Positions 1 through 64,000 of a DNA stretch of 64,000 nt are shown here, one piece after another. Made by a program: the position numbers and the translations under genes. Positions within the stretch are counted from its first letter, which is position 1, and each line of letters starts with the position of its first letter. The notes under the pieces were generated by a model that worked only from the letters and a program-made list of their open reading frames with translations, had not been told where the DNA came from and made no database searches. This DNA comes from Rhodocaloribacter litoris (GTDB taxonomy: Bacteria; Bacteroidota; Rhodothermia; Rhodothermales; ISCAR-4553), in NCBI RefSeq assembly GCF_011682235.2, contig NZ_CP076718.1, positions 1,890,058-1,954,057 of the forward strand, read 5' to 3'.

Positions 1-1
1 G

Positions 2-649
2 CAGCTGCTGCCGCTGCTCGTGCGCGAACGCTTCCCGCTGGCGCTGAAGCTGCTCTTCTTCCACATCCCGTTCGCCCTGCGCGTCATCCCGAAGAAGTAC
101 TACCGGTACGTCTTCGGGCGGGCGCTGGTGATGCTGCTGGCCGTCGGGGTGCCGCTCGGGCTGATGGGGTGGCACCTGTGGCAGGTGCTGTCTCCCGCCG
201 CCGAGCCGGTGCAGGCCGCCCTGGCCACCGACAGCTTCATCCTCCGCCGGGTCACCGGGGCGTTGCAGACGCTGCTCTGGCCCATCCTCTCGTACTTCCT
301 CGCACGCATCGTCGCCTACCTGCAACTCGAAGAACCGCCGAGCCTGAACGCGTTCGCCCGCGAGCGCTTCGATACGTTGCCGGACTGCCGCCTCATCACC
401 TTCGGCCACACCCACAACCCGGACCAGTTCGAGCACGCGGGGCGATGGTTCTACAACACCGGTACATGGGTGCCCGTCATCGAACAGTCGAGCGCCGAGG
501 TCCGCTTCGACCGCACCTTCACGTTCCTGCATCTCCAGCATGCACACGGCCGGCTCCAGCCCGGCCGGCTCCAGCGATGGGACGACGCCGCCGGCCGCCC
601 CGCTCCCATGATCATCGTCAAAAAGAAGGGGGAGCACGAGGAGGGTTGA
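2..649 (+). CDS. metallophosphoesterase, C-terminal part (5' end outside window)
   Basis: The reading frame is open from the first bases of the window and stops at 649, so only the C-terminal ~215 residues are present. A GHTH motif followed by a tyrosine/asparagine-rich NTGTW segment is the typical C-terminal metal-binding end of calcineurin-like phosphoesterases, where the two histidines bind the dinuclear metal centre. Upstream of it lie one or two hydrophobic stretches (around window bases 120-190 and 270-330), so this family member appears membrane-associated. The catalytic N-terminal motifs (DxH, GNHD/E) must lie outside the window. The substrate cannot be told from this fragment. The next gene starts only after a 237-base regulatory gap. 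Confidence 0.72.
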   Translation, partial: QLLPLLVRERFPLALKLLFFHIPFALRVIPKKYYRYVFGRALVMLLAVGVPLGLMGWHLWQVLSPAAEPVQAALATDSFILRRVTGALQTLLWPILSYFLARIVAYLQLEEPPSLNAFARERFDTLPDCRLITFGHTHNPDQFEHAGRWFYNTGTWVPVIEQSSAEVRFDRTFTFLHLQHAHGRLQPGRLQRWDDAAGRPAPMIIVKKKGEHEEG

Positions 650-732
650 CGCCCCGGAACCCGGCCCCGCGCCCCAGGGGAGCGGAAAAAAACCGGCACC
701 TCGCTTTTAAGTTGGTCCCCTCCCTGAACCGA

Positions 733-747
733 TCCCTGTGACAGGGA
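733..747. promoter_or_regulatory. 15-bp palindrome upstream of the DUF1800/DUF1501 pair
   Basis: TCCCTGTGACAGGGA is a perfect dyad around a central G, 140 bases before the DUF1800 start. It resembles an operator for a dimeric regulator, or a short hairpin. No regulator can be named from the sequence. Confidence 0.35.
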
Positions 748-770
748 GAAGCCCACGACGCAGGCCCACA

Positions 771-801
771 TCGTCAAGATAATGACATCTTTTCTTGACG
801 A
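771..801. promoter_or_regulatory. 9-bp inverted repeat around a putative -10 element
   Basis: TCGTCAAGA (771-779) and TCTTGACGA (793-801) are perfect inverted arms with a 13-base AT-rich spacer, rare in this GC-rich DNA. GATAAT (778-783) overlaps the left arm and could be the -10 of the DUF1800 promoter. In that case the dyad would be an operator. Function is inferred only from symmetry and position. Confidence 0.4.
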
Positions 802-886
802 AATCGGCGGACATGGCAGCCGTGCCGGTTCGACCTTGGTGGGAGGGATTGGGCCGAAGGCACGAGGACCAACGCAGAGAGGAACG

Positions 887-2482
887 ATGCACCGGCGAAG
901 CTTTCTTCGCATCCCCGACCGGCCCGTCTCCGCCAACCCGCGCCGCAGGGCCGGCCTGGAGCCCTACGCCGGTCCCTGGACGCGTCGCCAGGCCCGTCAC
1001 CTGGTCCGCCGAACCGGTTTCGGCGCCATCAAACGCGAGGTCGACGGCGTCCTGGCCGACGGTAATGCCGCCACCGCCGTGGACCGGCTCGTGGCTGCCG
1101 CCCAGGCCGATCCCCTGCCCGAAGCACCGGCCTGGTACGGCCGTTCGAACACCTCCGGCATCAGCGAGATCTATGAGCTCCAGCGGGCGTGGTTCGAGGC
1201 CATGCGCACGAAAGGGCTCATCGAAAAGATGACCCTGTTCTGGCACAACCACTTCGTCACCCAGTACACGGGCATCCGCTCCAAGACCTCCCTCTCGGCG
1301 GCCCATCTCGTCTACGACTACTACACCCTGCTGCGCCGGCATGCGCTGGGCAACTTCCGCACGCTCGTCCGGAAGATCGGGCTGAACCCGGCCATGCTCG
1401 TCTACCTGGACGGGTTCGTCAACGAGCGGGGCAAGGCCAACGAGAACTACGCCCGGGAGCTGCTGGAACTGTTCACCATGGGACAGACCGGCCCGGACGG
1501 GTCGCTCAACTACACCGAGACCGACATCAAGGAAATCGCGCGGGCGCTGACCGGCTGGGTCGTCACCGGCGACCGCAGGGCGTCCTTCGACCCGGCCCGG
1601 CACGACGGCGGCCTCAAGCAGGTCTGGGGCGAGACCGGCGCCTTCGACTATGACGACGTCGTTGACCTCCTCTTCGAGAAACGCGCCCGGCAGACGGCCC
1701 ACTACGTCTGCCGCAAGCTCTACACCTACTTCGTGCAGGCGGTGCCGGACGAGGCCATCGTGGCCGGACTGGCGGAGACGTTCCTGGCACACGACTTCGA
1801 GATCGCCCCGGTAGTGAAGCAACTGCTCAAGAGCGCGCATTTCTACGAGGACGCCTTCATCGGGGCCCGCATCAAGAGCCCCGTCGAGTTCGTCATCGGC
1901 CTGTTGCGGGAAACCGAGGTGGTGCCCACGCAGGCCCTGCTCGAGAACGTCCGGGAGGTGCTGGCGCCGCTGTCGCTGGGCCAGGAGCTGTTCAACCCGC
2001 CCAACGTGGCGGGGTGGCCCGGGCTCAACCCGCCCGACGCCGGCGGCCTGCCGGGGCATTACGCCTGGCTCACCAACACCACCCTGCCCGAGCGATGGGC
2101 CTTCGCCGCCGACCTGATCTACGGCAACCTCGGGGCAGCCTACGACCCCGTCGAGCTGGCGATGAAGCTCTCGGATCCGTCCGATCCCTTCGCCCTGGCC
2201 GTGGACCTGGCCGAGACGATGATCCCCGTACCGCTGGAGCAGACCGGCATCCGCGAGGTGAGCGAGGACTTCGCCGGGATGGAGGCCCACCCGCTCCCAC
2301 CGGAGGCGCAGCAGGCCCCGGCCTACGTCCTCAACCTGACCAAGCTGCTCCTGGACGGCCTGCCCCACTACGGCTGGCCCGTCCTCACCGATCCCGGGGC
2401 GCCGCAGGCCACCGACGCCCGGACGCTGCTACGGGCCTACCTGGCCTACCTCGTCCAGCTCCCTGCCTACCAGCTTACCTGA
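887..2482 (+). CDS. DUF1800 family protein
   Basis: The 531-residue protein matches the DUF1800 family, which is of unknown function and widespread in Bacteroidota, Planctomycetes and Proteobacteria. Visible family hallmarks are an N-terminal HLVRRTGFG segment, a conserved FWHNHFVT motif near residue 115, NENYARELLELFTMG near 185, and the late NPPNVAGWPG segment. The frame is open from 782, but the ATG at 887 is preferred: it has an AGAGG Shine-Dalgarno just upstream and leaves the leader dyads outside the gene. The next gene, DUF1501, starts 17 bases downstream. The two families are almost always adjacent and probably act together on exported material (family knowledge; mechanism unknown). 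Confidence 0.88.
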   Translation: MHRRSFLRIPDRPVSANPRRRAGLEPYAGPWTRRQARHLVRRTGFGAIKREVDGVLADGNAATAVDRLVAAAQADPLPEAPAWYGRSNTSGISEIYELQRAWFEAMRTKGLIEKMTLFWHNHFVTQYTGIRSKTSLSAAHLVYDYYTLLRRHALGNFRTLVRKIGLNPAMLVYLDGFVNERGKANENYARELLELFTMGQTGPDGSLNYTETDIKEIARALTGWVVTGDRRASFDPARHDGGLKQVWGETGAFDYDDVVDLLFEKRARQTAHYVCRKLYTYFVQAVPDEAIVAGLAETFLAHDFEIAPVVKQLLKSAHFYEDAFIGARIKSPVEFVIGLLRETEVVPTQALLENVREVLAPLSLGQELFNPPNVAGWPGLNPPDAGGLPGHYAWLTNTTLPERWAFAADLIYGNLGAAYDPVELAMKLSDPSDPFALAVDLAETMIPVPLEQTGIREVSEDFAGMEAHPLPPEAQQAPAYVLNLTKLLLDGLPHYGWPVLTDPGAPQATDARTLLRAYLAYLVQLPAYQLT

Positions 2483-2499
2483 CGGAACCCGTTTCGCCC

Positions 2500-4134
2500 A
2501 TGCACGACGCCTGCTTCCATCACACCGACCGGCCGCGCCACGGTGCCTGCCTGGAGCACGGCCCGGCCCACCGGGAGGACCACGCCCGCTGGACCCGCCG
2601 GGACTTCCTCGTGCGGATGGGCCTGGCCTCCGCCGGGGTGGCCTTCTCGGTCGCCGGGCGGCCCGCCCACGCCTTCGGGCGCATGCCCCTGCTCGACCTC
2701 CTCCGCCGCCAGGAAACCGACCGCATCCTCGTGCTCATCCAGCTCAGCGGTGGCAACGACGGCCTCAACACCGTCATCCCCGTCAACAACGACGTCTATT
2801 ACCAGCAGCGGCCCACCATCGCCATCCCGAAGAGCCAGGCCCTTCGCCTCGACGACGAGTCCGGCCTGCACCCGGCCATGCAGGCGCTGCAACCCCTGTG
2901 GGACGACGGGCGCATGGCCGTCGTGCACAACACCGGTTACGCGAACCAGACCCGCTCCCACTTCGAGGGCACCGTCAACTGGGCCACGGCCCGAGACCAG
3001 GGGGACAGCGAGAGCACCGGATGGCTCGGCCGTTACCTCACCGAGACCTTCTTCGAAGACGGGTTCACGCCGCTGGAATACCCGCTGGCGGTGCGCATCG
3101 GCGGGCCGGCCACCCTCTTCCAGAGCCCCTTCGGCGGGCTGAGCGTCACCTTCGGCGACGCCGCCCAGTTCCAGCGCTTCCTCGAACAGGGCGGCTTCTA
3201 CGACACGGCCGGCGTGCCGGCCACGGCCTACGGCACCGCCCTGGCCTTCGTGCGCGACGTCACGAACGCCTCCTTCCGCTACGTGGCCGCCGTGCAGGAC
3301 GCCGCCGCCGCCGGGTCCAACCTGGCCGGCTACCCCAACGCCGGCCTCGCCGCCAACCTGGCCGTGGTGGCACGCATGCTGCGCGGGGGCCTGCCCACGC
3401 CGCTCTACACCGTCTCCCTCGGCGGCTTCGACACCCACTCCGGGCAGGGAGGAACCACCGGCCCGCATGCCGCCCGCCTGGGCGACCTGGCCGGCGCCGT
3501 GGCCGCCTTCTTCGAAGACCTGGCCGCCGACGGACTCGACCGCCGCGTCGTCGTGATGACCTTCTCCGAGTTCGGGCGAACCCTGCGGGAGAACGGCTCC
3601 GGCGGCACCGACCACGGCGCCGGTGCCCCCATGCTCCTCTTCGGCCGAGGCCTCGACGGCGGCCTCTACGGCACCCCCTCCGACCTGCAGGACCTCTACG
3701 GGGGCGACCCCCGCTTCACCACCGACTACCGCGCCGTCTACGCCACCCTCCTCGAAGACTGGTTCGGCCTTCCCCCCGCCGAGGTCGATGCCGTGCTCGG
3801 TCGCTCCTTCGACCGCCTCGCCTTCGTTGGGGACAAGACCGCCGTCGCCACGCCTCCCCCCGAAGCGCCCGCCGGCTTCACGCTCGAACCGAACTATCCG
3901 AACCCGTTCAGGCAGACCACCGAGATCGCGTTCTCGCTACGCACCGCCGGCCCGGTCCGGCTCCAGGTATTCGACGCACAGGGCCGCCACCTCCGCACCC
4001 TGGCGGCGGACGTCCGGCCCGCCGGCCGCCACCGCCTCACGTTCGACGCCGCCGGTCTGGCCTCCGGCACCTACCTCTATCGCCTCGAAACGCCGGACGG
4101 CACCCGCACCCGCCGGATGACCCTGATTCGCTAA
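2500..4134 (+). CDS. DUF1501 protein with Tat-type signal and T9SS-type sorting domain
   Basis: The 544-residue protein begins with a twin-arginine signal (TRRDFLVRMG, about residues 27-36) followed by a hydrophobic stretch, so it is probably exported folded. The body is DUF1501, a family related to the alkaline phosphatase/sulfatase fold: LSGGNDGLNTV near residue 83, a GGFDTHSGQ motif, and TFSEFGRT with TDHGAG near 350-370. The last ~75 residues are a type A sorting domain starting NYPNPF, which would route it through the type IX system to the surface. A Tat-like start combined with a T9SS-style end is unusual, because T9SS cargo normally uses Sec. The ATG at 2500 is in frame with the DUF1800 neighbour spacing and is the likely start. 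Confidence 0.86.
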   Translation: MHDACFHHTDRPRHGACLEHGPAHREDHARWTRRDFLVRMGLASAGVAFSVAGRPAHAFGRMPLLDLLRRQETDRILVLIQLSGGNDGLNTVIPVNNDVYYQQRPTIAIPKSQALRLDDESGLHPAMQALQPLWDDGRMAVVHNTGYANQTRSHFEGTVNWATARDQGDSESTGWLGRYLTETFFEDGFTPLEYPLAVRIGGPATLFQSPFGGLSVTFGDAAQFQRFLEQGGFYDTAGVPATAYGTALAFVRDVTNASFRYVAAVQDAAAAGSNLAGYPNAGLAANLAVVARMLRGGLPTPLYTVSLGGFDTHSGQGGTTGPHAARLGDLAGAVAAFFEDLAADGLDRRVVVMTFSEFGRTLRENGSGGTDHGAGAPMLLFGRGLDGGLYGTPSDLQDLYGGDPRFTTDYRAVYATLLEDWFGLPPAEVDAVLGRSFDRLAFVGDKTAVATPPPEAPAGFTLEPNYPNPFRQTTEIAFSLRTAGPVRLQVFDAQGRHLRTLAADVRPAGRHRLTFDAAGLASGTYLYRLETPDGTRTRRMTLIR

Positions 4135-4153
4135 AGACGGAGTGATCATGCCA

Positions 4154-4268
4154 TCCAGACAAAAATAGCTCGCCGCCGAAGGGGGGCCGGGGGTGTCGGT
4201 AAGCACATCTCTCAACAGGCCCGATGCGGCACCTACCGCGCCTCCCTTCGGCGGCGAGCCTTTTGTCG
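4154..4268. repeat. long inverted repeat / large stem-loop between genes
   Basis: GCTCGCCGCCGAAGGG (4168-4183) is perfectly complementary to CCCTTCGGCGGCGAGC (4244-4259). Outside the arms, GACAAAA (4158-4164) mirrors TTTTGTC (4261-4267). The loop is about 60 bases. The right arm followed by CTTTTG could make it a terminator for the DUF1501 gene, but the loop is far larger than usual. A small non-autonomous mobile element or a structured RNA is the alternative. No second copy was noticed in the window and no target duplication is visible. Confidence 0.55.
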
Positions 4269-4326
4269 CCACACCTGCCAGATTGGACGGAAGCCTTATC
4301 TCGTTTCAGCTTATCGACCTGCAACC

Positions 4327-5397
4327 ATGATTCGTACCCGTTTGCCGTTCCGGATGAAGTCGCAGATCCCGCACCGCAGGTCGGGGTGGCTGCCGGCCGG
4401 CTGGATGATGGTCCTGCTCGCAACCCTGGCAGCCGGCTGTGACCTTTTCGAAGGGGACGACACCACGGCCCCGGCCGACCGCCGTTACCCCGTCCGCCTG
4501 GACGAAGCCTGGGGCTATATCAGCGCCACCGGGCGCATGGCCATCGTGCCCCGGTATGAAGCGGCCATGCCCTTTGCGGAAGGGCTGGGCGCCGTGCAGC
4601 TTGGCGGCCTCTGGGGCTACGTCGATGCCGCCGGCACGCTGAAGATCCCCCCGGTCTACCGCGTGGCGACCCCCTTCGCCGAAGGCCTGGCCGCCGTGCG
4701 CGGCGACGCCGGCTACGGCTTCATCGACCGGAACGGAGACGTCGTGATCGACCCCCAGTTCGAACTCGCCCGCCCCTTCGCCGAAGGCCGCGCCGCCGTG
4801 CGCCTCGGCGGCCTCTGGGGCTACGTCGATGCCGCCGGCACCCTGGTGATCGAGCCCCGCTTCAGCGACGCCCGCCCCTTCGCCGAAGGCCTGGCCGCCG
4901 TCGAGAGCACCGACGGCTGGATCTACATCGACCGAGACGGAGGCATCGCCATCGACCCGCCCTTCACCATCGAGGCGGCCGGCGACTTTGCCGGCGGCCT
5001 GGCCCCCTTCGCCACGAGCGACGGCTGGGGCTACCTCGACCGCCGGGGCAACCCGGTGATCGCCCCCCGCTTCGAAGCCGCCGGCCCGTTCGCCGAGGGC
5101 CTGGCCCCGGTGGCCCAGAACGGGCGATACGGCTACATCGACCGCACCGGCCGGCTGGTTGTGCCACCCCAGTTCCGGGACGCCCGGCCGTTCGCCGAGG
5201 GCCTGGCTGCCGTGCGCCTGAACAACCGCTGGACGTTCCTGAGCAAAACCAGCCTCCGGATCGCCATGGAACGTCACTTCATGCTGGCCGAGCCTTTCCG
5301 CGACGGCCTGGCCCGCGTTTTCACCGGACGCGAAGACGACCCGGAGATCGGCTACATCGACCGGCAGGGCGCGTACGTCTGGTATCCCACACGCTGA
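4327..5397 (+). CDS. WG-repeat lipoprotein
   Basis: The 356-residue protein has a lipoprotein signal with lipobox LAAGC (Cys about residue 38), so it should be anchored to a membrane after the Sec pathway. The mature part consists of about nine WG repeats of ~33 residues, each containing W/YGYI-D-R/G, a VI-P-F core and PFAEGLAAV. WG repeats form beta-rich, probably protein-binding surfaces, and no enzymatic residues are visible. ATG 4327 gives a long n-region; the ATG at 4354 is an alternative start. A paralogue with the same design follows 49 bases downstream, indicating tandem duplication. The repeat period of about 99 bases is also visible in the DNA. Confidence 0.8.
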   Translation: MIRTRLPFRMKSQIPHRRSGWLPAGWMMVLLATLAAGCDLFEGDDTTAPADRRYPVRLDEAWGYISATGRMAIVPRYEAAMPFAEGLGAVQLGGLWGYVDAAGTLKIPPVYRVATPFAEGLAAVRGDAGYGFIDRNGDVVIDPQFELARPFAEGRAAVRLGGLWGYVDAAGTLVIEPRFSDARPFAEGLAAVESTDGWIYIDRDGGIAIDPPFTIEAAGDFAGGLAPFATSDGWGYLDRRGNPVIAPRFEAAGPFAEGLAPVAQNGRYGYIDRTGRLVVPPQFRDARPFAEGLAAVRLNNRWTFLSKTSLRIAMERHFMLAEPFRDGLARVFTGREDDPEIGYIDRQGAYVWYPTR

Positions 5398-5446
5398 GAC
5401 CCGCCTCCCCCTCAAAAGCGAATATCCGAAACGCACCGTTCGAGGC

Positions 5447-6472
5447 ATGAAACGACTGGTACCCTATGGCCTGGCTCTCCTCCTGCTCCCGGCCGCGGCC
5501 GGCTGCGACTTTCTCAACGGCAAGGACGAATCCCTGACCGACGGGCTGTTCCCCGTCCTGCTCGACGGGGAATGGGGCTACATCGACGCGACGGGACGCA
5601 TGGTCATCGAGCCTACGTTCCGCCAGGCCGAACCGTTCGCCGAAGACGTGGCCCTGGTGCGCACCTACAGCGGCTTCGGCTTCATCGACCGCGGAGGCAC
5701 CTTCGTGATCGAGCCGCGCTTCGAAGAGGCCCGCAGCTTCTCCGACGGGCGGGCCGCCGTGCGCATGGACGGCCGCTGGGGCTACATCGACCACCGCGGG
5801 GCCTTCGTCATCAACCCGCAGTTCACCGCCGCCCATCCGTTCGCCGAAGGCCGGGCCTTCGTCCGTACCCTCGACTACGACTGGGCCTACATCGACCGGG
5901 ACGGGCAGGTCGTCCGTCACGAGACCACGCCCGACCTGGACGAGGTCGAGACGCCCGGCTTTTCCAACGGCCTGGCCCTCGTCCGCGACGACGGCGCCTA
6001 CGGCTACATCGACCGGTCCGGGCGGCTCGTCATCCCGCTGCAGTATGCCGCCGCCCACCCCTTCTCCGACGGGCGGGCCGCCGTCAAGATCAGCGATCGC
6101 TGGGGCTACATCGACACGAAACAGGGCACGGCCATCAGCCCGCAGTTCATCAGCGCCGCCGGCTTCGCCGACGACCGGGCCCCGGTGCGCAAGGACGGCA
6201 ACCAGTGGGGGTACATCGACGCCCGCGGCACCCTCGTCATCCCCGCCCAGTTCGACGAGGCCCGCCCCTTCTCGGAGGGCCGGGCCGCCGTCATGGTCGA
6301 CGACCGGTGGGGCTTCATCGACCCGGCGGGTAACTTCATCGTCGAGCCCCGGTTCGACGAGGTGTGGCCCTTCCGGGGCGGTGCCGCCCGCGTCCGCCTC
6401 GACACCGGCGAGCGCCGGAAATACGGCTATATCGACCGCCAGGGTAACTACCTCTGGTATCCGACGGACTGA
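5447..6472 (+). CDS. WG-repeat lipoprotein, paralogue of the upstream gene
   Basis: This 341-residue protein has the same layout as its upstream neighbour: a short signal peptide with lipobox AAAGC (Cys about 23), then eight to nine WG repeats (WGYIDATGRMVIEP-type) and a closing GYIDRQGNYLWYPTD that parallels the neighbour's end. It probably sits at a membrane surface as a binding protein; ligand unknown. The short gap suggests co-transcription with the first copy. It is convergent with trmH, and the 168-base gap between them holds nothing I recognise. Confidence 0.8.
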   Translation: MKRLVPYGLALLLLPAAAGCDFLNGKDESLTDGLFPVLLDGEWGYIDATGRMVIEPTFRQAEPFAEDVALVRTYSGFGFIDRGGTFVIEPRFEEARSFSDGRAAVRMDGRWGYIDHRGAFVINPQFTAAHPFAEGRAFVRTLDYDWAYIDRDGQVVRHETTPDLDEVETPGFSNGLALVRDDGAYGYIDRSGRLVIPLQYAAAHPFSDGRAAVKISDRWGYIDTKQGTAISPQFISAAGFADDRAPVRKDGNQWGYIDARGTLVIPAQFDEARPFSEGRAAVMVDDRWGFIDPAGNFIVEPRFDEVWPFRGGAARVRLDTGERRKYGYIDRQGNYLWYPTD

Positions 6473-6640
6473 CCGGTACCGGAGCGCGGTGGTCCGCGAC
6501 GAAGGGGACGCGACGGGGGGAACGACCGCCGCGCTCGCCGGGCCGGTCACGCTGAAGGGCCTGCAGGCGGTAGAGCTTCATGGCGTGCGGGTAGTCTCGA
6601 TTGACGCCCGTACGTGCGTCCCCGCCCGGGGCTCCCTTTT

Positions 6641-7408
6641 TCACGGCCCCGGGTTGCCGGCCAGGGCCTGCCGCAGCAGCGCGCGGGCGTGGCGCACGGA
6701 GCGGGCATAGAACCGGGCACGGAGGCGAGCCCGTTCTTCCGCCGTGAGGTCGCCATGGTAGCCCTGCCGCGCCAGGCGATCGCGGTAGGCGTGGTAGAGG
6801 CTGACAGCGGCCGCCACCGAGATGTTGAAGCTCTCGACGAAGCCCGGCGTGGGGATGATGCACCGGCGGTCCGCCAGCGCCAGCAGTTCTTCCGAGACGC
6901 CGTCGCGCTCGTTGCCGAAGACGAGCGCCGTCCGCTGCGTGAAGTCGAAGGCGTCGATGGGCAGGGCGGTGTCGTCCAGGTGGGTGGCCACGACGGCGTA
7001 ACCGGCGGCCTTCAGGTAGGCGACGGCGTCGGCGGGCGTGCGCCAGGTGTGCACGTCCAGCCACTTGTCGGCCCCCTGCGTGGTGCGCTTCGACGTCTTG
7101 AACCGCTCCGGCCCGGTAATGATGTGGAACGCCTGGTAGCCGAGGGCCTCGGCGCTGCGCATGACGGCGCTCACGTTGCCCGTATCCACGAGGCCCTCCA
7201 CGACCGGCACCACCGTGTAGGTGCGCCCGTCGAGGACGGCCTCGATGCGGGCGGCCCGTTCATCGGTCAGATAGGGCCGCAGGATCGCCACCACCGCCTC
7301 GGGGGCGAGGCGCCGCCCGTCGATCACCAGCGGGTCCGTCCGCGGCAGGCCCTTTGCCAGCAACGCGGCCATCTCACGGGCCGCCTCCTGCTCCTGTCGT
7401 GTTGCCAT
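6641..7408 (-). CDS. trmH: TrmH-type RNA 2'-O-methyltransferase (SPOUT)
   Basis: This enzyme transfers a methyl group from SAM to a ribose 2'-OH, most likely Gm18 of tRNA. The three SPOUT motifs are visible: NVSAVMRSAEALG (motif 1), VFGNERDGVSEE (motif 2) and VESFNISVAAAVSLYH (motif 3). The segment KRTTQGADKWLDVH and the C-terminal LTAEERARLRARFYARS are typical of TrmH rather than of RlmB. The frame is open to 7471 (GTG), but the ATG at 7408 lies 30 bases below a good promoter and gives 255 residues, close to TrmH size, so I chose it. The specificity (tRNA versus rRNA) is an inference from family likeness. Confidence 0.82.
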   Translation of the reverse strand: MATRQEQEAAREMAALLAKGLPRTDPLVIDGRRLAPEAVVAILRPYLTDERAARIEAVLDGRTYTVVPVVEGLVDTGNVSAVMRSAEALGYQAFHIITGPERFKTSKRTTQGADKWLDVHTWRTPADAVAYLKAAGYAVVATHLDDTALPIDAFDFTQRTALVFGNERDGVSEELLALADRRCIIPTPGFVESFNISVAAAVSLYHAYRDRLARQGYHGDLTAEERARLRARFYARSVRHARALLRQALAGNPGP

Positions 7409-7444
7409 TCGATCACGTTTTGCCGCTCTGTCGTCGTCGCGTCC

Positions 7445-7473
7445 AGTATATGCCCGGGCCGCCCTTGACACAA
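7445..7473 (-). promoter_or_regulatory. sigma70-type promoter of trmH
   Basis: Read on the minus strand, TTGTGT (7473-7468) and TATACT (7450-7445) are separated by 17 bases. The expected transcript start is about 30 bases before the ATG at 7408. The same TATACT box occurs in the TRAP binding-protein promoter at 9297. Confidence 0.5.
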
Positions 7474-7586
7474 ACCCTGCCAGGCCCGATCATGCCTTCG
7501 GCGCCCACGGTATCCTTGTCGTTCAGTGCTCGTCTCCGCCTGCGGCGCCTGTCGCCATTTTTCTCGCACGTCAACCCCTATGTGCC

Positions 7587-8432
7587 ATGTTTTCCTGCTT
7601 GCTTCATCGCCGCCTCCTCGCGCTGTTGTCCCTTTGCCTGTTCGCGGGTGCCGCCCGCGCCCAGTCCGCCGATGACATCCTCCGGCAGATGGTCGAAGCC
7701 TACGAGGCCCGTATGGCCGGCATCGACGACTACACGGTCGTCACCGAACAGTTCACCACCTACTACAAAAAAGTCGAGCGCGACGGCCGGCGCTCCTACG
7801 ACGCCTACACCGAGTTCAACGTCGAAGGCCTGCCCGCGATGGGTGCGCTGAACGAGGACGATCCCATGATGAACGACCCGCGCGTGTTCCTGGCGAACAT
7901 GGCAGGCTACGGCGAACACGTGGGGCAGGCGGCGATCGACGGGCGCCCCGTGCATCACCTGCGCTTCGAGGAGTTCCCGCCGGATGCCCTGCACGCCGAC
8001 CCCGCCACCACCCCCAAACGCCTCGACCTGTACGTGGATGCCGAACATCTGGTGCCGGTGAAGATGCACATGTGGATGGAACACCGGCAGGACGGAGCCC
8101 CGCGCGAGGTGGAAGCCGAAATGCGCTTCGAGGACTACCGGGAAACGAAAGGCCTGCTCCACCCCTTCCGCACGACCATGCGCCTCTCGGGCCTGCAGGC
8201 CGACATCTCCGAGAAAGAGCTGGCCGAGGCCCGGAAGGGCATGGCGGAACTGGAAAAACAGCTGGCCGGGATGCCCGAAGCCCAGGCCGACAGGATGCGG
8301 AAGATGCTCGAACCCCAGCTGAAAAAGCTCGAGGAGATCCTCGAAAGCGGCACCCTGACGATGACGTTCGTCGTCCGGGAGTTGAAGGTGAACACCGGCG
8401 TGCCCGGGCAACACTTCCAAAAACGGAACTGA
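7587..8432 (+). CDS. secreted LolA/LppX-like outer-membrane-associated protein
   Basis: The 281-residue protein has a clear Sec signal peptide ending ARAQ (cleavage about residue 26). It continues with SADDILRQMVEAYEARMAGIDDYTV, which resembles the start of outer-membrane lipoprotein-sorting (LolA-like) folds. Further strands follow (RLDLYVDAEHLVPVKMHMW, EAEMRFEDYRETKGLLHPFR), typical of the half-barrel that carries lipid. A charged helical segment near residues 210-255 (EKELAEARKGMAELEKQL) may be a coiled coil and is not part of classical LolA. The substrate is unknown. A terminator follows the gene. It is divergent from trmH. Confidence 0.6.
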   Translation: MFSCLLHRRLLALLSLCLFAGAARAQSADDILRQMVEAYEARMAGIDDYTVVTEQFTTYYKKVERDGRRSYDAYTEFNVEGLPAMGALNEDDPMMNDPRVFLANMAGYGEHVGQAAIDGRPVHHLRFEEFPPDALHADPATTPKRLDLYVDAEHLVPVKMHMWMEHRQDGAPREVEAEMRFEDYRETKGLLHPFRTTMRLSGLQADISEKELAEARKGMAELEKQLAGMPEAQADRMRKMLEPQLKKLEEILESGTLTMTFVVRELKVNTGVPGQHFQKRN

Positions 8433-8465
8433 GCGCGAACCATTGTCCGTCTCGGCCATACAGAG

Positions 8466-8512
8466 AGGCGTCTTTCCGGGCCACCGGCTTTCCGGGAAGG
8501 CGCCTTATCGTT
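8466..8512 (+). terminator. intrinsic terminator after the LolA-like gene
   Basis: AGGCGTCTTTCCGG (8466-8479) pairs with CCGGGAAGGCGCCT (8492-8505) through 14 pairs including two G-U, followed by TATCGTTT. It separates the LolA-like gene from the SDR gene. Confidence 0.6.
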
Positions 8513-8537
8513 TCGTTCAACCCTGTGCCTGAACCCT

Positions 8538-9257
8538 ATGAACCTTCAAGACAAAGTGGCTGTCGTCACCGGTGCCAGCAGCGGGCTGGGCCGGGTTTTC
8601 TCGCAGATGCTCGTCGAACGGGGCGCCCGCGTCTTCGGGCTGGCCCGCCGGCAGGAACGCCTGGAGGCCGTGCGCGAGGCCCTGGGCGAGCGGTTTCACC
8701 CCGTCGTGTGCGACGTGACCGACGAGGCGGCCGTCGCCCGGGCCTTCGAGACGATCCGGCGCGAGGGCGGCCGCCTGGACGTGCTCATCAACAACGCCGG
8801 CCTGGGCAAGTTCGGCCCCGTCGACCGGCTCTCGGTCGAGGACTGGGACGTGCAGGTGGCCACGAACCTGCGCGGCGTCTTCCTCTGCACCCGCGCCGCC
8901 GTGCCGGTGATGAAGCAGCAGAACGCCGAGACCGGCTTCGGCGGGCATATCGTCAACATCGCCTCGATCGCCGGGCTGATCGGCAACCCGAACATCAGCG
9001 CCTATAACGCCACCAAGTTCGGCCTGCGGGGCTTCTCGGAGGCCCTCATGAAGGAATTGCGCGACGACGGCATCAAGGTCTCGTGCGTCTACCCCGGCTC
9101 CATCGCGACGGAGTTTTTCCAGACCTCGGGCAGCAATCCCGCCCCCAACGCCATGACGGCCGAGGACGTGGGCCGCACCGTGATGCACCTGCTCGAGACG
9201 CCGGACAATTACCTCATCTCGGAGGTCGTCATGCGGCCGTTGCGACCGCGCGGCTGA
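8538..9257 (+). CDS. short-chain dehydrogenase/reductase (classical SDR)
   Basis: This 239-residue NAD(P)-dependent oxidoreductase shows all classical SDR marks: TGASSGLG dinucleotide-binding loop (residues 11-18), NNAG (about 86-89), the catalytic Ser in NIASIAG, and YNATK (Tyr and Lys of the active site, about 155-159), followed by PGSIATEF. LARRQER after the second strand suggests NADP preference. The substrate cannot be deduced, because many such enzymes are orphan. It sits between a terminator and the promoter of the TRAP binding protein, so it appears to be monocistronic. Confidence 0.85.
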   Translation: MNLQDKVAVVTGASSGLGRVFSQMLVERGARVFGLARRQERLEAVREALGERFHPVVCDVTDEAAVARAFETIRREGGRLDVLINNAGLGKFGPVDRLSVEDWDVQVATNLRGVFLCTRAAVPVMKQQNAETGFGGHIVNIASIAGLIGNPNISAYNATKFGLRGFSEALMKELRDDGIKVSCVYPGSIATEFFQTSGSNPAPNAMTAEDVGRTVMHLLETPDNYLISEVVMRPLRPRG

Positions 9258-9273
9258 CCGGAAGGCGGCGTGT

Positions 9274-9302
9274 TGCACCTCCAGCCGGCAGCCTGTATAC
9301 TG
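9274..9302 (+). promoter_or_regulatory. sigma70-type promoter of the TRAP binding protein
   Basis: TTGCAC (9274-9279) and TATACT (9297-9302) are separated by exactly 17 bases, and the start codon lies 42 bases further on. This is one of the best housekeeping-like promoters in the window. Confidence 0.55.
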
Positions 9303-9343
9303 CCGCCCCGGTACCTGCCCTCCTCAGAAAAAACCCTACCAGG

Positions 9344-10462
9344 ATGAAACGGCGTGACTTTGTCCTCAAGGCCGCCGCCGGTGCCGCCGCGACGGGCCTG
9401 CTGGCCGGATGCGGCAACCGGACCGCCGGAGAAGGCGGGACGGCGGCGGTGCAAACCCGGCCCCGCGTGACGTGGCGGCTCGTCTCCAGCTTCCCCCGTT
9501 CGCTCGACACCATCTTCGGCGCCGCCGAAGTGCTGGCCGAGCGCGTGCGCGCCCTCACCGAAGACCGCTTCCGTATCCGCGTCTACCCGGCCGGCGAGAT
9601 CGTCCCGTTCGACCAGGTGCTCGAATCGGTGCAGAAGGGTACGGTTCAGATGGGCCATGCCGCCAGCTACTACTTTATCGGCAAGAACCCCGCGCTGGCC
9701 TTCGACTGCACCGTCCCCTTCGGCCTGACGGCCCGCCAGTACAATGCCTGGCTCTACCACGGCGACGGGCTCTCCCTCACGCGCGCCCTCTTCGCCGACT
9801 TCAACGTGCTCAACTTCCCCGGTGGCAACACGGGCGTGCAGATGGGGGGCTGGTTCCGCCGCGAGATCAACAGCCTGCGCGACCTGCGGGGCCTGAAGAT
9901 GCGCATCCCCGGCCTGGGCGGGCGGGTCATGGACCGGCTCGGCGTCACGGTGCAGGTGCTCGCCGGCGGCGACATCTACCCGGCCCTCGAACGCGGTGCC
10001 ATCGACGCCACGGAATGGGTCGGCCCCTACGACGACGAAAAGCTCGGCTTCCACGAGGTCGCCCGCTACTACTACTATCCGGGCTGGTGGGAGCCCGGCC
10101 CGGCCCTGACCTTCTACGTCAACCGGCAGGCCTGGGAAGGCCTGCCCGGGGACTACCGCCACGCCCTCGAAGCCGCCGCCGCCGAGGCCAACGTGAACAT
10201 GCTCGCCAGCTACGACGCCAAGAACCCGCCGGCGCTGCGCCGCCTCCTCGAACAGGGCGTCCAGCTCCGCCGCTTCCCCGACGACGTCATGCAGGCCGCC
10301 TACCGGGAGGCGGTCGACCTGATGGAGGAGCAGGCCGCCGCGGATGCGACCTACCGCAAGGTGTACGAATCGTACAAGGCCTGGCGGGCCGACGCCTACC
10401 GGTGGTTCGACACCGCCGAGCAGGCCTATGCCGCGTTCGCCTTTCGCCAGCCCTTCACCTGA
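9344..10462 (+). CDS. TRAP transporter solute-binding protein (2-oxoacid/TakP-like)
   Basis: The 372-residue protein begins KRRDFVLK with a hydrophobic run ending LLAGC, a twin-arginine-like lipoprotein signal. The mature part is the DctP fold. PGGNTGVQMGGWFRREI followed by LKMRIPGLGG carries the arginine that clamps carboxylates, and EWVGPYDDEKLG with YYYYPGWWEPGP is characteristic of the TakP branch that binds 2-oxo/monocarboxylic acids. ATG 9344 follows an AGG ribosome-binding remnant and lies below a clear promoter. Its membrane partners are probably the DctQ/DctM pair at 16.7-18.6 kb on the other strand, seven kilobases away. Such splitting of a TRAP system is uncommon. Confidence 0.85.
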   Translation: MKRRDFVLKAAAGAAATGLLAGCGNRTAGEGGTAAVQTRPRVTWRLVSSFPRSLDTIFGAAEVLAERVRALTEDRFRIRVYPAGEIVPFDQVLESVQKGTVQMGHAASYYFIGKNPALAFDCTVPFGLTARQYNAWLYHGDGLSLTRALFADFNVLNFPGGNTGVQMGGWFRREINSLRDLRGLKMRIPGLGGRVMDRLGVTVQVLAGGDIYPALERGAIDATEWVGPYDDEKLGFHEVARYYYYPGWWEPGPALTFYVNRQAWEGLPGDYRHALEAAAAEANVNMLASYDAKNPPALRRLLEQGVQLRRFPDDVMQAAYREAVDLMEEQAAADATYRKVYESYKAWRADAYRWFDTAEQAYAAFAFRQPFT

Positions 10463-10463
10463 T

Positions 10464-11057
10464 ATGCTGCACCACGTCGGCGTCTACTGCGCTTCGAGCA
10501 ACCGCATCGATGCCCGCTATGTTGCCGTGGCCGAGGAGATGGGCCGCCTGCTGGCTGAACGCGGGCTTGAACTCGTCTACGGAGGCGGGCAGGTGGGCCT
10601 GATGGGGGCCGTCGCCCGGGCCGCCCACGCGCACGGCGGGCGCGTCTACGGCGTCATCCCCGAAGCCCTCAAAACCCGCGAAGGCGTCGCCTACGACGTG
10701 GCCGACGAGCTCGTCGTCACCGGCACGATGCAGGAGCGCAAGCGCCTCATCTTCACCCGCGCCGACGGCTTCGTCGTGCTCCCCGGCGGCTTCGGCACCC
10801 TCGAAGAGCTGATGGAGGTCCTCACCCTCCGCCAGCTCGGCTACCACGACAAGCCCATCGCGCTCGTCAACACGGACGACTTCTTTCGCCCGCTCCTCGA
10901 CCTGTTCGAACACCTCTACCGGACCGGGTTCGCCCGCCCCGAATACCGGGTGCTCTACCACGTCGCACCGGACCCTGCCGGCGCGCTGGACCACCTGGCC
11001 GCCTACCGCCCGGCGACCCGGGCACGCGGGATGCCGGTCAGGAGGCCGCCCCGGTAG
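10464..11057 (+). CDS. LOG family phosphoribohydrolase (TIGR00730)
   Basis: The 197-residue protein belongs to the Rossmann-fold LOG/YvdD family. These enzymes hydrolyse nucleoside 5'-monophosphates, in particular cytokinin riboside monophosphates, to free base and ribose 5-phosphate. The diagnostic motif PGGFGTLEE (about residues 110-118) with the upstream MQERKR provides the catalytic Arg and Glu. GVYCASSN at the start and VYGGGQVGLMG match the family. It starts one base after the TRAP binding-protein stop, so it is translationally coupled. Its last 20 bases overlap the convergent trans-sulfuration gene. Physiological substrate in this bacterium is unknown. Confidence 0.86.
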   Translation: MLHHVGVYCASSNRIDARYVAVAEEMGRLLAERGLELVYGGGQVGLMGAVARAAHAHGGRVYGVIPEALKTREGVAYDVADELVVTGTMQERKRLIFTRADGFVVLPGGFGTLEELMEVLTLRQLGYHDKPIALVNTDDFFRPLLDLFEHLYRTGFARPEYRVLYHVAPDPAGALDHLAAYRPATRARGMPVRRPPR

Positions 11058-12348
11058 CCACCTGCGCCGCTTCGAGGGCTGCCTCCAGGTCGCGCACCAG
11101 GTCGTCGACGGCTTCGAGGCCCACCGACAGGCGGATGCCGCTCGGGCGAATGCCCATGGCGATCTGCTCCTCGAGCGGGATCGGCGCGTGCGTCATGCTG
11201 GAGGGATGTTCGACGAGCGTCCGCACGTTGCCCAGGCTGACGGCCAGCGTGACGGTGTAGGCATGGCGCGCCAGGTGGTTGATGAACCGGATGCCGGCCT
11301 CCTGCTGCCGCTCCGGCGTGGCGCCCCTGAGTTCGAAGAACACCATACTGCCCGGCGCAAAGTTGCCCTCGTAGTCGATCATCTGACGACGGGCCACCGC
11401 ATACCCCGCGAACGACGGCAGCCCCGGATAGCTCACCGACGCCACGGCCGGGTGGTTGGCCAGGAAACGGACGAGCTCGCGGGCCGTGGCCTGCTGCTGC
11501 CGCATCCGCACGGCCAGGCTGGGCAGGCCGTAGACCAGGATGCTCCATGCGGCCCGGGGCGAGAGCACCCCGCCGAAGTCCTTCCGGTAGAGCAGGAGGC
11601 GATCACGGAAGGTGCGCGGGCCGATGACCACGCCCCCCATGTCCGTGCCGTAGCCGCTGATGCCCTTCGTCAGGCTGTGCACCACGAAGTCGGCCCCGTG
11701 CTCGAGCGGGCGCTGGCAGAACGGCGTGGCGAAGGTGTTGTCCACCACCACATAGACCCGTTCCTCCGGGGCACGGGCCGCATTGGCCGCCGCCACTTCG
11801 GCCACCACCGCCGCGATGTCCACGATCTCCAGCGTCGGATTGGCCGGCGTCTCCAGGTAGACCACCCGTGTGGCGGGGCGCAGGTGCTCGCGAAGCGCTT
11901 CCGGTGTCGTCAAATCAACCGGTGTGTGGGTGATCCCGAAGCGCGGCAGCCAGTTGTTCAGCAGCGAATGGGTACATCCATAGAGCGTGTGATGCGCCAC
12001 CAGATGCTCACCGGCCCGGAGCAGCACCCCCAGCACGGCCGAGATGGCCCCCATGCCCGAGGCAAACGTGACGGCCATTTCACCGCCCTCGGCCATGGCC
12101 AGGTTTTCCTCGAGCAGGTCCTTGTTCGGCTCGCGGAGGCGGTCATAGATGTAGATCGGCTGCCCGCTTTCCTCCTCGTGCCCGTAGGTGCGAAAGCCCT
12201 GTGCCCCCCGCACCTGCGAGTCCAGGCGGAATGTCGTCGAGGTGGAGATGGGCGGCACGACGTGGTGGCTGTACTCCCAGGCCGCCGAATGCATCCGCCC
12301 GTGAATCAGGCGGGTGGTGGGTTGATAGTCGTCGCCTTGCCGGGTCAT
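11038..12348 (-). CDS. Cys/Met-metabolism PLP enzyme (trans-sulfuration family)
   Basis: This 436-residue PLP enzyme belongs to the cystathionine gamma-synthase / methionine gamma-lyase / O-acetylhomoserine sulfhydrylase superfamily. YIYDRLREPN near residue 65, FASGMGAIS, and the Schiff-base lysine in VVHSLTKGISGYGTDMGG are the family marks, with VVDNTFATP carrying the PLP-contacting Asp. The C-terminal RPSGIRLSVGLE is also typical. The reaction (gamma-elimination or gamma-replacement) cannot be fixed by eye. It is ~30 residues longer than most members, with an insertion HEEESGQ near residue 58. An Lrp-type gene lies immediately upstream on the same strand and probably controls it. Confidence 0.85.
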   Translation of the reverse strand: MTRQGDDYQPTTRLIHGRMHSAAWEYSHHVVPPISTSTTFRLDSQVRGAQGFRTYGHEEESGQPIYIYDRLREPNKDLLEENLAMAEGGEMAVTFASGMGAISAVLGVLLRAGEHLVAHHTLYGCTHSLLNNWLPRFGITHTPVDLTTPEALREHLRPATRVVYLETPANPTLEIVDIAAVVAEVAAANAARAPEERVYVVVDNTFATPFCQRPLEHGADFVVHSLTKGISGYGTDMGGVVIGPRTFRDRLLLYRKDFGGVLSPRAAWSILVYGLPSLAVRMRQQQATARELVRFLANHPAVASVSYPGLPSFAGYAVARRQMIDYEGNFAPGSMVFFELRGATPERQQEAGIRFINHLARHAYTVTLAVSLGNVRTLVEHPSSMTHAPIPLEEQIAMGIRPSGIRLSVGLEAVDDLVRDLEAALEAAQVATGAAS

Positions 12349-12403
12349 GACCTACCTTCGATCAACATACAAAAAAGCCGTGTGTAGACACCGGGCCATC
12401 CCC

Positions 12404-12880
12404 TCAGTCCGGCATCTGAACCGGGATCTTCGTCGCGTGCTTGACGGTCGAGAGCACGAACGAGGTGTGAATCTTTCCGATGTTGGGGATGGACGCCAGC
12501 TTGTGCAGGAGAAAGTCTTCATACTGCTGGATGTTCGGGGCCACCACCTTGAGCAGATAGTCACTCTCCCCGCTGATGTGGTAGCATTCGAGGACCTCGG
12601 GCAGGGTCTGTACCTGCTCGCGGAACGCCTGCACGAAGTCGGCCCCGTGCGCGTTCAGGGTCACCTGCACGAAGGCGATGGTGCCCTGATTCACCTTGGA
12701 CGGATCGACCAGGGCGACGTAGCCGCGGATGACGCCGCGCTGCCTGAGCTTCTTGACCCGGTCGAGGGTGGTGGCCGGCGCCAGCCCGACCCGCCGCGCC
12801 AGCTCCACGTTGGTAATGCCCCCGTCTTCCTGGAGGATGTCCAGGATCTGACGGTCGATGTGATCCAGGGATTCCAGCAT
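12404..12880 (-). CDS. Lrp/AsnC family transcriptional regulator
   Basis: The 158-residue protein has an N-terminal helix-turn-helix (LDHIDRQILDILQEDGGITN through RRVGLAPATTLDRVKKL, residues 5-45) and a C-terminal RAM ligand-binding domain (residues 70-145; GESDYLLKVV is the typical core). Such regulators sense amino acids and assemble as octamers. It lies 55 bases upstream of the trans-sulfuration gene on the same strand, so autoregulation and methionine/branched-chain amino-acid control of that gene are plausible inferences. It is divergent from the DinB-like gene. Confidence 0.9.
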   Translation of the reverse strand: MLESLDHIDRQILDILQEDGGITNVELARRVGLAPATTLDRVKKLRQRGVIRGYVALVDPSKVNQGTIAFVQVTLNAHGADFVQAFREQVQTLPEVLECYHISGESDYLLKVVAPNIQQYEDFLLHKLASIPNIGKIHTSFVLSTVKHATKIPVQMPD

Positions 12881-13036
12881 GCCTGAGCCCGTAAAACGCC
12901 CGTGTACCCGCCGGGAAAATACTGCTACCGTACCTTTTTACAAAGCCGCACCGGCCTGCATGCGCCCGGCCGTGCCCCTTGCCTTTCCGGCGCCCGTGCA
13001 GCATCTTGCGGGGACCCTGAAACAGACGCCGTCATC

Positions 13037-13582
13037 ATGCTCGAGATCGACGTACACGAAGAATATCGCCGCCTCGGCACACTGTACGAGGCGTTTGATG
13101 CCGTGCTCGCCTGGCCGGACGCGCAACTCTTCCTCCGCCGCGAGGACGTTTCGGCCTGGTCGGTGGCGCAGCACCTTTATCACATCCTGCTGGCCAACAG
13201 CCGCATGCTCAAGGCCATCGAGGCGATCGTGGCGGGGCATCCCTCGGTCCAGGCCGGCGAGCCCAACCGGGCCGGCTGGTATGTCCTGCGCCGGGAAGAC
13301 ATGATGCGGGGCCGCGGGCAGGCACCGGCGGACGTGCACCCGCCGGCGGCGCCCACCCGCACCGATCTGGCGACCACGCGAGACCGAAGCCGGCACAAAT
13401 ACGAGGCGGCGGCCGCCCTGCTGCCGGATCTTCCCGGGCGGCCCGGCGGCCTTCCGCACCCGTTTCTGGGCACGCTGAGCGCCGCGCAGTGGCTCCGGCT
13501 CGCGCGCATCCACTCCGCCCATCACCTGGCGATCATCCACGACGTGGCCCGCCTGCCCCTCCCGCACGAACCCGCCGGTTGA
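13037..13582 (+). CDS. DinB-like four-helix-bundle protein
   Basis: This 181-residue protein is helical. It carries a first histidine in VAQHLYHILLANS (about residue 50) and a late H-x2-HH-x4-H cluster in HSAHHLAIIHD (about 160-170), matching the three-histidine metal site of DinB/YfiT-like proteins. Members include thiol-dependent transferases, but most are uncharacterised, so no reaction is assigned. The frame is open from 12902. ATG 13037 is preferred because the upstream part is low-complexity and overlaps the Lrp promoter region. The esterase gene follows 10 bases downstream, suggesting an operon. Confidence 0.62.
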   Translation: MLEIDVHEEYRRLGTLYEAFDAVLAWPDAQLFLRREDVSAWSVAQHLYHILLANSRMLKAIEAIVAGHPSVQAGEPNRAGWYVLRREDMMRGRGQAPADVHPPAAPTRTDLATTRDRSRHKYEAAAALLPDLPGRPGGLPHPFLGTLSAAQWLRLARIHSAHHLAIIHDVARLPLPHEPAG

Positions 13583-13592
13583 ACGCCTGGCC

Positions 13593-14231
13593 ATGGCCGC
13601 GACACACGTTCTCACCGTCCCCCGCACGGCACGGTACGTCACGCTGGGCCCGCCGCAGGCCGGCGACGTGTGGTTCGTCCTCCACGGCTACGGCCAGCTC
13701 GCCGCCGACTTCATCGCGGCCTTCGCGCCGGTCGACGACGGCACGCGGCTGATCGTGGCGCCCGAGGGCCTCTCCCGCTTCTACGTCCGCCGGAACCCCG
13801 ACCGGGTGGGTGCCTCGTGGATGACCCGCGAGGACCGCACGCACGAGATTGCCGATTACGTGCGCTACCTGGACGCCGTCTACGACGCCGTCTTTGCCGG
13901 ACGCCCGCCCGGTACCGTGCACCTGCTCGGCTTCTCTCAGGGTGCGGCCACCGCCTCGCGCTGGTTCACGATGGGCCGCGCCCGCCTCGACCGGCTCATC
14001 CTCTGGGCCGGCCCCGCCGCCCACGATCTCGACCTGCACACCCTCCGCGCCCGGCTCGGCGAGGCCCCCCTCCTGCTCGTCGTGGGAACCCGGGACGAAT
14101 ACGTTGACGCCGAACGCCTGGCCTCCGAGGAAAATCGCCTGCGCAGCCACAACATTCCCTATCGCCTCCTGACCTTCGACGGTCCCCACCGAATCGACCG
14201 GACCACCCTGCTCCGCCTGGCAAGCGGTTGA
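13593..14231 (+). CDS. alpha/beta hydrolase, carboxylesterase/phospholipase type
   Basis: The 212-residue hydrolase has FVLHGYG (oxyanion region, about residue 28), the nucleophile elbow GFSQG (Ser about 113), an acid in VVGTRDEYV and the catalytic histidine in FDGPHRI. That is the full triad of the YpfH/phospholipase-carboxylesterase group. It lacks a signal peptide, so it should be cytoplasmic. It lies 10 bases behind the DinB-like gene and likely shares its transcript. The natural ester is unknown. Confidence 0.78.
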   Translation: MAATHVLTVPRTARYVTLGPPQAGDVWFVLHGYGQLAADFIAAFAPVDDGTRLIVAPEGLSRFYVRRNPDRVGASWMTREDRTHEIADYVRYLDAVYDAVFAGRPPGTVHLLGFSQGAATASRWFTMGRARLDRLILWAGPAAHDLDLHTLRARLGEAPLLLVVGTRDEYVDAERLASEENRLRSHNIPYRLLTFDGPHRIDRTTLLRLASG

Positions 14232-14247
14232 GGGCCGGGCATCATTC

Positions 14248-14276
14248 TTGCCCCTCGGTTTCGGTTCTGATCTTTG
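14248..14276 (+). promoter_or_regulatory. possible Bacteroidota-type promoter of the TonB receptor
   Basis: TTG (14248-14250) lies 18 bases before GATCTTTG (14269-14276). This fits the phylum's TTG-N17-23-TAnnTTTG pattern with one mismatch. The predicted transcript would start about 80 bases before the receptor ATG. Confidence 0.3.
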
Positions 14277-14364
14277 CGCCCCTGCCGGGCGCACCCGTCC
14301 CCGCCTGTACAGGCTTCTCTACAGCGATCGTACACTCCCCACAACACCCGCTCCCCTGCGTGTC

Positions 14365-16386
14365 ATGAGAAAGACCGCTGCGCCCATGATGCTCCTGCTG
14401 CTGGTGGTGGTTCCGCTCCATGCCCAGGACCCGCCCGAGGCCGACTCGCTGCTGCTGCGGTACGATCTGCAGGAAATCGTGGTACAGGGCGAGACGCCGG
14501 TCGAAGAACGCATCACGACGGTCCAGCGCCTTACGGTGGCCGACCTGGCCCCGCTGGAAGCCCTCTCCACGGACCAGCTCACCCGCTACCTGCCCTCGGC
14601 GCACGTGCAGACGAACTCGCGCGGCGAGACGCTGCTCTTCCTGCGCAATGCCGGCGAACGGCAGACCGCCATCTTCCTCGACGGGGCCCTGCTGAACATC
14701 CCCTGGGACAACCGCCTCGACCTGGGCCTGATCCCCGCCGGCCTCATCAGCCGGATGACGGTGACCAAGGGGGCCCCGGCCATCGAATACGGCACGAACG
14801 TCATCGGCGGCGCGGTAAACCTGGTCTCGCCGTCCTTCGAATACGAGGGGCGCCTTACCGAACTCGGCCTCTCCTACGGCACGGCCGACGCCGCCCGCGC
14901 CCATCTGGTCCACCGGGGGCGTGCCGGCGCCTTCAGCTACACGGCGGCGGCCGGCCACGCACGCCGGGACGGCCTGCCGCTCCCGAACGGAACCCGCCTG
15001 GCCTACAACCAGCCCGGCACCGGCCTGCGTACCAACACCGACCGCCGGATCACCAATGCCTTTGCGCGGGGCCTGTACACGTTCGGGGACGGCACCCGGC
15101 TGAGCCTGTCGGTCCTCCACATCGACGCCGAACAGGGCGTGGCGCCCGAAGGCCATCTCCCCCCCGAAGACGCCCGCCTCTGGCGCTACCCCCTCTGGCG
15201 CTACACCGTCGGCATCCTCAGCGGCGAGGGCTACCTCACGCCGCAGACCCACTGGAAAGCCACTGCCTGGACCGGCGACTTCAGCCAGCACATCAATGCC
15301 TACGGCTCCCTCGCCTTCGACCGGCCCCGGGAACGCCAGGAGGACGACGACCTCACCTTCGGCACGCGCCTGGCACTGGCGCAGGCCCTCGGCCCCGGCA
15401 CAGTCCGCCTGGCCATCAACGGCTTCGTCTCCACCCACCGGCAACGGGACCTCGTACTGGGAGACGACGGGCGCCCCCTTCCCGGCGAAACGTTTCCGCG
15501 CCTGACCTACCGGCAGGAAACCTTCAGCCTCGGCCTCGCCTACGAATGGCCCGTGACCGATCGCCTCCAGACCACCGCCAGCGCCGGCTACGACGTCATG
15601 CGCATGCCCCGCACGGGCGACAAGCCGGCCTGGGATCCGTTCTCCGACTACAGCTTCTCCGCCGGGGCCCGCTACGACTTCGAAGGCGGCTTCTTCGCCC
15701 GCGGCGCCGTCGGCCGCAAAACCCGCTTCCCGACGATGCGCGAGCTCTTCGGGGAAGCCCTCAACCGCTTCCTCCTCAACCCCGACCTCCGGCCCGAGTC
15801 GGCCCTGCTGGCCGAAGTGGGCCTGGGCCTCGAACGGCCCGGCCTGCGCCTCGAGGTGATCCCGTTCCTGAACCGCACCTCGGACACCATCGACCGCATC
15901 AACGTAACGGTGGACGGGGAGCGCAAACGGCAGCGCATCAACCTGCGGGGCAGCCGCGTGCTGGGCGTCGAAATGACGGCACAGGCCCGCCTCCACCGCT
16001 ACGTGCAGGGCACCGCCTCGCTGACGCTCACGGACGTAAAGCGCCTGAAGGACAACCCCGGCGAGTCCGAACGCCTGGCCGAGAAGCCGGACGCCGTGGG
16101 CACCGCCCTGCTCCGCTATGCCGGCCCGCAGGGCCTCTCCCTGCAGCTCGACGCCACCTACACCGGCCGCGCCTACTCGCTCGACGAAGACAACACGTTC
16201 GTCCCCCTGCCCCGCGCCCTCAGCCTCAACGCCCGCATCGGCTACCGCCTCGACGACGTGGTGCCCGGCTTCACCGCGGAACTCTTCGCCCGGGGCGACA
16301 ACCTGACCGATGAACTGGTCGTGACCCAGCTCGGCCTCCCGGGGGCCGGGCGCATGATGCAGGCCGGCATCGAGATGAGTTTCTGA
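14365..16386 (+). CDS. TonB-dependent outer-membrane receptor
   Basis: The 673-residue protein has a signal peptide ending PLHAQ (about residue 19). A TonB-box-like stretch, YDLQEIVVQGET, follows, then the plug domain (LTRYLPSAHVQTNSRGETLLF, then GVPAIEYG/GGAVNL-like segments near 125-150) and a long beta-barrel closing in the aromatic terminus IEMSF. It should import a siderophore, cobalamin, sugar or other large ligand with TonB/ExbBD, which are not in this window. No carboxypeptidase-like N-terminal domain is present. The frame is open from 14248, but ATG 14365 gives the clean signal peptide. Confidence 0.86.
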   Translation: MRKTAAPMMLLLLVVVPLHAQDPPEADSLLLRYDLQEIVVQGETPVEERITTVQRLTVADLAPLEALSTDQLTRYLPSAHVQTNSRGETLLFLRNAGERQTAIFLDGALLNIPWDNRLDLGLIPAGLISRMTVTKGAPAIEYGTNVIGGAVNLVSPSFEYEGRLTELGLSYGTADAARAHLVHRGRAGAFSYTAAAGHARRDGLPLPNGTRLAYNQPGTGLRTNTDRRITNAFARGLYTFGDGTRLSLSVLHIDAEQGVAPEGHLPPEDARLWRYPLWRYTVGILSGEGYLTPQTHWKATAWTGDFSQHINAYGSLAFDRPRERQEDDDLTFGTRLALAQALGPGTVRLAINGFVSTHRQRDLVLGDDGRPLPGETFPRLTYRQETFSLGLAYEWPVTDRLQTTASAGYDVMRMPRTGDKPAWDPFSDYSFSAGARYDFEGGFFARGAVGRKTRFPTMRELFGEALNRFLLNPDLRPESALLAEVGLGLERPGLRLEVIPFLNRTSDTIDRINVTVDGERKRQRINLRGSRVLGVEMTAQARLHRYVQGTASLTLTDVKRLKDNPGESERLAEKPDAVGTALLRYAGPQGLSLQLDATYTGRAYSLDEDNTFVPLPRALSLNARIGYRLDDVVPGFTAELFARGDNLTDELVVTQLGLPGAGRMMQAGIEMSF

Positions 16387-16695
16387 TACCGGTCCTGCGA
16401 AAGGGCCCTGCATACTTCTTGAACCCGACCGTAGCGTCCGTGAACCGTGCACCGGGATTTCGGGGAGCGGCCATGAGCCCCCGTCCTGAAGGGACCTGTA
16501 GCCGCACCCTTCACAGGTGCGCCCGGCCACCGGGCCCGGGCTGAAGCCTGCACCGGCGCGGCTGATCCTGGCCGTGCCATGCCATCGACAACCCGGCCCG
16601 AGCCGGCATCGCCTCAACAACACGGACCTTCGCCCTGGCCGGTCTGATCGAGCCCGTACGCCGGAAAGAACCGGGGGGGTTTTCGGCCGGGCGCA
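16387..16695. other. 309-base gap without a recognisable gene
   Basis: This lies between the convergent TonB receptor and TRAP permease genes. I see no convincing coding frame. Two blocks, TACCGGTCCTGCGAAA (16387-16402) and GACCGTAGCGTC, recur in order in the gap near 25206-25250, suggesting a degraded dispersed repeat. A GC-rich inverted tract near 16520-16545 has no T-run. Confidence 0.4.
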
Positions 16696-18015
16696 TCAAT
16701 CGAGCAGCCAGGTCACCAGTTCGGGAAAAAGGATGACGAGCAGCAGTCCCAGGGCCTGGATGAGGATGAACGGGATGGCTCCCCGGTAGATTTGCGCCGT
16801 GGTTACCTCGGGCGGTGCCACCCCGCGCAGGTAGAACAGGGCGAAACCGAAAGGAGGTGTGAGGAAGGACATCTGCAGGTTCATCCCGATCATCACCCCG
16901 AACCACACCAGATCGATCCCCAGCAACAGGGCCACCGGCGCCAGCAACGGGATGATGATGAAGGCGATCTCGAAGAAGTCGATGAAGAAGCCGAGCAGGA
17001 AGATCGCCAGGTTGGCCACCAGGAGCATGCCGGCGGCACCGCCCGGCAGGTTGGTCAGCAGGTCCTCGATCCAGAGGTCACCGCCGAGCCCCCGGAAGAC
17101 GAGGGCGAAAGCCGTCGAACCGATGAGCAGGAACATGACCATGGCCGTGAGGCGGGTCGTTTCGGCCATGGTCTCGCGGAGGGCCTGCAGCGTCAGTCGC
17201 CGGCCTGCGAGCGCCAGCAGCAGGGCCCCCAGGGCGCCCAGGGCGCCGGCCTCCGTCGGCGTGGCGATGCCGGCAAAGATGGAGCCGAGCACGAGCAGGA
17301 TGAGCACGAGCGGCGGCAACATCACCAGCAGCACCCGGCGCAGGAGCACCTTCGGGGGCAGGTTCCGCGCTTCGGGCGGCAGGGCCGGCGCCCGTTTCGG
17401 CCGGAAGACGGCCACCCCCACCGCATACAGCGCGTAGAGGCCCGCCAGCATCAGTCCCGGCACCAGGGCCCCCAGGAACAGATCCCCTACCGACACGCCG
17501 AGCTGGTCCGCCAGCACCACCAGCACCACACTCGGCGGGATGATCTGCCCCAGCGTTCCGGAAGCCGTGATGATACCCGTCGAAAGCTCCCGCGAATAGC
17601 CGTAGCGCAGCATCACCGGCAACGAGATCATGCCCATGGCCACCACCGACGCCCCGACGACCCCCGTGGCTGCCGCCAGGAGCGCCCCGACGAAGACCAC
17701 GGCCAGCGCCAGCCCGCCCCGCAACGGCCCGAAGAGCTGCCCGATGGTCGTGAGCAAGTCCTCGGCCAGGCGCGACTTCTCCAGCATCGTGCCCATGAAA
17801 ATGAAGAACGGCACCGCCAGCAACACATAGTTCGACATCACGCCGAACGTGCGGTCCGGCAGGGCCAGGAGCAGGTGCCAGTCGAGCAGCCCGGCCTCCA
17901 CCCCGATGAAGGCAAACAGGAGCGCCGTGCCGCCGAGCGCAAACGCCACCGGGTAGCCCGAAAAGATGAGCACGAGCGCCCCGATGAACATGAGTGGGCC
18001 GAGCCAGTCTTCCAT
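16696..18015 (-). CDS. dctM: TRAP transporter large permease (DctM)
   Basis: This 439-residue membrane protein has 12 or more hydrophobic segments and the DctM hallmarks: FSGYPVAFALGG near the N terminus, VPFFIFMG, and the periodic ITASGTLGQIIPPS motif that forms the ion/substrate path. It catalyses sodium- or proton-coupled uptake of organic acids delivered by a binding protein. The ATG at 18015 overlaps the DctQ stop in a TGATG arrangement, so translation is coupled; an in-frame GTG one codon earlier is possible. Its likely binding protein is at 9344-10462 on the plus strand. Confidence 0.9.
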   Translation of the reverse strand: MEDWLGPLMFIGALVLIFSGYPVAFALGGTALLFAFIGVEAGLLDWHLLLALPDRTFGVMSNYVLLAVPFFIFMGTMLEKSRLAEDLLTTIGQLFGPLRGGLALAVVFVGALLAAATGVVGASVVAMGMISLPVMLRYGYSRELSTGIITASGTLGQIIPPSVVLVVLADQLGVSVGDLFLGALVPGLMLAGLYALYAVGVAVFRPKRAPALPPEARNLPPKVLLRRVLLVMLPPLVLILLVLGSIFAGIATPTEAGALGALGALLLALAGRRLTLQALRETMAETTRLTAMVMFLLIGSTAFALVFRGLGGDLWIEDLLTNLPGGAAGMLLVANLAIFLLGFFIDFFEIAFIIIPLLAPVALLLGIDLVWFGVMIGMNLQMSFLTPPFGFALFYLRGVAPPEVTTAQIYRGAIPFILIQALGLLLVILFPELVTWLLD

Positions 18016-18587
18016 CACACGTGCCCTCCCCCGTGTATCTCCTCCGGACCGGCCTCCTCCTCCGGCAACGACGTCCCCCGCAGCACCGCCACCTGCCGGA
18101 TCAGCATGGCCACCCCCTGCACCACGATCAGGACGAAAGCAACCGGGATGGCCGTCTTGATCGGGTAGCGTGGCAACCCGCCCGGATCCGGCGACATCTC
18201 ACGCACCGCCCACGAGTTGACCACCGACGGCCACGACACCCACAGCATCAGCCCGCAGAAGGGCAAAAGGAAGAGCAGGGTCCCGACCAGGTTGATCCAT
18301 GCCTTGCCCCTCGGCGAGAGGCGCCCGTAGAACACATCGACGCGGACGTGGGCGTCGTGCTTGAGCGTATAGGCCGCCCCCAGCAGGAAAACCAGGCTGA
18401 AAAGATACCATTGCAGCTCGATGTAGACGTTCGAGCTGAGCCCCAGCCCCGTGTAGCGGTCAAGGTAGCGCACGACGGCATTGTAGGCCCCGATGAGGAC
18501 CATCACGAGCGTCAACCAGTAGAGCACCCGGCCCGTGCGCTCGCTGAACCGGTCGATGCCGCGCGCCAGGCGAAGCCAGAACGACAT
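18015..18587 (-). CDS. dctQ: TRAP transporter small permease (DctQ)
   Basis: The 190-residue protein has four hydrophobic helices (about residues 20-40, 55-75, 95-120, 145-165). It carries the DctQ core EL-Q-WY-LF followed by LLGAAYTLKHDAHVRVDVFYGRLS, the usual signature after the second helix. It pairs with DctM in the inner membrane. The frame continues upstream to 18983, but the MSFWLRLARGIDRFSERTGR start at 18587 matches the family length and leaves the divergent promoter region free. The gene order DctQ-DctM is the usual one; the binding-protein gene is missing here. Confidence 0.86.
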   Translation of the reverse strand: MSFWLRLARGIDRFSERTGRVLYWLTLVMVLIGAYNAVVRYLDRYTGLGLSSNVYIELQWYLFSLVFLLGAAYTLKHDAHVRVDVFYGRLSPRGKAWINLVGTLLFLLPFCGLMLWVSWPSVVNSWAVREMSPDPGGLPRYPIKTAIPVAFVLIVVQGVAMLIRQVAVLRGTSLPEEEAGPEEIHGGGHV

Positions 18588-18715
18588 AGACAGAACATGC
18601 AGGATGGACGAGGGAGCGTGGATCGGGCGGGGCTGGAAGATAACGCCCGTCCCCGGAAGATGCCATTTCTGCCCGCCATGTGCGGTTGAGAGTTTCGGGC
18701 CGATTGCGTATCTCG

Positions 18716-18740
18716 TATTCCGCCTCCCCCCTGCGGAATA
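18716..18740. other. 8-bp hairpin/dyad before DUF1028
   Basis: TATTCCGC (18716-18723) and GCGGAATA (18733-18740) form a perfect dyad with a 9-base C-rich loop, 28 bases before the DUF1028 start. It may be an operator or a leader hairpin. Confidence 0.3.
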
Positions 18741-18768
18741 GGCAACCCGAAACCACCACCCGACCGCC

Positions 18769-19833
18769 ATGAAACGAAGCCTCCTGCTGGCCGCGCTGGC
18801 CCTGTCACTCTCGGCCGCCTGCGTCGTGTACCGCATGACGCGCCCGGACCCGCTCGTGTCCACGTTCTCCATCGTCGCCTTCGACCCCGAGACGGGGGAC
18901 CTGGGCGTGGCCGTGCAGTCCAAGTTTCCCAATGTGCGGCCCATCGTGCCCTGGGCGAAGGCGGGCGTCGGGGCCGTAGCCACGCAGAGCTTCGCCGAGC
19001 TGGACTACGGCATCAAGGGGCTGGAGTTGATGGAGAACGGTGCCACGGCCGAGGAGGCCCTGAGCATCCTCCTGCGGGGCGACGCGGACCGGCAGCAGCG
19101 GCAGGTCGGGATGGTCGACGCCCGCGGCAACGCGGCCATGTGGACCGGCACCGAGACGTTCGCCTGGGCGGGCGGGCGCGTCGGCCGGCAGGACGGCCCG
19201 CCGCTGGCCGGCGGCCCCGAGCAGGGCAACAATGGCACCGTCCTGACCGGCTACGGCTACACCGCACAGGGCAACATCCTCGTCTCGAAGGAAACCGTCG
19301 AGGCCATGGCCGAGACGTTCGAACGCACCGGGGGCAGCCTGGCCGACCGGCTCGTGGCCGCCCTCGTGGCCGGGGGGAAGGCGGGCGGCGACCAGCGCGG
19401 CGAGCAGAGCGCCGCCCTCCTCGTCGTCCGCCAGGGCGCCGGCTACGACGGCATGGACAACTTCATCGACATCTCCGTCTACGACCACCCCACCCCCATC
19501 GCCGAACTCGAACGGCTCTACCGGCTCAACAACCTGTACTTCACCGGATCGAAGCCCGAAAACATGATCCCCGTCACGGAGGAGATCGCCCGGGAACTCC
19601 AGCAAATCTGGCAGGCACGCGGCTTCTACGACGGCCCCCTCGACGGCATCGTGGACGAGGAATTCCAGCGGATCCTGGTCGACTACATGGGGTGGGAGAA
19701 CTACGACCTGCGCATCCCGCCCGTGAGGAACGTGGACCTGGCCGCCGGCGACACGCTCAAGATCGACCGCGAGGTGCTCGAAGACATCCGCGCGGTGTTC
19801 CGCGAAGGCCGCTGGAAACCACGCCTCCGGTGA
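18769..19833 (+). CDS. DUF1028 (Ntn-hydrolase-like) lipoprotein with C-terminal extension
   Basis: The 354-residue protein opens with a short signal and a lipobox-like SAAC (Cys about 18). Residues ~28-245 are DUF1028: STFSIVAFDPETGDLGVAVQS, where a Ser/Thr after removal of the leader would be the Ntn nucleophile, followed by ATQSFA-LDYG and GGDQRGEQSAALLVV. The last ~110 residues (PIAELERLYRLNNLYF, then LQQIWQARGFYDGPLDG) resemble the peptidoglycan-binding-like tail found in many DUF1028 proteins. The family is proposed to hydrolyse an amide, but no substrate is established. The lipoprotein start suggests action outside the cytoplasm. Confidence 0.78.
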   Translation: MKRSLLLAALALSLSAACVVYRMTRPDPLVSTFSIVAFDPETGDLGVAVQSKFPNVRPIVPWAKAGVGAVATQSFAELDYGIKGLELMENGATAEEALSILLRGDADRQQRQVGMVDARGNAAMWTGTETFAWAGGRVGRQDGPPLAGGPEQGNNGTVLTGYGYTAQGNILVSKETVEAMAETFERTGGSLADRLVAALVAGGKAGGDQRGEQSAALLVVRQGAGYDGMDNFIDISVYDHPTPIAELERLYRLNNLYFTGSKPENMIPVTEEIARELQQIWQARGFYDGPLDGIVDEEFQRILVDYMGWENYDLRIPPVRNVDLAAGDTLKIDREVLEDIRAVFREGRWKPRLR

Positions 19834-19935
19834 AACCCGCCGAACGGGAAACGGAGCCCCGGCGCTGCGCGTATGGTGTGTTCTGCGGGGTCGCCTGCCG
19901 CGGCCCGGCTCAGGCTAAAGGATGTGGAGTACGAC

Positions 19936-20250
19936 ATGCACCGGCGACCGAAAAGGAAACTCTCTCTTCTTCAATCCGAACCTGCACAGGGTGAAGCGTG
20001 GTGGGACCGCTTCCGCACCCTGCTCGACGAAGACAACGACTGGCCCAGCGAATACCTCTTCAAGTTCATCGTCCCGAAAGCCCGCCTCGAAGACGTGAAG
20101 GCCGTCTTCGGAGACCACCCCGTCGAGGTACGGGCCTCGACGCGGGGCAACTACATGAGCGTCACGGCCCGGATGACGGTTTCTTCGAGCGACGAGGTCG
20201 TCGCCATCTACGCAGCCGCCGGCAAGGTCGAAGGGATCATCTCACTCTGA
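19936..20250 (+). CDS. DUF493 family protein (YbeD-like)
   Basis: The 104-residue protein contains WPSEYLFKFIVP followed by VEVRASTRGNYMSVTARM and an ending -AAAGKVEGIISL, the ACT-like ferredoxin fold of DUF493. The family is conserved but of uncertain function; in enterobacteria it lies near lipoate genes. The ATG at 19936 has a GGAG ribosome-binding site six bases upstream and starts just before the conserved domain, so it is preferred over the frame's upstream extension to 19873. Confidence 0.75.
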   Translation: MHRRPKRKLSLLQSEPAQGEAWWDRFRTLLDEDNDWPSEYLFKFIVPKARLEDVKAVFGDHPVEVRASTRGNYMSVTARMTVSSSDEVVAIYAAAGKVEGIISL

Positions 20251-20304
20251 AAACGCGCCGGCACAGCACCCGCTACAGGCGCGCCGGGGCCGGCCCGGCC
20301 CCGG

Positions 20305-21063
20305 TTATGCATAGCGATCGATGCGGCGAACCGGTCGGACCTCCAGGGTGGCTTCGCGGGCCATGGTACCGGCATACGCCCCCGCATAGCCTTGCGGCCC
20401 ACCCACCTGCCCCTCGCTCCGGCTGCCGGTATCGGCATAGGGCACGGTGGCGACCGGGGTGAAAATGTGCGGGCCGTCCGGCGTTGCCTCCGGCACGGCG
20501 CCTTCTTCCTGCCGCATCCTGGCGCGCCGCTCCTCGCGTTGCCGGAGTTCCAGTTCCTGCCGCGCCTTCATCTCCATGCGGCCGGCTTCGTGCGCGATGC
20601 GCCGGTCGGCCGGCGACGGGTCCTTCGGAGCCAGCGCCGCACGGCGGATCACCTGGGCCTTGCGGATGGTTGCCTCCGGATCACCGGGCACGGGGCGCGT
20701 GTCGATCTTGACAGACCCACCGATGGCATAACGCTTGCCATCCGGGCCGACCTGGTAGGTATACCGGGGAGGTCCCTGGGCATAAGGGCCGGCCGCCAGC
20801 AGGTGGGCCTGCTCGTGCTGGCGGACCTCCGCATCCCGCTTCTTCAGACGCCGGAGTTGCTCCTCCTCGGCGGGTGTCAGCTCCTTTCCCGCCCCCACGG
20901 CCCCCACACGGCCGGCATGCGGCCGCTCCGTACCCTCCGGCTCTACCGGACCGGCCGCCGGATTCCGGTCCGCCGCCGCCTCATCCTGGCGCGCACGCGC
21001 GGGCATGCCATGCAGCGCGAGCACGGCCACCGAAGCCGCAGTCGATGTCGTCGACGTAATCAT
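20305..21063 (-). CDS. SprA-related (CJM1_0395-type) putative metalloprotease
   Basis: The 252-residue protein carries the compact core of the SprA-related family: KKRDAEVRQHEQAHLLAAGPY (residues ~75-95), where HEQAH resembles a zinc-binding HExxH, followed by YTYQVGPDGKRYAIGGSVKID and a polar helical RMEMKARQELELRQREERR segment. Flanking regions are proline/glycine-rich and probably disordered. The family is called a putative metalloprotease, but activity has not been shown as far as I know. The N terminus (MITSTTSTAASVAVLAL) is weakly hydrophobic, so export is unclear. It is divergent from the S9 peptidase. Confidence 0.7.
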   Translation of the reverse strand: MITSTTSTAASVAVLALHGMPARARQDEAAADRNPAAGPVEPEGTERPHAGRVGAVGAGKELTPAEEEQLRRLKKRDAEVRQHEQAHLLAAGPYAQGPPRYTYQVGPDGKRYAIGGSVKIDTRPVPGDPEATIRKAQVIRRAALAPKDPSPADRRIAHEAGRMEMKARQELELRQREERRARMRQEEGAVPEATPDGPHIFTPVATVPYADTGSRSEGQVGGPQGYAGAYAGTMAREATLEVRPVRRIDRYA

Positions 21064-21143
21064 CTGGCCCGTTCAAACCCGTAGATCGACGTGAAGGCAT
21101 GGCATACATAGCACAGGTCGGTATCGGCCAAAAAAGCACGTTC

Positions 21144-21340
21144 TTAAACGCTATGGCGGCTTCCGGCCGTCCGCCGGCCCCGCGTCCCCGTCCCGACTAG
21201 TACTACAGCCGCATCTTCGGCATCGACGTGCAGGATCATGCCCTCGGGCACCTCGCCCCAGTCCTCATTACGCGTGATCCGCTCGGAGGCAATGACCGAG
21301 GTTTCACACCACGTGGCCCGAAAAGGCCCGCTTTTCCTAT
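21144..21340 (-). pseudogene. C-terminal remnant resembling a class II glutamine amidotransferase
   Basis: Translating the minus strand gives an open stretch that includes TWCETSVIASERITRNEDWG, then EVPEGMILHVDAEDAAVV, ending at TAA 21146-21144. An ASE-x-W-x-x-VP-x-G-x-x-L-x-V-D pattern is what one sees near the end of class II (YafJ/GatA-type) glutamine amidotransferases, where the chain returns to the Ntn core. The N-terminal catalytic Cys part is absent: upstream the frame runs into the S9 peptidase promoter region and has no start. It is therefore most likely a truncated relic left by deletion. Identification rests on pattern memory only. Confidence 0.42.
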
Positions 21341-21380
21341 ATTGTCCCGTGTCCTTTCCCCCATCTCACCCGAGGTCACC

Positions 21381-23399
21381 ATGAACACCCTCGCCCGTGC
21401 CCTCTCCCTCGTGCTCTGCCTCGTCCTGCTCGTCCCCGCCCGTGCCCAGGAGGCCCCCGAGGGCTGGACACCCGAGCTGAGCATGCGCTTCCGGTCGATC
21501 CCCGACGTGGCCCTCTCGCCCGACGGGCGGCTCGTGGCCTACGTGGTGCGCGAGGCCGTCATGGAAGGGGAACAGTCCGAGTACCGGAGTCACGTCTGGA
21601 TTGTCTCGGCCGACGGCAGCCTGAACGTCCAGTACACGCGGGGCGACAAGTCGTGCACGGACCCGGCGTTCTCGCCGGACGGGCAGTACCTGGCCTTCAC
21701 GTCCGACCGCTCGGGGAAAAACCAGGTGTGGGTGATGCGCGTCGACGGCGGCGAGGCCGAACAGGTGACCGACGCCGAGACGGGCGTGGCGGCCTACCGC
21801 TGGTCGCCCGACGGCACCCGGATCGCCTACACGGCCCGCGACCCGGAAACGGAGGAGGAGAAAACGGCGAAGAAGGAGAAACGCTACGTGGAAGTGGTGG
21901 ACCGGGACTTCAAGTACAACCACCTCTACGTGATCCCGCTGGCGAAGGACGCCGACGGCGAGCGCCCGGCCCGCCGCCTGACCGCCGGAGCCTTTCACGT
22001 CACGTCCTTCGACTGGTCACCGGACGGCCGCACGCTCGTCTTCGCCCACCAGCCTGACCCCACGATCAACACCGGTTTTCTCGAACGGGACCTCTCCACG
22101 GTCCCGGCCGACAGCGGGGCGGTCACGCCGCTGGTGTCGTGGGCCGGCGTGGACGACACGCCCCGGTTCTCGCCGGACGGCGCCTGGGTCGCCTTCGTCT
22201 CGGACGGCGGCCGGCCCGAGCGCGTGGGGCTGGGCGACCTGTACGTGGTGCCCGCCGCCGGCGGGGAGCCGCGGCGCCTGGCCGACACGCCGGACCGCAA
22301 CGCCACCCTCCTCGGCTGGTCCGCCGACGGCACCGAGCTCTTCGCCGCCGAGGCCGTCCGCACCACGCGCCAGGTGCTGGCCGTCCCCGTCGACGGCAGC
22401 CCCACGCGCCAGCTGACCACGTTCGACGGCGTCGTCGGCAGCGTCGCCTTCGACCGGGCCACCGCCTGGATGGCCTACACATTCGAGGACCTGGACACAC
22501 CCGAAGAGGTGTACCTCGGCCCCGTCGGGGGTGTCGAGCGGACGCGCCTTACGTCGGTCAACGCCGACCTTCCGCGCCCCCCGATGGGCCGCACCGAGCT
22601 GCTCACATGGACCGCCCCCGACGGGCTGAAGATCGACGGGCTGCTGACCTACCCGGTCGGCTACGAGCCGGGGCGCGCCTACCCGCTCATCCTCCAGATC
22701 CACGGCGGCCCGGCCGGCGTCTTCTCGCAGCGCTTCACCGGGGCCCCCGGCATCTACATGACCCAGGTGTTCGCCCAGGCGGGCTACGCCGTGCTCCGCC
22801 CCAACCCGCGCGGGTCGACCGGCTACGGCCGGGACTTCCGCTACGCCAACGTCCGCGACTGGGGCTTCGGCGACTACGAGGACCTCATGGCCGGCGTCGA
22901 CACGGTGCTCGCGATGGGCGTGGCCCACCCGGACAGCCTGGCCGTCATGGGCTGGAGCTACGGCGGCTACATGACCTCCTACGTCGTCACCCGCACCGAC
23001 CGCTTCAAGGCCGCCTCGATGGGCGCGGGCCTGCCCAACCTCATCTCGATGGTCACCACCACGGACATCCCGGACTACCTGGCCGCCCACATGGGCGCCG
23101 AGTTCTGGGAGGATTACGCCACGTACGAGAAGCACTCGGCCATCTACCACATCGCCAACGTGACGACGCCCACCCAGGTGCTCCACGGCGCCGAGGACCG
23201 GCGCGTGCCCACCGCGCAGGGGCAGGAGTTCTACGTGGCCCTGAAGCGACGCGGCGTGCCGACGGAGTTCGTCCTCTACCCCCGCACGCCGCACGGCCCG
23301 CGCGAGCCGAAGCTGCTCATGGACGTCACGCCCCGCATCCTGGCCTGGTTCGACCGGCACCTCGGGCGCCACGACGCGGCGGAGGCGGGCACGCGATGA
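21381..23399 (+). CDS. S9 family peptidase (dipeptidyl/acylaminoacyl-peptidase type)
   Basis: This 672-residue secreted serine peptidase has a signal peptide ending VPARAQ (about residue 23). An N-terminal WD40-like/TolB beta-propeller follows (repeats such as SPDGQYLAFTSDRSG and WSPDGTRIAYTARD, ~40-400) and then the alpha/beta hydrolase catalytic domain. The triad is visible: Ser526 in GWSYGGY, Asp606 in GAEDRRVP and His638 in PHGPRE. HGGPAG supplies the oxyanion hole. Such enzymes release dipeptides or acyl-amino acids from oligopeptides in the periplasm. The frame is open from 21228, but ATG 21381 gives the signal peptide. Confidence 0.9.
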   Translation: MNTLARALSLVLCLVLLVPARAQEAPEGWTPELSMRFRSIPDVALSPDGRLVAYVVREAVMEGEQSEYRSHVWIVSADGSLNVQYTRGDKSCTDPAFSPDGQYLAFTSDRSGKNQVWVMRVDGGEAEQVTDAETGVAAYRWSPDGTRIAYTARDPETEEEKTAKKEKRYVEVVDRDFKYNHLYVIPLAKDADGERPARRLTAGAFHVTSFDWSPDGRTLVFAHQPDPTINTGFLERDLSTVPADSGAVTPLVSWAGVDDTPRFSPDGAWVAFVSDGGRPERVGLGDLYVVPAAGGEPRRLADTPDRNATLLGWSADGTELFAAEAVRTTRQVLAVPVDGSPTRQLTTFDGVVGSVAFDRATAWMAYTFEDLDTPEEVYLGPVGGVERTRLTSVNADLPRPPMGRTELLTWTAPDGLKIDGLLTYPVGYEPGRAYPLILQIHGGPAGVFSQRFTGAPGIYMTQVFAQAGYAVLRPNPRGSTGYGRDFRYANVRDWGFGDYEDLMAGVDTVLAMGVAHPDSLAVMGWSYGGYMTSYVVTRTDRFKAASMGAGLPNLISMVTTTDIPDYLAAHMGAEFWEDYATYEKHSAIYHIANVTTPTQVLHGAEDRRVPTAQGQEFYVALKRRGVPTEFVLYPRTPHGPREPKLLMDVTPRILAWFDRHLGRHDAAEAGTR

Positions 23400-23417
23400 A
23401 GACGGGAGGATGGCCGC

Positions 23418-24968
23418 TCAGTGCAGGCGGACCATCCGCCGGGCCTGTACCGACGAACCCCCCTCAAGGCGGTAGACGTATACCCCACCGGGCACCGGCA
23501 CGCCGGCCTCGCTGCGGCCGTCCCACGTCACGGCGTGCGTCCCTGCCGGATACCGGCCCGCCGCCGGCCGGGCCACGGCACGGCCCAGCACGTCGTAGAC
23601 CGTCAGGCGCACCATCGCCGCCTCCGGCAACGTAAAGACGATGCGGGTTTGCAGGCGGAACGGGTTGGGATAGTTCTGCTCCAGCACATACGCCTCCGGC
23701 AGCGGCAGCGTCTCGCGTCCGACCGACGTCTCTCGCTCGAAGATATACGCCGAGCCGCCATCCTCCCTACCGCTGGCTTCTCGGTTCGCCCCGACGATGG
23801 CGCGGCCCCCGCTGATCGAAACCGAGACGCCGAACTGATCCTCCGGCTGCGTATCGCTGGCGATCAGCTTGGCCTCCTGGCTCCAGGTGCCCGTGGCGTC
23901 CCGCACGAACACATAGGCCGCACCGTGATCCATTCCGGCGAGGTCTTCCTGCCAGGCCCCGACGATGGCACGATCCCCGCTGACCGCAACCGAATAACCG
24001 AATTCAGCGTTGCTATCCACGTCTCCGGCCAGCAGGCGGGCCACCTCCACCCAGGCCCCCGTGCCGTCCCGCTCGAATACATACGCCGCACCGGCATTCT
24101 GGTCGAACTCCACATCTTGGTCTATGGCTCCGACGATGGCACGATCCCCGCTGATCGAAACGGAGAAGCCAAACTCGTCGTTCGCTTCCGTATCGCCGGC
24201 CGTCAGCTTCGCCACCTCCACCCAGGCCCCCGTGCCGTCCCGCTCGAATACATACGCCGCGCCGGCTCGTCTACCACCGGTACCTTCCCAGTTTGCCCCG
24301 ACGATGGCACGATCCCCGCTGATCGAAACGGAGAAGCCAAAGTGGTCTTCCGCTTCTGCATCGCCGGCGGTCAACTTCGCCACCTCCACCCAGGCCCCCG
24401 TGCCGTCTCGCTCGTACACATACGCCGCGCCGGCTAAAGACCCACCGGTGTCTTCTCCAGGCGCCCCGACGATGACCCGGTCCCCGCTGATCGAAACCGA
24501 GACGCCAAACTCGTCGTGTGCTTCTGCATCGCCGGCGGTCAACTTCGCCACCTCCACCCAGGCCCCCGTGCCGTCCCGCTCGTACACATATGCCGCGCCG
24601 GCTTGTGCACCACCGGTGTCTTCTCCAGGCGCCCCGACGACGACCCGGTCCCCGCTGATCGAAACCGAGACGCCGAAATTGTCAAGCCCTTCCGCATCGC
24701 CGGCCGTCAGCTTCGCCACCTCCACCCAGGCCCCCGTGCCGTCTCGCTCGTACACGAACGCCGCACCGGCCGAGGGAGCGGCGGTGTCTTCTCCAGGCGC
24801 CCCGACGATGGCCCGGTCCCCGCTGATCGAAACCGAGACGCCGAAATCGTCGTTTTCTTCCGCCTCGGCGTTCATCAGCAGGGCCGCCTGATTCCAGGGC
24901 TGGGCCGTCAGGGGCCAGGCACACCATCCCAGCAACAGCATCAACAGACCGCATCGCACGTGCTTCAT
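23418..24968 (-). CDS. FG-GAP repeat secreted protein with T9SS-type sorting domain
   Basis: This 516-residue protein has a signal peptide ending PLTAQ (residue 22), seven FG-GAP-like repeats of 56-57 residues (residues ~29-415) and a type A sorting domain (LEQNYPNPFRLQTR onwards). Each repeat contains DEFGVSVSISGDR-IVGAP followed by AGAAYVYERDGTGAW, the alpha-integrin-like beta-propeller blade, and seven blades would close one propeller. The protein should be surface exposed and adhesive or ligand-binding; the partner is unknown. ATG 24968 has a GGAGG site upstream. A large stem-loop lies in its leader. Repeats 2-5 are nearly identical even in DNA. Confidence 0.85.
   Translation of the reverse strand: MKHVRCGLLMLLLGWCAWPLTAQPWNQAALLMNAEAEENDDFGVSVSISGDRAIVGAPGEDTAAPSAGAAFVYERDGTGAWVEVAKLTAGDAEGLDNFGVSVSISGDRVVVGAPGEDTGGAQAGAAYVYERDGTGAWVEVAKLTAGDAEAHDEFGVSVSISGDRVIVGAPGEDTGGSLAGAAYVYERDGTGAWVEVAKLTAGDAEAEDHFGFSVSISGDRAIVGANWEGTGGRRAGAAYVFERDGTGAWVEVAKLTAGDTEANDEFGFSVSISGDRAIVGAIDQDVEFDQNAGAAYVFERDGTGAWVEVARLLAGDVDSNAEFGYSVAVSGDRAIVGAWQEDLAGMDHGAAYVFVRDATGTWSQEAKLIASDTQPEDQFGVSVSISGGRAIVGANREASGREDGGSAYIFERETSVGRETLPLPEAYVLEQNYPNPFRLQTRIVFTLPEAAMVRLTVYDVLGRAVARPAAGRYPAGTHAVTWDGRSEAGVPVPGGVYVYRLEGGSSVQARRMVRLH
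23724..24884 (-). repeat. tandem 168-bp coding repeat, about seven copies
   Basis: The plus-strand motif GCCACCTCCACCCAGGCCCC recurs at 24211, 24379, 24547 and 24715, exactly 168 bases apart, with less regular copies further left. The inner copies differ by only a few bases per unit, which points to recent duplication or gene conversion within the FG-GAP gene. Confidence 0.85.
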
Positions 24969-25010
24969 CAGAATACCTCCGTATCGGCTTGTGGTGCGTA
25001 TTCGACGGAG

Positions 25011-25072
25011 ACGACGACCACGCGCCCGGCACAGCTCCCGGGCCGCGGAAAAGCCCGGCGCGTGGCCGTCGT
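25011..25072 (-). other. large stem-loop in the leader of the FG-GAP gene
   Basis: ACGACGACCACGCGCC (25011-25026) is complementary to GGCGCGTGGCCGTCGT (25057-25072) over 16 pairs. The single non-Watson-Crick position becomes a G-U pair only in a minus-strand transcript, so a leader RNA of the FG-GAP gene, 43 bases before its start, is the natural reading. There is no T-run behind it. Confidence 0.42.
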
Positions 25073-25267
25073 CCACGGGGAGACTTCGAGACGATGAACC
25101 GTCCCCTTTTCCCCTTTCACACCAAAAAGCCCACGGAGGGACCACCCCCCTTCAGATTTTTTTCCGTATCGTCGAAGGTGCGTAGCGAACCGGAAGGGCA
25201 GCCTTCTACCGGTTCTGCGAAATGGCTGCCCCGGACCGTAGCGTCGACCGGCGGGTCGATGCCACGC

Positions 25268-25927
25268 TCACTTCAGCCGGGCCGTCCGCTTCAGCGCCTC
25301 TTCCTTCCCGGCGATCACCAGCGTGTCGGAATCCTTGAGCACCGCGTCCGGATCCGGCGGAACGTTCATCGTGCCCGTGAGCACGTCGTGCACGCCGACG
25401 ACCGTCACGCCATACTGCACGCGCAGGTCCAGTTCGCGCAGCGTCTTGCCCTCCCAGGCGTTCGGTACCACCATCTCCTGCAGGCCGAAGCCGCCGCCCA
25501 GATCGACGTACTTCAGCAGCGATTCGCTCTCCGAGAGGCGGGCGGCCAGGTTCAGCGCCGACTCGTGCTCGGGAAAGATGACCTCGGCCGCGCCCATGCG
25601 GCGCATCACCCGGGCGTGATCGAACGAGATGACCTTGACGTAGACCTCCTTCACGCCCACGTCACGCAGGGCCAGGGTCGAGAGGACGCTGGCCGTGATG
25701 TCGTCGCCCGTGCTGACGATGCCGACGTCGGCCGCGCCGGCCCCGGCGTGCTCCAGCACCTCCGTCTCGCGCCCGTCGCCGAAGGCGGCCCGTGAGACGT
25801 GCGGGGCGATCCGGTCCACCTTGTCCTGGTCGAGGTCCAGCGCGATCACCTCGTGCCTGCGCTCGTAGAGGGCCCGAGCCACACTCGCCCCGAAGTTGCC
25901 CAGCCCGACCACCACAAACCGTTTCAT
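25268..25927 (-). CDS. ktrA: KtrA/TrkA-type potassium channel regulatory subunit
   Basis: The 219-residue cytosolic protein has an RCK-N Rossmann domain (VVVGLGNFG at residues 5-13, then an acidic residue in IALDLD) and an RCK-C domain (~140-219; GKTLRELDLRVQYGVTVVGV). It forms an octameric ring that binds ATP/ADP or c-di-AMP and gates the KtrB translocator. The length is that of single-RCK KtrA rather than of the double TrkA. It lies 14 bases downstream of ktrB in the same operon. Confidence 0.9.
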   Translation of the reverse strand: MKRFVVVGLGNFGASVARALYERRHEVIALDLDQDKVDRIAPHVSRAAFGDGRETEVLEHAGAGAADVGIVSTGDDITASVLSTLALRDVGVKEVYVKVISFDHARVMRRMGAAEVIFPEHESALNLAARLSESESLLKYVDLGGGFGLQEMVVPNAWEGKTLRELDLRVQYGVTVVGVHDVLTGTMNVPPDPDAVLKDSDTLVIAGKEEALKRTARLK

Positions 25928-25941
25928 CGTGCGATCCTCCG

Positions 25942-27387
25942 TTAACCAATGATCACGTCTTCATGGGCATAGCGGAACGCCCGCAGGCGCCGGCGGCGGG
26001 CCAGCGCGGCTGCAAACGTCATGGGGCCGACGCGCCCGATGAACATCAGCAGGATGATGACCCCCTTGCCGAAGCCGGTCAGTTCGGGCGTGCCGCCCAT
26101 CGTCAGCCCGACGGTGTTGAAGGCGCTGACGACCTCGAACATGTAGACGAGGAAGCGCCCGCTCACCTGCGCGTGTGCGGCCAGTTCGACGTGCGTGGTC
26201 ACCATGACGAAGACGGCGGCCGTCATCACCCCGAAGACGAGCACGAACAGGCCGACGGCCCGGCGGATCGTTTCGTCGGGGACGGTCCGGCCCGCGAGGT
26301 GCACGCCGGAGGCCCCGCGCAGGTTGGCCAGCGCCAGCAGCCCGATCAGCGCGATGGTGGTCGTCTTGAAGCCGCCCGCCGTCGAGCCCGGCGAGCCGCC
26401 GACGGCCATCAGCAGGATGGTGAGGAAGTTGCCGCTGTCCGAGACGCCGGCATAATCGACCGTGTTGAAGCCGGCCGTGCGGGGCGTCACGCTCATGAAC
26501 AGGCCGTTGACGATCCGCGCCCAGGGCGGCAGGTCGGCCAGGCTCACGCCCCATTCGAACACCGTGAAGAGCACCCACCCGGCGACGATGAGCACGGCCG
26601 TCGTGCCCAGCACCAGGCGGGTATGCACGGAGACGCGCCGGGGCATCACCCCGCGCCGCTTCTGGCGGTGGTGGTAGACCAGCTCTTCCATCACCAGGAA
26701 ACCCAACCCGCCGAGGACGATGAGCGCCATAATCACCAGTAACACGAGCGGATGCTCGCGCTCCCCCACGAGCGAGTCGGAGAACGTGGAGAAGCCCGCA
26801 TTGCAGAAGGCGCTGACGGCATGGAAGACGGCGGGCCAGGCGGCGCCCGTCCAGCCCCGGTCCGGCAGCCAGAGCAGGTACAGGAGCAGGGCGCCGGTGG
26901 CTTCGATGAGCAGCGTGTACACCACCACGATGCGCGTCAGCCGGGCCGGCCCCACGTCGATGCCCAGGCGGGGCGAGCCGGCCATGAGGGCCTCCTGCCG
27001 GAGCGAGGCCCGCTGCCCGAGTGAGAGGATGATGAGCGTGGCCAGCGTGATCATGCCGAGCCCGCCGAGCTGGATCAGCAGCAGGAGGAACGCCTGCCCC
27101 GCCGTGGTGAAGTACGTGGCCGTGTCCACCACGATCAGGCCCGTCACACAGACGGCGCTCGTGGCCGTGAACAGGGCATCGAGCCAGTCCAGCGGCGCTC
27201 CGGTGTACAGGCCGGGCAGGGTCTTGAGGCCGAGCGTGCCCAGCCCCACCAGCAGCAGGAACGAGTAGACGAAGAGCTCGGAGGGCGACCGCGCACGCCA
27301 CCAGGCGTAAGCGGCGCGAACCGCTCCGCGTAGCCGGCGCCAGGGGGCGCGCCACCCCGCTCGTCCGGTGCCCGCCCCGTCCCTCAT
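25942..27387 (-). CDS. ktrB: KtrB/TrkH-type potassium translocator
   Basis: The 481-residue membrane protein shows the four-fold M1-P-M2 repeat design of SKT transporters. Selectivity-filter segments with the conserved glycine are visible in TATSAVCVTGL, FHAVSAFCNAGFS, SVTPRTAGFN and VSAFNTVGLTMG. It takes up K+ with Na+ coupling and needs KtrA. The ATG overlaps the stop of the upstream aminotransferase-like gene by four bases (ATGA), so all three genes form one coupled operon. The first ~35 residues are basic and cytosolic. Confidence 0.92.
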   Translation of the reverse strand: MRDGAGTGRAGWRAPWRRLRGAVRAAYAWWRARSPSELFVYSFLLLVGLGTLGLKTLPGLYTGAPLDWLDALFTATSAVCVTGLIVVDTATYFTTAGQAFLLLLIQLGGLGMITLATLIILSLGQRASLRQEALMAGSPRLGIDVGPARLTRIVVVYTLLIEATGALLLYLLWLPDRGWTGAAWPAVFHAVSAFCNAGFSTFSDSLVGEREHPLVLLVIMALIVLGGLGFLVMEELVYHHRQKRRGVMPRRVSVHTRLVLGTTAVLIVAGWVLFTVFEWGVSLADLPPWARIVNGLFMSVTPRTAGFNTVDYAGVSDSGNFLTILLMAVGGSPGSTAGGFKTTTIALIGLLALANLRGASGVHLAGRTVPDETIRRAVGLFVLVFGVMTAAVFVMVTTHVELAAHAQVSGRFLVYMFEVVSAFNTVGLTMGGTPELTGFGKGVIILLMFIGRVGPMTFAAALARRRRLRAFRYAHEDVIIG

Positions 27388-28667
27388 GGCCGCGCCCTGC
27401 CTTCACCCAGCGCCGCCACCGCTGCCACGAGCCGGTCGATCTCCTCGACCGTGTTGTAGTGGCACGGCCCCACGCGCACCAGGCCGCCGCGTGTGTGGAG
27501 GCCCAGGTGCCGGACGACCTCGCAGGCATAGTAGTCGCCATCCCACACGAAGATATTCGCCCCGGCGAGTCGCCGGGCCACGTCGCGGGGGTGATGGCCG
27601 TCGAGGGTGAACGAGACCGTGGGCACGCGCTCGCCGAAGCAGGCAGGGTCGGTGATGCCGTGGATGGTCAGGCCGGGGATGGCCTGCAGACCGGCGATGA
27701 GCCGCTCGCTGAGCGTGCGCTCGTAGGCGGCGATGGCCCGCATGGCAGCGTGGACGTGGCGGCGGCGCTCGGGGAAGTGCCGGTACGCATCGTGGTACTC
27801 GGCAGCCATCGTCGCGCCCACCCAGGCCAGGTACTCGACGGCGCCGAGCGTGCCGGCCATCCCCTCGTGCGAGAGCGTGCCCGTCTCGAACTTGAACGGC
27901 AGCGCGTCGGAGGCCGGCCGCACCTTGTAGGCGGGGAGCCGTTCGAGCAGCGCCTCCCGGCCCCACAGGATGCCCTGGTGCGGGCCGAAGAACTTGTAGG
28001 CCGAGCACACGAGGAAGTCGCACCCGAGGGCCTGCACGTCCGTCGGGCCGTGGGGCACGTACTGCACGGCATCGACGTAGACGAGGCCGCCGGCGGCGTG
28101 CACCTTCTCGCAGATGGCCCGCACGTCGTTGATGGTGCCCAGCGCATTGCTGGCATAGTTGACCGCCGCCAGCCGGGTGCGCTCGGAGAGCAGGCCGTCG
28201 AGCGCGTCGAGGTCGTACCGGTACGTGGTCGTGTCAAACGGGAGCCACTTCACCGTGAGGCCGAGGTCTTCGGCGAGCAGGAGCCAGGGGGCCACGTTGG
28301 CGTCGTGGTCCATCCGCGTCAGGATGAGTTCGTCGCCCGGCTTCAGCGTGCGCCCGAGCGAGCGGGAAAAAGCGAACGTGAGCGTGGTCATGTTCTGCCC
28401 GAAGACGACCTCCCGCCACGAGGCCGCGTTCAGCAGATCGGCCACGGCGCGATGGGCTTCTTCGAGGAGGGCGTCGGTGGCTTCGGAGGTGCGGAAGACG
28501 CCGCCGGCGTTGGCATTCATGTGCACGAGGTAGTCGTGCGTGCGGTCGAGCACGCGGCGGGGCACCTGCGTGCCGGCGGGGTTGTCCAGATAGACGCGCG
28601 GCTGCCCGTCGTCTTCGAGGGCAAGGGCGGGGAATTGCTCGCGGATGCGATCGGGGTCGAGCGGCAT
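27384..28667 (-). CDS. class V aminotransferase, cysteine desulfurase-like (VC1184 subfamily)
   Basis: This 427-residue PLP enzyme has YLDNPAGTQVP near residue 26 and the Schiff-base lysine in VCSAYKFFGPHQG (about 225). It also has an HHGTLSHE-like TGTLSHEGMAG segment and a C-terminal GLVRVGPCHYNTVEEIDRL, matching the cysteine-desulfurase-like VC1184 subfamily (TIGR01976). Members lack the flexible active-site Cys loop of true desulfurases, and their substrate is not established. Its coupling to the potassium genes by a four-base overlap is odd and may only reflect operon packing. Confidence 0.82.
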   Translation of the reverse strand: MPLDPDRIREQFPALALEDDGQPRVYLDNPAGTQVPRRVLDRTHDYLVHMNANAGGVFRTSEATDALLEEAHRAVADLLNAASWREVVFGQNMTTLTFAFSRSLGRTLKPGDELILTRMDHDANVAPWLLLAEDLGLTVKWLPFDTTTYRYDLDALDGLLSERTRLAAVNYASNALGTINDVRAICEKVHAAGGLVYVDAVQYVPHGPTDVQALGCDFLVCSAYKFFGPHQGILWGREALLERLPAYKVRPASDALPFKFETGTLSHEGMAGTLGAVEYLAWVGATMAAEYHDAYRHFPERRRHVHAAMRAIAAYERTLSERLIAGLQAIPGLTIHGITDPACFGERVPTVSFTLDGHHPRDVARRLAGANIFVWDGDYYACEVVRHLGLHTRGGLVRVGPCHYNTVEEIDRLVAAVAALGEGRARP

Positions 28668-28784
28668 GGGGCGGCGGAAACGTGAAACGACGACGCCAAG
28701 CTACGGCGTTCCCGGGTCAAAGTCAGGCCTCGGCGGACGCGGCCGGCGGCATCCTCTCCCGGAGCACCGTGCGTCGTTCCTCCC

Positions 28785-29354
28785 TCATCCCTGCCCGTTG
28801 GACAGCCGCCGCCGCTCGTCGGCCCGGCGCAGGGCCTCGGCCAGAATCTCGGGCGGGAACCCGCTCAGGAGCCGGCTCAACATCGTCACGGCCTGCTCCT
28901 CATCGTTGAACGCCACCTCGCCCGTCTCCAGCGCTCGTCGCAGGACCGGGTCGTATTCGTCCACCAGGCGCACCAGCCCCGTCAGGCACCGCGCGAACTG
29001 GGCCAGCGTCAGCGGCGCATCTTCCAGCGGGAACTCCACGACGGGCCGCACCTCCCCGTCGCGGGCGTCATACTCGTACTGGATGAGCTTCGTGCGCCAT
29101 TGCACCATGGCACAGGCCTGGAGGAACGGGCCGGCCTCATCGACCGGAACCGTGTAGGCCGCCGGGGCAAAGATCGATAGATAGCGCCCCTGTTCGGAGA
29201 GCTGGATGACCACCCGAAGGTGCGGGTTGCCTTCGTCGTCCCGGTAGTGTTCCAGTCCGCCAAAGGCGGCCAGCAGGGTGTTGTCATCTCCCCGGAAATA
29301 CCTCAATCCGTAATGCTCGAGCATCTGTGCGATCTCATCGAGGGTCGTAGCCAT
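28785..29354 (-). CDS. YbjN-like (sensory transduction regulator fold) protein
   Basis: The 189-residue protein starts LDEIAQMLEHYGLRYFRGDD and continues with alternating strands (LRVVIQLSEQGRYLSIFAP, LIQYEYDARDGEVRPVVEFPLED), resembling the YbjN/T3SS-chaperone-like fold. No catalytic motif is visible and the function is unknown. ATG 29354 is preferred to upstream starts because it directly precedes the conserved start helix. A 117-base gap separates it from the aminotransferase operon, so it may be transcribed with it. Confidence 0.6.
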   Translation of the reverse strand: MATTLDEIAQMLEHYGLRYFRGDDNTLLAAFGGLEHYRDDEGNPHLRVVIQLSEQGRYLSIFAPAAYTVPVDEAGPFLQACAMVQWRTKLIQYEYDARDGEVRPVVEFPLEDAPLTLAQFARCLTGLVRLVDEYDPVLRRALETGEVAFNDEEQAVTMLSRLLSGFPPEILAEALRRADERRRLSNGQG

Positions 29355-29580
29355 AAATCGTGCATCGAGTCTGAAAAGGAAAAGCGGAGCGGGAAGACCG
29401 GGCATACCCACACCCCCGGCCTTCCTCTTTTCGAAAAGGTAGGGTTTGCTTTCCATCGAAACAACGCGAAAAGGCATCTTTCGCCGCGACGGGACGGAGG
29501 GTATCCTCGCCATGACTTTCACGGGTCCATTGCCTAATTTGGCACTATCTTACTGTTTTCCCGAACCATCTCCTCCACCC

Positions 29581-30834
29581 ATGCGCCGCCTGTTTGCCCT
29601 CGTCCTCACCCTGTGCCTGGCCTGTCCGGCCCCGGCCCAGTACGTGCTCCGCCCCGAACGCGTCTTCGACGGCGAGGCGATGCACGCGGGCTGGGTGGTC
29701 GTCGTCGAGGGGGACCGCATCGCGGCGGCGGGACCGCCCGGTGCGGTGACCGTCCCGGCCGGCGCCGAGGTGCTCGACCTGCGCGGGATGACGCTCCTGC
29801 CCGGCCTCATCGAGGGGCACGCGCACCTGCTGTTGCACCCGTACGACGAGACGCCGTGGAATGACCAGGTGCTGCGCGAGTCGCGGGCCGAGCGGGTCGT
29901 CCGCGCCGTCAACCATGCCCGCGCCACGCTGATGGCGGGCTTCACCACCGTGCGCGACCTGGGGACCGAGGGCGCCGGCTATGCCGACGTGGGCCTCCGG
30001 ACGGCCATCGAGAAAGGGCTGGCCCCCGGCCCCCGCCTGCTGGTGGCCGGGCGCGCGCTCGTCGCCACGGGCAGCTACGGGCCGAAGGGCTTCGCGCCCG
30101 AGTGGGACGTGCCGCCGGGGGCCGAGCCCGCCGACGGCCCCGACCTCGCCCGCGCCGTGCGCGACCAGATCGGCCATGGCATCGACGTGGTGAAGGTGTA
30201 TGCAGACTACCGCTGGGGGCCGCAGGGCGAGGCCCGCCCCACCTTCTCGCTCGACGAGCTGCGCCTGATCGTGGAGACGGCCCGGAGCAGCGGGCGGCCC
30301 GTGGTGGCCCATGCGAGCACCCCCGAGGGGATGCGCCGCGCCACGCTGGCGGGCGTCGAGACCATCGAGCACGGCGACGGCGGCACGCCCGAGGTGTTCC
30401 GCCTGATGGCCGAGCACGGCGTGGCCCTCTGTCCCACCCTGGCCGCCGGCGACGCCATCCTCCAGTACGGCGGCTGGCACAAGGGCACCGACCCCGAGCC
30501 CGAGCGCATCCGCCGGAAACGCGCCTCCTTCCGCGCCGCCCTCGACGCCGGCGTGACGATCTGCGCCGGCAGCGACGCCGGCGTCTTCTCCCACGGCGAC
30601 AACGCCCGCGAGCTCGAGATGATGGCCGCCTACGGCATGGCCCCCCTCGACGTGCTCCGCGCGGCCACCGCCGTCAACGCCCGCCTGTTCCACCTCGACG
30701 ACCGCCTCGGCCGCATCCGCCCCGGCCTGCTGGCCGACCTCATCGCCGTCGAAGGCGATCCCAGCACCGGCCTCGCGGCCCTCCATGCCGTGCGCCTCGT
30801 CATGAAAGGCGGGGTCCTCTACCGGCGTCCCTGA
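29581..30834 (+). CDS. secreted amidohydrolase (imidazolonepropionase/prolidase-like)
   Basis: The 417-residue metal-dependent hydrolase has a signal peptide ending PAPAQ (residue 20) and the TIM-barrel ligands: GHAHLLLH, a lysine in DVVKVYADY, VVAHAS, IEHGDGG and Asp in AGSDAGVFSHGDN. The composite beta-sandwich is completed by LIAVEGDPS near the C terminus. Secreted homologues include Xaa-Pro/Xaa-Arg dipeptidases and organophosphate-degrading enzymes, so a dipeptidase role is a reasonable but unproven guess. ATG 29581 gives the signal peptide. Confidence 0.85.
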   Translation: MRRLFALVLTLCLACPAPAQYVLRPERVFDGEAMHAGWVVVVEGDRIAAAGPPGAVTVPAGAEVLDLRGMTLLPGLIEGHAHLLLHPYDETPWNDQVLRESRAERVVRAVNHARATLMAGFTTVRDLGTEGAGYADVGLRTAIEKGLAPGPRLLVAGRALVATGSYGPKGFAPEWDVPPGAEPADGPDLARAVRDQIGHGIDVVKVYADYRWGPQGEARPTFSLDELRLIVETARSSGRPVVAHASTPEGMRRATLAGVETIEHGDGGTPEVFRLMAEHGVALCPTLAAGDAILQYGGWHKGTDPEPERIRRKRASFRAALDAGVTICAGSDAGVFSHGDNARELEMMAAYGMAPLDVLRAATAVNARLFHLDDRLGRIRPGLLADLIAVEGDPSTGLAALHAVRLVMKGGVLYRRP

Positions 30835-30842
30835 ACTACCGC

Positions 30843-31100
30843 TCAGAGCGGCTTGAAGAGCTTCACGTCTACGTAGGACACCGTTCCCCCGGACGGCAGA
30901 TCCACCTGGGAAACCTCGATCTCGACCTTGAGCTTCTGGCTCTGCGCCCGAACGAGCAGTTGATTCAGTTCCTCGATCTTGTGCTTGATCTCCTTGGCCA
31001 GGAGAAAATCCTGGTCGCGCAGCAGTTGCTCGACCAGTTCGTCGACGGATTTGCTGAGGGGCAGGGTTTCCACGATGACGATCAGGCTGAATACAGGCAA
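30843..31100 (-). CDS. small conserved-looking protein with a UVR-like helical hairpin
   Basis: The frame ends at 30843 and stays open to an ATG at 31175. I place the start at TTG 31100 (85 residues), because the part before it is low-complexity and a TATCTTTG box ends seven bases upstream. The protein reads MPVFSLIVIVETLPLSKSVD, then a charged helix pair (LLRDQDFLLAKEIKHKIEEL) that resembles a UVR/UvrB-C hairpin, then VKLFKPL. Function unknown. The start is uncertain. Confidence 0.5.
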   Translation of the reverse strand: MPVFSLIVIVETLPLSKSVDELVEQLLRDQDFLLAKEIKHKIEELNQLLVRAQSQKLKVEIEVSQVDLPSGGTVSYVDVKLFKPL

Positions 31101-31107
31101 GACGCGC

Positions 31108-31115
31108 CAAAGATA
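31108..31115 (-). promoter_or_regulatory. TAnnTTTG promoter box before the small gene
   Basis: TATCTTTG on the minus strand matches the Bacteroidota -7 element perfectly and stands seven bases before the proposed TTG start. No clear TTG is seen at -33. A leaderless mRNA is implied if it is real. Confidence 0.3.
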
Positions 31116-31373
31116 AGCATCGCGGCACGAAACGGCACGTCCCGGGCGCATCTTTTTCCTGCACCGGTGCCCCATGGCGGAGCGTTCGCTTTTCCATACA
31201 GCCCGTCTCCGCCCGCCATCCGGCCCGCCTGCGCATAAACACTCAAAATGAATGAACTTGTGCCCAAATCTTCACATCCCCTGCACGATGGCATACGTAT
31301 TGATGCAGTGAACCTGTGAGAAGACCGCGAAACCGGCCGCCCCGCTGCAACACCTCTCCGGGCGGGCAGTACC

Positions 31374-31802
31374 ATGGCCAGACGAACTCCGATCAGTCGA
31401 CCTATGATGCGACGCGTTGCTACGATCCTGCTTGCCTTTCTCTTTGCGCTCCCGGGGCCGTCAGCCGCCCGCGCCGCCGGGGTGGCGGAGCGTCCCGAGC
31501 CCGTCGTGCGGACGGCACCACCGGAAACGTTCGTCCTCTACCAGAACTATCCGAACCCGTTCAACGGGGAAACCCTGATCCGCTACGAATTGCGACGGGC
31601 GGCTCGCGTCCGGCTCACCGTCTACGACATGCTCGGGCGCAAGGTGGCCGAACTGGTGCGTGCGGAACAGCCGCCCGGGTTCTACGAAGCCCGCTGGGAC
31701 GGCAGCGCCGAAAGTGGCCACGCCGTGCCGAACGGGATGTACCTCTACCGCCTGCAGGTAGGCCAGGAAAGCGCCGTCCGCACGATGCTGCTCCTGCGCT
31801 GA
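31374..31802 (+). CDS. minimal T9SS sorting-domain protein
   Basis: This 142-residue protein is little more than a signal peptide (hydrophobic LLAFLFALPGPSAARA, about residues 18-34) and a complete type A sorting domain (YQNYPNPFNGETLIRYEL onwards, then YDMLGRKVAELV and NGMYLYRLQVG). There is almost no cargo between them. It could be a decayed cargo gene, a self-standing surface peptide, or a decoy/regulator of the sorting system. Alternative starts at 31404 and 31407 shorten the n-region. The gap before it (31176-31373) is AT-richer than the surroundings but shows no feature I can name. Confidence 0.7.
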   Translation: MARRTPISRPMMRRVATILLAFLFALPGPSAARAAGVAERPEPVVRTAPPETFVLYQNYPNPFNGETLIRYELRRAARVRLTVYDMLGRKVAELVRAEQPPGFYEARWDGSAESGHAVPNGMYLYRLQVGQESAVRTMLLLR

Positions 31803-31900
31803 GGCCCGTCAGCGGCCCGCCTTCGGGCTGAAACGAAACGCCGCTTCGCCCGACAAAGCCCGCTGACTTCGCCCGTATGCGGAAGATTCCGCACGGGGAA

Positions 31901-31935
31901 GCGTCACGCCGTCGACCGGGGTGACGCGCTTTTTT
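31901..31935 (+). terminator. intrinsic terminator
   Basis: GCGTCAC (31901-31907) and GTGACGC (31921-31927) form a perfect 7-bp stem followed by GC and six T. It closes the sorting-domain gene and isolates the flavoprotein downstream. Confidence 0.7.
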
Positions 31936-32023
31936 GTCATCAGGGTATCGTCGCGGGCATGATCGCCGGCGGCGTATATTCGACCTTCAAAAAATTTGCC
32001 GTCCGGTGAAGGGAGCCTGCGCG

Positions 32024-33493
32024 ATGGCCTATGACTACGACCTGATCGTGATCGGCGGCGGGGCAGCCGGGCTGACGGCTTCCGGCCTCGGTGCCATCCT
32101 GGGCGCCCGCACGCTCATGATCGAGCGCGACCGCCTCGGCGGCGACTGCACCTGGTACGGCTGCGTGCCCAGCAAGACGCTCCTGAAGACGGCGCAGGTG
32201 GCCCACCACATCCGCTGTGCCGGACGCTACGGGCTCACCGGCCAGCCCCCGGAGATCGACTTCGCCCGCGTGATGACCCGCCTGCGGGCGATCCGGCAGG
32301 AGATCTACGAAGACGCCGACGCGCCGGAGCGCTACGAGCGCCTGGGAGTGGAGGTGCGCCGCGGCGCCGCCCGTTTTGTGGATGCGCATACCGTCGAGAT
32401 CGCCGGTGAGGGCGGGCCGGATCGTGCCTCCGGACGCTACGTCGTCATCGCGGCGGGAGCCGGTGCCTTCGTGCCGCCCATTCCCGGCCTGGACGAGGTA
32501 CCGTACCTGACGAACGAAACCCTCTTCGAACTCGACACCCTGCCCCGGCACCTGGTCGTCGTCGGCGGGGGCCCCATCGGCACCGAGATGGCCCAGGCCT
32601 TCCGTCGCCTCGGCAGCGAGGTGACCGTGATCGACCTGCTCCCGCGCCTCCTGTCCAACGACGACGAAGAGCTCGCCGGCCTGCTTTGCGAGGTGCTGGA
32701 GCAAGAAGGCGTCCGTTTCCTTCTGGGAGCCGAGGTGCAGCAGGTTCGGCACCGGGACCGCGCGTTCCTCGTCACCGTCGCGCAGCAGGGCAGCCGCCGG
32801 GAGATCCGCGCCGACGCGCTGCTCGTGGCCACCGGGCGCCGCCCCAACCTCGACGGCCTCGGCCTGGACGCGGCGGGCATCGCCTACACGAAAACGGGCA
32901 TCACCGTGGACGACCGCTGCCGCACCAACCTGCCGCACGTCTACGCCGCCGGCGACGTGACGGGTCGCTATCAGTTCACCCACATGAGCGAGCACATGGC
33001 GAAGGTGGCCGTCACGAATGCCCTGCTCAAGTTCCCGATGAAGCTGGACGCGCGGCATGTGCCCCGGGTGACGTACACCGATCCGGAACTCGCGCACGTG
33101 GGCGCCACCGAGGCCCGGTTGAAGGACCAGGGCACCCGGTACGAGGTCTTCCGCTTCCCCTATCGCCGGATCGACCGGGCCATCACCGACCGGGAGACCA
33201 CCGGATGGATCAAGGTGTTTGCAAAGAAGCGCGGCAAGATCCTCGGGGTGAGTATCCTGGGCGCCCGTGCCGGCGAGCTCATCGGCGAGTTCGCCCTGGC
33301 CATGCGCAACGGCATCAGCCTCCGCCGCATTGCCGATACGATCCATCCCTACCCCACGTACGGCCTTGGCGTGCGCCGCGCCGCCGACCAGTGGTACGTC
33401 CGCCGCCAGATGCCGGGGCTGCTGCGGCTCGTGCAGCGATTCTTCGGCTATCGCGGCACCGTGCACGCGTTCGAACCCGGCGAGATCGTTTAG
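32024..33493 (+). CDS. pyridine nucleotide-disulfide oxidoreductase (MerA/Lpd-like)
   Basis: The 489-residue flavoprotein has the FAD-binding VIGGGAAGLTAS, the redox disulfide in GGDCTWYGCVPSKTL, an NAD(P) site in VVVGGGPIGTEMA, the second FAD motif VYAAGDVTG and a dimerisation domain with HPYPTYGLGVRR. The length suits class I disulfide reductases. The residue after HPYPT that is normally Glu in the His-Glu pair is absent, as in MerA-like members of unknown role. There is no N-terminal heavy-metal domain and no C-terminal cysteine pair, so true mercuric reductase activity is unlikely. The C-terminal ~40 residues form an extra basic tail. Confidence 0.8.
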   Translation: MAYDYDLIVIGGGAAGLTASGLGAILGARTLMIERDRLGGDCTWYGCVPSKTLLKTAQVAHHIRCAGRYGLTGQPPEIDFARVMTRLRAIRQEIYEDADAPERYERLGVEVRRGAARFVDAHTVEIAGEGGPDRASGRYVVIAAGAGAFVPPIPGLDEVPYLTNETLFELDTLPRHLVVVGGGPIGTEMAQAFRRLGSEVTVIDLLPRLLSNDDEELAGLLCEVLEQEGVRFLLGAEVQQVRHRDRAFLVTVAQQGSRREIRADALLVATGRRPNLDGLGLDAAGIAYTKTGITVDDRCRTNLPHVYAAGDVTGRYQFTHMSEHMAKVAVTNALLKFPMKLDARHVPRVTYTDPELAHVGATEARLKDQGTRYEVFRFPYRRIDRAITDRETTGWIKVFAKKRGKILGVSILGARAGELIGEFALAMRNGISLRRIADTIHPYPTYGLGVRRAADQWYVRRQMPGLLRLVQRFFGYRGTVHAFEPGEIV

Positions 33494-33532
33494 GAAAAGC
33501 ACCGGCGCCCCCCACGCCGGAAGCGCAAGCCC

Positions 33533-34768
33533 TCAAAGGGTGGCCATGAAGCGCAGGCCGAGGACGAGGGCGTTCCCCCGGGCCGGGTTCGTGTCCGGGT
33601 TGACGACGTACTGGAGGTCGGCCTGGAGAGCCAGGCGGGCCGAGAAGAGGGCCAGGTAGGTCAGTTCGAACGTCGTCTCGGCCCGTTCGACGGGTTGCCC
33701 GGCCTGCCGCTGGGCCCGGCGGTAGGGGGTGCCGTTGTACGCCGAGGCCAGGGCCAGCCCCAGGCGGTCGTCGTCGCGTCCCCGGAAGGGACCGGTGTAG
33801 ACGATCCCGGCTCCCAGATAGGCTCCGAAGCGGTTGACCCGGGCATGGGCCGCGCCCAGCCGCACGAAGACGGCGAGCCCGCCCGTGCCGCCGGGTTCGC
33901 GATACGGCTGCCATTCGCCCAGCAGGTAGGCGCCCCGGCTCCGCGCCTGCTCCCCGGGCCGGCCCAGCACGTCGAACGCGGCCGTGTACATCCAGGCCCC
34001 GAGGCCCAGCCGGGCCCGGTACACCGGCTCGCCGAGCCGCGAGACCCGCCGTCGCGGAACGGGCGCCGTGCCTTCCCTCATCCCATCGAAGAACAGGCCT
34101 GTTTCGGCCGCCAGCAGAAGCCCGTCCTCCCGGCCGAAACGGATCCGGGTGCCGTGCGGCCGGGCCGGATCCCCGGGCACGCCGTCCAGCGCGACGGCCT
34201 GCACGTACAGGGCATCGACCGGCAACCACTTGACCCGTGCCCCCACCGACGTGTGCGGAAAGATGGAAGGCCCGTTCTTCCCGCTCTGCGAAAAGTCGGG
34301 CCCGATGCCGTGCGAGCTGTTGATGAACAGCGCGGCGGTGCGGATGAGGTCGAACTCCGTGTTCAGGTCGTAGAGCCCGAGCAGCACCGAGAGGCGACCG
34401 TCGTCGCGCAAGTGCTGAAGCCAGGCTTCGTAGAGCTGCCAGGCGGTCGGCGCCTCGATGTTGTTGACGCCCTGGGCGTCGCCGGCCAGCCGCGAAGGAT
34501 GCCCTCCCTGGTTGCCCAGACCGTAGAGAAACAGGTGCGTCCGCGACCAGCCCAGCAGATGCTCCAGATCGAGGGCAAGGGTCACGTCGAAGTTGTCCAG
34601 GTATACCACGTCCCGGCGCAGCCCACCGGCCAGGTTACCGAAGACATCGCCCGTGTAGCTTGCCTCGACGTGAAAGGCCGGCGCGGGCTGGGCCGGGGCC
34701 GGATCGGCAAGGAGCAAAAGACAGGAAAACCCCAGGAATACCCTGTGCTTCATGGCTTCGGTTTTCAT
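33533..34768 (-). CDS. OprB-family carbohydrate porin
   Basis: The 411-residue outer-membrane protein has a signal peptide ending PAPAQ. The OprB landmarks follow: LYGLGNQGGHPSRLAGDAQGV, NIEAPTAWQLYEAWLQH, LLGLYDLNTEFD and SSHGIGPDFSQSG, and then repeated amphipathic strands up to the terminal LGLRFMATL. It should let sugars or other small solutes diffuse. The frame extends to 34846; ATG 34768 (or 34753) gives the signal peptide. It is divergent from the first Asp23 operon, and the shared intergenic region holds phased TTTAA boxes for both. Confidence 0.82.
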   Translation of the reverse strand: MKTEAMKHRVFLGFSCLLLLADPAPAQPAPAFHVEASYTGDVFGNLAGGLRRDVVYLDNFDVTLALDLEHLLGWSRTHLFLYGLGNQGGHPSRLAGDAQGVNNIEAPTAWQLYEAWLQHLRDDGRLSVLLGLYDLNTEFDLIRTAALFINSSHGIGPDFSQSGKNGPSIFPHTSVGARVKWLPVDALYVQAVALDGVPGDPARPHGTRIRFGREDGLLLAAETGLFFDGMREGTAPVPRRRVSRLGEPVYRARLGLGAWMYTAAFDVLGRPGEQARSRGAYLLGEWQPYREPGGTGGLAVFVRLGAAHARVNRFGAYLGAGIVYTGPFRGRDDDRLGLALASAYNGTPYRRAQRQAGQPVERAETTFELTYLALFSARLALQADLQYVVNPDTNPARGNALVLGLRFMATL

Positions 34769-34837
34769 GCGGTCTCGTGGGTCCCCCTCGTTTCTGACCC
34801 GTTGCCCTCCAAGCTCACACCGGGGTGCGAGACAAGG

Positions 34838-34854
34838 TTTAAACACGCATTAAA
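34838..34854 (-). promoter_or_regulatory. 11-bp phased TTTAA boxes, porin side (site A)
   Basis: On the minus strand TTTAAT (34854-34849) and TTTAAA (34843-34838) begin 11 bases apart, about 70 bases before the porin start. Direct repeats with an 11-bp period are the target form of PhoB/OmpR-type winged-helix regulators. Confidence 0.5.
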
Positions 34855-34909
34855 ATAACGCCTTGAACGGACCGGCGACAGCCCACCCGGAGGCGACAAA
34901 CAATCGTGT

Positions 34910-34926
34910 TTTAATCCCGCTTTAAT
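34910..34926 (+). promoter_or_regulatory. 11-bp phased TTTAA boxes, first Asp23 operon (site B)
   Basis: TTTAAT (34910-34915) and TTTAAT (34921-34926) are identical and exactly 11 bases apart, 71 bases before the first Asp23-like gene. The 19-base block TTTTAATCCCGCTTTAATG is nearly repeated at site C (36752-36770). Confidence 0.55.
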
Positions 34927-34997
34927 GCTTTCCGCACCCTTTTGCCCGATGTTGGGTCGTCGAAAGAGACCCGTAGCTGAAGAGCCGGTGACAACGT

Positions 34998-35456
34998 ATG
35001 ACGTTGACGACCCGCCTGCCCGAGGGGCGCTTGCGCATATCGGAGGCCGTGCTGGACAAGATGGTGATCGCCGAGGCGCAGCAGGTGCCGGGCGTGGTGG
35101 ACGTGCACGGCTGGCTCCTGGGCGCCGCGCTGGGCAGCGTGGCAGGCAGTGTGGTGGGGTTCGTCGAAGGAGGACCGATCGGGGCCGTCGTCGGCGGCAC
35201 GATGGGATCCGCCCTCGGCGCCACGGCCGGTCATCTGATCGAACAGCACCGGGACCAGCGTCGCCTCTTCGAGGTGGGGAAAGCCCGGCCGAGCATCCGG
35301 CTGCGCCTGACCGGCGCCTACGGGGCCGACCTGCGTGCCGTGGCCGCCTCGGTGCGCCAACGGGTACGCGAGACGGTGACCACCCTCACCGGGCTGGACG
35401 TGGCCCGGGTGGATGTGGAGTTCGTGGAGATCGCCCCGCCGGCCCGCTCCCTATGA
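34998..35456 (+). CDS. Asp23-like protein split by a glycine-zipper membrane insert
   Basis: In this 152-residue protein the Asp23 fold is recognisable in two halves: GRLRISEAVLDKMVIAEAQQ (residues 10-29) and, after an insert, SIRLRLTGAYGADLRAVAAS with a TGLDVARVDVEFVEI end (~98-147). Between them lie ~45 residues rich in G-x3-G (LLGAALGSVAGSVV, GGPIGAVVGGTMGSALG), a glycine zipper like those that pack in membranes. Asp23 proteins normally are soluble and tethered by AmaP, so this one may anchor itself. The next gene overlaps the stop by four bases, and boxes B precede the operon. Confidence 0.68.
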   Translation: MTLTTRLPEGRLRISEAVLDKMVIAEAQQVPGVVDVHGWLLGAALGSVAGSVVGFVEGGPIGAVVGGTMGSALGATAGHLIEQHRDQRRLFEVGKARPSIRLRLTGAYGADLRAVAASVRQRVRETVTTLTGLDVARVDVEFVEIAPPARSL

Positions 35457-35815
35457 CGAGATCCGTGAAACCCGATCCCTGGCTGGCGGCCGCCCGGCAC
35501 CTGGCCGAGGTGGCCCGGTCCCATCCCGGGGTGGCCGGCCTGGCCGAAAGCGGCCCGGTCGAGACGCGGGGACGCGGCGCCCCGGTGCGGGGCATAGCCC
35601 TGCGGGCCGGGGAAGAACGAGCCGTTGCCACCGTGGCCGTGACGCTCCACACCGGCGCCGTGACCGAAGCCGGAGGCCTCACCCCACTCGTGCGCTCCCT
35701 GCGGCACGCCCTCCTGGACGGCTGGCGCCGGCTCGACACCGGCCTGCCCCTGGACCTGCACGTGCAGGTACTCGACCTCGTTCCTCCCGGACCCGCCCCC
35801 GCTTCCTCATCATGA
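35453..35815 (+). CDS. divergent Asp23-like protein
   Basis: The 120-residue protein contains HLAEVARSHPGVAGLAESGP, then RGIALRAGEERAVATVAVTL and a C-terminal DLHVQVLDLVPP. This strand order and the invariant PGVA-L near the start resemble the short second Asp23 paralogue found in actinobacterial Asp23 operons. There are no membrane segments. It overlaps both neighbours by ATGA, so the three products are probably made in fixed ratio and form one complex (inference). Confidence 0.55.
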   Translation: MTRSVKPDPWLAAARHLAEVARSHPGVAGLAESGPVETRGRGAPVRGIALRAGEERAVATVAVTLHTGAVTEAGGLTPLVRSLRHALLDGWRRLDTGLPLDLHVQVLDLVPPGPAPASSS

Positions 35816-36414
35816 ACCACGAAAACGCCCTCGAACTGCTCCGACGCCTGCTCGTGGCGCTGCTGGGCGGGCTGTGGCTCGCTGCCGGTGTGCTGGTGTT
35901 CCTCCATGCCATGGAGATGACCGGGCCGGTCGTATGGGTCCGGGGCGGCTTCACCCTCGTGCTGAACCTGGCCGAACAGCCTTTCGGGACGGTGCTCACG
36001 TGGGCAGCACTCGCCGTCTGGGCCATCCTCGCCGGCCTGCTGCTCCTGGCCCTGGCCCTGATGCGCGTCGCGGACGAAGGGCGCCGCATCGTGTTGCGCG
36101 GCACAGCGCCCAACGGCTTCTATGGCGGCGGCCAGCTCACCGTGGCCCAGCGAAGCCTCGAAGCCCTGGCCGCCTACACGGCCGAACGCGTCGACGGTGT
36201 GCGCGAGGCCCGCCCGCGGCTGCGCCTCCGTCGCAAGGGGTGGCACATCGCGTGCCGCGTCACGCTGGCCCCGGACGCCGCCCTGCCCGACGTGTCAACC
36301 CGGCTGAAGACGGCCCTGCACGACGCCATCGAGCACCACACCGGCCTGCCCGTCGCACGCGTCGACATCGATGCCCAGCTGCACGCCATCGACGCCCACC
36401 GGCGCGTGCGATGA
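35812..36414 (+). CDS. amaP: AmaP-like membrane anchor
   Basis: The 200-residue protein has two transmembrane helices (about residues 12-33 and 62-87) joined by a short loop, then a soluble domain with GGQLTVAQRSLEALAAYTAE, REARPRLRLRRKGWHIACRV and HHTGLPVARVDIDAQLH. This is the layout of AmaP, which tethers Asp23 to the cytoplasmic membrane in Gram-positives; its C-terminal half is itself Asp23-like. It overlaps the upstream gene by four bases. A DUF2273-like gene follows 46 bases later. Confidence 0.66.
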   Translation: MNHENALELLRRLLVALLGGLWLAAGVLVFLHAMEMTGPVVWVRGGFTLVLNLAEQPFGTVLTWAALAVWAILAGLLLLALALMRVADEGRRIVLRGTAPNGFYGGGQLTVAQRSLEALAAYTAERVDGVREARPRLRLRRKGWHIACRVTLAPDAALPDVSTRLKTALHDAIEHHTGLPVARVDIDAQLHAIDAHRRVR

Positions 36415-36460
36415 GCCTGCCCGCCCGCATCCCTCCACCCCGTTCAACCCTCACGTGATT

Positions 36461-36739
36461 ATGGGACCTGGCGATCCCTTTACCGCAACCCGGCCCGATC
36501 TCGATGCAGACGAACGCCCGGTGCCGGAAGCCAGCCGGGGACTCCCCCGCTTGCACCTGTTGATCGGCCTGGTGACGGGGCTGGTCTTCGGCGTGCTGGT
36601 GCTGCTCGGCCTCCTCCTCGAAGGGCTCTTCGTGCTCCTGTGCGGCCTCCTGGGTGCCGGCATCGCGTGGGTGCTGCACGGTACCCTCACCGGCCGGCTG
36701 GACTTCGGAGCCGCCTGGCGGGCCCTCCGCCGGCAATGA
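36461..36739 (+). CDS. small membrane protein, DUF2273-like
   Basis: The 92-residue protein has a polar, acidic N terminus and a hydrophobic hairpin of about 45 residues (LLIGLVTGLVFGVLVLLGLL then LFVLLCGLLGAGIAWVLHG), ending in a short basic tail (RALRRQ). Position and topology match the DUF2273 small membrane protein that accompanies asp23 and amaP elsewhere, but sequence similarity is too weak by eye for a firm call. ATG 36461 was chosen as the first start before the hydrophobic part. Confidence 0.55.
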   Translation: MGPGDPFTATRPDLDADERPVPEASRGLPRLHLLIGLVTGLVFGVLVLLGLLLEGLFVLLCGLLGAGIAWVLHGTLTGRLDFGAAWRALRRQ

Positions 36740-36741
36740 CC

Positions 36742-36769
36742 TTTAAGCGGCTTTTAATCCCGCTTTTAT
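36742..36769 (+). promoter_or_regulatory. three phased TTTAA-like boxes before the canonical Asp23 gene (site C)
   Basis: TTTAAG (36742), TTTAAT (36753) and TTTTAT (36764) start every 11 bases, about 100 bases before the Asp23 gene. The centre nearly duplicates site B, which implies that this gene has its own regulated promoter despite lying behind the first operon. Confidence 0.55.
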
Positions 36770-36868
36770 GTTCGACCGACCCGAACCGCACGATTTTTCT
36801 TTCCCCGGGCCCCGGAAATGCTCCGGGGACCCCACACCCGACATCAGCAGCAACCCGGAGGACGATCC

Positions 36869-37351
36869 ATGGCAACGGCAACGAAAAACAAGGAAACCGA
36901 CGTGGCCCCGGCGAAAAAAACGTCCGTAAACGCCATCGAAGGGGCCTCCGTCACGCAGGACGAGTCCGGTCAGACGATCATCCGCAACCAGGTGGTCGCC
37001 AAGATCGCGAGCCTGGCCGTGCGCGAGATCGAAGGCGTCCACAGGCTCGTACCCTTCGGTGCCACGCAGTCCGTCGTCTCGCTGGCCAAGACGGTCACGG
37101 GGGGGACGATGCGGGACCTGGGCGTGCAGGTGGAAGTCGGCACGCGCGAGGCGGCCATCGACGTGCGCATCGTCGTCGACTACGGCGTCAGCATTCCGGC
37201 CATTGCCGAGGCCATCCGCCGCAACGTGGCCGAACGCGTCGAGGAAATGACGGGGCTGAAGGTGGTGGAGATCAACATCGACGTGGTGGACCTGTATTTC
37301 GGCGAGGAAGAAGAAGAGGTGGAAGAAGCCGCCGAGCCCCGCGTGCACTGA
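36869..37351 (+). CDS. Asp23/Gls24 family envelope stress protein
   Basis: This 160-residue protein is the canonical member. After a lysine-rich disordered N terminus come TIIRNQVVAKIASLAVREIEG, LGVQVEVGTREAAIDVRIVV and VVDYGVSIPAIAEAIRRNVA, then VEEMTGLKVVEINIDVVDLYF, and an acidic tail (GEEEEEVEEAAEP). In Gram-positives Asp23 is an abundant protein under the membrane whose loss induces cell-wall stress genes. The ATG has a GGAGG site six bases upstream. It has its own phased boxes (site C) and is followed by two strong hairpins. Confidence 0.85.
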   Translation: MATATKNKETDVAPAKKTSVNAIEGASVTQDESGQTIIRNQVVAKIASLAVREIEGVHRLVPFGATQSVVSLAKTVTGGTMRDLGVQVEVGTREAAIDVRIVVDYGVSIPAIAEAIRRNVAERVEEMTGLKVVEINIDVVDLYFGEEEEEVEEAAEPRVH

Positions 37352-37370
37352 AGCCGTTTCGGGCGGGCAT

Positions 37371-37435
37371 GGGGTGCCGTCGGCGGAACCCGGCACCCCG
37401 GTGTGGCGCCGTACCCGGCTCGTTCGGGTACGGCG
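37371..37435. terminator. two tandem hairpins between convergent genes
   Basis: GGGGTGCCG/CGGCACCCC (37371-37379, 37391-37399) and CGCCGTACCCG/CGGGTACGGCG (37407-37417, 37425-37435) are perfect stems in the gap between the Asp23 gene and the convergent regulator. T-runs are poor, so termination by stem strength or Rho is likely. Confidence 0.5.
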
Positions 37436-37436
37436 T

Positions 37437-38405
37437 TCACGTCGCGTGCCGGCTCACCTGGAGCCGGTAGCCCCGGCCCCGCACCGTCTGGATGACGCCT
37501 TTGAGCCCCTGCTCGGCCAGCTTGCGCCGCACGAAGTGCATGTAGACGTCGACCATGTTCGTGCCGGTGTCGAAGTTGAGCCCCCAGACCGCATCCAGGA
37601 TCTGATCGCGCGAGCAGACCTCCCCGGGATGCTGCATCAGATAGTGCAGCAGGTCGAACTCCTTGGGCGTCAGTTCCACCTCGCGCTCGTGGATGAAGAA
37701 ACGGAAGCCGTCCACGTCGAGGCGCAGGGGACCGCACACGAGCACCGACGGGTTACCGGATTCGGGCGGCACCGGCGCCAGCGCGTCCTCGATCTCACGC
37801 GCCACGGCCCCGACGATCTCGCGGGCGTGCTCCGGCGGAGGCGGTTCGGGGGGTGAGGCGGGCTTCCGGTCGGGGGGAGAAGACGGCCTGCCGCCCGTGC
37901 GTCCGGACGCAGGCAGCAGCGTCTCCGGGGCGGTCGCGGCCTGCTCCTCGAGCCGCTGGAGCCGTTTTCTGATCCGCCGTGCCGTGGCCCGGCGCACGGA
38001 CCGGATGAGCCGCCGGTAGGCCGCGGCACGGGCCTGGAGCAACGGCAGGTAGAGCGGAAAGGAGGCCACATCGTCGACGCCCGAGGCCAGCGCGGCGATC
38101 ATCTCGTCCTGCCCGCCCCCGGCGCACAGGGCCAGCAACGGCACCGGCGCCGCCCGGCGGATGTGATGGCAGAGGGCCTGGAGCCGCGCCGCGCGCATCG
38201 CCTCCCAGTGTACCAGCACCACATCCACCTTGCGAAGCCCCGCCACCAGCTCGCGCCCGCGCTCCGAGAGCTGCTGCCGCTCGTCCAGCAAGGCGTCCGG
38301 CGCAAACACCCGCACCTCGTGCGGCGGCGGGCAGGCCAGGCGCACCGCCTGCTCCACCTGCGCCTCCTCCGTGACGAGACAGACCAGAAGGGGATGATCA
38401 TACAT
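37437..38405 (-). CDS. OmpR/PhoB-type regulator with a pseudo-receiver domain
   Basis: The 322-residue protein has a C-terminal winged helix (~221-318; VELTPKEFDLLHYLMQHPGE, RGRGYRL) typical of OmpR/PhoB DNA binding. The N-terminal ~130 residues fit the receiver fold, but key residues are replaced. The phospho-acceptor position in DVVLVHWEAM is His66, the Thr/Ser position is Cys94 (LLALCA), and the invariant Lys is missing in DDVASFPLY. A long basic then Pro-rich linker (~132-195) joins the domains. It should bind DNA without aspartyl phosphorylation. No histidine kinase is adjacent. The phased TTTAA boxes around it are candidate targets. Confidence 0.8.
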   Translation of the reverse strand: MYDHPLLVCLVTEEAQVEQAVRLACPPPHEVRVFAPDALLDERQQLSERGRELVAGLRKVDVVLVHWEAMRAARLQALCHHIRRAAPVPLLALCAGGGQDEMIAALASGVDDVASFPLYLPLLQARAAAYRRLIRSVRRATARRIRKRLQRLEEQAATAPETLLPASGRTGGRPSSPPDRKPASPPEPPPPEHAREIVGAVAREIEDALAPVPPESGNPSVLVCGPLRLDVDGFRFFIHEREVELTPKEFDLLHYLMQHPGEVCSRDQILDAVWGLNFDTGTNMVDVYMHFVRRKLAEQGLKGVIQTVRGRGYRLQVSRHAT

Positions 38406-38484
38406 GAAAGACTCGCTGGATCGCCGGGAATCCGGAAAGGGAAAGATTAAAGGAATCGATGCATTCCGACAAATCGCCCCGGAC

Positions 38485-38512
38485 TTTAACGACAGTTTAA
38501 TTTCCGTTTAAG
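38485..38512 (+). promoter_or_regulatory. three phased TTTAA boxes between regulator and barrel cluster (site D)
   Basis: TTTAAC (38485), TTTAAT (38496) and TTTAAG (38507) start exactly every 11 bases in the 192-base divergent gap. Their orientation points to the lipoprotein/barrel/OmpA cluster, and the site also lies about 80 bases before the regulator start, allowing autoregulation. Confidence 0.6.
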
Positions 38513-38597
38513 GTTCACAGCGCAAAGAACGTCCAAATTACTTCCATCTCAGGTTTTCGAGCCCCTCCGGGGTCCTGAGGACGGTTCCGCCCACACC

Positions 38598-39122
38598 ATG
38601 ACACCGAAGATTATGAACGACCTACGTGCTCTCGGAAGCCGGTTGGCGCTTCCCGGCGTGTTGCTTTTGCTGTTGACCCTCTCGGCCTGCGACAGCAGCG
38701 ACACCGTGGATTTCGACGCCGTTGCGGGCGAGTACGTTTTTACACGCTTCGAGTTCAACCCGGCCTCCAGCCTGCTCCAGCCGCTCGACGTGCTCGACAC
38801 GCTGGTGACCTCCAACACACGGCTCCAGCTGTTCTCGAGCGGTCGTTTCACGCTCATGTACCAGTTCGTCGGCGGCCCGGCCGAGTTCATCGGCGGCGAC
38901 TACACGGCCACCAGCGCCCGCGTCCGCCTCAAAGGCAACGCCGACGAGAAACGGTTCTACGAGGCGCTGCTGCTCAGCAACGAGTTCACGCTGAACCGTG
39001 AAGGCGACAACGTGCTCACGGCCGACATCGAACGGGAGGTCAACCTGGAGCAGTTCTCCCGCCGCTACGAAGGCCTCACGGCCGTCAAAGGTACGCTCTC
39101 GCTGCGACTGCAGCGGCAGTAG
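38598..39122 (+). CDS. small lipoprotein of unknown function
   Basis: The 174-residue protein has a lipobox LTLSAC (Cys about residue 31). The mature part is a compact beta-rich domain (EYVFTRFEFNPASS, LQLFSSGRFTLMYQFVGG, EFTLNREGDNVLTADI) that recalls lipocalin-like folds, but I cannot assign a family. ATG 38598 or 38613 may be the start. It is the first gene behind boxes D and lies 35 bases before the barrel protein, so it is probably in the same operon. Confidence 0.6.
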   Translation: MTPKIMNDLRALGSRLALPGVLLLLLTLSACDSSDTVDFDAVAGEYVFTRFEFNPASSLLQPLDVLDTLVTSNTRLQLFSSGRFTLMYQFVGGPAEFIGGDYTATSARVRLKGNADEKRFYEALLLSNEFTLNREGDNVLTADIEREVNLEQFSRRYEGLTAVKGTLSLRLQRQ

Positions 39123-39157
39123 CCTCGCCGCCCCCTGCCCAAACCGCGATCGAGCAT

Positions 39158-41494
39158 ATGACCATGTCACGAACATACATCCCCCTGCTCCTCCTGGCCG
39201 GACTGTTTGGCCTGGAGACGGTCAGCCCGGTTGCCGTCCGGGCCCAGGTCTCCGGCATCAGCTACACGCTGACGCCTTCCATGGAACACATCGAGTTCGA
39301 CAGGGAAACCGGCCTGGACAACGCGCAGCTCTTCGGCGGGCGCGTGGGGTTTGCCTTCGGTGAATACGTCGAGCTCAGCGGGCTCTACCTCTACACGCCG
39401 GACGGCCGCACACGCCTGAGCCGGCTTTCCGTGCTGCAGGACCGGGATCCCGGCCTGGACCTGGCGCTCCTGGCCCGGGACGTGACGCTGCGTCGTTACG
39501 GCGGCCAGTTGAAGTTTAACCTGGGCACCGGCCCGCTCCACCCCTACCTGGTCGGCGGAACCGGCATCTTCCGCTTCGAGCCGGACAACCTCGAACGGAG
39601 CGAAACCATCTACCTGAGCGGCGGGGCCGGGCTCCAGTATGCCCTCGACCGCCGCTATACCTTCCTGCTGCAGGTCGAGGCCCTGACGTACCGGCACAAC
39701 ACGGCAACCCTGCTCTCCGAGGCCGACCTCTCCGACCTGGGCCTCACGCGCGACGACTTTGCCCTCGAGCGCAAGACCAACATCGGGGTGCGCGCCGGCT
39801 TCCAGCTCTACCTCGGAGGCCGGCGACCCGGCGAGCTGACGGAACTGGACCGGGCCCTCGAACGGCAGTTCTCGGGCGGGTTGCGCAACCTGCGCCTGCA
39901 GATCGAACCCTTCTGGGGGCAGGTCGACTTCGACGCCAGCCTCGGCTTCCAGGAGCAGCAGCGCATGGCCGGCGTCTTTGCCGGGCTCGACTTCGGGCCC
40001 TACGTCGGCGTGCGCGGTTTCTACTGGCGCGGCGTGCAAGACGGCGAAATCGCCAGGTTCGTGGACCTGCAAGCCTACGGCGGCGAGATGAAACTGGCCT
40101 TTGCCACCTCAAGCCAGAGCCTGACACCCTACCTGACCCTCGGCGGCGGGGTGATGGATGTCTTCGGCGACTACCGGGGCAACGCCGTCGTCGTTCCCGA
40201 GGACCAGACCTTTGCCATGGCCGGCGTGGGGGCTTCCCTGCCGCTGGGTGAAACGATCCGCCTGCACGGCAGCGTCCGCTCGCTGCTGATGAGCACGCTC
40301 GATGCCGAAGAGGTCAGCGACCCCAACCAGATTCAGGCCAGCTTCATGTACAGTGCCGGCCTGAGCTTCAGCCTGGGGCGCAGGGGGCCGGGGGCGGGTG
40401 AACTGATCGGCGAAGAGCTCGGTCGTACCCGGCGTGAAGCCCTGACCGCACAGGAACGCCTGGCCGCCGAACTGGAAGCACGGGAGCAGGCCATCCGGCG
40501 CGCCGAGGCCCGCATCGACTCGCTGGCGATGCTGCTGGCCGAGGCCCAGCAGGGGAACGCGGCCGCCATGGAGCGGCTGCGGGCCGAGTTGCGCCGCGAC
40601 TCGCTCCGGGCCGCCGGCCAACCGGCGACCGAACCCCGCCCGGCCACCGCCTCTCCCGCCCCCGCCACGGCCGCCCGCTCCGAAGGCCGGGAGTGGGTGA
40701 CCCTGCCGGTCCCCACGGAAGGCGAGCTGTACGTGCGGTACGGGCGTCCCGGCGGGGTCAGCGTCGAATCCCTCACCGGCGATGCCCTCCTGATCGACCC
40801 GCTCACGGGCGCCGTCGTCTCGGGCATGACCCTCCCGGACAGCCTGCAGGCCCTGCCCGCCGGCTCCGGCCTGACGCCGGAACAGCTCCAGGTCCTCGTG
40901 CGGCAGGCCGTGCAGGCCGAGCTGGCCCGGACCGGCGTTGAGGGCGCGCCCGCCCCCCTGGACGCCGCCGCGATCGACCAGCTCGCCCGGCGCTTCGAAA
41001 ACCGCCTGGCCGAGGTGGAGCAGCGCCTCCAACGCCGCATGGAAACGCTCGAAGCACGGCAGCAACAACCTCCGGTCGTCATCCCGGAAACGCAGGAAGT
41101 CACCGGCACGGAGTTGCACGCGATCTATCCCATGACCGGCTTCAACCTGAACAACCCCCAGCAGGTGCTGCTCGGCGTGCGCGTCGACTTCCGCCGGGGG
41201 ACCACCGGCGCCCTCCGCTTCCTGCCCGAGCTGGTGTTCGGGTTCGGGGAGAACGACTCCCAGGCGATCAACTTCAACGTGGCCTATCCGCTGCGGCTCG
41301 ATCTCTTCGGCACGTTCGAACCGTATGCGGGGGCCGGCCTCGGGTTCATCTCCGCAGACCGGTTCGAGGCCGCCCTCAACCTGCTCGTGGGCGTCGAGCG
41401 CCCCTTCAACTTCGGGACGCTCTTCGGAGAATACCTGACCGTGGACTTCTTCGACCAGAACCGCCTGCTCTTCGGCTACCGCTTCCGCTTCTGA
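39158..41494 (+). CDS. outer-membrane protein with several beta-barrel-like domains and coiled coils
   Basis: The 778-residue protein has a signal peptide ending VRAQ (about 30). Residues ~32-220 and ~235-408 are two similar OmpA/OmpW-like beta domains (QLKFNLGTGPLHPYLVGGTG; MKLAFATSSQSLTPYLTLGG). A charged coiled coil follows (~412-480, REALTAQERLAAELEAREQA), then a Pro/Ala linker, a beta segment, a second helix (~612-648, RRFENRLAEVEQRLQRRMET) and a final barrel-like domain ending FGYRFRF. The C-terminal Phe is the BAM signal. Two or three barrels in one chain is rare. The coiled coils may bridge to peptidoglycan or to the downstream OmpA-domain protein (inference). Confidence 0.6.
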   Translation: MTMSRTYIPLLLLAGLFGLETVSPVAVRAQVSGISYTLTPSMEHIEFDRETGLDNAQLFGGRVGFAFGEYVELSGLYLYTPDGRTRLSRLSVLQDRDPGLDLALLARDVTLRRYGGQLKFNLGTGPLHPYLVGGTGIFRFEPDNLERSETIYLSGGAGLQYALDRRYTFLLQVEALTYRHNTATLLSEADLSDLGLTRDDFALERKTNIGVRAGFQLYLGGRRPGELTELDRALERQFSGGLRNLRLQIEPFWGQVDFDASLGFQEQQRMAGVFAGLDFGPYVGVRGFYWRGVQDGEIARFVDLQAYGGEMKLAFATSSQSLTPYLTLGGGVMDVFGDYRGNAVVVPEDQTFAMAGVGASLPLGETIRLHGSVRSLLMSTLDAEEVSDPNQIQASFMYSAGLSFSLGRRGPGAGELIGEELGRTRREALTAQERLAAELEAREQAIRRAEARIDSLAMLLAEAQQGNAAAMERLRAELRRDSLRAAGQPATEPRPATASPAPATAARSEGREWVTLPVPTEGELYVRYGRPGGVSVESLTGDALLIDPLTGAVVSGMTLPDSLQALPAGSGLTPEQLQVLVRQAVQAELARTGVEGAPAPLDAAAIDQLARRFENRLAEVEQRLQRRMETLEARQQQPPVVIPETQEVTGTELHAIYPMTGFNLNNPQQVLLGVRVDFRRGTTGALRFLPELVFGFGENDSQAINFNVAYPLRLDLFGTFEPYAGAGLGFISADRFEAALNLLVGVERPFNFGTLFGEYLTVDFFDQNRLLFGYRFRF

Positions 41495-41578
41495 GCCCGG
41501 TTTTTTCGCCGGCACGCGGGGGCGGCCTCCCCACCGGCCGTCCCCGCGCCGCCTGCGCTTCCCAACCCCCTGGCAGCC

Positions 41579-42481
41579 ATGAGACACCCGCTGCGCCTTT
41601 TCCTGCTGATAGGCCTGACGCTGACCGCCGCCGGGAGCGTACCGGCCCATGCCCGGATACAGGCGCAGGGCACCGACACCACGACGGCGGGCCTCCCGGC
41701 CACGGCACGACAACCGGTGCAGATCCGGATCGCGCCGGAGGGCGGGGTGCGGATCCGCTCCCGAAACATTTCGCGCCCGCGCCTCCTGCTCGTGCGCACG
41801 CCGCGGACCGCCCCGGTCCGGGTAATCACCGTCCCGGTTCCGGCGGGCGAAGCGGGGCTGACGGCCCGGGACCTGCAGCAGCTGGAGAACCGGCTGCTCC
41901 GGCACCTCGACGCACGCCTGGCCCAGTGGATGGCGCTGCAGAACCGGGAAACCGCCGGCGTCTCGCCGCCTCCGGCGGGTGAAGCACCGCCGGTCTCCGG
42001 GGAAACCCCGCCCGGGCCGCCGGCCGTGCCCCGGCCCCCGGTCAGCCCGCCCCCGAGGCCGGAGACCCCGATCGACCCGGCCGCCTTGCCGCGGGCGCAG
42101 GTCACCGTCGAGCAAATCAGCCGGGCCCTGCTGGACGAGGGCCTCTTCCGGGCCCTCTCGATCCACTTCGAAGTAAACCAGAGCACCCTGCTGCCCGCCT
42201 CGCACCAGACGCTCGACGCCCTGGGCACGGTGCTCACCCGCCACCCCGGGTTGCGCCTGGAGATTGCCGGGCATACCGACAGCACCGGCCCCGACGACTA
42301 CAACCTGCGCCTCTCACAGCAACGCGCCGAGGCCGTTCGAACCTACCTGATCGAACGCTTCGGTATCGCACCGGAACGCCTGCTCGCACGCGGCTACGGC
42401 GAAACCCGGCCGCTGGCCGACAACGACACCCCCACCGGCCGCACCCTCAACCGGCGGGTCGAATTCCGCGTCGTCGAATGA
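41579..42481 (+). CDS. OmpA-domain peptidoglycan-binding protein
   Basis: The 300-residue protein has a signal peptide (about residues 1-25), a beta-rich segment and short coiled region (LTARDLQQLENRLLRHLDAR). A Pro-rich linker (~128-165) follows, and then an OmpA C-terminal domain: SIHFEVNQSTLLPASHQTLD, IAGHTDSTGPDDYNLRLSQQ, RGYGETRPLADNDTPTGRTL and NRRVEF, with the Asp and Arg that bind diaminopimelate. There is no N-terminal barrel, so it is likely a periplasmic linker. It is 84 bases behind the multi-barrel gene and probably fastens that protein or the envelope to the cell wall. Confidence 0.84.
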   Translation: MRHPLRLFLLIGLTLTAAGSVPAHARIQAQGTDTTTAGLPATARQPVQIRIAPEGGVRIRSRNISRPRLLLVRTPRTAPVRVITVPVPAGEAGLTARDLQQLENRLLRHLDARLAQWMALQNRETAGVSPPPAGEAPPVSGETPPGPPAVPRPPVSPPPRPETPIDPAALPRAQVTVEQISRALLDEGLFRALSIHFEVNQSTLLPASHQTLDALGTVLTRHPGLRLEIAGHTDSTGPDDYNLRLSQQRAEAVRTYLIERFGIAPERLLARGYGETRPLADNDTPTGRTLNRRVEFRVVE

Positions 42482-42626
42482 ACCGGCCGGGTACGCCGCC
42501 CGGCCACGCACCCCAAACGGGCGACCGCCACCGGCCCCCGCCATACCGTGGCATGCTGGAAAATGCGGCCCGGATATCCTACCTTGGCCGGGTCCGCTGC
42601 ATCCCTGAACCACCGTACCCGGTCCC

Positions 42627-42920
42627 ATGGCTTTTCACGACGCGCCGCAGCGACTCGGCACCCTGCTTCAGGGACTGATCTCCGACCTGGGCATCCAGCG
42701 CCAGCTCGACGAGGCCCGCACCATCGAGGGATGGGCCGCCATCGCCGGACCGCAGATCAACGCCATGACCGAGAAAGCCTGGATCCGGGGAGACCGGCTC
42801 TTCGTGAAGCTGAGTTCGGCCGCCTGGCGACACGAGCTGCACCTGACCCGCGGTGCCTGGCGCGACCGCCTCAACGAGCACCTCGGCGCCCCCCTCGTCC
42901 GCGAAATCATCTTCCGCTGA
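42627..42920 (+). CDS. DciA-like (DUF721) protein
   Basis: The 97-residue protein matches DUF721: LGTLLQGLISDLGIQ, then WAAIAGPQINAMTEKAWIRG and LFVKLSSAAWRHELHLTRGA. DciA is the ancestral loader of the replicative helicase DnaB in bacteria without DnaC/DnaI. The protein consists of the KH-like domain alone, as in short Bacteroidota members. It stands between the OmpA gene and the convergent fabF. Confidence 0.8.
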   Translation: MAFHDAPQRLGTLLQGLISDLGIQRQLDEARTIEGWAAIAGPQINAMTEKAWIRGDRLFVKLSSAAWRHELHLTRGAWRDRLNEHLGAPLVREIIFR

Positions 42921-42938
42921 AGACGCTCGCACCGCCAC

Positions 42939-42967
42939 AAAAAAGCCCGGCCATCATGACCGGGCTT
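42939..42967 (-). terminator. intrinsic terminator of the acpP-fabF operon
   Basis: AAGCCCGG (42943-42950) pairs with CCGGGCTT (42960-42967). The A-run to its left becomes a T-run in minus-strand transcripts ending after fabF. It could also stop the convergent dciA-like transcript. Confidence 0.7.
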
Positions 42968-42993
42968 CGTTCGTTCCGGAAAAGCCGGAAAGG

Positions 42994-44253
42994 TCAATCC
43001 ACGAACTTGCGCACGACCAGGCACGTGTTGTGCCCGCCAAAGCCGAACGCATTGCTGAGCGCCACGTTCACCGTCCGCTGCTGGGGCTCATTGAACGTGT
43101 AGTTCAGGTCGCAGTCCGCATCCGGGTGTTCGAAATTGATGGTGGGCGGAACCGTGTCGTGCACGGTGGCCAGGATGGCGGCAATGGCCTCGACGGCGCC
43201 GGCGGCCCCGAGCAGGTGGCCGGTCATGCTTTTCGTCGAGGAGACGTTCATCCGGTAGGCGTGCTCGCCGAAGACGGCCTTGATGGCTTTGGTCTCGGCC
43301 ACGTCGCCCAGGGGGGTCGAGGTCCCGTGCATGTTCAGGTAGTCGACGTCCTCCGGGCGGATGCCGGCGTCGCGGAGGGCGGCCGTCATGGCCAGGCAGG
43401 CCCCCCGGCCCTCGGGATCCGGCGCAGTGATGTGGTGCGCGTCGGCGCTCATGCCGACGCCGATCACCTCGGCGTAGATCCGTGCCCCGCGGGCCCGGGC
43501 GTGTTCCAGGGCCTCGAGAACGAGCGCACCGGCCCCCTCACCCAGGACGAAGCCGTCGCGCGTGGCGTCGAAGGGGCGGCTGGCCCGGGCCGGGTCGTCG
43601 TTGCGCGTCGAGAGCGCCTTCATGGCGTTGAAGCCGCCGATGCCCAGCTCCGAGACGGCCGACTCGCTCCCGCCACACACGATCGCGTCGGCGTGGCCGT
43701 GCTGGATCAGCATCATCGCGTCGCCGATGTTGTTGTTGCCGGTGGCACAGGCCGACACGACGCAGTAGTTCGGCCCCCGGAAACCGTACTTGATCGAGAT
43801 ATGGCCCGATGCAATGTCCGGGATGAGCATCGGGATGAAAAACGGGGAAAGGAAGCGCGGCCCGTTCTGGATGTAGTTGGCCGTCTGTTCGTGGAAGACC
43901 TGGATGCCTCCGATGCCGCTGCCGAAGATCACCCCGATGCGGTCTTTCTGCTCGGACGTCAGCGTTCCGGCGTCGAGGCCGGCATCGGCGATGGCCTGGT
44001 CCGCCGCGACGATGGCGTACTGGCTGAACGGGTCGAGCCGGCGGGCCTCCCTGCGATCGAGGTAGTCGAGCGGGTCGAACCCCTTCAGCTCGCAGGCGAA
44101 CTTCGTGGCAAAGGGTTCCGGGTCGAAATAGGTGATGGGCGCAGCCCCGCTCTCGCCCCGCATCATGGCGTCCCAGAACGCCTCGACGCTCAGGCCGATG
44201 GGCGTCAGGGCACCCATCCCGGTAACGACAACCCGGCGTTTTTCGTTGGGCAT
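42994..44253 (-). CDS. fabF: 3-oxoacyl-[ACP] synthase II
   Basis: The 419-residue condensing enzyme elongates acyl-ACP with malonyl-ACP in fatty acid synthesis. The Cys-His-His triad is visible: Cys in VVSACATGNN (about residue 168), His in NMHGTSTPLGD (about 308) and His in STKSMTGHLLGAAG (about 345), plus the C-terminal SNAFGFGGHN. The length is standard for FabF. It lies 85 bases downstream of acpP in the usual acpP-fabF order and is closed by a terminator. Confidence 0.95.
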   Translation of the reverse strand: MPNEKRRVVVTGMGALTPIGLSVEAFWDAMMRGESGAAPITYFDPEPFATKFACELKGFDPLDYLDRREARRLDPFSQYAIVAADQAIADAGLDAGTLTSEQKDRIGVIFGSGIGGIQVFHEQTANYIQNGPRFLSPFFIPMLIPDIASGHISIKYGFRGPNYCVVSACATGNNNIGDAMMLIQHGHADAIVCGGSESAVSELGIGGFNAMKALSTRNDDPARASRPFDATRDGFVLGEGAGALVLEALEHARARGARIYAEVIGVGMSADAHHITAPDPEGRGACLAMTAALRDAGIRPEDVDYLNMHGTSTPLGDVAETKAIKAVFGEHAYRMNVSSTKSMTGHLLGAAGAVEAIAAILATVHDTVPPTINFEHPDADCDLNYTFNEPQQRTVNVALSNAFGFGGHNTCLVVRKFVD

Positions 44254-44338
44254 CGGCTCTTCGAGAGGTTGGGCATAAAAAACACAACCCGGCGGCGGCC
44301 GGCACGGGCCATGAGGCGGGCCACCGGCCGGGGTCGCT

Positions 44339-44578
44339 TCAGGCCGTCTTGGCTTTCAGGTACGCGATCGCGTCACCGACGGTGGCGATCTTCTCGGCCT
44401 CCTCGTCGGGGATGGTCAGGTCAAACTCCTTCTCGAACTCCATGATCAGCTCGACGGTATCGAGCGAGTCGGCGCCGAGGTCGTTCGTGAACGACGATTC
44501 CGGCTTGATCTCGTCCTCGTCCACGCCGAGCTTCTCCACGATGATGGCTTTGACTTTGGCTTCGATATCGTTCGCCAT
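44339..44578 (-). CDS. acpP: acyl carrier protein
   Basis: The 79-residue acidic protein has the DSL phosphopantetheine site in [20 protein letters not shown] (Ser about residue 38) and the usual four-helix pattern. It carries the growing acyl chain for FabF and other enzymes. ATG 44578 has a strong AAGGAGG ribosome-binding site, and a promoter lies about 110 bases upstream. It is divergent from metK. Confidence 0.96.
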
Positions 44579-44685
44579 GATGCTGGCCTCCTTACGGTGG
44601 TACGTTGACAGCGGGCCGGGGAGGCGGGCCCATCCCCGGCGAGGCGGGGGGACAAGCCCCACACGCCCGGACCTAAAAGCATTCG

Positions 44686-44714
44686 AAATTAAGGCAGTCG
44701 CCGGGTAGAAGCAA
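44686..44714 (-). promoter_or_regulatory. sigma70-type promoter of acpP-fabF
   Basis: On the minus strand TTGCTT (44714-44709) and TAATTT (44691-44686) are 17 bases apart. The predicted leader before acpP is about 100 bases. The rest of the 363-base acpP-metK gap shows no further feature beyond a weak TATCTTTC (44895-44902) on the metK side. Confidence 0.5.
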
Positions 44715-44941
44715 TTTGCGGCCGGTGCTTGATACAGACTTCGCAAACACCCGTCGCGGGCGGCAACGCGCTTCAACAGGCCCTGCGAAGGGACGTTCCC
44801 CCGCGCTTTTCCGGACACCGGCCGAGACGACCGGACTTCATGGAAAATGTACGGGTCTCTTTTGAATCCCTCAGGCACCGCCCGCGTTATTGTGTATCTT
44901 TCGGAATCACCCGGTCCTTTCTCGTCCAATTCGCTGCACTC

Positions 44942-46099
44942 ATGGCTTACCTGTTCACGTCGGAGTCGGTGTCGGAAGGTCATCCCGACAAGGTTGCCGA
45001 TCAGATCTCGGATGCGATCCTGGATGCCATGCTGGCCCAGGATCCCCACAGCCGCGTGGCCGTCGAGACGCTGGTGACGACGGGGCTGGTGATTCTCTCG
45101 GGCGAGGTGACGACGAAGGCCTACGTGGACGTGCAGGAGGTCGCCCGGCAGGTCATCCGCGACATCGGCTATACGGATCCGCTGCTCCGCTTCGACGCCG
45201 ACTCGTGCGGCGTGCTCAGCAGCATCCACGAACAGAGCCCCGACATTGCCCGGGGGGTGGACGGCCGCCAGGATCAGGGCGCCGGCGACCAGGGGCTCAT
45301 GTTCGGCTATGCCTGCCGCGAGACGCCCGAGCTGATGCCCATGCCCATCAGCTTCGCCCACGCCCTCGTGCGCGAGCTGGCCCACATTCGCAAGCATACC
45401 AGCCTGATGCCGTACCTGCGGCCGGACGCCAAGAGCCAGGTCACGATCGAATACGAAGACGACCGTAAAACCCCGCGCCGCGTGCACACGGTGGTCGTCT
45501 CCACCCAGCACAGCGACAACGTCACCCGCGACCGGATCGAGGAGGACATCCGCGAGATCCTGCTGCCGCGCGTCCTCCCGGGCGAACTCGTCGACGACAA
45601 CCTCATCCTCCACGTCAACCCCACGGGCCGCTTCGTCATCGGCGGGCCGCACGGGGACACGGGGCTGACCGGCCGCAAGATCATCGTGGACACCTACGGC
45701 GGCAAGGGCGCCCACGGCGGGGGCGCCTTCAGCGGCAAGGACCCCTCGAAGGTGGACCGCAGCGGCGCCTACGCCGCCCGGCACGTGGCCAAGAACCTGG
45801 TCGCCGCCGGGCTGGCCGACGAGGTGGAAGTCCAGATCGCCTACGCCATCGGCGTCGCCGAGCCGGTCTCCATCGACGTGAACACCTTCGGCACCGGGCT
45901 GCTGCCGGATGCCCTGCTCGTGCGCATCGTGCGCGAAACGTTCGACCTGCGCCCCTCGGCGATCATCCAGCGCCTGAACCTGCTGCGCCCCCAGTACCGC
46001 ACCACGGCCGTCTACGGCCACTTCGGACGCGCCGGGTTCTCCTGGGAGGCTCTCGACCACGTCGATCAACTCAAAGAAGCCGCTCGCACCCTGGCCTGA
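44942..46099 (+). CDS. metK: S-adenosylmethionine synthetase
   Basis: The 385-residue enzyme makes SAM from methionine and ATP. Family motifs include [20 protein letters not shown] at the N terminus, [12 protein letters not shown] (hexapeptide loop region), [20 protein letters not shown] and [21 protein letters not shown] with the P-loop-like lysine. The frame is open upstream, but ATG 44942 directly precedes the conserved start [10 protein letters not shown]. No SAM riboswitch was recognised before it. A terminator follows. With ahcY at 52.6 kb it covers two steps of the methyl cycle. Confidence 0.96.
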
Positions 46100-46127
46100 A
46101 AACCGGCACCTCGGGCACGCACAGGTG

Positions 46128-46160
46128 GGCCACCTCGAAACGGCGGGGTGGCCTTCTTTC
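46128..46160 (+). terminator. intrinsic terminator of metK
   Basis: GGCCACC (46128-46134) pairs with GGTGGCC (46147-46153), followed by TTCTTTC. Confidence 0.65.
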
Positions 46161-46577
46161 GTTCAGGGAGGATGCCGGACTCTCCCGGCACCGCCGTCTC
46201 CTCGCGTCAACCGGACGGGGGCGTCTGAATCCGCAATACAAAATTCGCCTGACCCCTCGCCCGGCATTCCCGTGTGATTATCGTTGAAAGGGGAGCGCCG
46301 GCATGACGCGGCATCGTGAAGCCTCAAAAAGGCGGGATTGAAAGCCATGGACGCCGGTTGCAATTGGCCGAAGGCGATCCTAACTTCACGGCAAGAGAAT
46401 GGTTAGGTTTAAAGTTTTTACGGTCGCACGCCAGCAGAAAGCAGATCGTGCTGCCGCGTCGGTTTCGGACCTCTCTCTGGATTACCTCATCGCCGCCCCG
46501 GCACCTGCCTTTCTCTTCGTTTCGTCCCTTCGCACATCGAAGGTCTTGCCCCAAACAACGTAGCAGGAGGAGCTGCC
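46161..46577. other. 417-base gap before a sorting-domain gene
   Basis: No credible gene is seen. The middle part (46240-46440) is AT-richer. It contains a single GCGGGATTGAAAG stretch that looks like a CRISPR repeat end but is not repeated. The end carries the AGGAGG site of the next gene. A promoter is expected here but cannot be placed with confidence. Confidence 0.4.
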
Positions 46578-48032
46578 ATGAAACACGTGTACAAGTTGAT
46601 GATGGTCGCCGTACTGGGTGGTCTGTTCGTAGCGGCGACGGCCGCCGCGCAGGTACCGCAGGTTCGGATGGACGGCCCAGTGCTCAAGCTGAGCCGTCAC
46701 CTGGCGGCGCACGCCCGGACGCAGGCCGTAGCCCCCTTCTTGCTCACCGCCTACACGGTCGAGGTCTACGAAGAGGGTACCTGGACCGAGTTCGAGAGCG
46801 GCGAGCGTATTTATGACAACCAGGGGCGCCTCGTCGAAGAACAGATCACGGGCCTGGATCTCTTTTCCTTCCCACCTGCACAGGCGCAGTGGCGGGTGAG
46901 CTACACTTACGACGGCAACGGCCTGCTCACCGAGGTGCTGGTAGAGAAGGAAGACCAGGGGAGCTTCATGCCCCTCACCCGCAGCATCTATGCCTACGAC
47001 GGCACCACGCTGCGGAGCATCACGCGGGAGAGCCATGACGACGTTTCCGGGACGTTCGTCCCGTCGAGCCGCACCACCTACGTCGCCTACCAGGGTAACA
47101 TCGCCGTGGAAACGGTCGAGGAGACCCACGACGGGTCGAACTGGGTCAACGACACCCGGGAGACGATCGTCGAGGAGGGCGGCAACGTGGTGTTTACGGA
47201 ACAGACCTGGGGCGGCAGTGCGTGGGTCAACGACAGCCGAACCATCCTGGAGGATATCACGCTGGCCGATCTCGACGCCACGGTTCTCGACGCCGCGTTC
47301 CTTACGCAAGGGGAACTGGGTCAGGGGTTCTTTTTCTCAACGCTGGCGCTCCTGTATGCCCGCTTCGACCCCAATGTATGGTACCGCGGCCTCACCACGG
47401 GGCTCGAGCAGACCTGGGACGGCAGCGCGTGGGTGGACGACAGCCGCACCACGATCACGCGCGACGCGCAGGACCGGGTGGTGGAGTTGCTGGATGAAAC
47501 GTGGGACGGCACGGCCTGGGTCAACGAGAGCAGGCTAACGTTCTCCTACGATGCCGCGGGGCGTGTGGCGACCTGGGATACGGAAACCTGGGATGGTACG
47601 GCCTGGGCCCTCGACCTGCACCAGACGCACACCTACGACAGCGACGACAACGTAACGATGATCCTGCAGGAGGTGCCGGGCGAGGGCGAGAGCGCGCTCG
47701 ACCCCGCGACGCGCATCAGCTATACCTGGACCGATCTGGCCGTAAACACGGAGACCGGGCCGGAGCCGGTGGCTTTCGGCTTCTCACTGGACGGCCCGAA
47801 CCCCTTCGCGGACCAGACGGCCCTGCGCTTCACGCTGGAGGCGCCGGCCCACGCCGACGTCCGGGTCTACGACCTGCTGGGCCGTGAGGTCACGGCGCTG
47901 GTGCAGGGACCGCTGCCGGCCGGCACCCACCGGGTCGCGGTGGACGGCACCGGCCTGCCCGCCGGGCTGTACCTGGTACGCCTGCAGATCGAGGGCCGCA
48001 GCGCCACGCGCCTGATCACCCGGCTTCGCTGA
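46578..48032 (+). CDS. secreted YD/RHS-like repeat protein with T9SS-type sorting domain
   Basis: The 484-residue protein has a signal peptide ending TAAAQ (about residue 25). About eight imperfect repeats follow, of the type ETWDGTAWVNESRLTFSYDA / YDGNGLLTEV, resembling YD-repeat strands, and then a sorting domain (FSLDGPNPFADQTALRFTL, residues ~400-484) with the less common DGPNPF instead of NYPNPF. No enzyme motif is seen, so a structural or adhesive surface role is likely. An AGGAGGAG ribosome-binding site lies eight bases before ATG 46578. Confidence 0.78.
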   Translation: MKHVYKLMMVAVLGGLFVAATAAAQVPQVRMDGPVLKLSRHLAAHARTQAVAPFLLTAYTVEVYEEGTWTEFESGERIYDNQGRLVEEQITGLDLFSFPPAQAQWRVSYTYDGNGLLTEVLVEKEDQGSFMPLTRSIYAYDGTTLRSITRESHDDVSGTFVPSSRTTYVAYQGNIAVETVEETHDGSNWVNDTRETIVEEGGNVVFTEQTWGGSAWVNDSRTILEDITLADLDATVLDAAFLTQGELGQGFFFSTLALLYARFDPNVWYRGLTTGLEQTWDGSAWVDDSRTTITRDAQDRVVELLDETWDGTAWVNESRLTFSYDAAGRVATWDTETWDGTAWALDLHQTHTYDSDDNVTMILQEVPGEGESALDPATRISYTWTDLAVNTETGPEPVAFGFSLDGPNPFADQTALRFTLEAPAHADVRVYDLLGREVTALVQGPLPAGTHRVAVDGTGLPAGLYLVRLQIEGRSATRLITRLR

Positions 48033-48060
48033 TCCGGCCGTAACCCTTTCCATCCCGGCC

Positions 48061-48100
48061 AGCCCTGCCCCGTCGATGTGCGGGGCAGGGCTCGTCGTTT
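48061..48100 (+). terminator. strong hairpin terminator
   Basis: AGCCCTGCCCC (48061-48071) pairs perfectly with GGGGCAGGGCT (48082-48092), followed by CGTCGTTT. Confidence 0.65.
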
Positions 48101-48190
48101 AACCCCCCGCCCGGCACCGTCCGTCACCAGAGGGCCCCCGGCGGAAACCCCGTTCGGCCGGGGGCGTGCTATGGCCGGTATTCCGGTCGA

Positions 48191-51100
48191 ATGCGTTTTT
48201 CCTTCCGTCTCCGAGCCGCCGTGCGTCCCCTGTTTTCGGTACCTCCCGGGCCTGATCCGGTCCCCGGCCGTGCGTACGCGCGGCGCACCCCGCCCCGGTG
48301 GTGGGCCGTGGCCCTGGCCCTGGCGATGCTCTTCGGCCCTTTCGACGGGGCAACGGCCCGGCAGCGCCCGGACGCGGTGACGCTCCTCAGCCCGGCCGCC
48401 CGCGCCCGGCTCGTCCCGGACGACACGACGCTCGCCTTCCGCACGCGCCGCGTGCCCGGCGGCCGCATCGACACCGAGACCGGCATCTTCCGCGCCGTCT
48501 ATCGCCTCGACGGCGTCCCGGCACCGGCCGCCTCGCCGGAAGCGGCGGCCCGGGCCTACCTGCGTCGAACCGCCGGCGCCCTGGGCCTCCGGCCCGACCT
48601 GGCCGACCTCGTCCTCGAGCAGATCACGGCCTCCGGCAACAGCCGGCACGTCGTCTTCCGCCAGACGCTCGGCGGGGTGCCCGTCTACGGCCGCCGCCTG
48701 AAAGTGAACCTCGACCGGGCCGGCCGCCCCGCGATGGTGCTCAACGCCTACGCCCCCCACCTGAAGGCGGTGCGCGACTTCGACCCCCGCCCCTCCCGCT
48801 CCGCCCCGTTCGCCGCCGCCCGCGCCCTCGACGAAGTGGCCGGCGGGCGAGGCCGCACCAGCACACCCGAACTGGTCGTCTTCCCCTCCGACCCGCCCCG
48901 CCTGGCCTGGCACCTGCTCGTCTGGCCCGAGACGGCCCCCGCCGAATGGAGCGTATTCATCGACGCCCATACCGGCACCCTGCTGTACCTCTTCGACCAG
49001 GCCGTGCGGGATCGCTTCGGCGGTCCGGCTCCCACACCCGTCCCCTCCTTCTCCCCGTACCGGACTGGCCCGCCGCCGCTTCCCGAACACACCGCCGTGC
49101 ATACGGAAGCGGCTTTCCAGCCGGCCCGGCGCATCGACGGCTCCGGCTTCGTGTTCGACCCCGACCCCCTTTCGACCTCGGGACAGACCTACGCGCCCCC
49201 CTACGTGGACAACAACGACGCCGACAACGCAGCCCTCAGCGCCGAGCGCATCCTCGTCGACCTCCGCGACATCACCCAGGGCACCGACGGCCTCTTCCGC
49301 CTCCAGGGCCCCCACGTCCGCATCGAGGGCTCCGCAACGACCGGCTTCACCCCGCCGGCCGAGCTCGACCCGCACGCCTTCCGCTACACCCGCAGCCAGC
49401 CCGGCTTCGAGGCCGTGATGGCCTACTACCACATCGACAAAAGCCAGCGACACATCCAGCGCCTGGGCTTCTTCAACATCCAGAACGGCCCGATTCCCGT
49501 GCAACCCCGGGCCCGCACCGACGACAACTCCTTCTACTATCCGGTAGCCAACCGCATCGAGTTCGGCCTCGGCGGGGTGGACGATGCCGAGGACGCGTTC
49601 GTCATCTGGCACGAATACGGGCACGCCGTGCTCGAGGCCGCCGCCCCGGGCCTGCTGAACACGGCCGAGGGACAGGCCCTGCACGAGGGCTGGAGCGACT
49701 ACTGGGCCGCCTCCTACGTGCGCAGCCTCATCGAACAGGGCCTGAGCAAACGACAGGACTGGGAACAGCTGTTCAAGTGGGACAGCGGCGACGGCGCACC
49801 CGAACTCTGGGGGGGACGCCGGCTCGATCATCCCGGCCACTACCCGGAGGATACCCCGTGCGCCCGGAGCGCCTCCTCCTGCGACATCTGGCAGGACGGA
49901 ACGCTCTGGGCCACCACGCTCATGGAGATCTACGACGTCATCGGACGCGACGCCCTCGACGCGCTCAACCTCTATGCCTTCCGCTACCTGAGCGCACCCG
50001 TCACCATGGCCGACGCGGCCGAAGCCATCATCCAGGCCGACCTCGACCACTTCGGCGGCGCCCACTTCGGGGTGCTGCTCGACGTCTTCGGTGCCCGCGG
50101 CTTCGTGGATCCCGCCGCCTTCGGCCCCGTCGTCGCCCACGAGGCCCTGCCTTCCACCGAGCAACTCGGCGGCACGGTGCCGCTCGACGTCGAGGCGAGC
50201 AGCCACGCAAGCTCCGTCGACACGGTGTACGTCTACTTCGGCCACGACGCGGAGCCGGCCACGCGCCTCGTCCTGGCCCCGGCCGGCAACGACCGGTTCA
50301 CCGGCGAGCTCCCCCTGCCGGAGACGGCCGCCACGGTGCGCTATTTCGTCGAGGCCGTGGACGCGCTCGGCCGCCGCACCCGCCTCCCCACGACGGCCCC
50401 GGCCGAGACGTTCCGCTTCACCGCGGGCCCCGACCACGAGCCGCCCTCGGTGACGCACACCCCCATCACGCAGGCCTCGCTGGCTACCTGGCCTGCCGAA
50501 GTCGTGGCCTCGGTCGAAGACAACCTGGGGGTGGATTCGGCCCGGGTCACGTTCACCCTGCTCGCGCCGGAGGGCGAGCCCGTGACGGAGGGTGCCTTCG
50601 GCCTCACCCGCACGAACGGGCTGTACCGGGGCGTCTTCCCGGTGCCGGTCCACATGGTCCAGCACGGCAGCCAGGTACGCTACCGGCTCCACGCCCGCGA
50701 CCGCGCCGCCGCCGCCAACGAGACGGCCCTGCCCGGCACCGGCACGTTCGACTTTACCATCACCGCCCGGGGCGTACTCCGCGTTTTCGACTTCGAGGCC
50801 GGCCCGCAGGAGGTGACGGCCACCGGCGCGTGGGCCCACGGCCGGCCGGCCTTCGGGGTCCAGGTGGCTCACTCGGGGCAGTTCGTCTGGGCCACGACGC
50901 CCGGCGGGCCGTACCCCGACACCGCGGGCCGCTCTTCCCTGGAACTGCCGCCGCTCAACCTGAAAGGCCTCGACCAGGCCTACCTCGTCTTCTGGCACTG
51001 GTACGACCTGGAGCACAACGGCCTGGTCGAACCCGGCCACCGGCGGCACGGCCGCATCCTGTGGGACGGCGCCAACGTCAAGGTCTCCACCGACGGCGGC

Positions 51101-52447
51101 ACGACGTGGACCGTCGTCGAACCCGAGGGGGGCTACAACGGCACCGTCTTCGACACCCCGGACAACCCCCTCCGCGGGCAGCCCGCCTTCGGCGGCTACA
51201 GCTTCGGCTGGCGCCAGGAGACGATCCCCCTCCCCGCCGCCGACGACGTGCGCATCCGCTTCGACCTGGGCACCGATACCGGCAACACCGACGTCGCCGT
51301 CCAGTTCGCCGGATGGTACCTGGACGACGTGCTCATCACCACCGACCGCCCGGTCGACGCGCAGCGCCCCACCCTCCCCCTGCCCCCTCCGCCCCTGGTC
51401 GTGCGCTCCGTGCAGGAAAGCCCGCTCTCGCTCTCGTTCCAGATCAACGACGACACCGGCGTGGCCGAGGCGATCGTCGTCTACGAAGTCACCACGGCCC
51501 TGGGCAGCCAGGCGGACAGCCTCCGTCTGGCCATGCGCCCCAATGCCCTCGACACGTACGAAGGCACGATCCCCCTCGGCCGGGCACCCCGCCCCGGCGA
51601 CCTCGTCCGGTATCGCCTCCACGTGCGCGACTTTGCCGGCAACGAGACCCGGCTGCCCGCCGGCGACGACCGCTATCACATCGAATACCGGCTCGTCGAA
51701 AGCACCAGCCTGCTCGGCGCGGTGCGGGCCTCCGGCCTCTGGCAGGCCGCCGGGGCCACGTGGATCACCGGCAGCGGCTCCGAAACCCGCTCCAGCCTCG
51801 TCCTCGAACCCCTCGATCTGCCGGCCAACGCCGCCGACCTGACCTTCACCCTCGAACACCGGTACAGCCTCGGCAACGGCCTCGGCGGCAATGTCAAAAT
51901 CTCCGCCGATGACGGCCACACGTGGCAGATCCTCACCCCCGAGGGAGGCTATGATGCCACGCTTCCGGCAGGCAGCGCCCACCCGATGCAGGGGGAAGCC
52001 GTCTTCACCGGCGCGAGCGAGGGCCCCCTCCGGTCCGTGTTCGACCTCGCCCGCTTCGCCGGGGCCCAGGTACGCCTGCGCATCGACTTCGGCGCCGGAC
52101 GTTCGCTCCGCAGCGGCGAATTCTGGCAGGTGCAGGCCGCCACGTTCGGGCAGTCCACCCGGGAGAACGCGTTCGAGGTCCCGCGCACGCTCCGCCTGCT
52201 GGGCAACTTCCCCGATCCCTTTGCCACGACCACCACGATCAGCTATACGCTGCCCGAACGCCTGCCGGTCACGCTGGAAGTGTACGACGCACTCGGGCGG
52301 CGGGTGGCCCGGCTCGTGCAGGCCACCCAGGAGGCCGGTACGTACACGCTCACGTTCGACGCCGGCCACCTCGCCGCCGGGGTTTACCTGCTCCGTCTCC
52401 TGGCCGGCGACGCACAGCGGATCGAACGCATGGTCGTGGCCCGATGA
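48191..52447 (+). CDS. M36 (fungalysin-type) metallopeptidase, multidomain, T9SS-sorted
   Basis: The 1418-residue secreted protease has a long N-terminal region with one hydrophobic helix (~38-53), an FTP/PepSY-like propeptide (~75-290; FRQTLGGVPVYGRRLKVNLD), and the M36 catalytic domain with HEYGH at 474-478 and the third zinc ligand Glu499 in HEGWSDYW. Beyond ~640 come several beta-sandwich/immunoglobulin-like and jelly-roll-like segments (two copies of an EG-GYN/DG-type TW-V-EPEGGYNGTVF block). The last ~85 residues are a sorting domain (LLGNFPDPFATTTTISYTL). It probably degrades protein for nutrition. The unusually long basic n-region leaves the start uncertain. Confidence 0.85.
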   Translation: MRFSFRLRAAVRPLFSVPPGPDPVPGRAYARRTPPRWWAVALALAMLFGPFDGATARQRPDAVTLLSPAARARLVPDDTTLAFRTRRVPGGRIDTETGIFRAVYRLDGVPAPAASPEAAARAYLRRTAGALGLRPDLADLVLEQITASGNSRHVVFRQTLGGVPVYGRRLKVNLDRAGRPAMVLNAYAPHLKAVRDFDPRPSRSAPFAAARALDEVAGGRGRTSTPELVVFPSDPPRLAWHLLVWPETAPAEWSVFIDAHTGTLLYLFDQAVRDRFGGPAPTPVPSFSPYRTGPPPLPEHTAVHTEAAFQPARRIDGSGFVFDPDPLSTSGQTYAPPYVDNNDADNAALSAERILVDLRDITQGTDGLFRLQGPHVRIEGSATTGFTPPAELDPHAFRYTRSQPGFEAVMAYYHIDKSQRHIQRLGFFNIQNGPIPVQPRARTDDNSFYYPVANRIEFGLGGVDDAEDAFVIWHEYGHAVLEAAAPGLLNTAEGQALHEGWSDYWAASYVRSLIEQGLSKRQDWEQLFKWDSGDGAPELWGGRRLDHPGHYPEDTPCARSASSCDIWQDGTLWATTLMEIYDVIGRDALDALNLYAFRYLSAPVTMADAAEAIIQADLDHFGGAHFGVLLDVFGARGFVDPAAFGPVVAHEALPSTEQLGGTVPLDVEASSHASSVDTVYVYFGHDAEPATRLVLAPAGNDRFTGELPLPETAATVRYFVEAVDALGRRTRLPTTAPAETFRFTAGPDHEPPSVTHTPITQASLATWPAEVVASVEDNLGVDSARVTFTLLAPEGEPVTEGAFGLTRTNGLYRGVFPVPVHMVQHGSQVRYRLHARDRAAAANETALPGTGTFDFTITARGVLRVFDFEAGPQEVTATGAWAHGRPAFGVQVAHSGQFVWATTPGGPYPDTAGRSSLELPPLNLKGLDQAYLVFWHWYDLEHNGLVEPGHRRHGRILWDGANVKVSTDGGTTWTVVEPEGGYNGTVFDTPDNPLRGQPAFGGYSFGWRQETIPLPAADDVRIRFDLGTDTGNTDVAVQFAGWYLDDVLITTDRPVDAQRPTLPLPPPPLVVRSVQESPLSLSFQINDDTGVAEAIVVYEVTTALGSQADSLRLAMRPNALDTYEGTIPLGRAPRPGDLVRYRLHVRDFAGNETRLPAGDDRYHIEYRLVESTSLLGAVRASGLWQAAGATWITGSGSETRSSLVLEPLDLPANAADLTFTLEHRYSLGNGLGGNVKISADDGHTWQILTPEGGYDATLPAGSAHPMQGEAVFTGASEGPLRSVFDLARFAGAQVRLRIDFGAGRSLRSGEFWQVQAATFGQSTRENAFEVPRTLRLLGNFPDPFATTTTISYTLPERLPVTLEVYDALGRRVARLVQATQEAGTYTLTFDAGHLAAGVYLLRLLAGDAQRIERMVVAR

Positions 52448-52565
52448 GCCCGGCGGGCGAGGCGCGGCACGTTGAATTTTCGCCAAGGGGCAACCTTCGG
52501 CACCGGCTACCCGTTTTCAGCTTTCCTCACCGAAACAACCCATCCCAAGAAGATCACGAGCGAAC

Positions 52566-53843
52566 ATGGACTACAAGGAAGGGGCATACAAGGTTCGCGA
52601 CCTGCGCCTGGCCGGGGCCGGCCGGAAACGCATCGAATGGGCCGAGAGCCGGATGCCCGTGTTGATGCGCCTGCGCGAGCAGTATGCGAAGGAACAGCCG
52701 TTCAAAGGCTACAAGATCGCCGGCTGCCTGCACGTCACGAAAGAGACGGCCGTGCTCGTCGAGACGTTCGCCGCCTGCGGGGCCGAGGTGGCCTGGAGCG
52801 GCTGCAACCCCCTCTCGACGAACGATGAGGTAGCCGCCGCGCTGGCTGAGGCCGGCATCGAGATCTATGCCTGGCACGGCCAGAACGTCGAAGAGTTCTA
52901 CTGGAGCATCGAGCGCACCCTCGACCGGCCGCCGCACCTGACGCTCGACGACGGCGCCGACCTCATCTTCACCGTCCACCACCGGCATCCGCACCTGGCC
53001 GAGCACATCATCGGCGGCAGCGAGGAGACGACCACCGGCGTGCACCGCCTCCGGGCCATGGCCGAGGACGGCAAACTGCTCTACCCCGTCTACGCCGTCA
53101 ACGACGCCGAGACGAAGTGGGACTTCGACAACGTCTACGGCACCGGCCAGTCCACGATCGACGGCATCCTCCGCGCCTCGTCGGTGCTGCTGGCGGGCAA
53201 AAACTTCGTCGTGGCCGGCTACGGGCACTGCGGGCGCGGCGTGGCGATGCGGGCCAAAGGGATGGGCGCCAACGTCATCGTCACCGAGGTCAAGCCCACG
53301 GCCGCGCTGAAAGCCACGCTCGACGGCATGCGCGTCATGACGATGGACGAGGCCGCCGCGATCGGCGACATCTTCGTCACGGCCACGGGCATGAAGGACG
53401 TCATCCGGGGCCGCCACTTCGTCAAGATGAAAGACGGCGCCATCGTCTGCAATACCGGCCACTACGACGTGGAACTCAACCTCAAGGAACTGGCCGGGCT
53501 CTCGACCGACACCCGCGTCGTCCGCCCCAACAACCGCGAATACACGCTGGAGAACGGCAAGCGGATCTATGTGCTGGCCGAGGGCCGGCTGGTCAACCTG
53601 GCCGCCGCCGAAGGGCACCCCTCGGAAGTGATGGACATGAGCTTCGCCAACCAGTTCATGGCCCATCTGCACCTCGTACGCAAACACGAGGCCGGCGAAA
53701 CGCTCGCCCCGCAGGTAATCGACCTGCCCGAGGAACTCGACCAGGAGATCGCCCGCATCAAGCTCGAGACGATGGGCATCCGGATCGACACCCTCTCCGA
53801 AGAACAGCGCGCCTACGCCACCGACTATTCGGCCGGCACCTGA
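52566..53843 (+). CDS. ahcY: adenosylhomocysteinase
   Basis: The 425-residue NAD-dependent enzyme splits S-adenosylhomocysteine to adenosine and homocysteine. Motifs visible are GCLHVTKETAVL (substrate site), NPLSTNDEVAAAL, VYAVNDAETKWDFDN with the catalytic Lys/Asp, the NAD loop VVAGYGHCGRGVA and NTGHYDVELNL. The C-terminal end is shortened as in bacterial/archaeal short forms (no KxxHYR tail as in eukaryotes). It lies 118 bases after the M36 gene and ends at a strong terminator. Confidence 0.95.
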   Translation: MDYKEGAYKVRDLRLAGAGRKRIEWAESRMPVLMRLREQYAKEQPFKGYKIAGCLHVTKETAVLVETFAACGAEVAWSGCNPLSTNDEVAAALAEAGIEIYAWHGQNVEEFYWSIERTLDRPPHLTLDDGADLIFTVHHRHPHLAEHIIGGSEETTTGVHRLRAMAEDGKLLYPVYAVNDAETKWDFDNVYGTGQSTIDGILRASSVLLAGKNFVVAGYGHCGRGVAMRAKGMGANVIVTEVKPTAALKATLDGMRVMTMDEAAAIGDIFVTATGMKDVIRGRHFVKMKDGAIVCNTGHYDVELNLKELAGLSTDTRVVRPNNREYTLENGKRIYVLAEGRLVNLAAAEGHPSEVMDMSFANQFMAHLHLVRKHEAGETLAPQVIDLPEELDQEIARIKLETMGIRIDTLSEEQRAYATDYSAGT

Positions 53844-53882
53844 CACCTACCTGCAACCAATCGACAACCCTTCCGGAACGAA

Positions 53883-53926
53883 GAAGGCCGCGCCGGGCCA
53901 TACCGGTGCGGCCTTCTCTTTTCTTC
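53883..53926 (+). terminator. intrinsic terminator of ahcY
   Basis: GAAGGCCGC (53883-53891) pairs with GCGGCCTTC (53908-53916), followed by TCTTTTCTT. Confidence 0.78.
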
Positions 53927-53962
53927 CCCGGCAGATTTAACACGGATCGGCCGAACCCGTGA

Positions 53963-53979
53963 TTTAATGATTTGTTAAA
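53963..53979 (+). promoter_or_regulatory. weaker phased TTTAA boxes before the CAP protein (site E)
   Basis: TTTAAT (53963) and GTTAAA (53974) start 11 bases apart, about 100 bases before the CAP-domain lipoprotein. A GATATC at 54005 could be the -10. It resembles sites A-D, but one box is off-consensus and an extra TTTAAC at 53936 is out of phase. Confidence 0.3.
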
Positions 53980-54072
53980 ATTTACCTCTTGACCCGTCTG
54001 ATCCGATATCCTTCATGAACGGGAAGGTGGGCCGGCGCCGGAGGCCACACAACAAGCAGGGAGGGCCGGACG

Positions 54073-54783
54073 ATGCGTACACGTCAACTTTTCGGGGTTG
54101 TGCTGGCGATCCTGCTCGGTGGCTGTGCTACGTTGCAGGGGCCCCGGGTCATCCCCGCCGGTCACGAGACGGCGTCCTTCGCTCCGGAGGGGCCGGGCAT
54201 GCCCGCGGATCTCGTACCCGGCAACCCGCTCGCCCTGTTGCTGGCCCCGCCGGCCTGGCCGCCCGAAGCCGTCGCGACGGCCCCGCCCTTCGACGCGGCG
54301 GCGCTGGAGCGGCGCATCCACGAGCGGGTGAACGAAGTGCGCGCCCGGCACGGGCTGGCGCGGCTGGACTGGTCGGCGTCGCTGCTGCCGGTGGCGCGGG
54401 CACACAGCGAGGACATGGCCCGCCGCGGCTACTTTGCCCACGTGAACCCGGAGGGAGAAGACGCCGGGGACCGGGCCCGGCGCGCCGGGGTGTCGCTCGT
54501 CCACACCGCCGCCTCGTATGCCACCCTGGGCATCGGGGAAAACCTCAGCCTGATGCACCGCTACGCCGAATACCGCATCTACGACGAAGGGACCCGCCGG
54601 CGCTACGTGTTCTCCTGGCGCAGCCCCGACGAGATCGCCCGGCAGGTGGTGGCAAGCTGGCTCCAGAGCCCCGGCCACCGGGCCAACCTGCTCAGCCCCA
54701 TCTATGCCGCCGAGGCCATCGGCGTGTTCCGGGCCGAGAACGAAGCCCTCTTCATCACCCAGAACCTCCTCACGGCCCGCTAA
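54073..54783 (+). CDS. CAP/SCP-domain lipoprotein
   Basis: The 236-residue protein has a lipobox LLGGC (Cys about 18) and a CAP domain (~80-235): HERVNEVRARHGLARLDWSA, the conserved His in RRGYFAHVNPEGE, GENLSLMHR and SWLQSPGHRANLLSP. CAP proteins of bacteria are exported and mostly of unknown activity; some bind lipids or act near peptidoglycan. Possible phased boxes (site E) connect it to the envelope regulon (inference). Confidence 0.85.
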   Translation: MRTRQLFGVVLAILLGGCATLQGPRVIPAGHETASFAPEGPGMPADLVPGNPLALLLAPPAWPPEAVATAPPFDAAALERRIHERVNEVRARHGLARLDWSASLLPVARAHSEDMARRGYFAHVNPEGEDAGDRARRAGVSLVHTAASYATLGIGENLSLMHRYAEYRIYDEGTRRRYVFSWRSPDEIARQVVASWLQSPGHRANLLSPIYAAEAIGVFRAENEALFITQNLLTAR

Positions 54784-54821
54784 AACAAGAGGCCGCACGG
54801 GCTGTCCACCGGTGCGGCCTC
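54782..54821 (-). terminator. hairpin between convergent CAP and ferredoxin genes
   Basis: GAGGCCGCAC (54789-54798) pairs with GTGCGGCCTC (54812-54821). The AAAACAAGA to its left becomes a T-rich tail for minus-strand transcripts, so it mainly serves the ferredoxin gene. Confidence 0.6.
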
Positions 54822-54843
54822 CTCACAACGTCGGACCGGGCGT

Positions 54844-55188
54844 TCACGTCTCCCACGTCAGGATGTCCTTTTCGGACTTCTCCGCCGTGGCCCAGTATTC
54901 GGCATCCGGAAGGGGATCCTTCTTCTCGGTGATGTTATAGCCCATCTCGCGCCACTGCTCGGCCAGATACCGGTTCCACTCCGCATAGTGCGCCCACTTC
55001 TCCGGCAACTCGTCGTCGGCGTAGATCGCCTCGACGGGACAGACGGGCACACAGGCGTTGCAATCGATACACTCGTCCGGGTGGATCGCCAGAAAGTTGG
55101 GGCCTTCGTAGAAGCAGTCGACCGGGCAGACTTCGACGCAGTCGGTATGCTTGCAGTTGATGCAGGGTTCGGCAACGACGTAAGGCAT
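54844..55188 (-). CDS. ferredoxin with two iron-sulfur clusters (FdxA type)
   Basis: The 114-residue protein begins at an ATG with a strong AAAGGAG site. Two Cys clusters are visible: [18 protein letters not shown] (residues ~9-26) and [16 protein letters not shown] (~40-55). The first has the extra Cys spacing of 7Fe/8Fe ferredoxins, and the C-terminal ~55 residues ([20 protein letters not shown]) are the helical extension of the FdxA group. It transfers electrons at low potential; the partner is unknown. It appears monocistronic. Confidence 0.9.
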
Positions 55189-55475
55189 AAGCGTCTCCTT
55201 TCGATCAGCGTGTTGCGGCGGGCGCCGTGGACCGGAAAATAACGCATCCGTACGGGGGAAAACAACCCTGCCCTCCCCCGCCGCACGGCCGGCCATAATA
55301 CACCGGAAGAACGCATCCCGAAGCGCAGGGTTGCCTTCTTTGCCGGACACGGTGGCGCTTCCACTGGACGCCGGGACCGCGCCGGGACCGTCGCCGGGCC
55401 GGACGGGATCGATGGCGCGGACTTTGTCCCACGAGAACCGAAGCGGCTCCCTTTCAACCTTCCTCCCGGTATCTC

Positions 55476-56177
55476 ATGCCCGATCAGACACCATGTTTCG
55501 GCCGGGCCGGCCTGCCGGTGCTGGTGTTGCTGCTCACGCTGGCCGGTTGCCGGAGCACCGGCGACCTTCACCGGCACGACCTCACGGGCCGCACCGTGGC
55601 GGCCGTGGCCGCCGTGCCGCCGGCCACCCTCCAGAGCCTGGGCGACGCCGTCATCGTCGATCGCGACCGGCCGGCCGGCACCCTCGTCCGCGTCGGGGCG
55701 GCCCTGGCGAAGGAACGCGCGCTGCGACGGGCCGAGGCCCGGCTGGACAGCGCCCTCCGGCACGTCGATGTGGCGGACCGCCTGGCGCGGGAAACGCTGC
55801 TCCGCGGGGCCCGGCACCTCCGCTATCGCCCCACCAGCGCCCTCGAAACCGCCGACTTCGTGCTCGACCTCCACATCAGCCGCTACGGCCTCCAGGCCCG
55901 CTCGTGGGACGTGGCCGTGGATTTCATCCTGGAAGGCGAAATCAGGCTCCTCGAAACCCGCACCCGCCGAACGATCTGGCACAAGGAGATCCACCAGCAC
56001 GAACCGGTCTCCGCTTCGATCCTCGGCTTCGACCCCGTGGCCGGAGACGTCTTCACAGCGGCGGTGCTCGCCGGCCTCTCCGTCGAGGAGATGACGCGGG
56101 CCCTCGAGCGACTCACCGACCACGCCGCCTACCGCCTGGCCGAAGCGCTGCGCCGCGATTACTATGACCGGCGATAA
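55476..56177 (+). CDS. lipoprotein of unknown function
   Basis: The 233-residue protein has a signal with lipobox TLAGC (Cys about 25). The mature part alternates helices and strands (SALETADFVLDLHISRYGLQ, DFILEGEIRLLETRTRRTIW, HKEIHQHEPV) and ends with a helical RLTDHAAYRLAEALRRDYYD. The pattern recalls lipoproteins related to LptE/YajG-like trafficking factors, but I cannot name a family. It has its own transcription unit between ferredoxin (divergent) and mgsA (144 bases downstream). Confidence 0.55.
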   Translation: MPDQTPCFGRAGLPVLVLLLTLAGCRSTGDLHRHDLTGRTVAAVAAVPPATLQSLGDAVIVDRDRPAGTLVRVGAALAKERALRRAEARLDSALRHVDVADRLARETLLRGARHLRYRPTSALETADFVLDLHISRYGLQARSWDVAVDFILEGEIRLLETRTRRTIWHKEIHQHEPVSASILGFDPVAGDVFTAAVLAGLSVEEMTRALERLTDHAAYRLAEALRRDYYDRR

Positions 56178-56320
56178 CCCGGTAGCGCGAGAAGCGATTT
56201 CGTGCTGTGCGAAGCGTTTTTCTTCTTCGAACGTTAACCGACGCGGTGCCGGCGTTGTAGAACCCTTCCGTATACGGCGGGTAAGCCCCCTGATTTTTCT
56301 CAACCTACCCGTGCGAACCT

Positions 56321-56716
56321 ATGCGTCGTACGCTCGCCCTCATCGCGCACGACGGCAAGAAGGCCGATATGGTGGCCTTTGCCATGCGTAACCGCAAACA
56401 CCTGGCTCAGTTCGACCTCGTCGCCACGGGAACCACGGGCAAGATGCTCCAGGACGAGGTGGGCCTGCCGGTGGAGCGGGTGCTTTCCGGCCCGCTCGGC
56501 GGGGATGCGCAGATCGCGGCCCGTGTGGCCGTCGGAGAAGTGTTCGCCGTCTTTTTCTTCGTCGACCCGCTCGACAAGCACCCGCACGACCCGGACATTC
56601 AGATGCTGATGCGCGTCTGCAACGTGCACAACGTGCCGCTGGCCACCAACACGGCAACGGCACGCCTCATCCTGGCGAGCCATTCCCTGGTCGGCGACGC
56701 CACCTCGGCGACCTAG
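56321..56716 (+). CDS. mgsA: methylglyoxal synthase
   Basis: The 131-residue enzyme converts dihydroxyacetone phosphate to methylglyoxal and phosphate, a bypass of lower glycolysis under phosphate limitation. ALIAHDGKKADMVAF at the N terminus, ATGTTGKMLQDE (phosphate binding), LSGPLGGDAQIAA with the catalytic Asp and FFFVDPLDKHPHDPDIQMLM are all present, and the size is standard. It ends 10 bases before the convergent ruvB stop. Confidence 0.94.
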   Translation: MRRTLALIAHDGKKADMVAFAMRNRKHLAQFDLVATGTTGKMLQDEVGLPVERVLSGPLGGDAQIAARVAVGEVFAVFFFVDPLDKHPHDPDIQMLMRVCNVHNVPLATNTATARLILASHSLVGDATSAT

Positions 56717-56725
56717 GCGGCTTGC

Positions 56726-59293
56726 TCACACGCCGGAGAAAAGGTCGCCCGTGCGGCGAGGCGGGGCGAGGCCGAAGTGCTCGTAGGCGCGGGGGGTTGC
56801 CACCCGGCCCAGGCGGGTCCGCTCCATGAATCCTTCCTGGATGAGGTACGGTTCATAGACCTCCTCGATGGTGCCGGCATCCTCGCCCACCGAGACCGAC
56901 AGGTTCGCCAGGCCGGTGGGGCCGCCCCCGAACTTGTCGATGAGGGTCAGCAGGATGCGCTTGTCCATCTCGTCGAGGCCGGCTTCGTCCACGTTGAGCG
57001 CGTGCAGGGCCCGGTCGGCGATGGCGAAGGTGATGCGCCCGTCCCCTTCCACTTCGGCGAAGTCGCGGGTGCGGCGCAGCAGCCGGTTGGCGATGCGGGG
57101 CGTGCCCCGGCTGCGCCGGGCGATCTCGTAGGCGCCGTCGTCGGTGATGGCGACGCCGAGGATCCGTGCCGAGCGCAGCACGATCTCGCGGAGCAGGTCG
57201 GCGGTGTAATAGTCGTACCGGAAGTCGATGCCGAAGCGGGCCCGCAGCGGCGCCGTGAGCAGCCCCTTGCGCGTGGTCGCCCCGATGAGGGTGAACGGCG
57301 GCAGGCTGATCTTGATGCTGCGGGCGTTGGGGCCGCTGTCGATGAGGATGTCGATGCGGTAGTCCTCCATCGCCGAGTAGAGGTATTCCTCGACGACCGG
57401 GGGCAGGCGGTGGATCTCGTCGATGAAGAGCACGTCGCCCTCGTTCAGGTTCGTCAGCAGCCCGGCGATGCTGGCGGGCTTGTCGAGCACCGGCCCGCTG
57501 GTGGTCTTGATCGCCGCGCCCATCTCCTCGGCGATGATGTGGGCGAGCGTGGTGTTATGACAGAAGAACCCGTTGGCGACAAACGAATGCGTTCCCGGCA
57601 CCACGAAGTCATAGGCATCCGCTTCCGAGGGCTCGACCTCGGCCACGCGATCCCAGCACAGCCGGGGGTTCATCAGGGCCACCAGCCGGTCGTATTCAGG
57701 CTCCTTCCGAACGTCGGGTGGCAGAAGCCCGAGCAGCTGCCCGATCCGCTGCCGGGTCATCGCCCGTTTTTCCCGTTTCACCCGCTCGAAAGCCCGGTGT
57801 ACCGGCCGGGGCTGAGGACGGGATTTTTCAAGCAGGGAACGGAGCAGGGCGGGCGCGCCGGGCACGAGATCCGTCTTGCTCCACCCCCGGCGTGCCGGCA
57901 TGCACGAAGCCCGGGCCTGCTTCTGGGGTAACCTGAACCCGACGGTGCGGTAAAAACGCACGGCGTCCTTGCCCCCGATGAACAGACTCCAGAAGGGCCT
58001 ACCGGCCCGGTGTTTCCGGTGACGGTAGGCGATGATGCCCAGCCCCGCAAGCAGGATCTGCACCTGCTTCGACAGTTGTTCCGAGCGCGTGCCCAGTTCG
58101 ATGCCGTCTTTTCGTGCGTGGCCGTCTGCATCGAAAAGACCCTGCAGGAAGCCGATCATCACTTCGGGCGGGCTGCTGAGCACGGCATGGGGGACGACCT
58201 TGTCCGCTGCGCTGGCGGCCCGGAGACCGAACGCCGCACAAACACGGCCCACGTTTTTGCTGAATCGCAGGGAAGCGGTGCGGTTCCGGTAGCGGTGTAC
58301 GACCGGTTTACAACCGAAGTGCGTTTCGCTGATGCGCCGCAGCTCGGCCTGCAAAACGGGATCGTTGCAGGTGATGGTGAAGGCCGGGTAAGCCGCTCCT
58401 TTTTCGATATGCCCGTCCCCGATCACGACGCCCAGCAAATAGGCCAGGTCGGCGTCGAGCGTGATGCGTTGCTGCCAGCGAGGGGGTAGACCCCCCACCG
58501 GATCCTGTGGAGCGTGTCGGCCTGTCAGGCGTCGCCCATCCGCAAGCGGCAGGCCCAGCCGATGGGCCGCCTGCACGGGCGTCGGTGTGTTGTGGGCACC
58601 GCTGAGGGCGGCGTAGGCGTTGCGCAGTTCGATGCCGGTCGGGGAGCGGTGAAACCGGAGGCTCAGGTGCTCATGCAACCGCCGGATCGTGATATCCATG
58701 CGACGCCGCCGGTCCCGGGGCGCGTCCGGTAGCCAGGTCGCGTAGTGGAAACGACCCGGGACCTTCAGGCCACACCCGATGGCCACGAAGTCCTCCCGTG
58801 TGAGTTGGTCGAGGCGTTTCCATTGTGGTCCTTCTGAGGTGGCCACAAGAACGGGATGGTGCGGCGTTCCTTCCAGTTCGAAGCCGGCCCGGGTCCGGAC
58901 CCGGAGGGTGGGCACCCGCCCGCTGTAGTAGACGAGGGTGGCCGGTTCCAGGCCATTCAGGCCGTACACGGTCGCATCAGCCGGACGATGATCGTCGGGT
59001 TCCATGTCGTCGGGCAGGAGCGACCGAAATTCGACCCATCCATCTTCTGTGAGGACAAGGCTGTCCGGGGTGATGCATTTACCTAACCCCGGCGGCCCCG
59101 AGAGCAGGACGTGGTCGAGCGTCTCGCCGCGCTGGAGCGCCGCCGTCATGAAAACCCGCAGGTTGTCCTTGATCTGCTGCTGGCCCACGAACTCGTCGAG
59201 GCGGGTGGGCCGGAGGGCTTTCTCGAGGTCCTCCTCGCCGCGAAACGGGCGGGGGGCGAGGGCATCCGAACGGGACGACATACGGTCTGGCAT
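56726..59293 (-). CDS. ruvB: Holliday junction helicase RuvB interrupted in frame by an intein
   Basis: The 855-residue precursor contains RuvB (347 residues after splicing) and a 508-residue intein. The N-extein (1-72) has [19 protein letters not shown] and the start of Walker A, SGPPGLGK. The C-extein (581-855) resumes [12 protein letters not shown] and shows Walker [10 protein letters not shown], sensor GATTRKG, the Arg finger region RFGIDF and the winged helix ending in LFSGV. RuvB drives branch migration with RuvA. Without splicing the P-loop is broken, so activity depends on the intein. ATG 59293 is chosen; ATG 59281 is also possible. A dyad overlaps its putative -35. Confidence 0.93.
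57554..59077 (-). mobile_element. RuvB intein with LAGLIDADG homing endonuclease
   Basis: Precursor residues 73-580. The intein starts with Cys ([17 protein letters not shown]) and ends in His-Asn ([16 protein letters not shown]), with Thr as +1 residue, so all residues for class 1 splicing are present. Block B is seen in [10 protein letters not shown]. Two LAGLIDADG motifs lie at intein residues ~211-222 ([12 protein letters not shown]) and ~308-319 ([12 protein letters not shown]), each with the catalytic acid, so the endonuclease looks intact and the element potentially mobile. It sits between Lys and Thr of Walker A. The base composition seems slightly lower in GC than the exteins. Confidence 0.93.
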
Positions 59294-59366
59294 CTGAGCT
59301 TCAGGAAACCCCGGCACGGCCCGCGCCCCCGTTGCCGGAGGCGTCGCGCCGGGTAGTCGAGGGGAC

Positions 59367-59400
59367 AAGATACGAACCGGCACTGACAGGCCCCTGTCAG
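59367..59400 (-). promoter_or_regulatory. ruvB promoter with an 18-bp operator-like palindrome
   Basis: On the minus strand TATCTT (59372-59367) is a possible -10. The perfect palindrome CTGACAGGCCCCTGTCAG (59383-59400) covers the expected -35, the classical position for repression. It could be a DNA-damage operator, but LexA boxes of this group are not known to me. Confidence 0.4.
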
Positions 59401-59486
59401 CCCCGGTGAGGCCGGGGCAACGCTTTTGATACGCCCGTCGGAGCCGATAATTCCCCCGGAAATAACCGCCTTTTATCGCGAGCCGG

Positions 59487-59517
59487 TTGACAAACCGCGC
59501 CGGGTATTCTACGTTTG
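59487..59517 (+). promoter_or_regulatory. Bacteroidota-type promoter, leaderless start of DUF3109-rpoN
   Basis: TTGACA (59487-59492) and TACGTTTG (59510-59517) match TTG-N20-TAnnTTTG perfectly. The start codon ATG 59525 begins eight bases after the box, where transcription should start, so the mRNA would be leaderless. Confidence 0.55.
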
Positions 59518-59524
59518 AGGCATC

Positions 59525-60118
59525 ATGTTTGCTGTAGACCACATCCTCATTTCCGACGACCTGCTCGACGCGCCGTTCTCCTGCCTGCTCGGCGCGTGCC
59601 GGGGCGGGTGTTGCGTGCACGGCGAGTCCGGGGCCCCGCTCGAACCCGGGGAACGGGCTCTCCTCGAAGCCGCCCTGCCCCGGGTGCGCAAGTATCTTAC
59701 GCCCGAAGCCCTGGCCGTCATCGAACGCGACGGCGTGTGGGAAGAGGTGGAACCGGGTGCCTACGCCACCACCTGCGTCGACGGCGCCGCCTGCGTCTTC
59801 GTCACCTACGACGGCCCCGTCGCCAAATGCGCCCTGCAGAAAGCCTACCTCGCCGGCCGCATCGACTTTCCCAAGCCGATCTCCTGCCACCTCTTCCCGG
59901 TACGGGTGCAGACCTACGGCGACATCGAGGTGCTCAACTACGAACAGGTGCCGCTCTGCGAAGCCGCCCGCAAACATGGCCGCCGTCACAACGTTCAACT
60001 GGTAGATTTCCTGCGCGAACCGCTCGTGCGCAAATATGGAATGGACTGGTATGAAAAATTCCGGCTGGCCTGGACGCAACGCCGCGACGCCCTCGCGCCG
60101 GCCTCGCGACCGGGCTAG
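59525..60118 (+). CDS. DUF3109 cysteine-rich protein
   Basis: The 197-residue protein has the DUF3109 signature: [35 protein letters not shown], a later [21 protein letters not shown] and [10 protein letters not shown]. The conserved cysteines probably bind a metal or Fe-S cluster, as in related YkgJ-type proteins, but function is unknown. The start is certain because the family begins directly with this motif. It is 20 bases upstream of rpoN, so both share the promoter at 59487. Confidence 0.85.
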
Positions 60119-60138
60119 CCGACGCCCGTGAGATCGTC

Positions 60139-61650
60139 ATGCTCAACCTCCAGCAAAAACAGACGCTTCAGCAGAAGCTCTCTCCCCAGCAGATTCAATA
60201 TATCAAGCTGCTGCAACTGCCCACGCTTGCGCTCGAACAGCGGATCAAGGCCGAACTGGAGGCCAACCCGCTGCTGGAAGAGGGAGAGGAAGACGAGGAA
60301 CTCCAGGAGCTGGAAGACAACCTGGAGAGCGAGGAGCCCCAGGAGGCCGCAGACACCGCCGGCGAGGAGGAGACGGCGGAAGAACCCGAGATCGACAAGG
60401 AGGAAGAATACGACTGGGACGAATACCTCAACAGCGCAGACGACCTCTACGGCTACAAGGCCCGCGTCGACCAGCCGGACGAGGAGGACCGGCGCGAGTT
60501 GCCCATGCCCGCCCGCGTCAGCATGACCGAGCACCTCATGGACCAGCTCCTCTTTCTCGATCTGGACGAAACCGACACCCTCATCGCCGAACAGATCATC
60601 GGCTCCATCGACGAGGACGGGTACCTCCGCCGCCCCCTCGAATCCATCATCGACGACATTGCCTTCAACCACGGCGTCCTGCCCACGGAGGACGACGTCG
60701 AGCGCGTGCTCCGGCGCATCCAGCGGCTCGATCCCCCCGGCATCGCCGCACGCGACCTGCGCGAATGCCTCCTCGTGCAGCTCGAACTGATGGACGAAGA
60801 CACCCCCGGCCGCGACGTCGCCCGCCGCATGCTGCAAGAGGCGTACAAAGCCTTCACCATGAAGCACTTCGACGCCATCATGAAGAAGCTCGGCGTCTCG
60901 GGCGAAGAGCTCAAGGAAGCCTACGACCTCATCCAGCGGCTCAACCCCAAACCCGGCGAAGGCGAGTTCACCCCCACGCAGAACTACATCACACCCGACT
61001 TCACCGTCCGCTACATCGACGGGGAATTCATCATCTCGCTCAACAGCGGCAACGCCCCGCAGCTGCGCATCTCCCGGCAATACCGCCAGATGCTCGAAAA
61101 GCTCTCCGCCGCCCAGAAAAAGGGGCACCGCGAAAACGGTATCGACGCCGAGACGAAAGCCTTCCTCAAAAGCAAACTCGAATCCGCCCGCTGGTTCATC
61201 AACTCCATCAACCAGCGGCGCCAGACGATGCTCAAGGTGATGCACGCCATCGTGCAACTGCAGGAAGACTTCTTCAAGTTCGGGGAAGGGTACCTCAAGC
61301 CGATGATCCTCAAGGACGTCGCCGAGTTGATCGACATGGACATCTCGACCGTCAGCCGCGTCGTCAACGGCAAATACGTGCAGTGCGACTTCGGGGTCTA
61401 TGAACTCAAGTACTTCTTCTCCGAGGGCCTGACGACCGAGAGCGGCGAGGAGGTGTCGAACAAGGAGGTCAAGGCGATCATCGAGAGCATCATCGCCGGC
61501 GAAGACAAGAAGAAACCCCTTTCGGACCAGAAGATCGCCAAGATGCTGGAGAAGCGGGGCTTCAAGATTGCCCGCCGGACGGTGACGAAATACCGCGAGC
61601 AACTGGGCATTCCCGTGGCACGGCTTCGCAAAGAGATCGTGCTGCAGTAA
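60139..61650 (+). CDS. rpoN: RNA polymerase sigma-54 factor
   Basis: The 503-residue protein has region I (LQQKQTLQQKLSPQQIQYIK, Gln-rich, contacts activators), a very acidic region II (~47-105, nearly all Glu/Asp), the core-binding domain (~120-320; LDPPGIAARDLRECL) and the DNA-binding part with the RpoN box ARRTVTKYRE near 485. It directs RNA polymerase to -24/-12 promoters opened by AAA+ activators, none of which is in this window. It is likely co-transcribed with DUF3109. Confidence 0.95.
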   Translation: MLNLQQKQTLQQKLSPQQIQYIKLLQLPTLALEQRIKAELEANPLLEEGEEDEELQELEDNLESEEPQEAADTAGEEETAEEPEIDKEEEYDWDEYLNSADDLYGYKARVDQPDEEDRRELPMPARVSMTEHLMDQLLFLDLDETDTLIAEQIIGSIDEDGYLRRPLESIIDDIAFNHGVLPTEDDVERVLRRIQRLDPPGIAARDLRECLLVQLELMDEDTPGRDVARRMLQEAYKAFTMKHFDAIMKKLGVSGEELKEAYDLIQRLNPKPGEGEFTPTQNYITPDFTVRYIDGEFIISLNSGNAPQLRISRQYRQMLEKLSAAQKKGHRENGIDAETKAFLKSKLESARWFINSINQRRQTMLKVMHAIVQLQEDFFKFGEGYLKPMILKDVAELIDMDISTVSRVVNGKYVQCDFGVYELKYFFSEGLTTESGEEVSNKEVKAIIESIIAGEDKKKPLSDQKIAKMLEKRGFKIARRTVTKYREQLGIPVARLRKEIVLQ

Positions 61651-61692
61651 GAAGGCGCCACGGGCATTCTTTTCACCGGCGTTGTCCGACGC

Positions 61693-63285
61693 ATGACCTT
61701 TTCGCTTCCGGCACGAAGTGCTGCGGCGCTGGCGCTGGTCTACTTTCTGCTGGCGCTTCTGTCGATCACGCTGGCGACGCGTGCCGGGTATGTGGCGTTC
61801 ATCTGGCCGCCCGTGGCCGTCCTGCTGGGGGTGTTGCTGCGGAGCACACCGGCCCGGTGGCCGCTGTTCCTGGGAGCCTGTTTCGTCGCCGACGTGGCCG
61901 CCAACCTGCTCCTGGGCGGGACCCTGCCCGCGACGCTGGGGCTGGCCGCGGGCAGCCTGGCGGAGGTGTTGCCGGGTGCCTGGCTGCTGCAGCGGCACTT
62001 CGGGCGGCCCTTCCGCCTGACGACCCTGCCCGCGGCGCTGGGCTTCCTGCTGGTGGCCTGCCTGACGCCCCTGCCGGGCGCCCTCCTCGGTGCGACGGTC
62101 CTCCACGCGGCCCTGGGAGCCCCCTGGCTGGAGGCCCTGCGCATCTGGTGGGCCTCGACGGCGCTGGCGATGATCATCGTGGCACCGGTCCTGCTGACCT
62201 GGACGCCCGCGGCCGGGGCCGTCTTCCGCCGGCGCCACGCCGCGCTCGAAGCGGCGGGCCTCGTCCTGCTCCTCCTGGCGACGACGACCTTCGTCTTCAC
62301 TCGCCCCTTCACCCCCCTGCTGTTCCTGCTGCTGCCGCTGCTGATCTGGGGTGCGCTGCGCTTCGGACCGGCCGGCCACAGCCTGACCGCGCTGCTCCTC
62401 ACCACCGCTGCGCTGGCATGGACGTATGCCGGTCACGGCCCCATCGCCGCGACCGGCGCCGCACCGGCCCTGCAGGCGCACCTCCTGCAACTTTTCCTCA
62501 CCTCCATCGCCGCGCCGTCGCTCCTCGTCGCCGTGATCGTCACGGCCCTGCGCCGGAGCGCGGTGGAACGGGAACGGCTCATCCACACCCTGGAAAGCCA
62601 GAAAGCCGAGCTGGAGCGCTTCGCCTACACCATCTCGCACGAGCTGAAGACGCCGCTCGTCACGATCACCGGCTTTGCCGGGCTGATCCGCGACGACCTG
62701 GCCCGTGCCGACACCGTGCGGGCCGAAGACGACCTCTCGATCATCGAACAGGCCGCCCGGACGATGCAGCAGTCCCTCGATCACCTGCTCGAGCTGACCC
62801 GCCTGGGGCGACCCATAGGCGCCCCCCGGCGCGTCCGCCTGCGCGACCTCGTCGACGACGCCCTGGCGACCGTCGCCGCACGCATCGAACAGAAGGGCGC
62901 CACCATCCTCGTGGCCGACGACCTGCCCACCGTCCGGGGCGATCCCCAGCGCCTGCGCGAGGTGCTGACCATTCTGCTCGACAATGCCCTCAAGTTCACC
63001 AAACCCTCGGAAGCGCCCCGGATCGAGATCGGCGCCCGGCCGGCCAACCCGCACCCCGTTTGCTTCGTGAAAGACAACGGCACCGGCATCGAACCCGTCT
63101 ATCACGAGCGGGTCTTCGATCTGTTCGAGCGGCTGGAGGCCACCCACGAGGGAGCCGGGGCGGGCCTGGCCCTGGCCCGGCGCATCGTCGAGGCCCACGG
63201 CGGCCGCATCTGGATCGAGTCGGCGGGACGGGGACGGGGCACGACGGTCTGCTTCAGCCTGCCCCTCGAATCTTCCGGGAAATAG
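61693..63285 (+). CDS. MASE1-domain sensor histidine kinase
   Basis: The 530-residue protein has an N-terminal MASE1 membrane sensor (~8-295, eight hydrophobic helices, with AGYVAFIWPPVAVLLGVLLR) followed by HisKA (phospho-His in TISHELKTPLVTI, about residue 317) and HATPase_c (N box LLDNALKFTKPSE, G1 VKDNGTGIEPVY, F box VFDLFERLE, G2 GAGAGLALARR). It is a complete, active-looking kinase without a receiver domain or adjacent response regulator, hence an orphan. The stimulus is unknown. It follows rpoN by 42 bases and may be read through from it. Confidence 0.88.
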   Translation: MTFSLPARSAAALALVYFLLALLSITLATRAGYVAFIWPPVAVLLGVLLRSTPARWPLFLGACFVADVAANLLLGGTLPATLGLAAGSLAEVLPGAWLLQRHFGRPFRLTTLPAALGFLLVACLTPLPGALLGATVLHAALGAPWLEALRIWWASTALAMIIVAPVLLTWTPAAGAVFRRRHAALEAAGLVLLLLATTTFVFTRPFTPLLFLLLPLLIWGALRFGPAGHSLTALLLTTAALAWTYAGHGPIAATGAAPALQAHLLQLFLTSIAAPSLLVAVIVTALRRSAVERERLIHTLESQKAELERFAYTISHELKTPLVTITGFAGLIRDDLARADTVRAEDDLSIIEQAARTMQQSLDHLLELTRLGRPIGAPRRVRLRDLVDDALATVAARIEQKGATILVADDLPTVRGDPQRLREVLTILLDNALKFTKPSEAPRIEIGARPANPHPVCFVKDNGTGIEPVYHERVFDLFERLEATHEGAGAGLALARRIVEAHGGRIWIESAGRGRGTTVCFSLPLESSGK

Positions 63286-63402
63286 GGGGAAGCGCGGCGC
63301 CGGCACGTTGGGATTGCCCGGCCGGCACCGTACCTTGACGCATGGAAGCGCTTCGGTCCGCTTCCGAAATGCCCGTCAAACCACGCTCCGGGAGGTGACC
63401 CG

Positions 63403-64000
63403 ATGGACCTGCTGCACGCCCCGCGCCTGCAACCCTTCGGCCCGCGCTCGCAGCGGGAAGCCCTGCTCGAACGGCTCCGGCCCGAATTCTACGGGCTCGA
63501 CACCGAGTACGAACTGGCCGACGGCCGGCGCGCCCGCCGCATCTACCTGGACAGCGCCGCCTCCAACCTGCGCCTGAAGGTCGCCGACGCCATCGTGCAC
63601 CGGGCGCTGGCCCACTACGCCAACACGCACTCGCAGCTCCACTTCGGCGCCCGCATCATGACGGCGCTCTACCACCAGGCCCACCGGATCGTGCTCGACT
63701 TCGTGGGGGCCGACGACGCCTACACCGCCGTCTTCCACGGCAACGGGGTCACGGGCTGCATCAACCGGATGGCACGGGTGCTGGCGCACAAACGACCCGA
63801 GCGCGACGTGGTCATCACCACGCTGATGGAGCACCACGCCAACGACCTGCCCCACCGCAAGCACGCCGGGAAGGTGGTGCACGTGCCGCTCGAGCACGAC
63901 CCCGACGGTGAGGCGGGGCGCGTCGACCTGGAAGCCCTGGCCGAAGCCATCGAGGCCCACGCCGACCGGCTCAACTACGTGGCCATCACCTGCGCCTCGA
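63403..64000 (+). CDS. class V aminotransferase / cysteine desulfurase-like, N-terminal part (truncated by window)
   Basis: The frame runs off the window end after 199 residues. IYLDSAASNLRLKVADAI, then FHGNGVTGCINRMAR and TTLMEHHANDLPHRKHAG match the N-terminal half of the SufS/NifS fold, where the EHHAN histidine stacks on PLP. The Schiff-base lysine lies beyond the window. GGAGG sits eight bases before ATG 63403. It is the second class V enzyme in this window. Whether it is a true desulfurase cannot be judged without the C-terminal cysteine loop. Confidence 0.8.
   Translation, partial: MDLLHAPRLQPFGPRSQREALLERLRPEFYGLDTEYELADGRRARRIYLDSAASNLRLKVADAIVHRALAHYANTHSQLHFGARIMTALYHQAHRIVLDFVGADDAYTAVFHGNGVTGCINRMARVLAHKRPERDVVITTLMEHHANDLPHRKHAGKVVHVPLEHDPDGEAGRVDLEALAEAIEAHADRLNYVAITCAS

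Follow-up and report, generated by a model that had tools for sequence, protein, structure and literature searches.

Phased 11-bp TTTAA repeats as candidate operators of an orphan pseudo-receiver regulator at an Asp23-AmaP envelope locus of Rhodocaloribacter litoris

We analyzed a stretch of 64 000 nucleotides from the Rhodocaloribacter litoris genome (here called the window), in which TTTAA boxes phased at 11 bp precede envelope genes around a gene for an orphan pseudo-receiver regulator, and we consider it likely (probability about 0.8) that this protein, through binding to the direct repeats, governs a regulon of Asp23-AmaP envelope genes. That the adjacent winged-helix regulator would read the boxes and control the envelope genes is well supported by comparison, because three predictions of such a function, regarding co-occurrence, positional conservation and linkage of a paralogue, were borne out. 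Judging from sequence, we regard the conserved set of candidate operators as real and the envelope regulon as probable. The kind of regulation is already known, and the regulator clade and its predicted targets are new. The sites provide a testable candidate operator code for an uncharacterised clade of regulators, and they tie Asp23-AmaP, a system familiar from the stress biology of Gram-positive bacteria, to a porin/barrel/OmpA cluster in a Gram-negative-type bacterium.

The genes of the locus, as predicted using a gene caller trained on known genes, are listed in Table 1 together with the four sites. The locus encodes an Asp23-domain protein and, within the same cluster, an AmaP anchor that is borderline here, with the Roseithermus orthologue of the anchor reaching 59.2 bits and thereby exceeding the NF033218 cut-off. 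All four sites were found with 11-bp phasing at the places given in the initial annotation, with a correction of the strand for site A, which reads TTTAAACACGCATTAA with one mismatch on the plus strand and is perfect on the minus strand, i.e. the coding strand of the porin gene. The coding strand of the downstream gene reads TTTAA at all four sites. The distance to that gene is about 70 bp for site A (OprB-type porin), 73 bp for site B (glycine-zipper/Asp23 operon) and 100 bp for site C (canonical asp23), and site D lies in the intergenic region between the regulator and the lipoprotein/barrel genes, oriented away from the regulator. Sites B and C, which had been described as almost identical over 19 bases, share 18 of these 19 (TTTTAATCCCGCTTTAATG versus TTTTAATCCCGCTTTTATG). 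Site A was found in this genome only, and was assigned by motif and orientation. A weaker site, TTTAATGATTTGTTAA, is located at 53963-53979 of the window, about 120 bp upstream of a CAP-domain (SCP-like) gene (54100-54783), which is a possible further target.

Table 1. Genes and box sites of the Asp23-AmaP locus, with positions as counted in the window.
Feature	Position	Strand	Sequence, domains or family match	Remark
OprB-family porin	33533-34768	-	PF04966, E 2e-45	Predicted target of site A
Site A	34839-34854	-	TTTAATGCGTGTTTAA (34854-34839)	Two perfect boxes, 11 bp apart
Site B	34910-34925	+	TTTAATCCCGCTTTAA	Two boxes
Glycine-zipper protein, Asp23-type C-terminus	34998-35456	+	PF03780, PF13488	Predicted target of site B
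Small operon gene, 116 aa	35465-35815	+	No family match
AmaP-like membrane anchor of Asp23 system	35812-36414	+	NF033218, 54.8 bits (cut-off 55)	Borderline
Small membrane protein, 92 aa	36461-36739	+	No family match	Kept in locus
Site C	36742-36768	+	TTTAAGCGGCT/TTTAATCCCGC/TTTTA	Three boxes, one mismatch (third box TTTTA)
Canonical Asp23	36869-37351	+	PF03780, E 3e-25, 89 bits	Predicted target of site C
Regulator, 322 aa	37437-38405	-	Degenerate receiver, Pro-rich linker, OmpR/PhoB winged helix
Site D	38485-38511	+	TTTAACGACAG/TTTAATTTCCG/TTTAA	Three perfect boxes
Small lipoprotein-like secreted protein	38598-39122	+	No family match	Predicted target of site D
Outer-membrane beta-barrel protein, 778 aa	39158-41494	+	PF13505	3' of site D
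OmpA-family protein	41579-42481	+	PF00691	Closes conserved cluster

A pattern search for exact TTTAA-N6-TTTAA gave seven copies in the 4 502 320 bases of the genome, five of which lie inside 3.7 kb of the window (34839-38511; none expected), and the reversed control pattern gave no match genome-wide. Allowing for up to one mismatch, nine matches were observed in the window compared to 0.03 expected from window shuffles, and the five exact pairs compare with none in 300 first-order Markov windows. The motif is thus unlikely to have arisen by chance, in agreement with the initial annotation. In the genome scan with up to one mismatch suggested there, near-matches with one mismatch elsewhere were mostly isolated two-box sites, many of which have no correctly oriented gene nearby. 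The remaining two exact copies are found in a copper cluster (3085408; L050, see below) and at 1000458-1000473 of the genome (L049 9459-9474), the latter being an exact TTTAACCCATATTTAA in a gap having no gene in matching orientation.

Among the seven TTTAA pairs of the window separated by at most 45 nt, the spacing was 11 in five cases, 22 in one and 27 in one. The TTTAA runs might instead be AT-rich promoter elements, in the form of sigma-factor hexamers or UP-like tracts, which would agree with their positions upstream of genes and with AT-rich motifs being conspicuous in GC-rich DNA. However, a spacing of 11 (also 22 and 33) misfits the 17-20 or so that separates -35/-10 or -33/-7 elements, the number of boxes ranges from two to four, and the motif is almost missing upstream of other genes in these loci, making promoter elements a very improbable explanation. 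A search for a fixed promoter element 3' of the boxes gave none that was consistent.

Of the 114 genomes of the order, 16 have members of the regulator clade (E<=1e-45), and none were found (E<=1e-55) outside of the order when 394 genomes of the phylum were searched. Four of the 114 genomes carry Asp23 (G000, G008, which is Roseithermus sacchariphilus, G021 and G102), and in every one of these a regulator orthologue adjoins it. The gene set of the locus is kept in Roseithermus, with orthologues of the glycine-zipper/Asp23 protein found in Roseithermus, G021 and G102, of the lipoprotein-like protein in Roseithermus and G102, and of the 92-aa membrane protein in Roseithermus, the gene of which is matched by a co-positioned small gene in G102. 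Direct repeats of 11-bp period are conserved alongside the regulator. In Roseithermus, three-box sites before asp23 (L038 8815-8841) and in the gap between the regulator and the glycine-zipper operon (L038 10374-10400) are the counterparts of sites C and B, respectively. G102 has the counterpart of site D between its regulator and lipoprotein genes, with three boxes (ATTAATCCAGC/TTTAACCCCTC/GTTAAGG, L141), and that of site B upstream of its glycine-zipper gene (TTTAATGGCGC/GTTAATC, L142 2464-2479, one mismatch). The second asp23 gene of G021 is preceded by four TCTAA boxes, TCTAATGTAAT/TCTAATCCGGT/TCTAACACCGC/TCTAATATG (L047, approximately 11757-11796), as the counterpart of site C, and the regulator operon of that genome by a two-box site, TCTAATACGCC/TTTAATAC. 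Spacer bases vary between the genomes with boxes and phase being kept, which is the pattern expected of operators. The conservation of the boxes in related genomes, proposed at the outset as a check, was hence found at equivalent positions in Roseithermus, G102 and G021. A clustering by chance, as the post hoc selection of a short motif from a single window could have produced, is already refuted by this recurrence in other families of the order, with the concentration of exact genomic copies within the 3.7 kb also speaking against it, and we give it practically no weight.

For 173 upstream regions from 15 loci, we also determined the score of the best coding-strand box pair with 11-bp spacing. 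As the consensus was derived from the window, other genomes provide an independent test here, which the window's own sites do not. Sixteen of them scored at least 9/10, with 13 belonging to genes of Asp23 loci or DUF4398/LDT operons, and the other three to the Roseithermus regulator (shared intergenic region), a secreted-protein gene beside the G036 regulator, and the CAP-domain gene at 54100. One of the 16 high-scoring regions, that of the CAP-domain gene, belongs to an unrelated gene. Triple TYTAA boxes gave 14 matches across the order and nine with the reversed control pattern; since such triplets alone are no proof across the order, position and linkage carry the argument. The site in G036 (L046 9270-9285) is a perfect two-box site and the sole exact one in that genome, lying between a clade regulator and a gene whose secreted product carries a CHRD domain and a type IX sorting tail, perhaps a third kind of target. 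A literature search gave no relevant work addressing either Asp23 or regulator motifs among Rhodothermus-like bacteria.

Another member of the clade is encoded in the R. litoris genome at 4362076-4362831, close to an operon for a DUF4398-type lipoprotein, with a DUF4398 match under the curated cut-off, and two YkuD L,D-transpeptidases. This type of lipoprotein was found in 10 genomes of the order. A box pair (at least 9/10, upstream, coding strand) accompanies the operon in eight of the nine genomes having the paralogous regulator (G000, G003, G017, G044, G005, G019, G006 and G105), where the closely related G003 and G017 amount to nearly one count, and where the pair of G105 precedes a small gene that is the apparent leader of the DUF4398/LDT operon. 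No clear box was seen in G022, having regulator and LDT operon, or in G040, having the regulator, and the single genome with the operon and no clade member (G029) had no box upstream (0/1). It is conceivable, at somewhat less than even odds, that two paralogues of an orphan pseudo-receiver clade, so far seen in this order only, use a common 11-bp box code for two envelope programmes, one of Asp23-AmaP, porin and barrel and the other of lipoprotein and L,D-transpeptidase, in response to a non-phosphorylation signal.

The regulator of the window matches Trans_reg_C (PF00486, E 2e-27) alone in Pfam, with no match to a Pfam receiver. Its predicted structure nonetheless has a receiver-like N-terminal domain of alternating beta/alpha elements (pLDDT approximately 80-93), followed by a linker of low confidence and then the winged helix, and full-length Foldseek matches were obtained to KdpE, PrrA and MtrA (1e-11 to 1e-13), with the model also matching the PhoB-pho box complex. 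With a Trans_reg_C winged helix and a receiver fold, the protein belongs to the OmpR/PhoB family, but not to its canonical, phosphorylated members with Asp, Thr/Ser and Lys, at the positions of which it carries H66, C94 and F116. Of these, C94 and F116 were placed by the PrrA alignment and H66, which closes the third strand (residues 62-66), by the model and a family alignment. The Lys is missing in all 11 aligned family members and the Asp is retained in some paralogues. The recognition helix (FDTGTNMVDVYMxFLRRKL) is near-identical across orthologues and paralogues. Together, these make up a single clade with a support of 1.0 in a tree of winged helices, standing apart and with metal-type regulators as nearest neighbors. 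The genome has genes for ten Trans_reg_C proteins, and a contig search with the regulator alignment gave mostly unrelated OmpR-family proteins. A Pho box with a PhoB regulon was considered and rejected, with PhoB models staying far under their cut-off (104 of 296 bits) and the predicted targets being envelope genes, without phosphate genes.

Repeats of TYTAA at 11 bp serve several OmpR-type regulators in the order. A three-box TTTAAGG site (L050 9398-9424; 3085397-3085423 of the R. litoris genome) precedes a Usp/M50-peptidase/patatin/multicopper-oxidase/CopB cluster, about 10 kb from an OmpR-type regulator, and probably belongs to a copper regulon whose box is related. Metal-type clusters of G001 (L051 5636-9121 and L052 6754-13475) carry seven TTTAAGG-type arrays of two to five boxes, including five perfect consecutive ones at L051 9073-9121. 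In family f13, TCTAAT box runs lie between a kinase-paired canonical regulator and an RND efflux operon. Runs of TCTAA with 11-bp spacing at L147 1565, L148 7573 and L149 7020 (four boxes each) and L150 853 (at least three) sit between a canonical regulator and a divergent outer-membrane-factor/RND efflux operon, with a kinase adjoining in L147-L149. Because related boxes in the order serve metal regulators, the box alone does not name the protein that binds it. The metal-type regulator at 633355-633639, the closest of its type in the R. litoris genome, was rejected as binder, having repeats of ATGAGA instead of TTTAA at 11 bp upstream of its own gene; four such repeats lie about 100-150 bp 5' of the regulator at 1057 of L178 (near 633000 of the genome) and are apparently its own type of box.

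The boxes of the window could accordingly belong to another of the genome's own OmpR-family regulators, either the paralogue or that of the copper cluster (approximately 3095534), in which case the closeness of the local regulator to them would be incidental. The winged helix of the paralogue is about 59% identical to that of the local regulator and similar boxes accompany it, and the copper cluster carries TTTAAGGGGGCTTTAAGGG boxes. Yet Roseithermus, G021 and G102 have one clade member each genome-wide (E<=1e-45), found beside Asp23 and with boxes, the copper boxes read TTTAAGG whereas the envelope boxes are mainly TTTAAT(C/G), and the recognition helix of the copper regulator, YVTDNVIDVTISGLRQKL, is very different. 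Binding by another regulator is in our view unlikely, with the local regulator being the best candidate for the binder and the paralogue a serious alternative.

If the local regulator is indeed the binder, the boxes would make up operators in which two to four half-sites of TTTAA follow one another at intervals of one helical turn (11 bp) along the coding strand, some 70-130 bp 5' of envelope genes. The regulator would most likely bind them head to tail with one winged helix per box, as expected from the structures of PhoB and PhoP. The distance of about 70-130 bp to the start codons and the orientation of the sites towards the genes suggest activation, most likely of an envelope-maintenance regulon comprising the OprB porin, the glycine-zipper Asp23/AmaP operon, asp23 and the lipoprotein/barrel/OmpA genes. 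The degenerate receiver suggests phosphorylation-free control, as in ChxR and HP1043, and the pseudo-receiver may be controlled by abundance, a ligand or a partner, with envelope stress as the presumed signal.

PhoB/OmpR-family winged helices bind direct repeats with an 11-bp period. For Mycobacterium tuberculosis PhoP, these are 7-bp repeats with a 4-bp spacer (PMC4832192). The regulator studied here resembles PhoB, with its pho box, and PhoP in the PF00486 winged helix, the receiver-like fold, the 11-bp period of the repeats and their orientation towards the target gene, and differs by lacking the Asp, Thr/Ser and Lys of the phospho-switch, by a long Pro-rich linker and by boxes that read TTTAA(T). 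A degenerate receiver combined with an OmpR winged helix is shared with the phosphorylation-independent regulators ChxR (PMC3960148) and Helicobacter pylori HP1043 (PMC5253667, PMC8345958), from which the present proteins differ in being a separate clade, order-restricted so far and associated with operons of Asp23/AmaP and of L,D-transpeptidases, and in a phosphorylation independence that is here predicted from residues. How pseudo-receivers in general switch (PMC12632262) becomes directly testable in a clade with a defined candidate operator and clear targets. The metal-responsive OmpR-type systems of the order, i.e. the R. litoris copper cluster and the RND systems of f13, likewise have TTTAA or TCTAA boxes every 11 bp, located between regulator and target or inside the cluster, but these involve canonical receivers encoded next to histidine kinases, boxes that read TTTAAGG or TCTAAT, and metal genes. 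Asp23/AmaP of Staphylococcus aureus is under SigB control. In common with that alkaline-shock system (PMC11350273), the locus described here clusters an Asp23 protein with an AmaP-like membrane anchor, but within a Gram-negative-type envelope, coupled to porin, barrel and OmpA genes, and with a predicted OmpR-type reader apparently replacing SigB.
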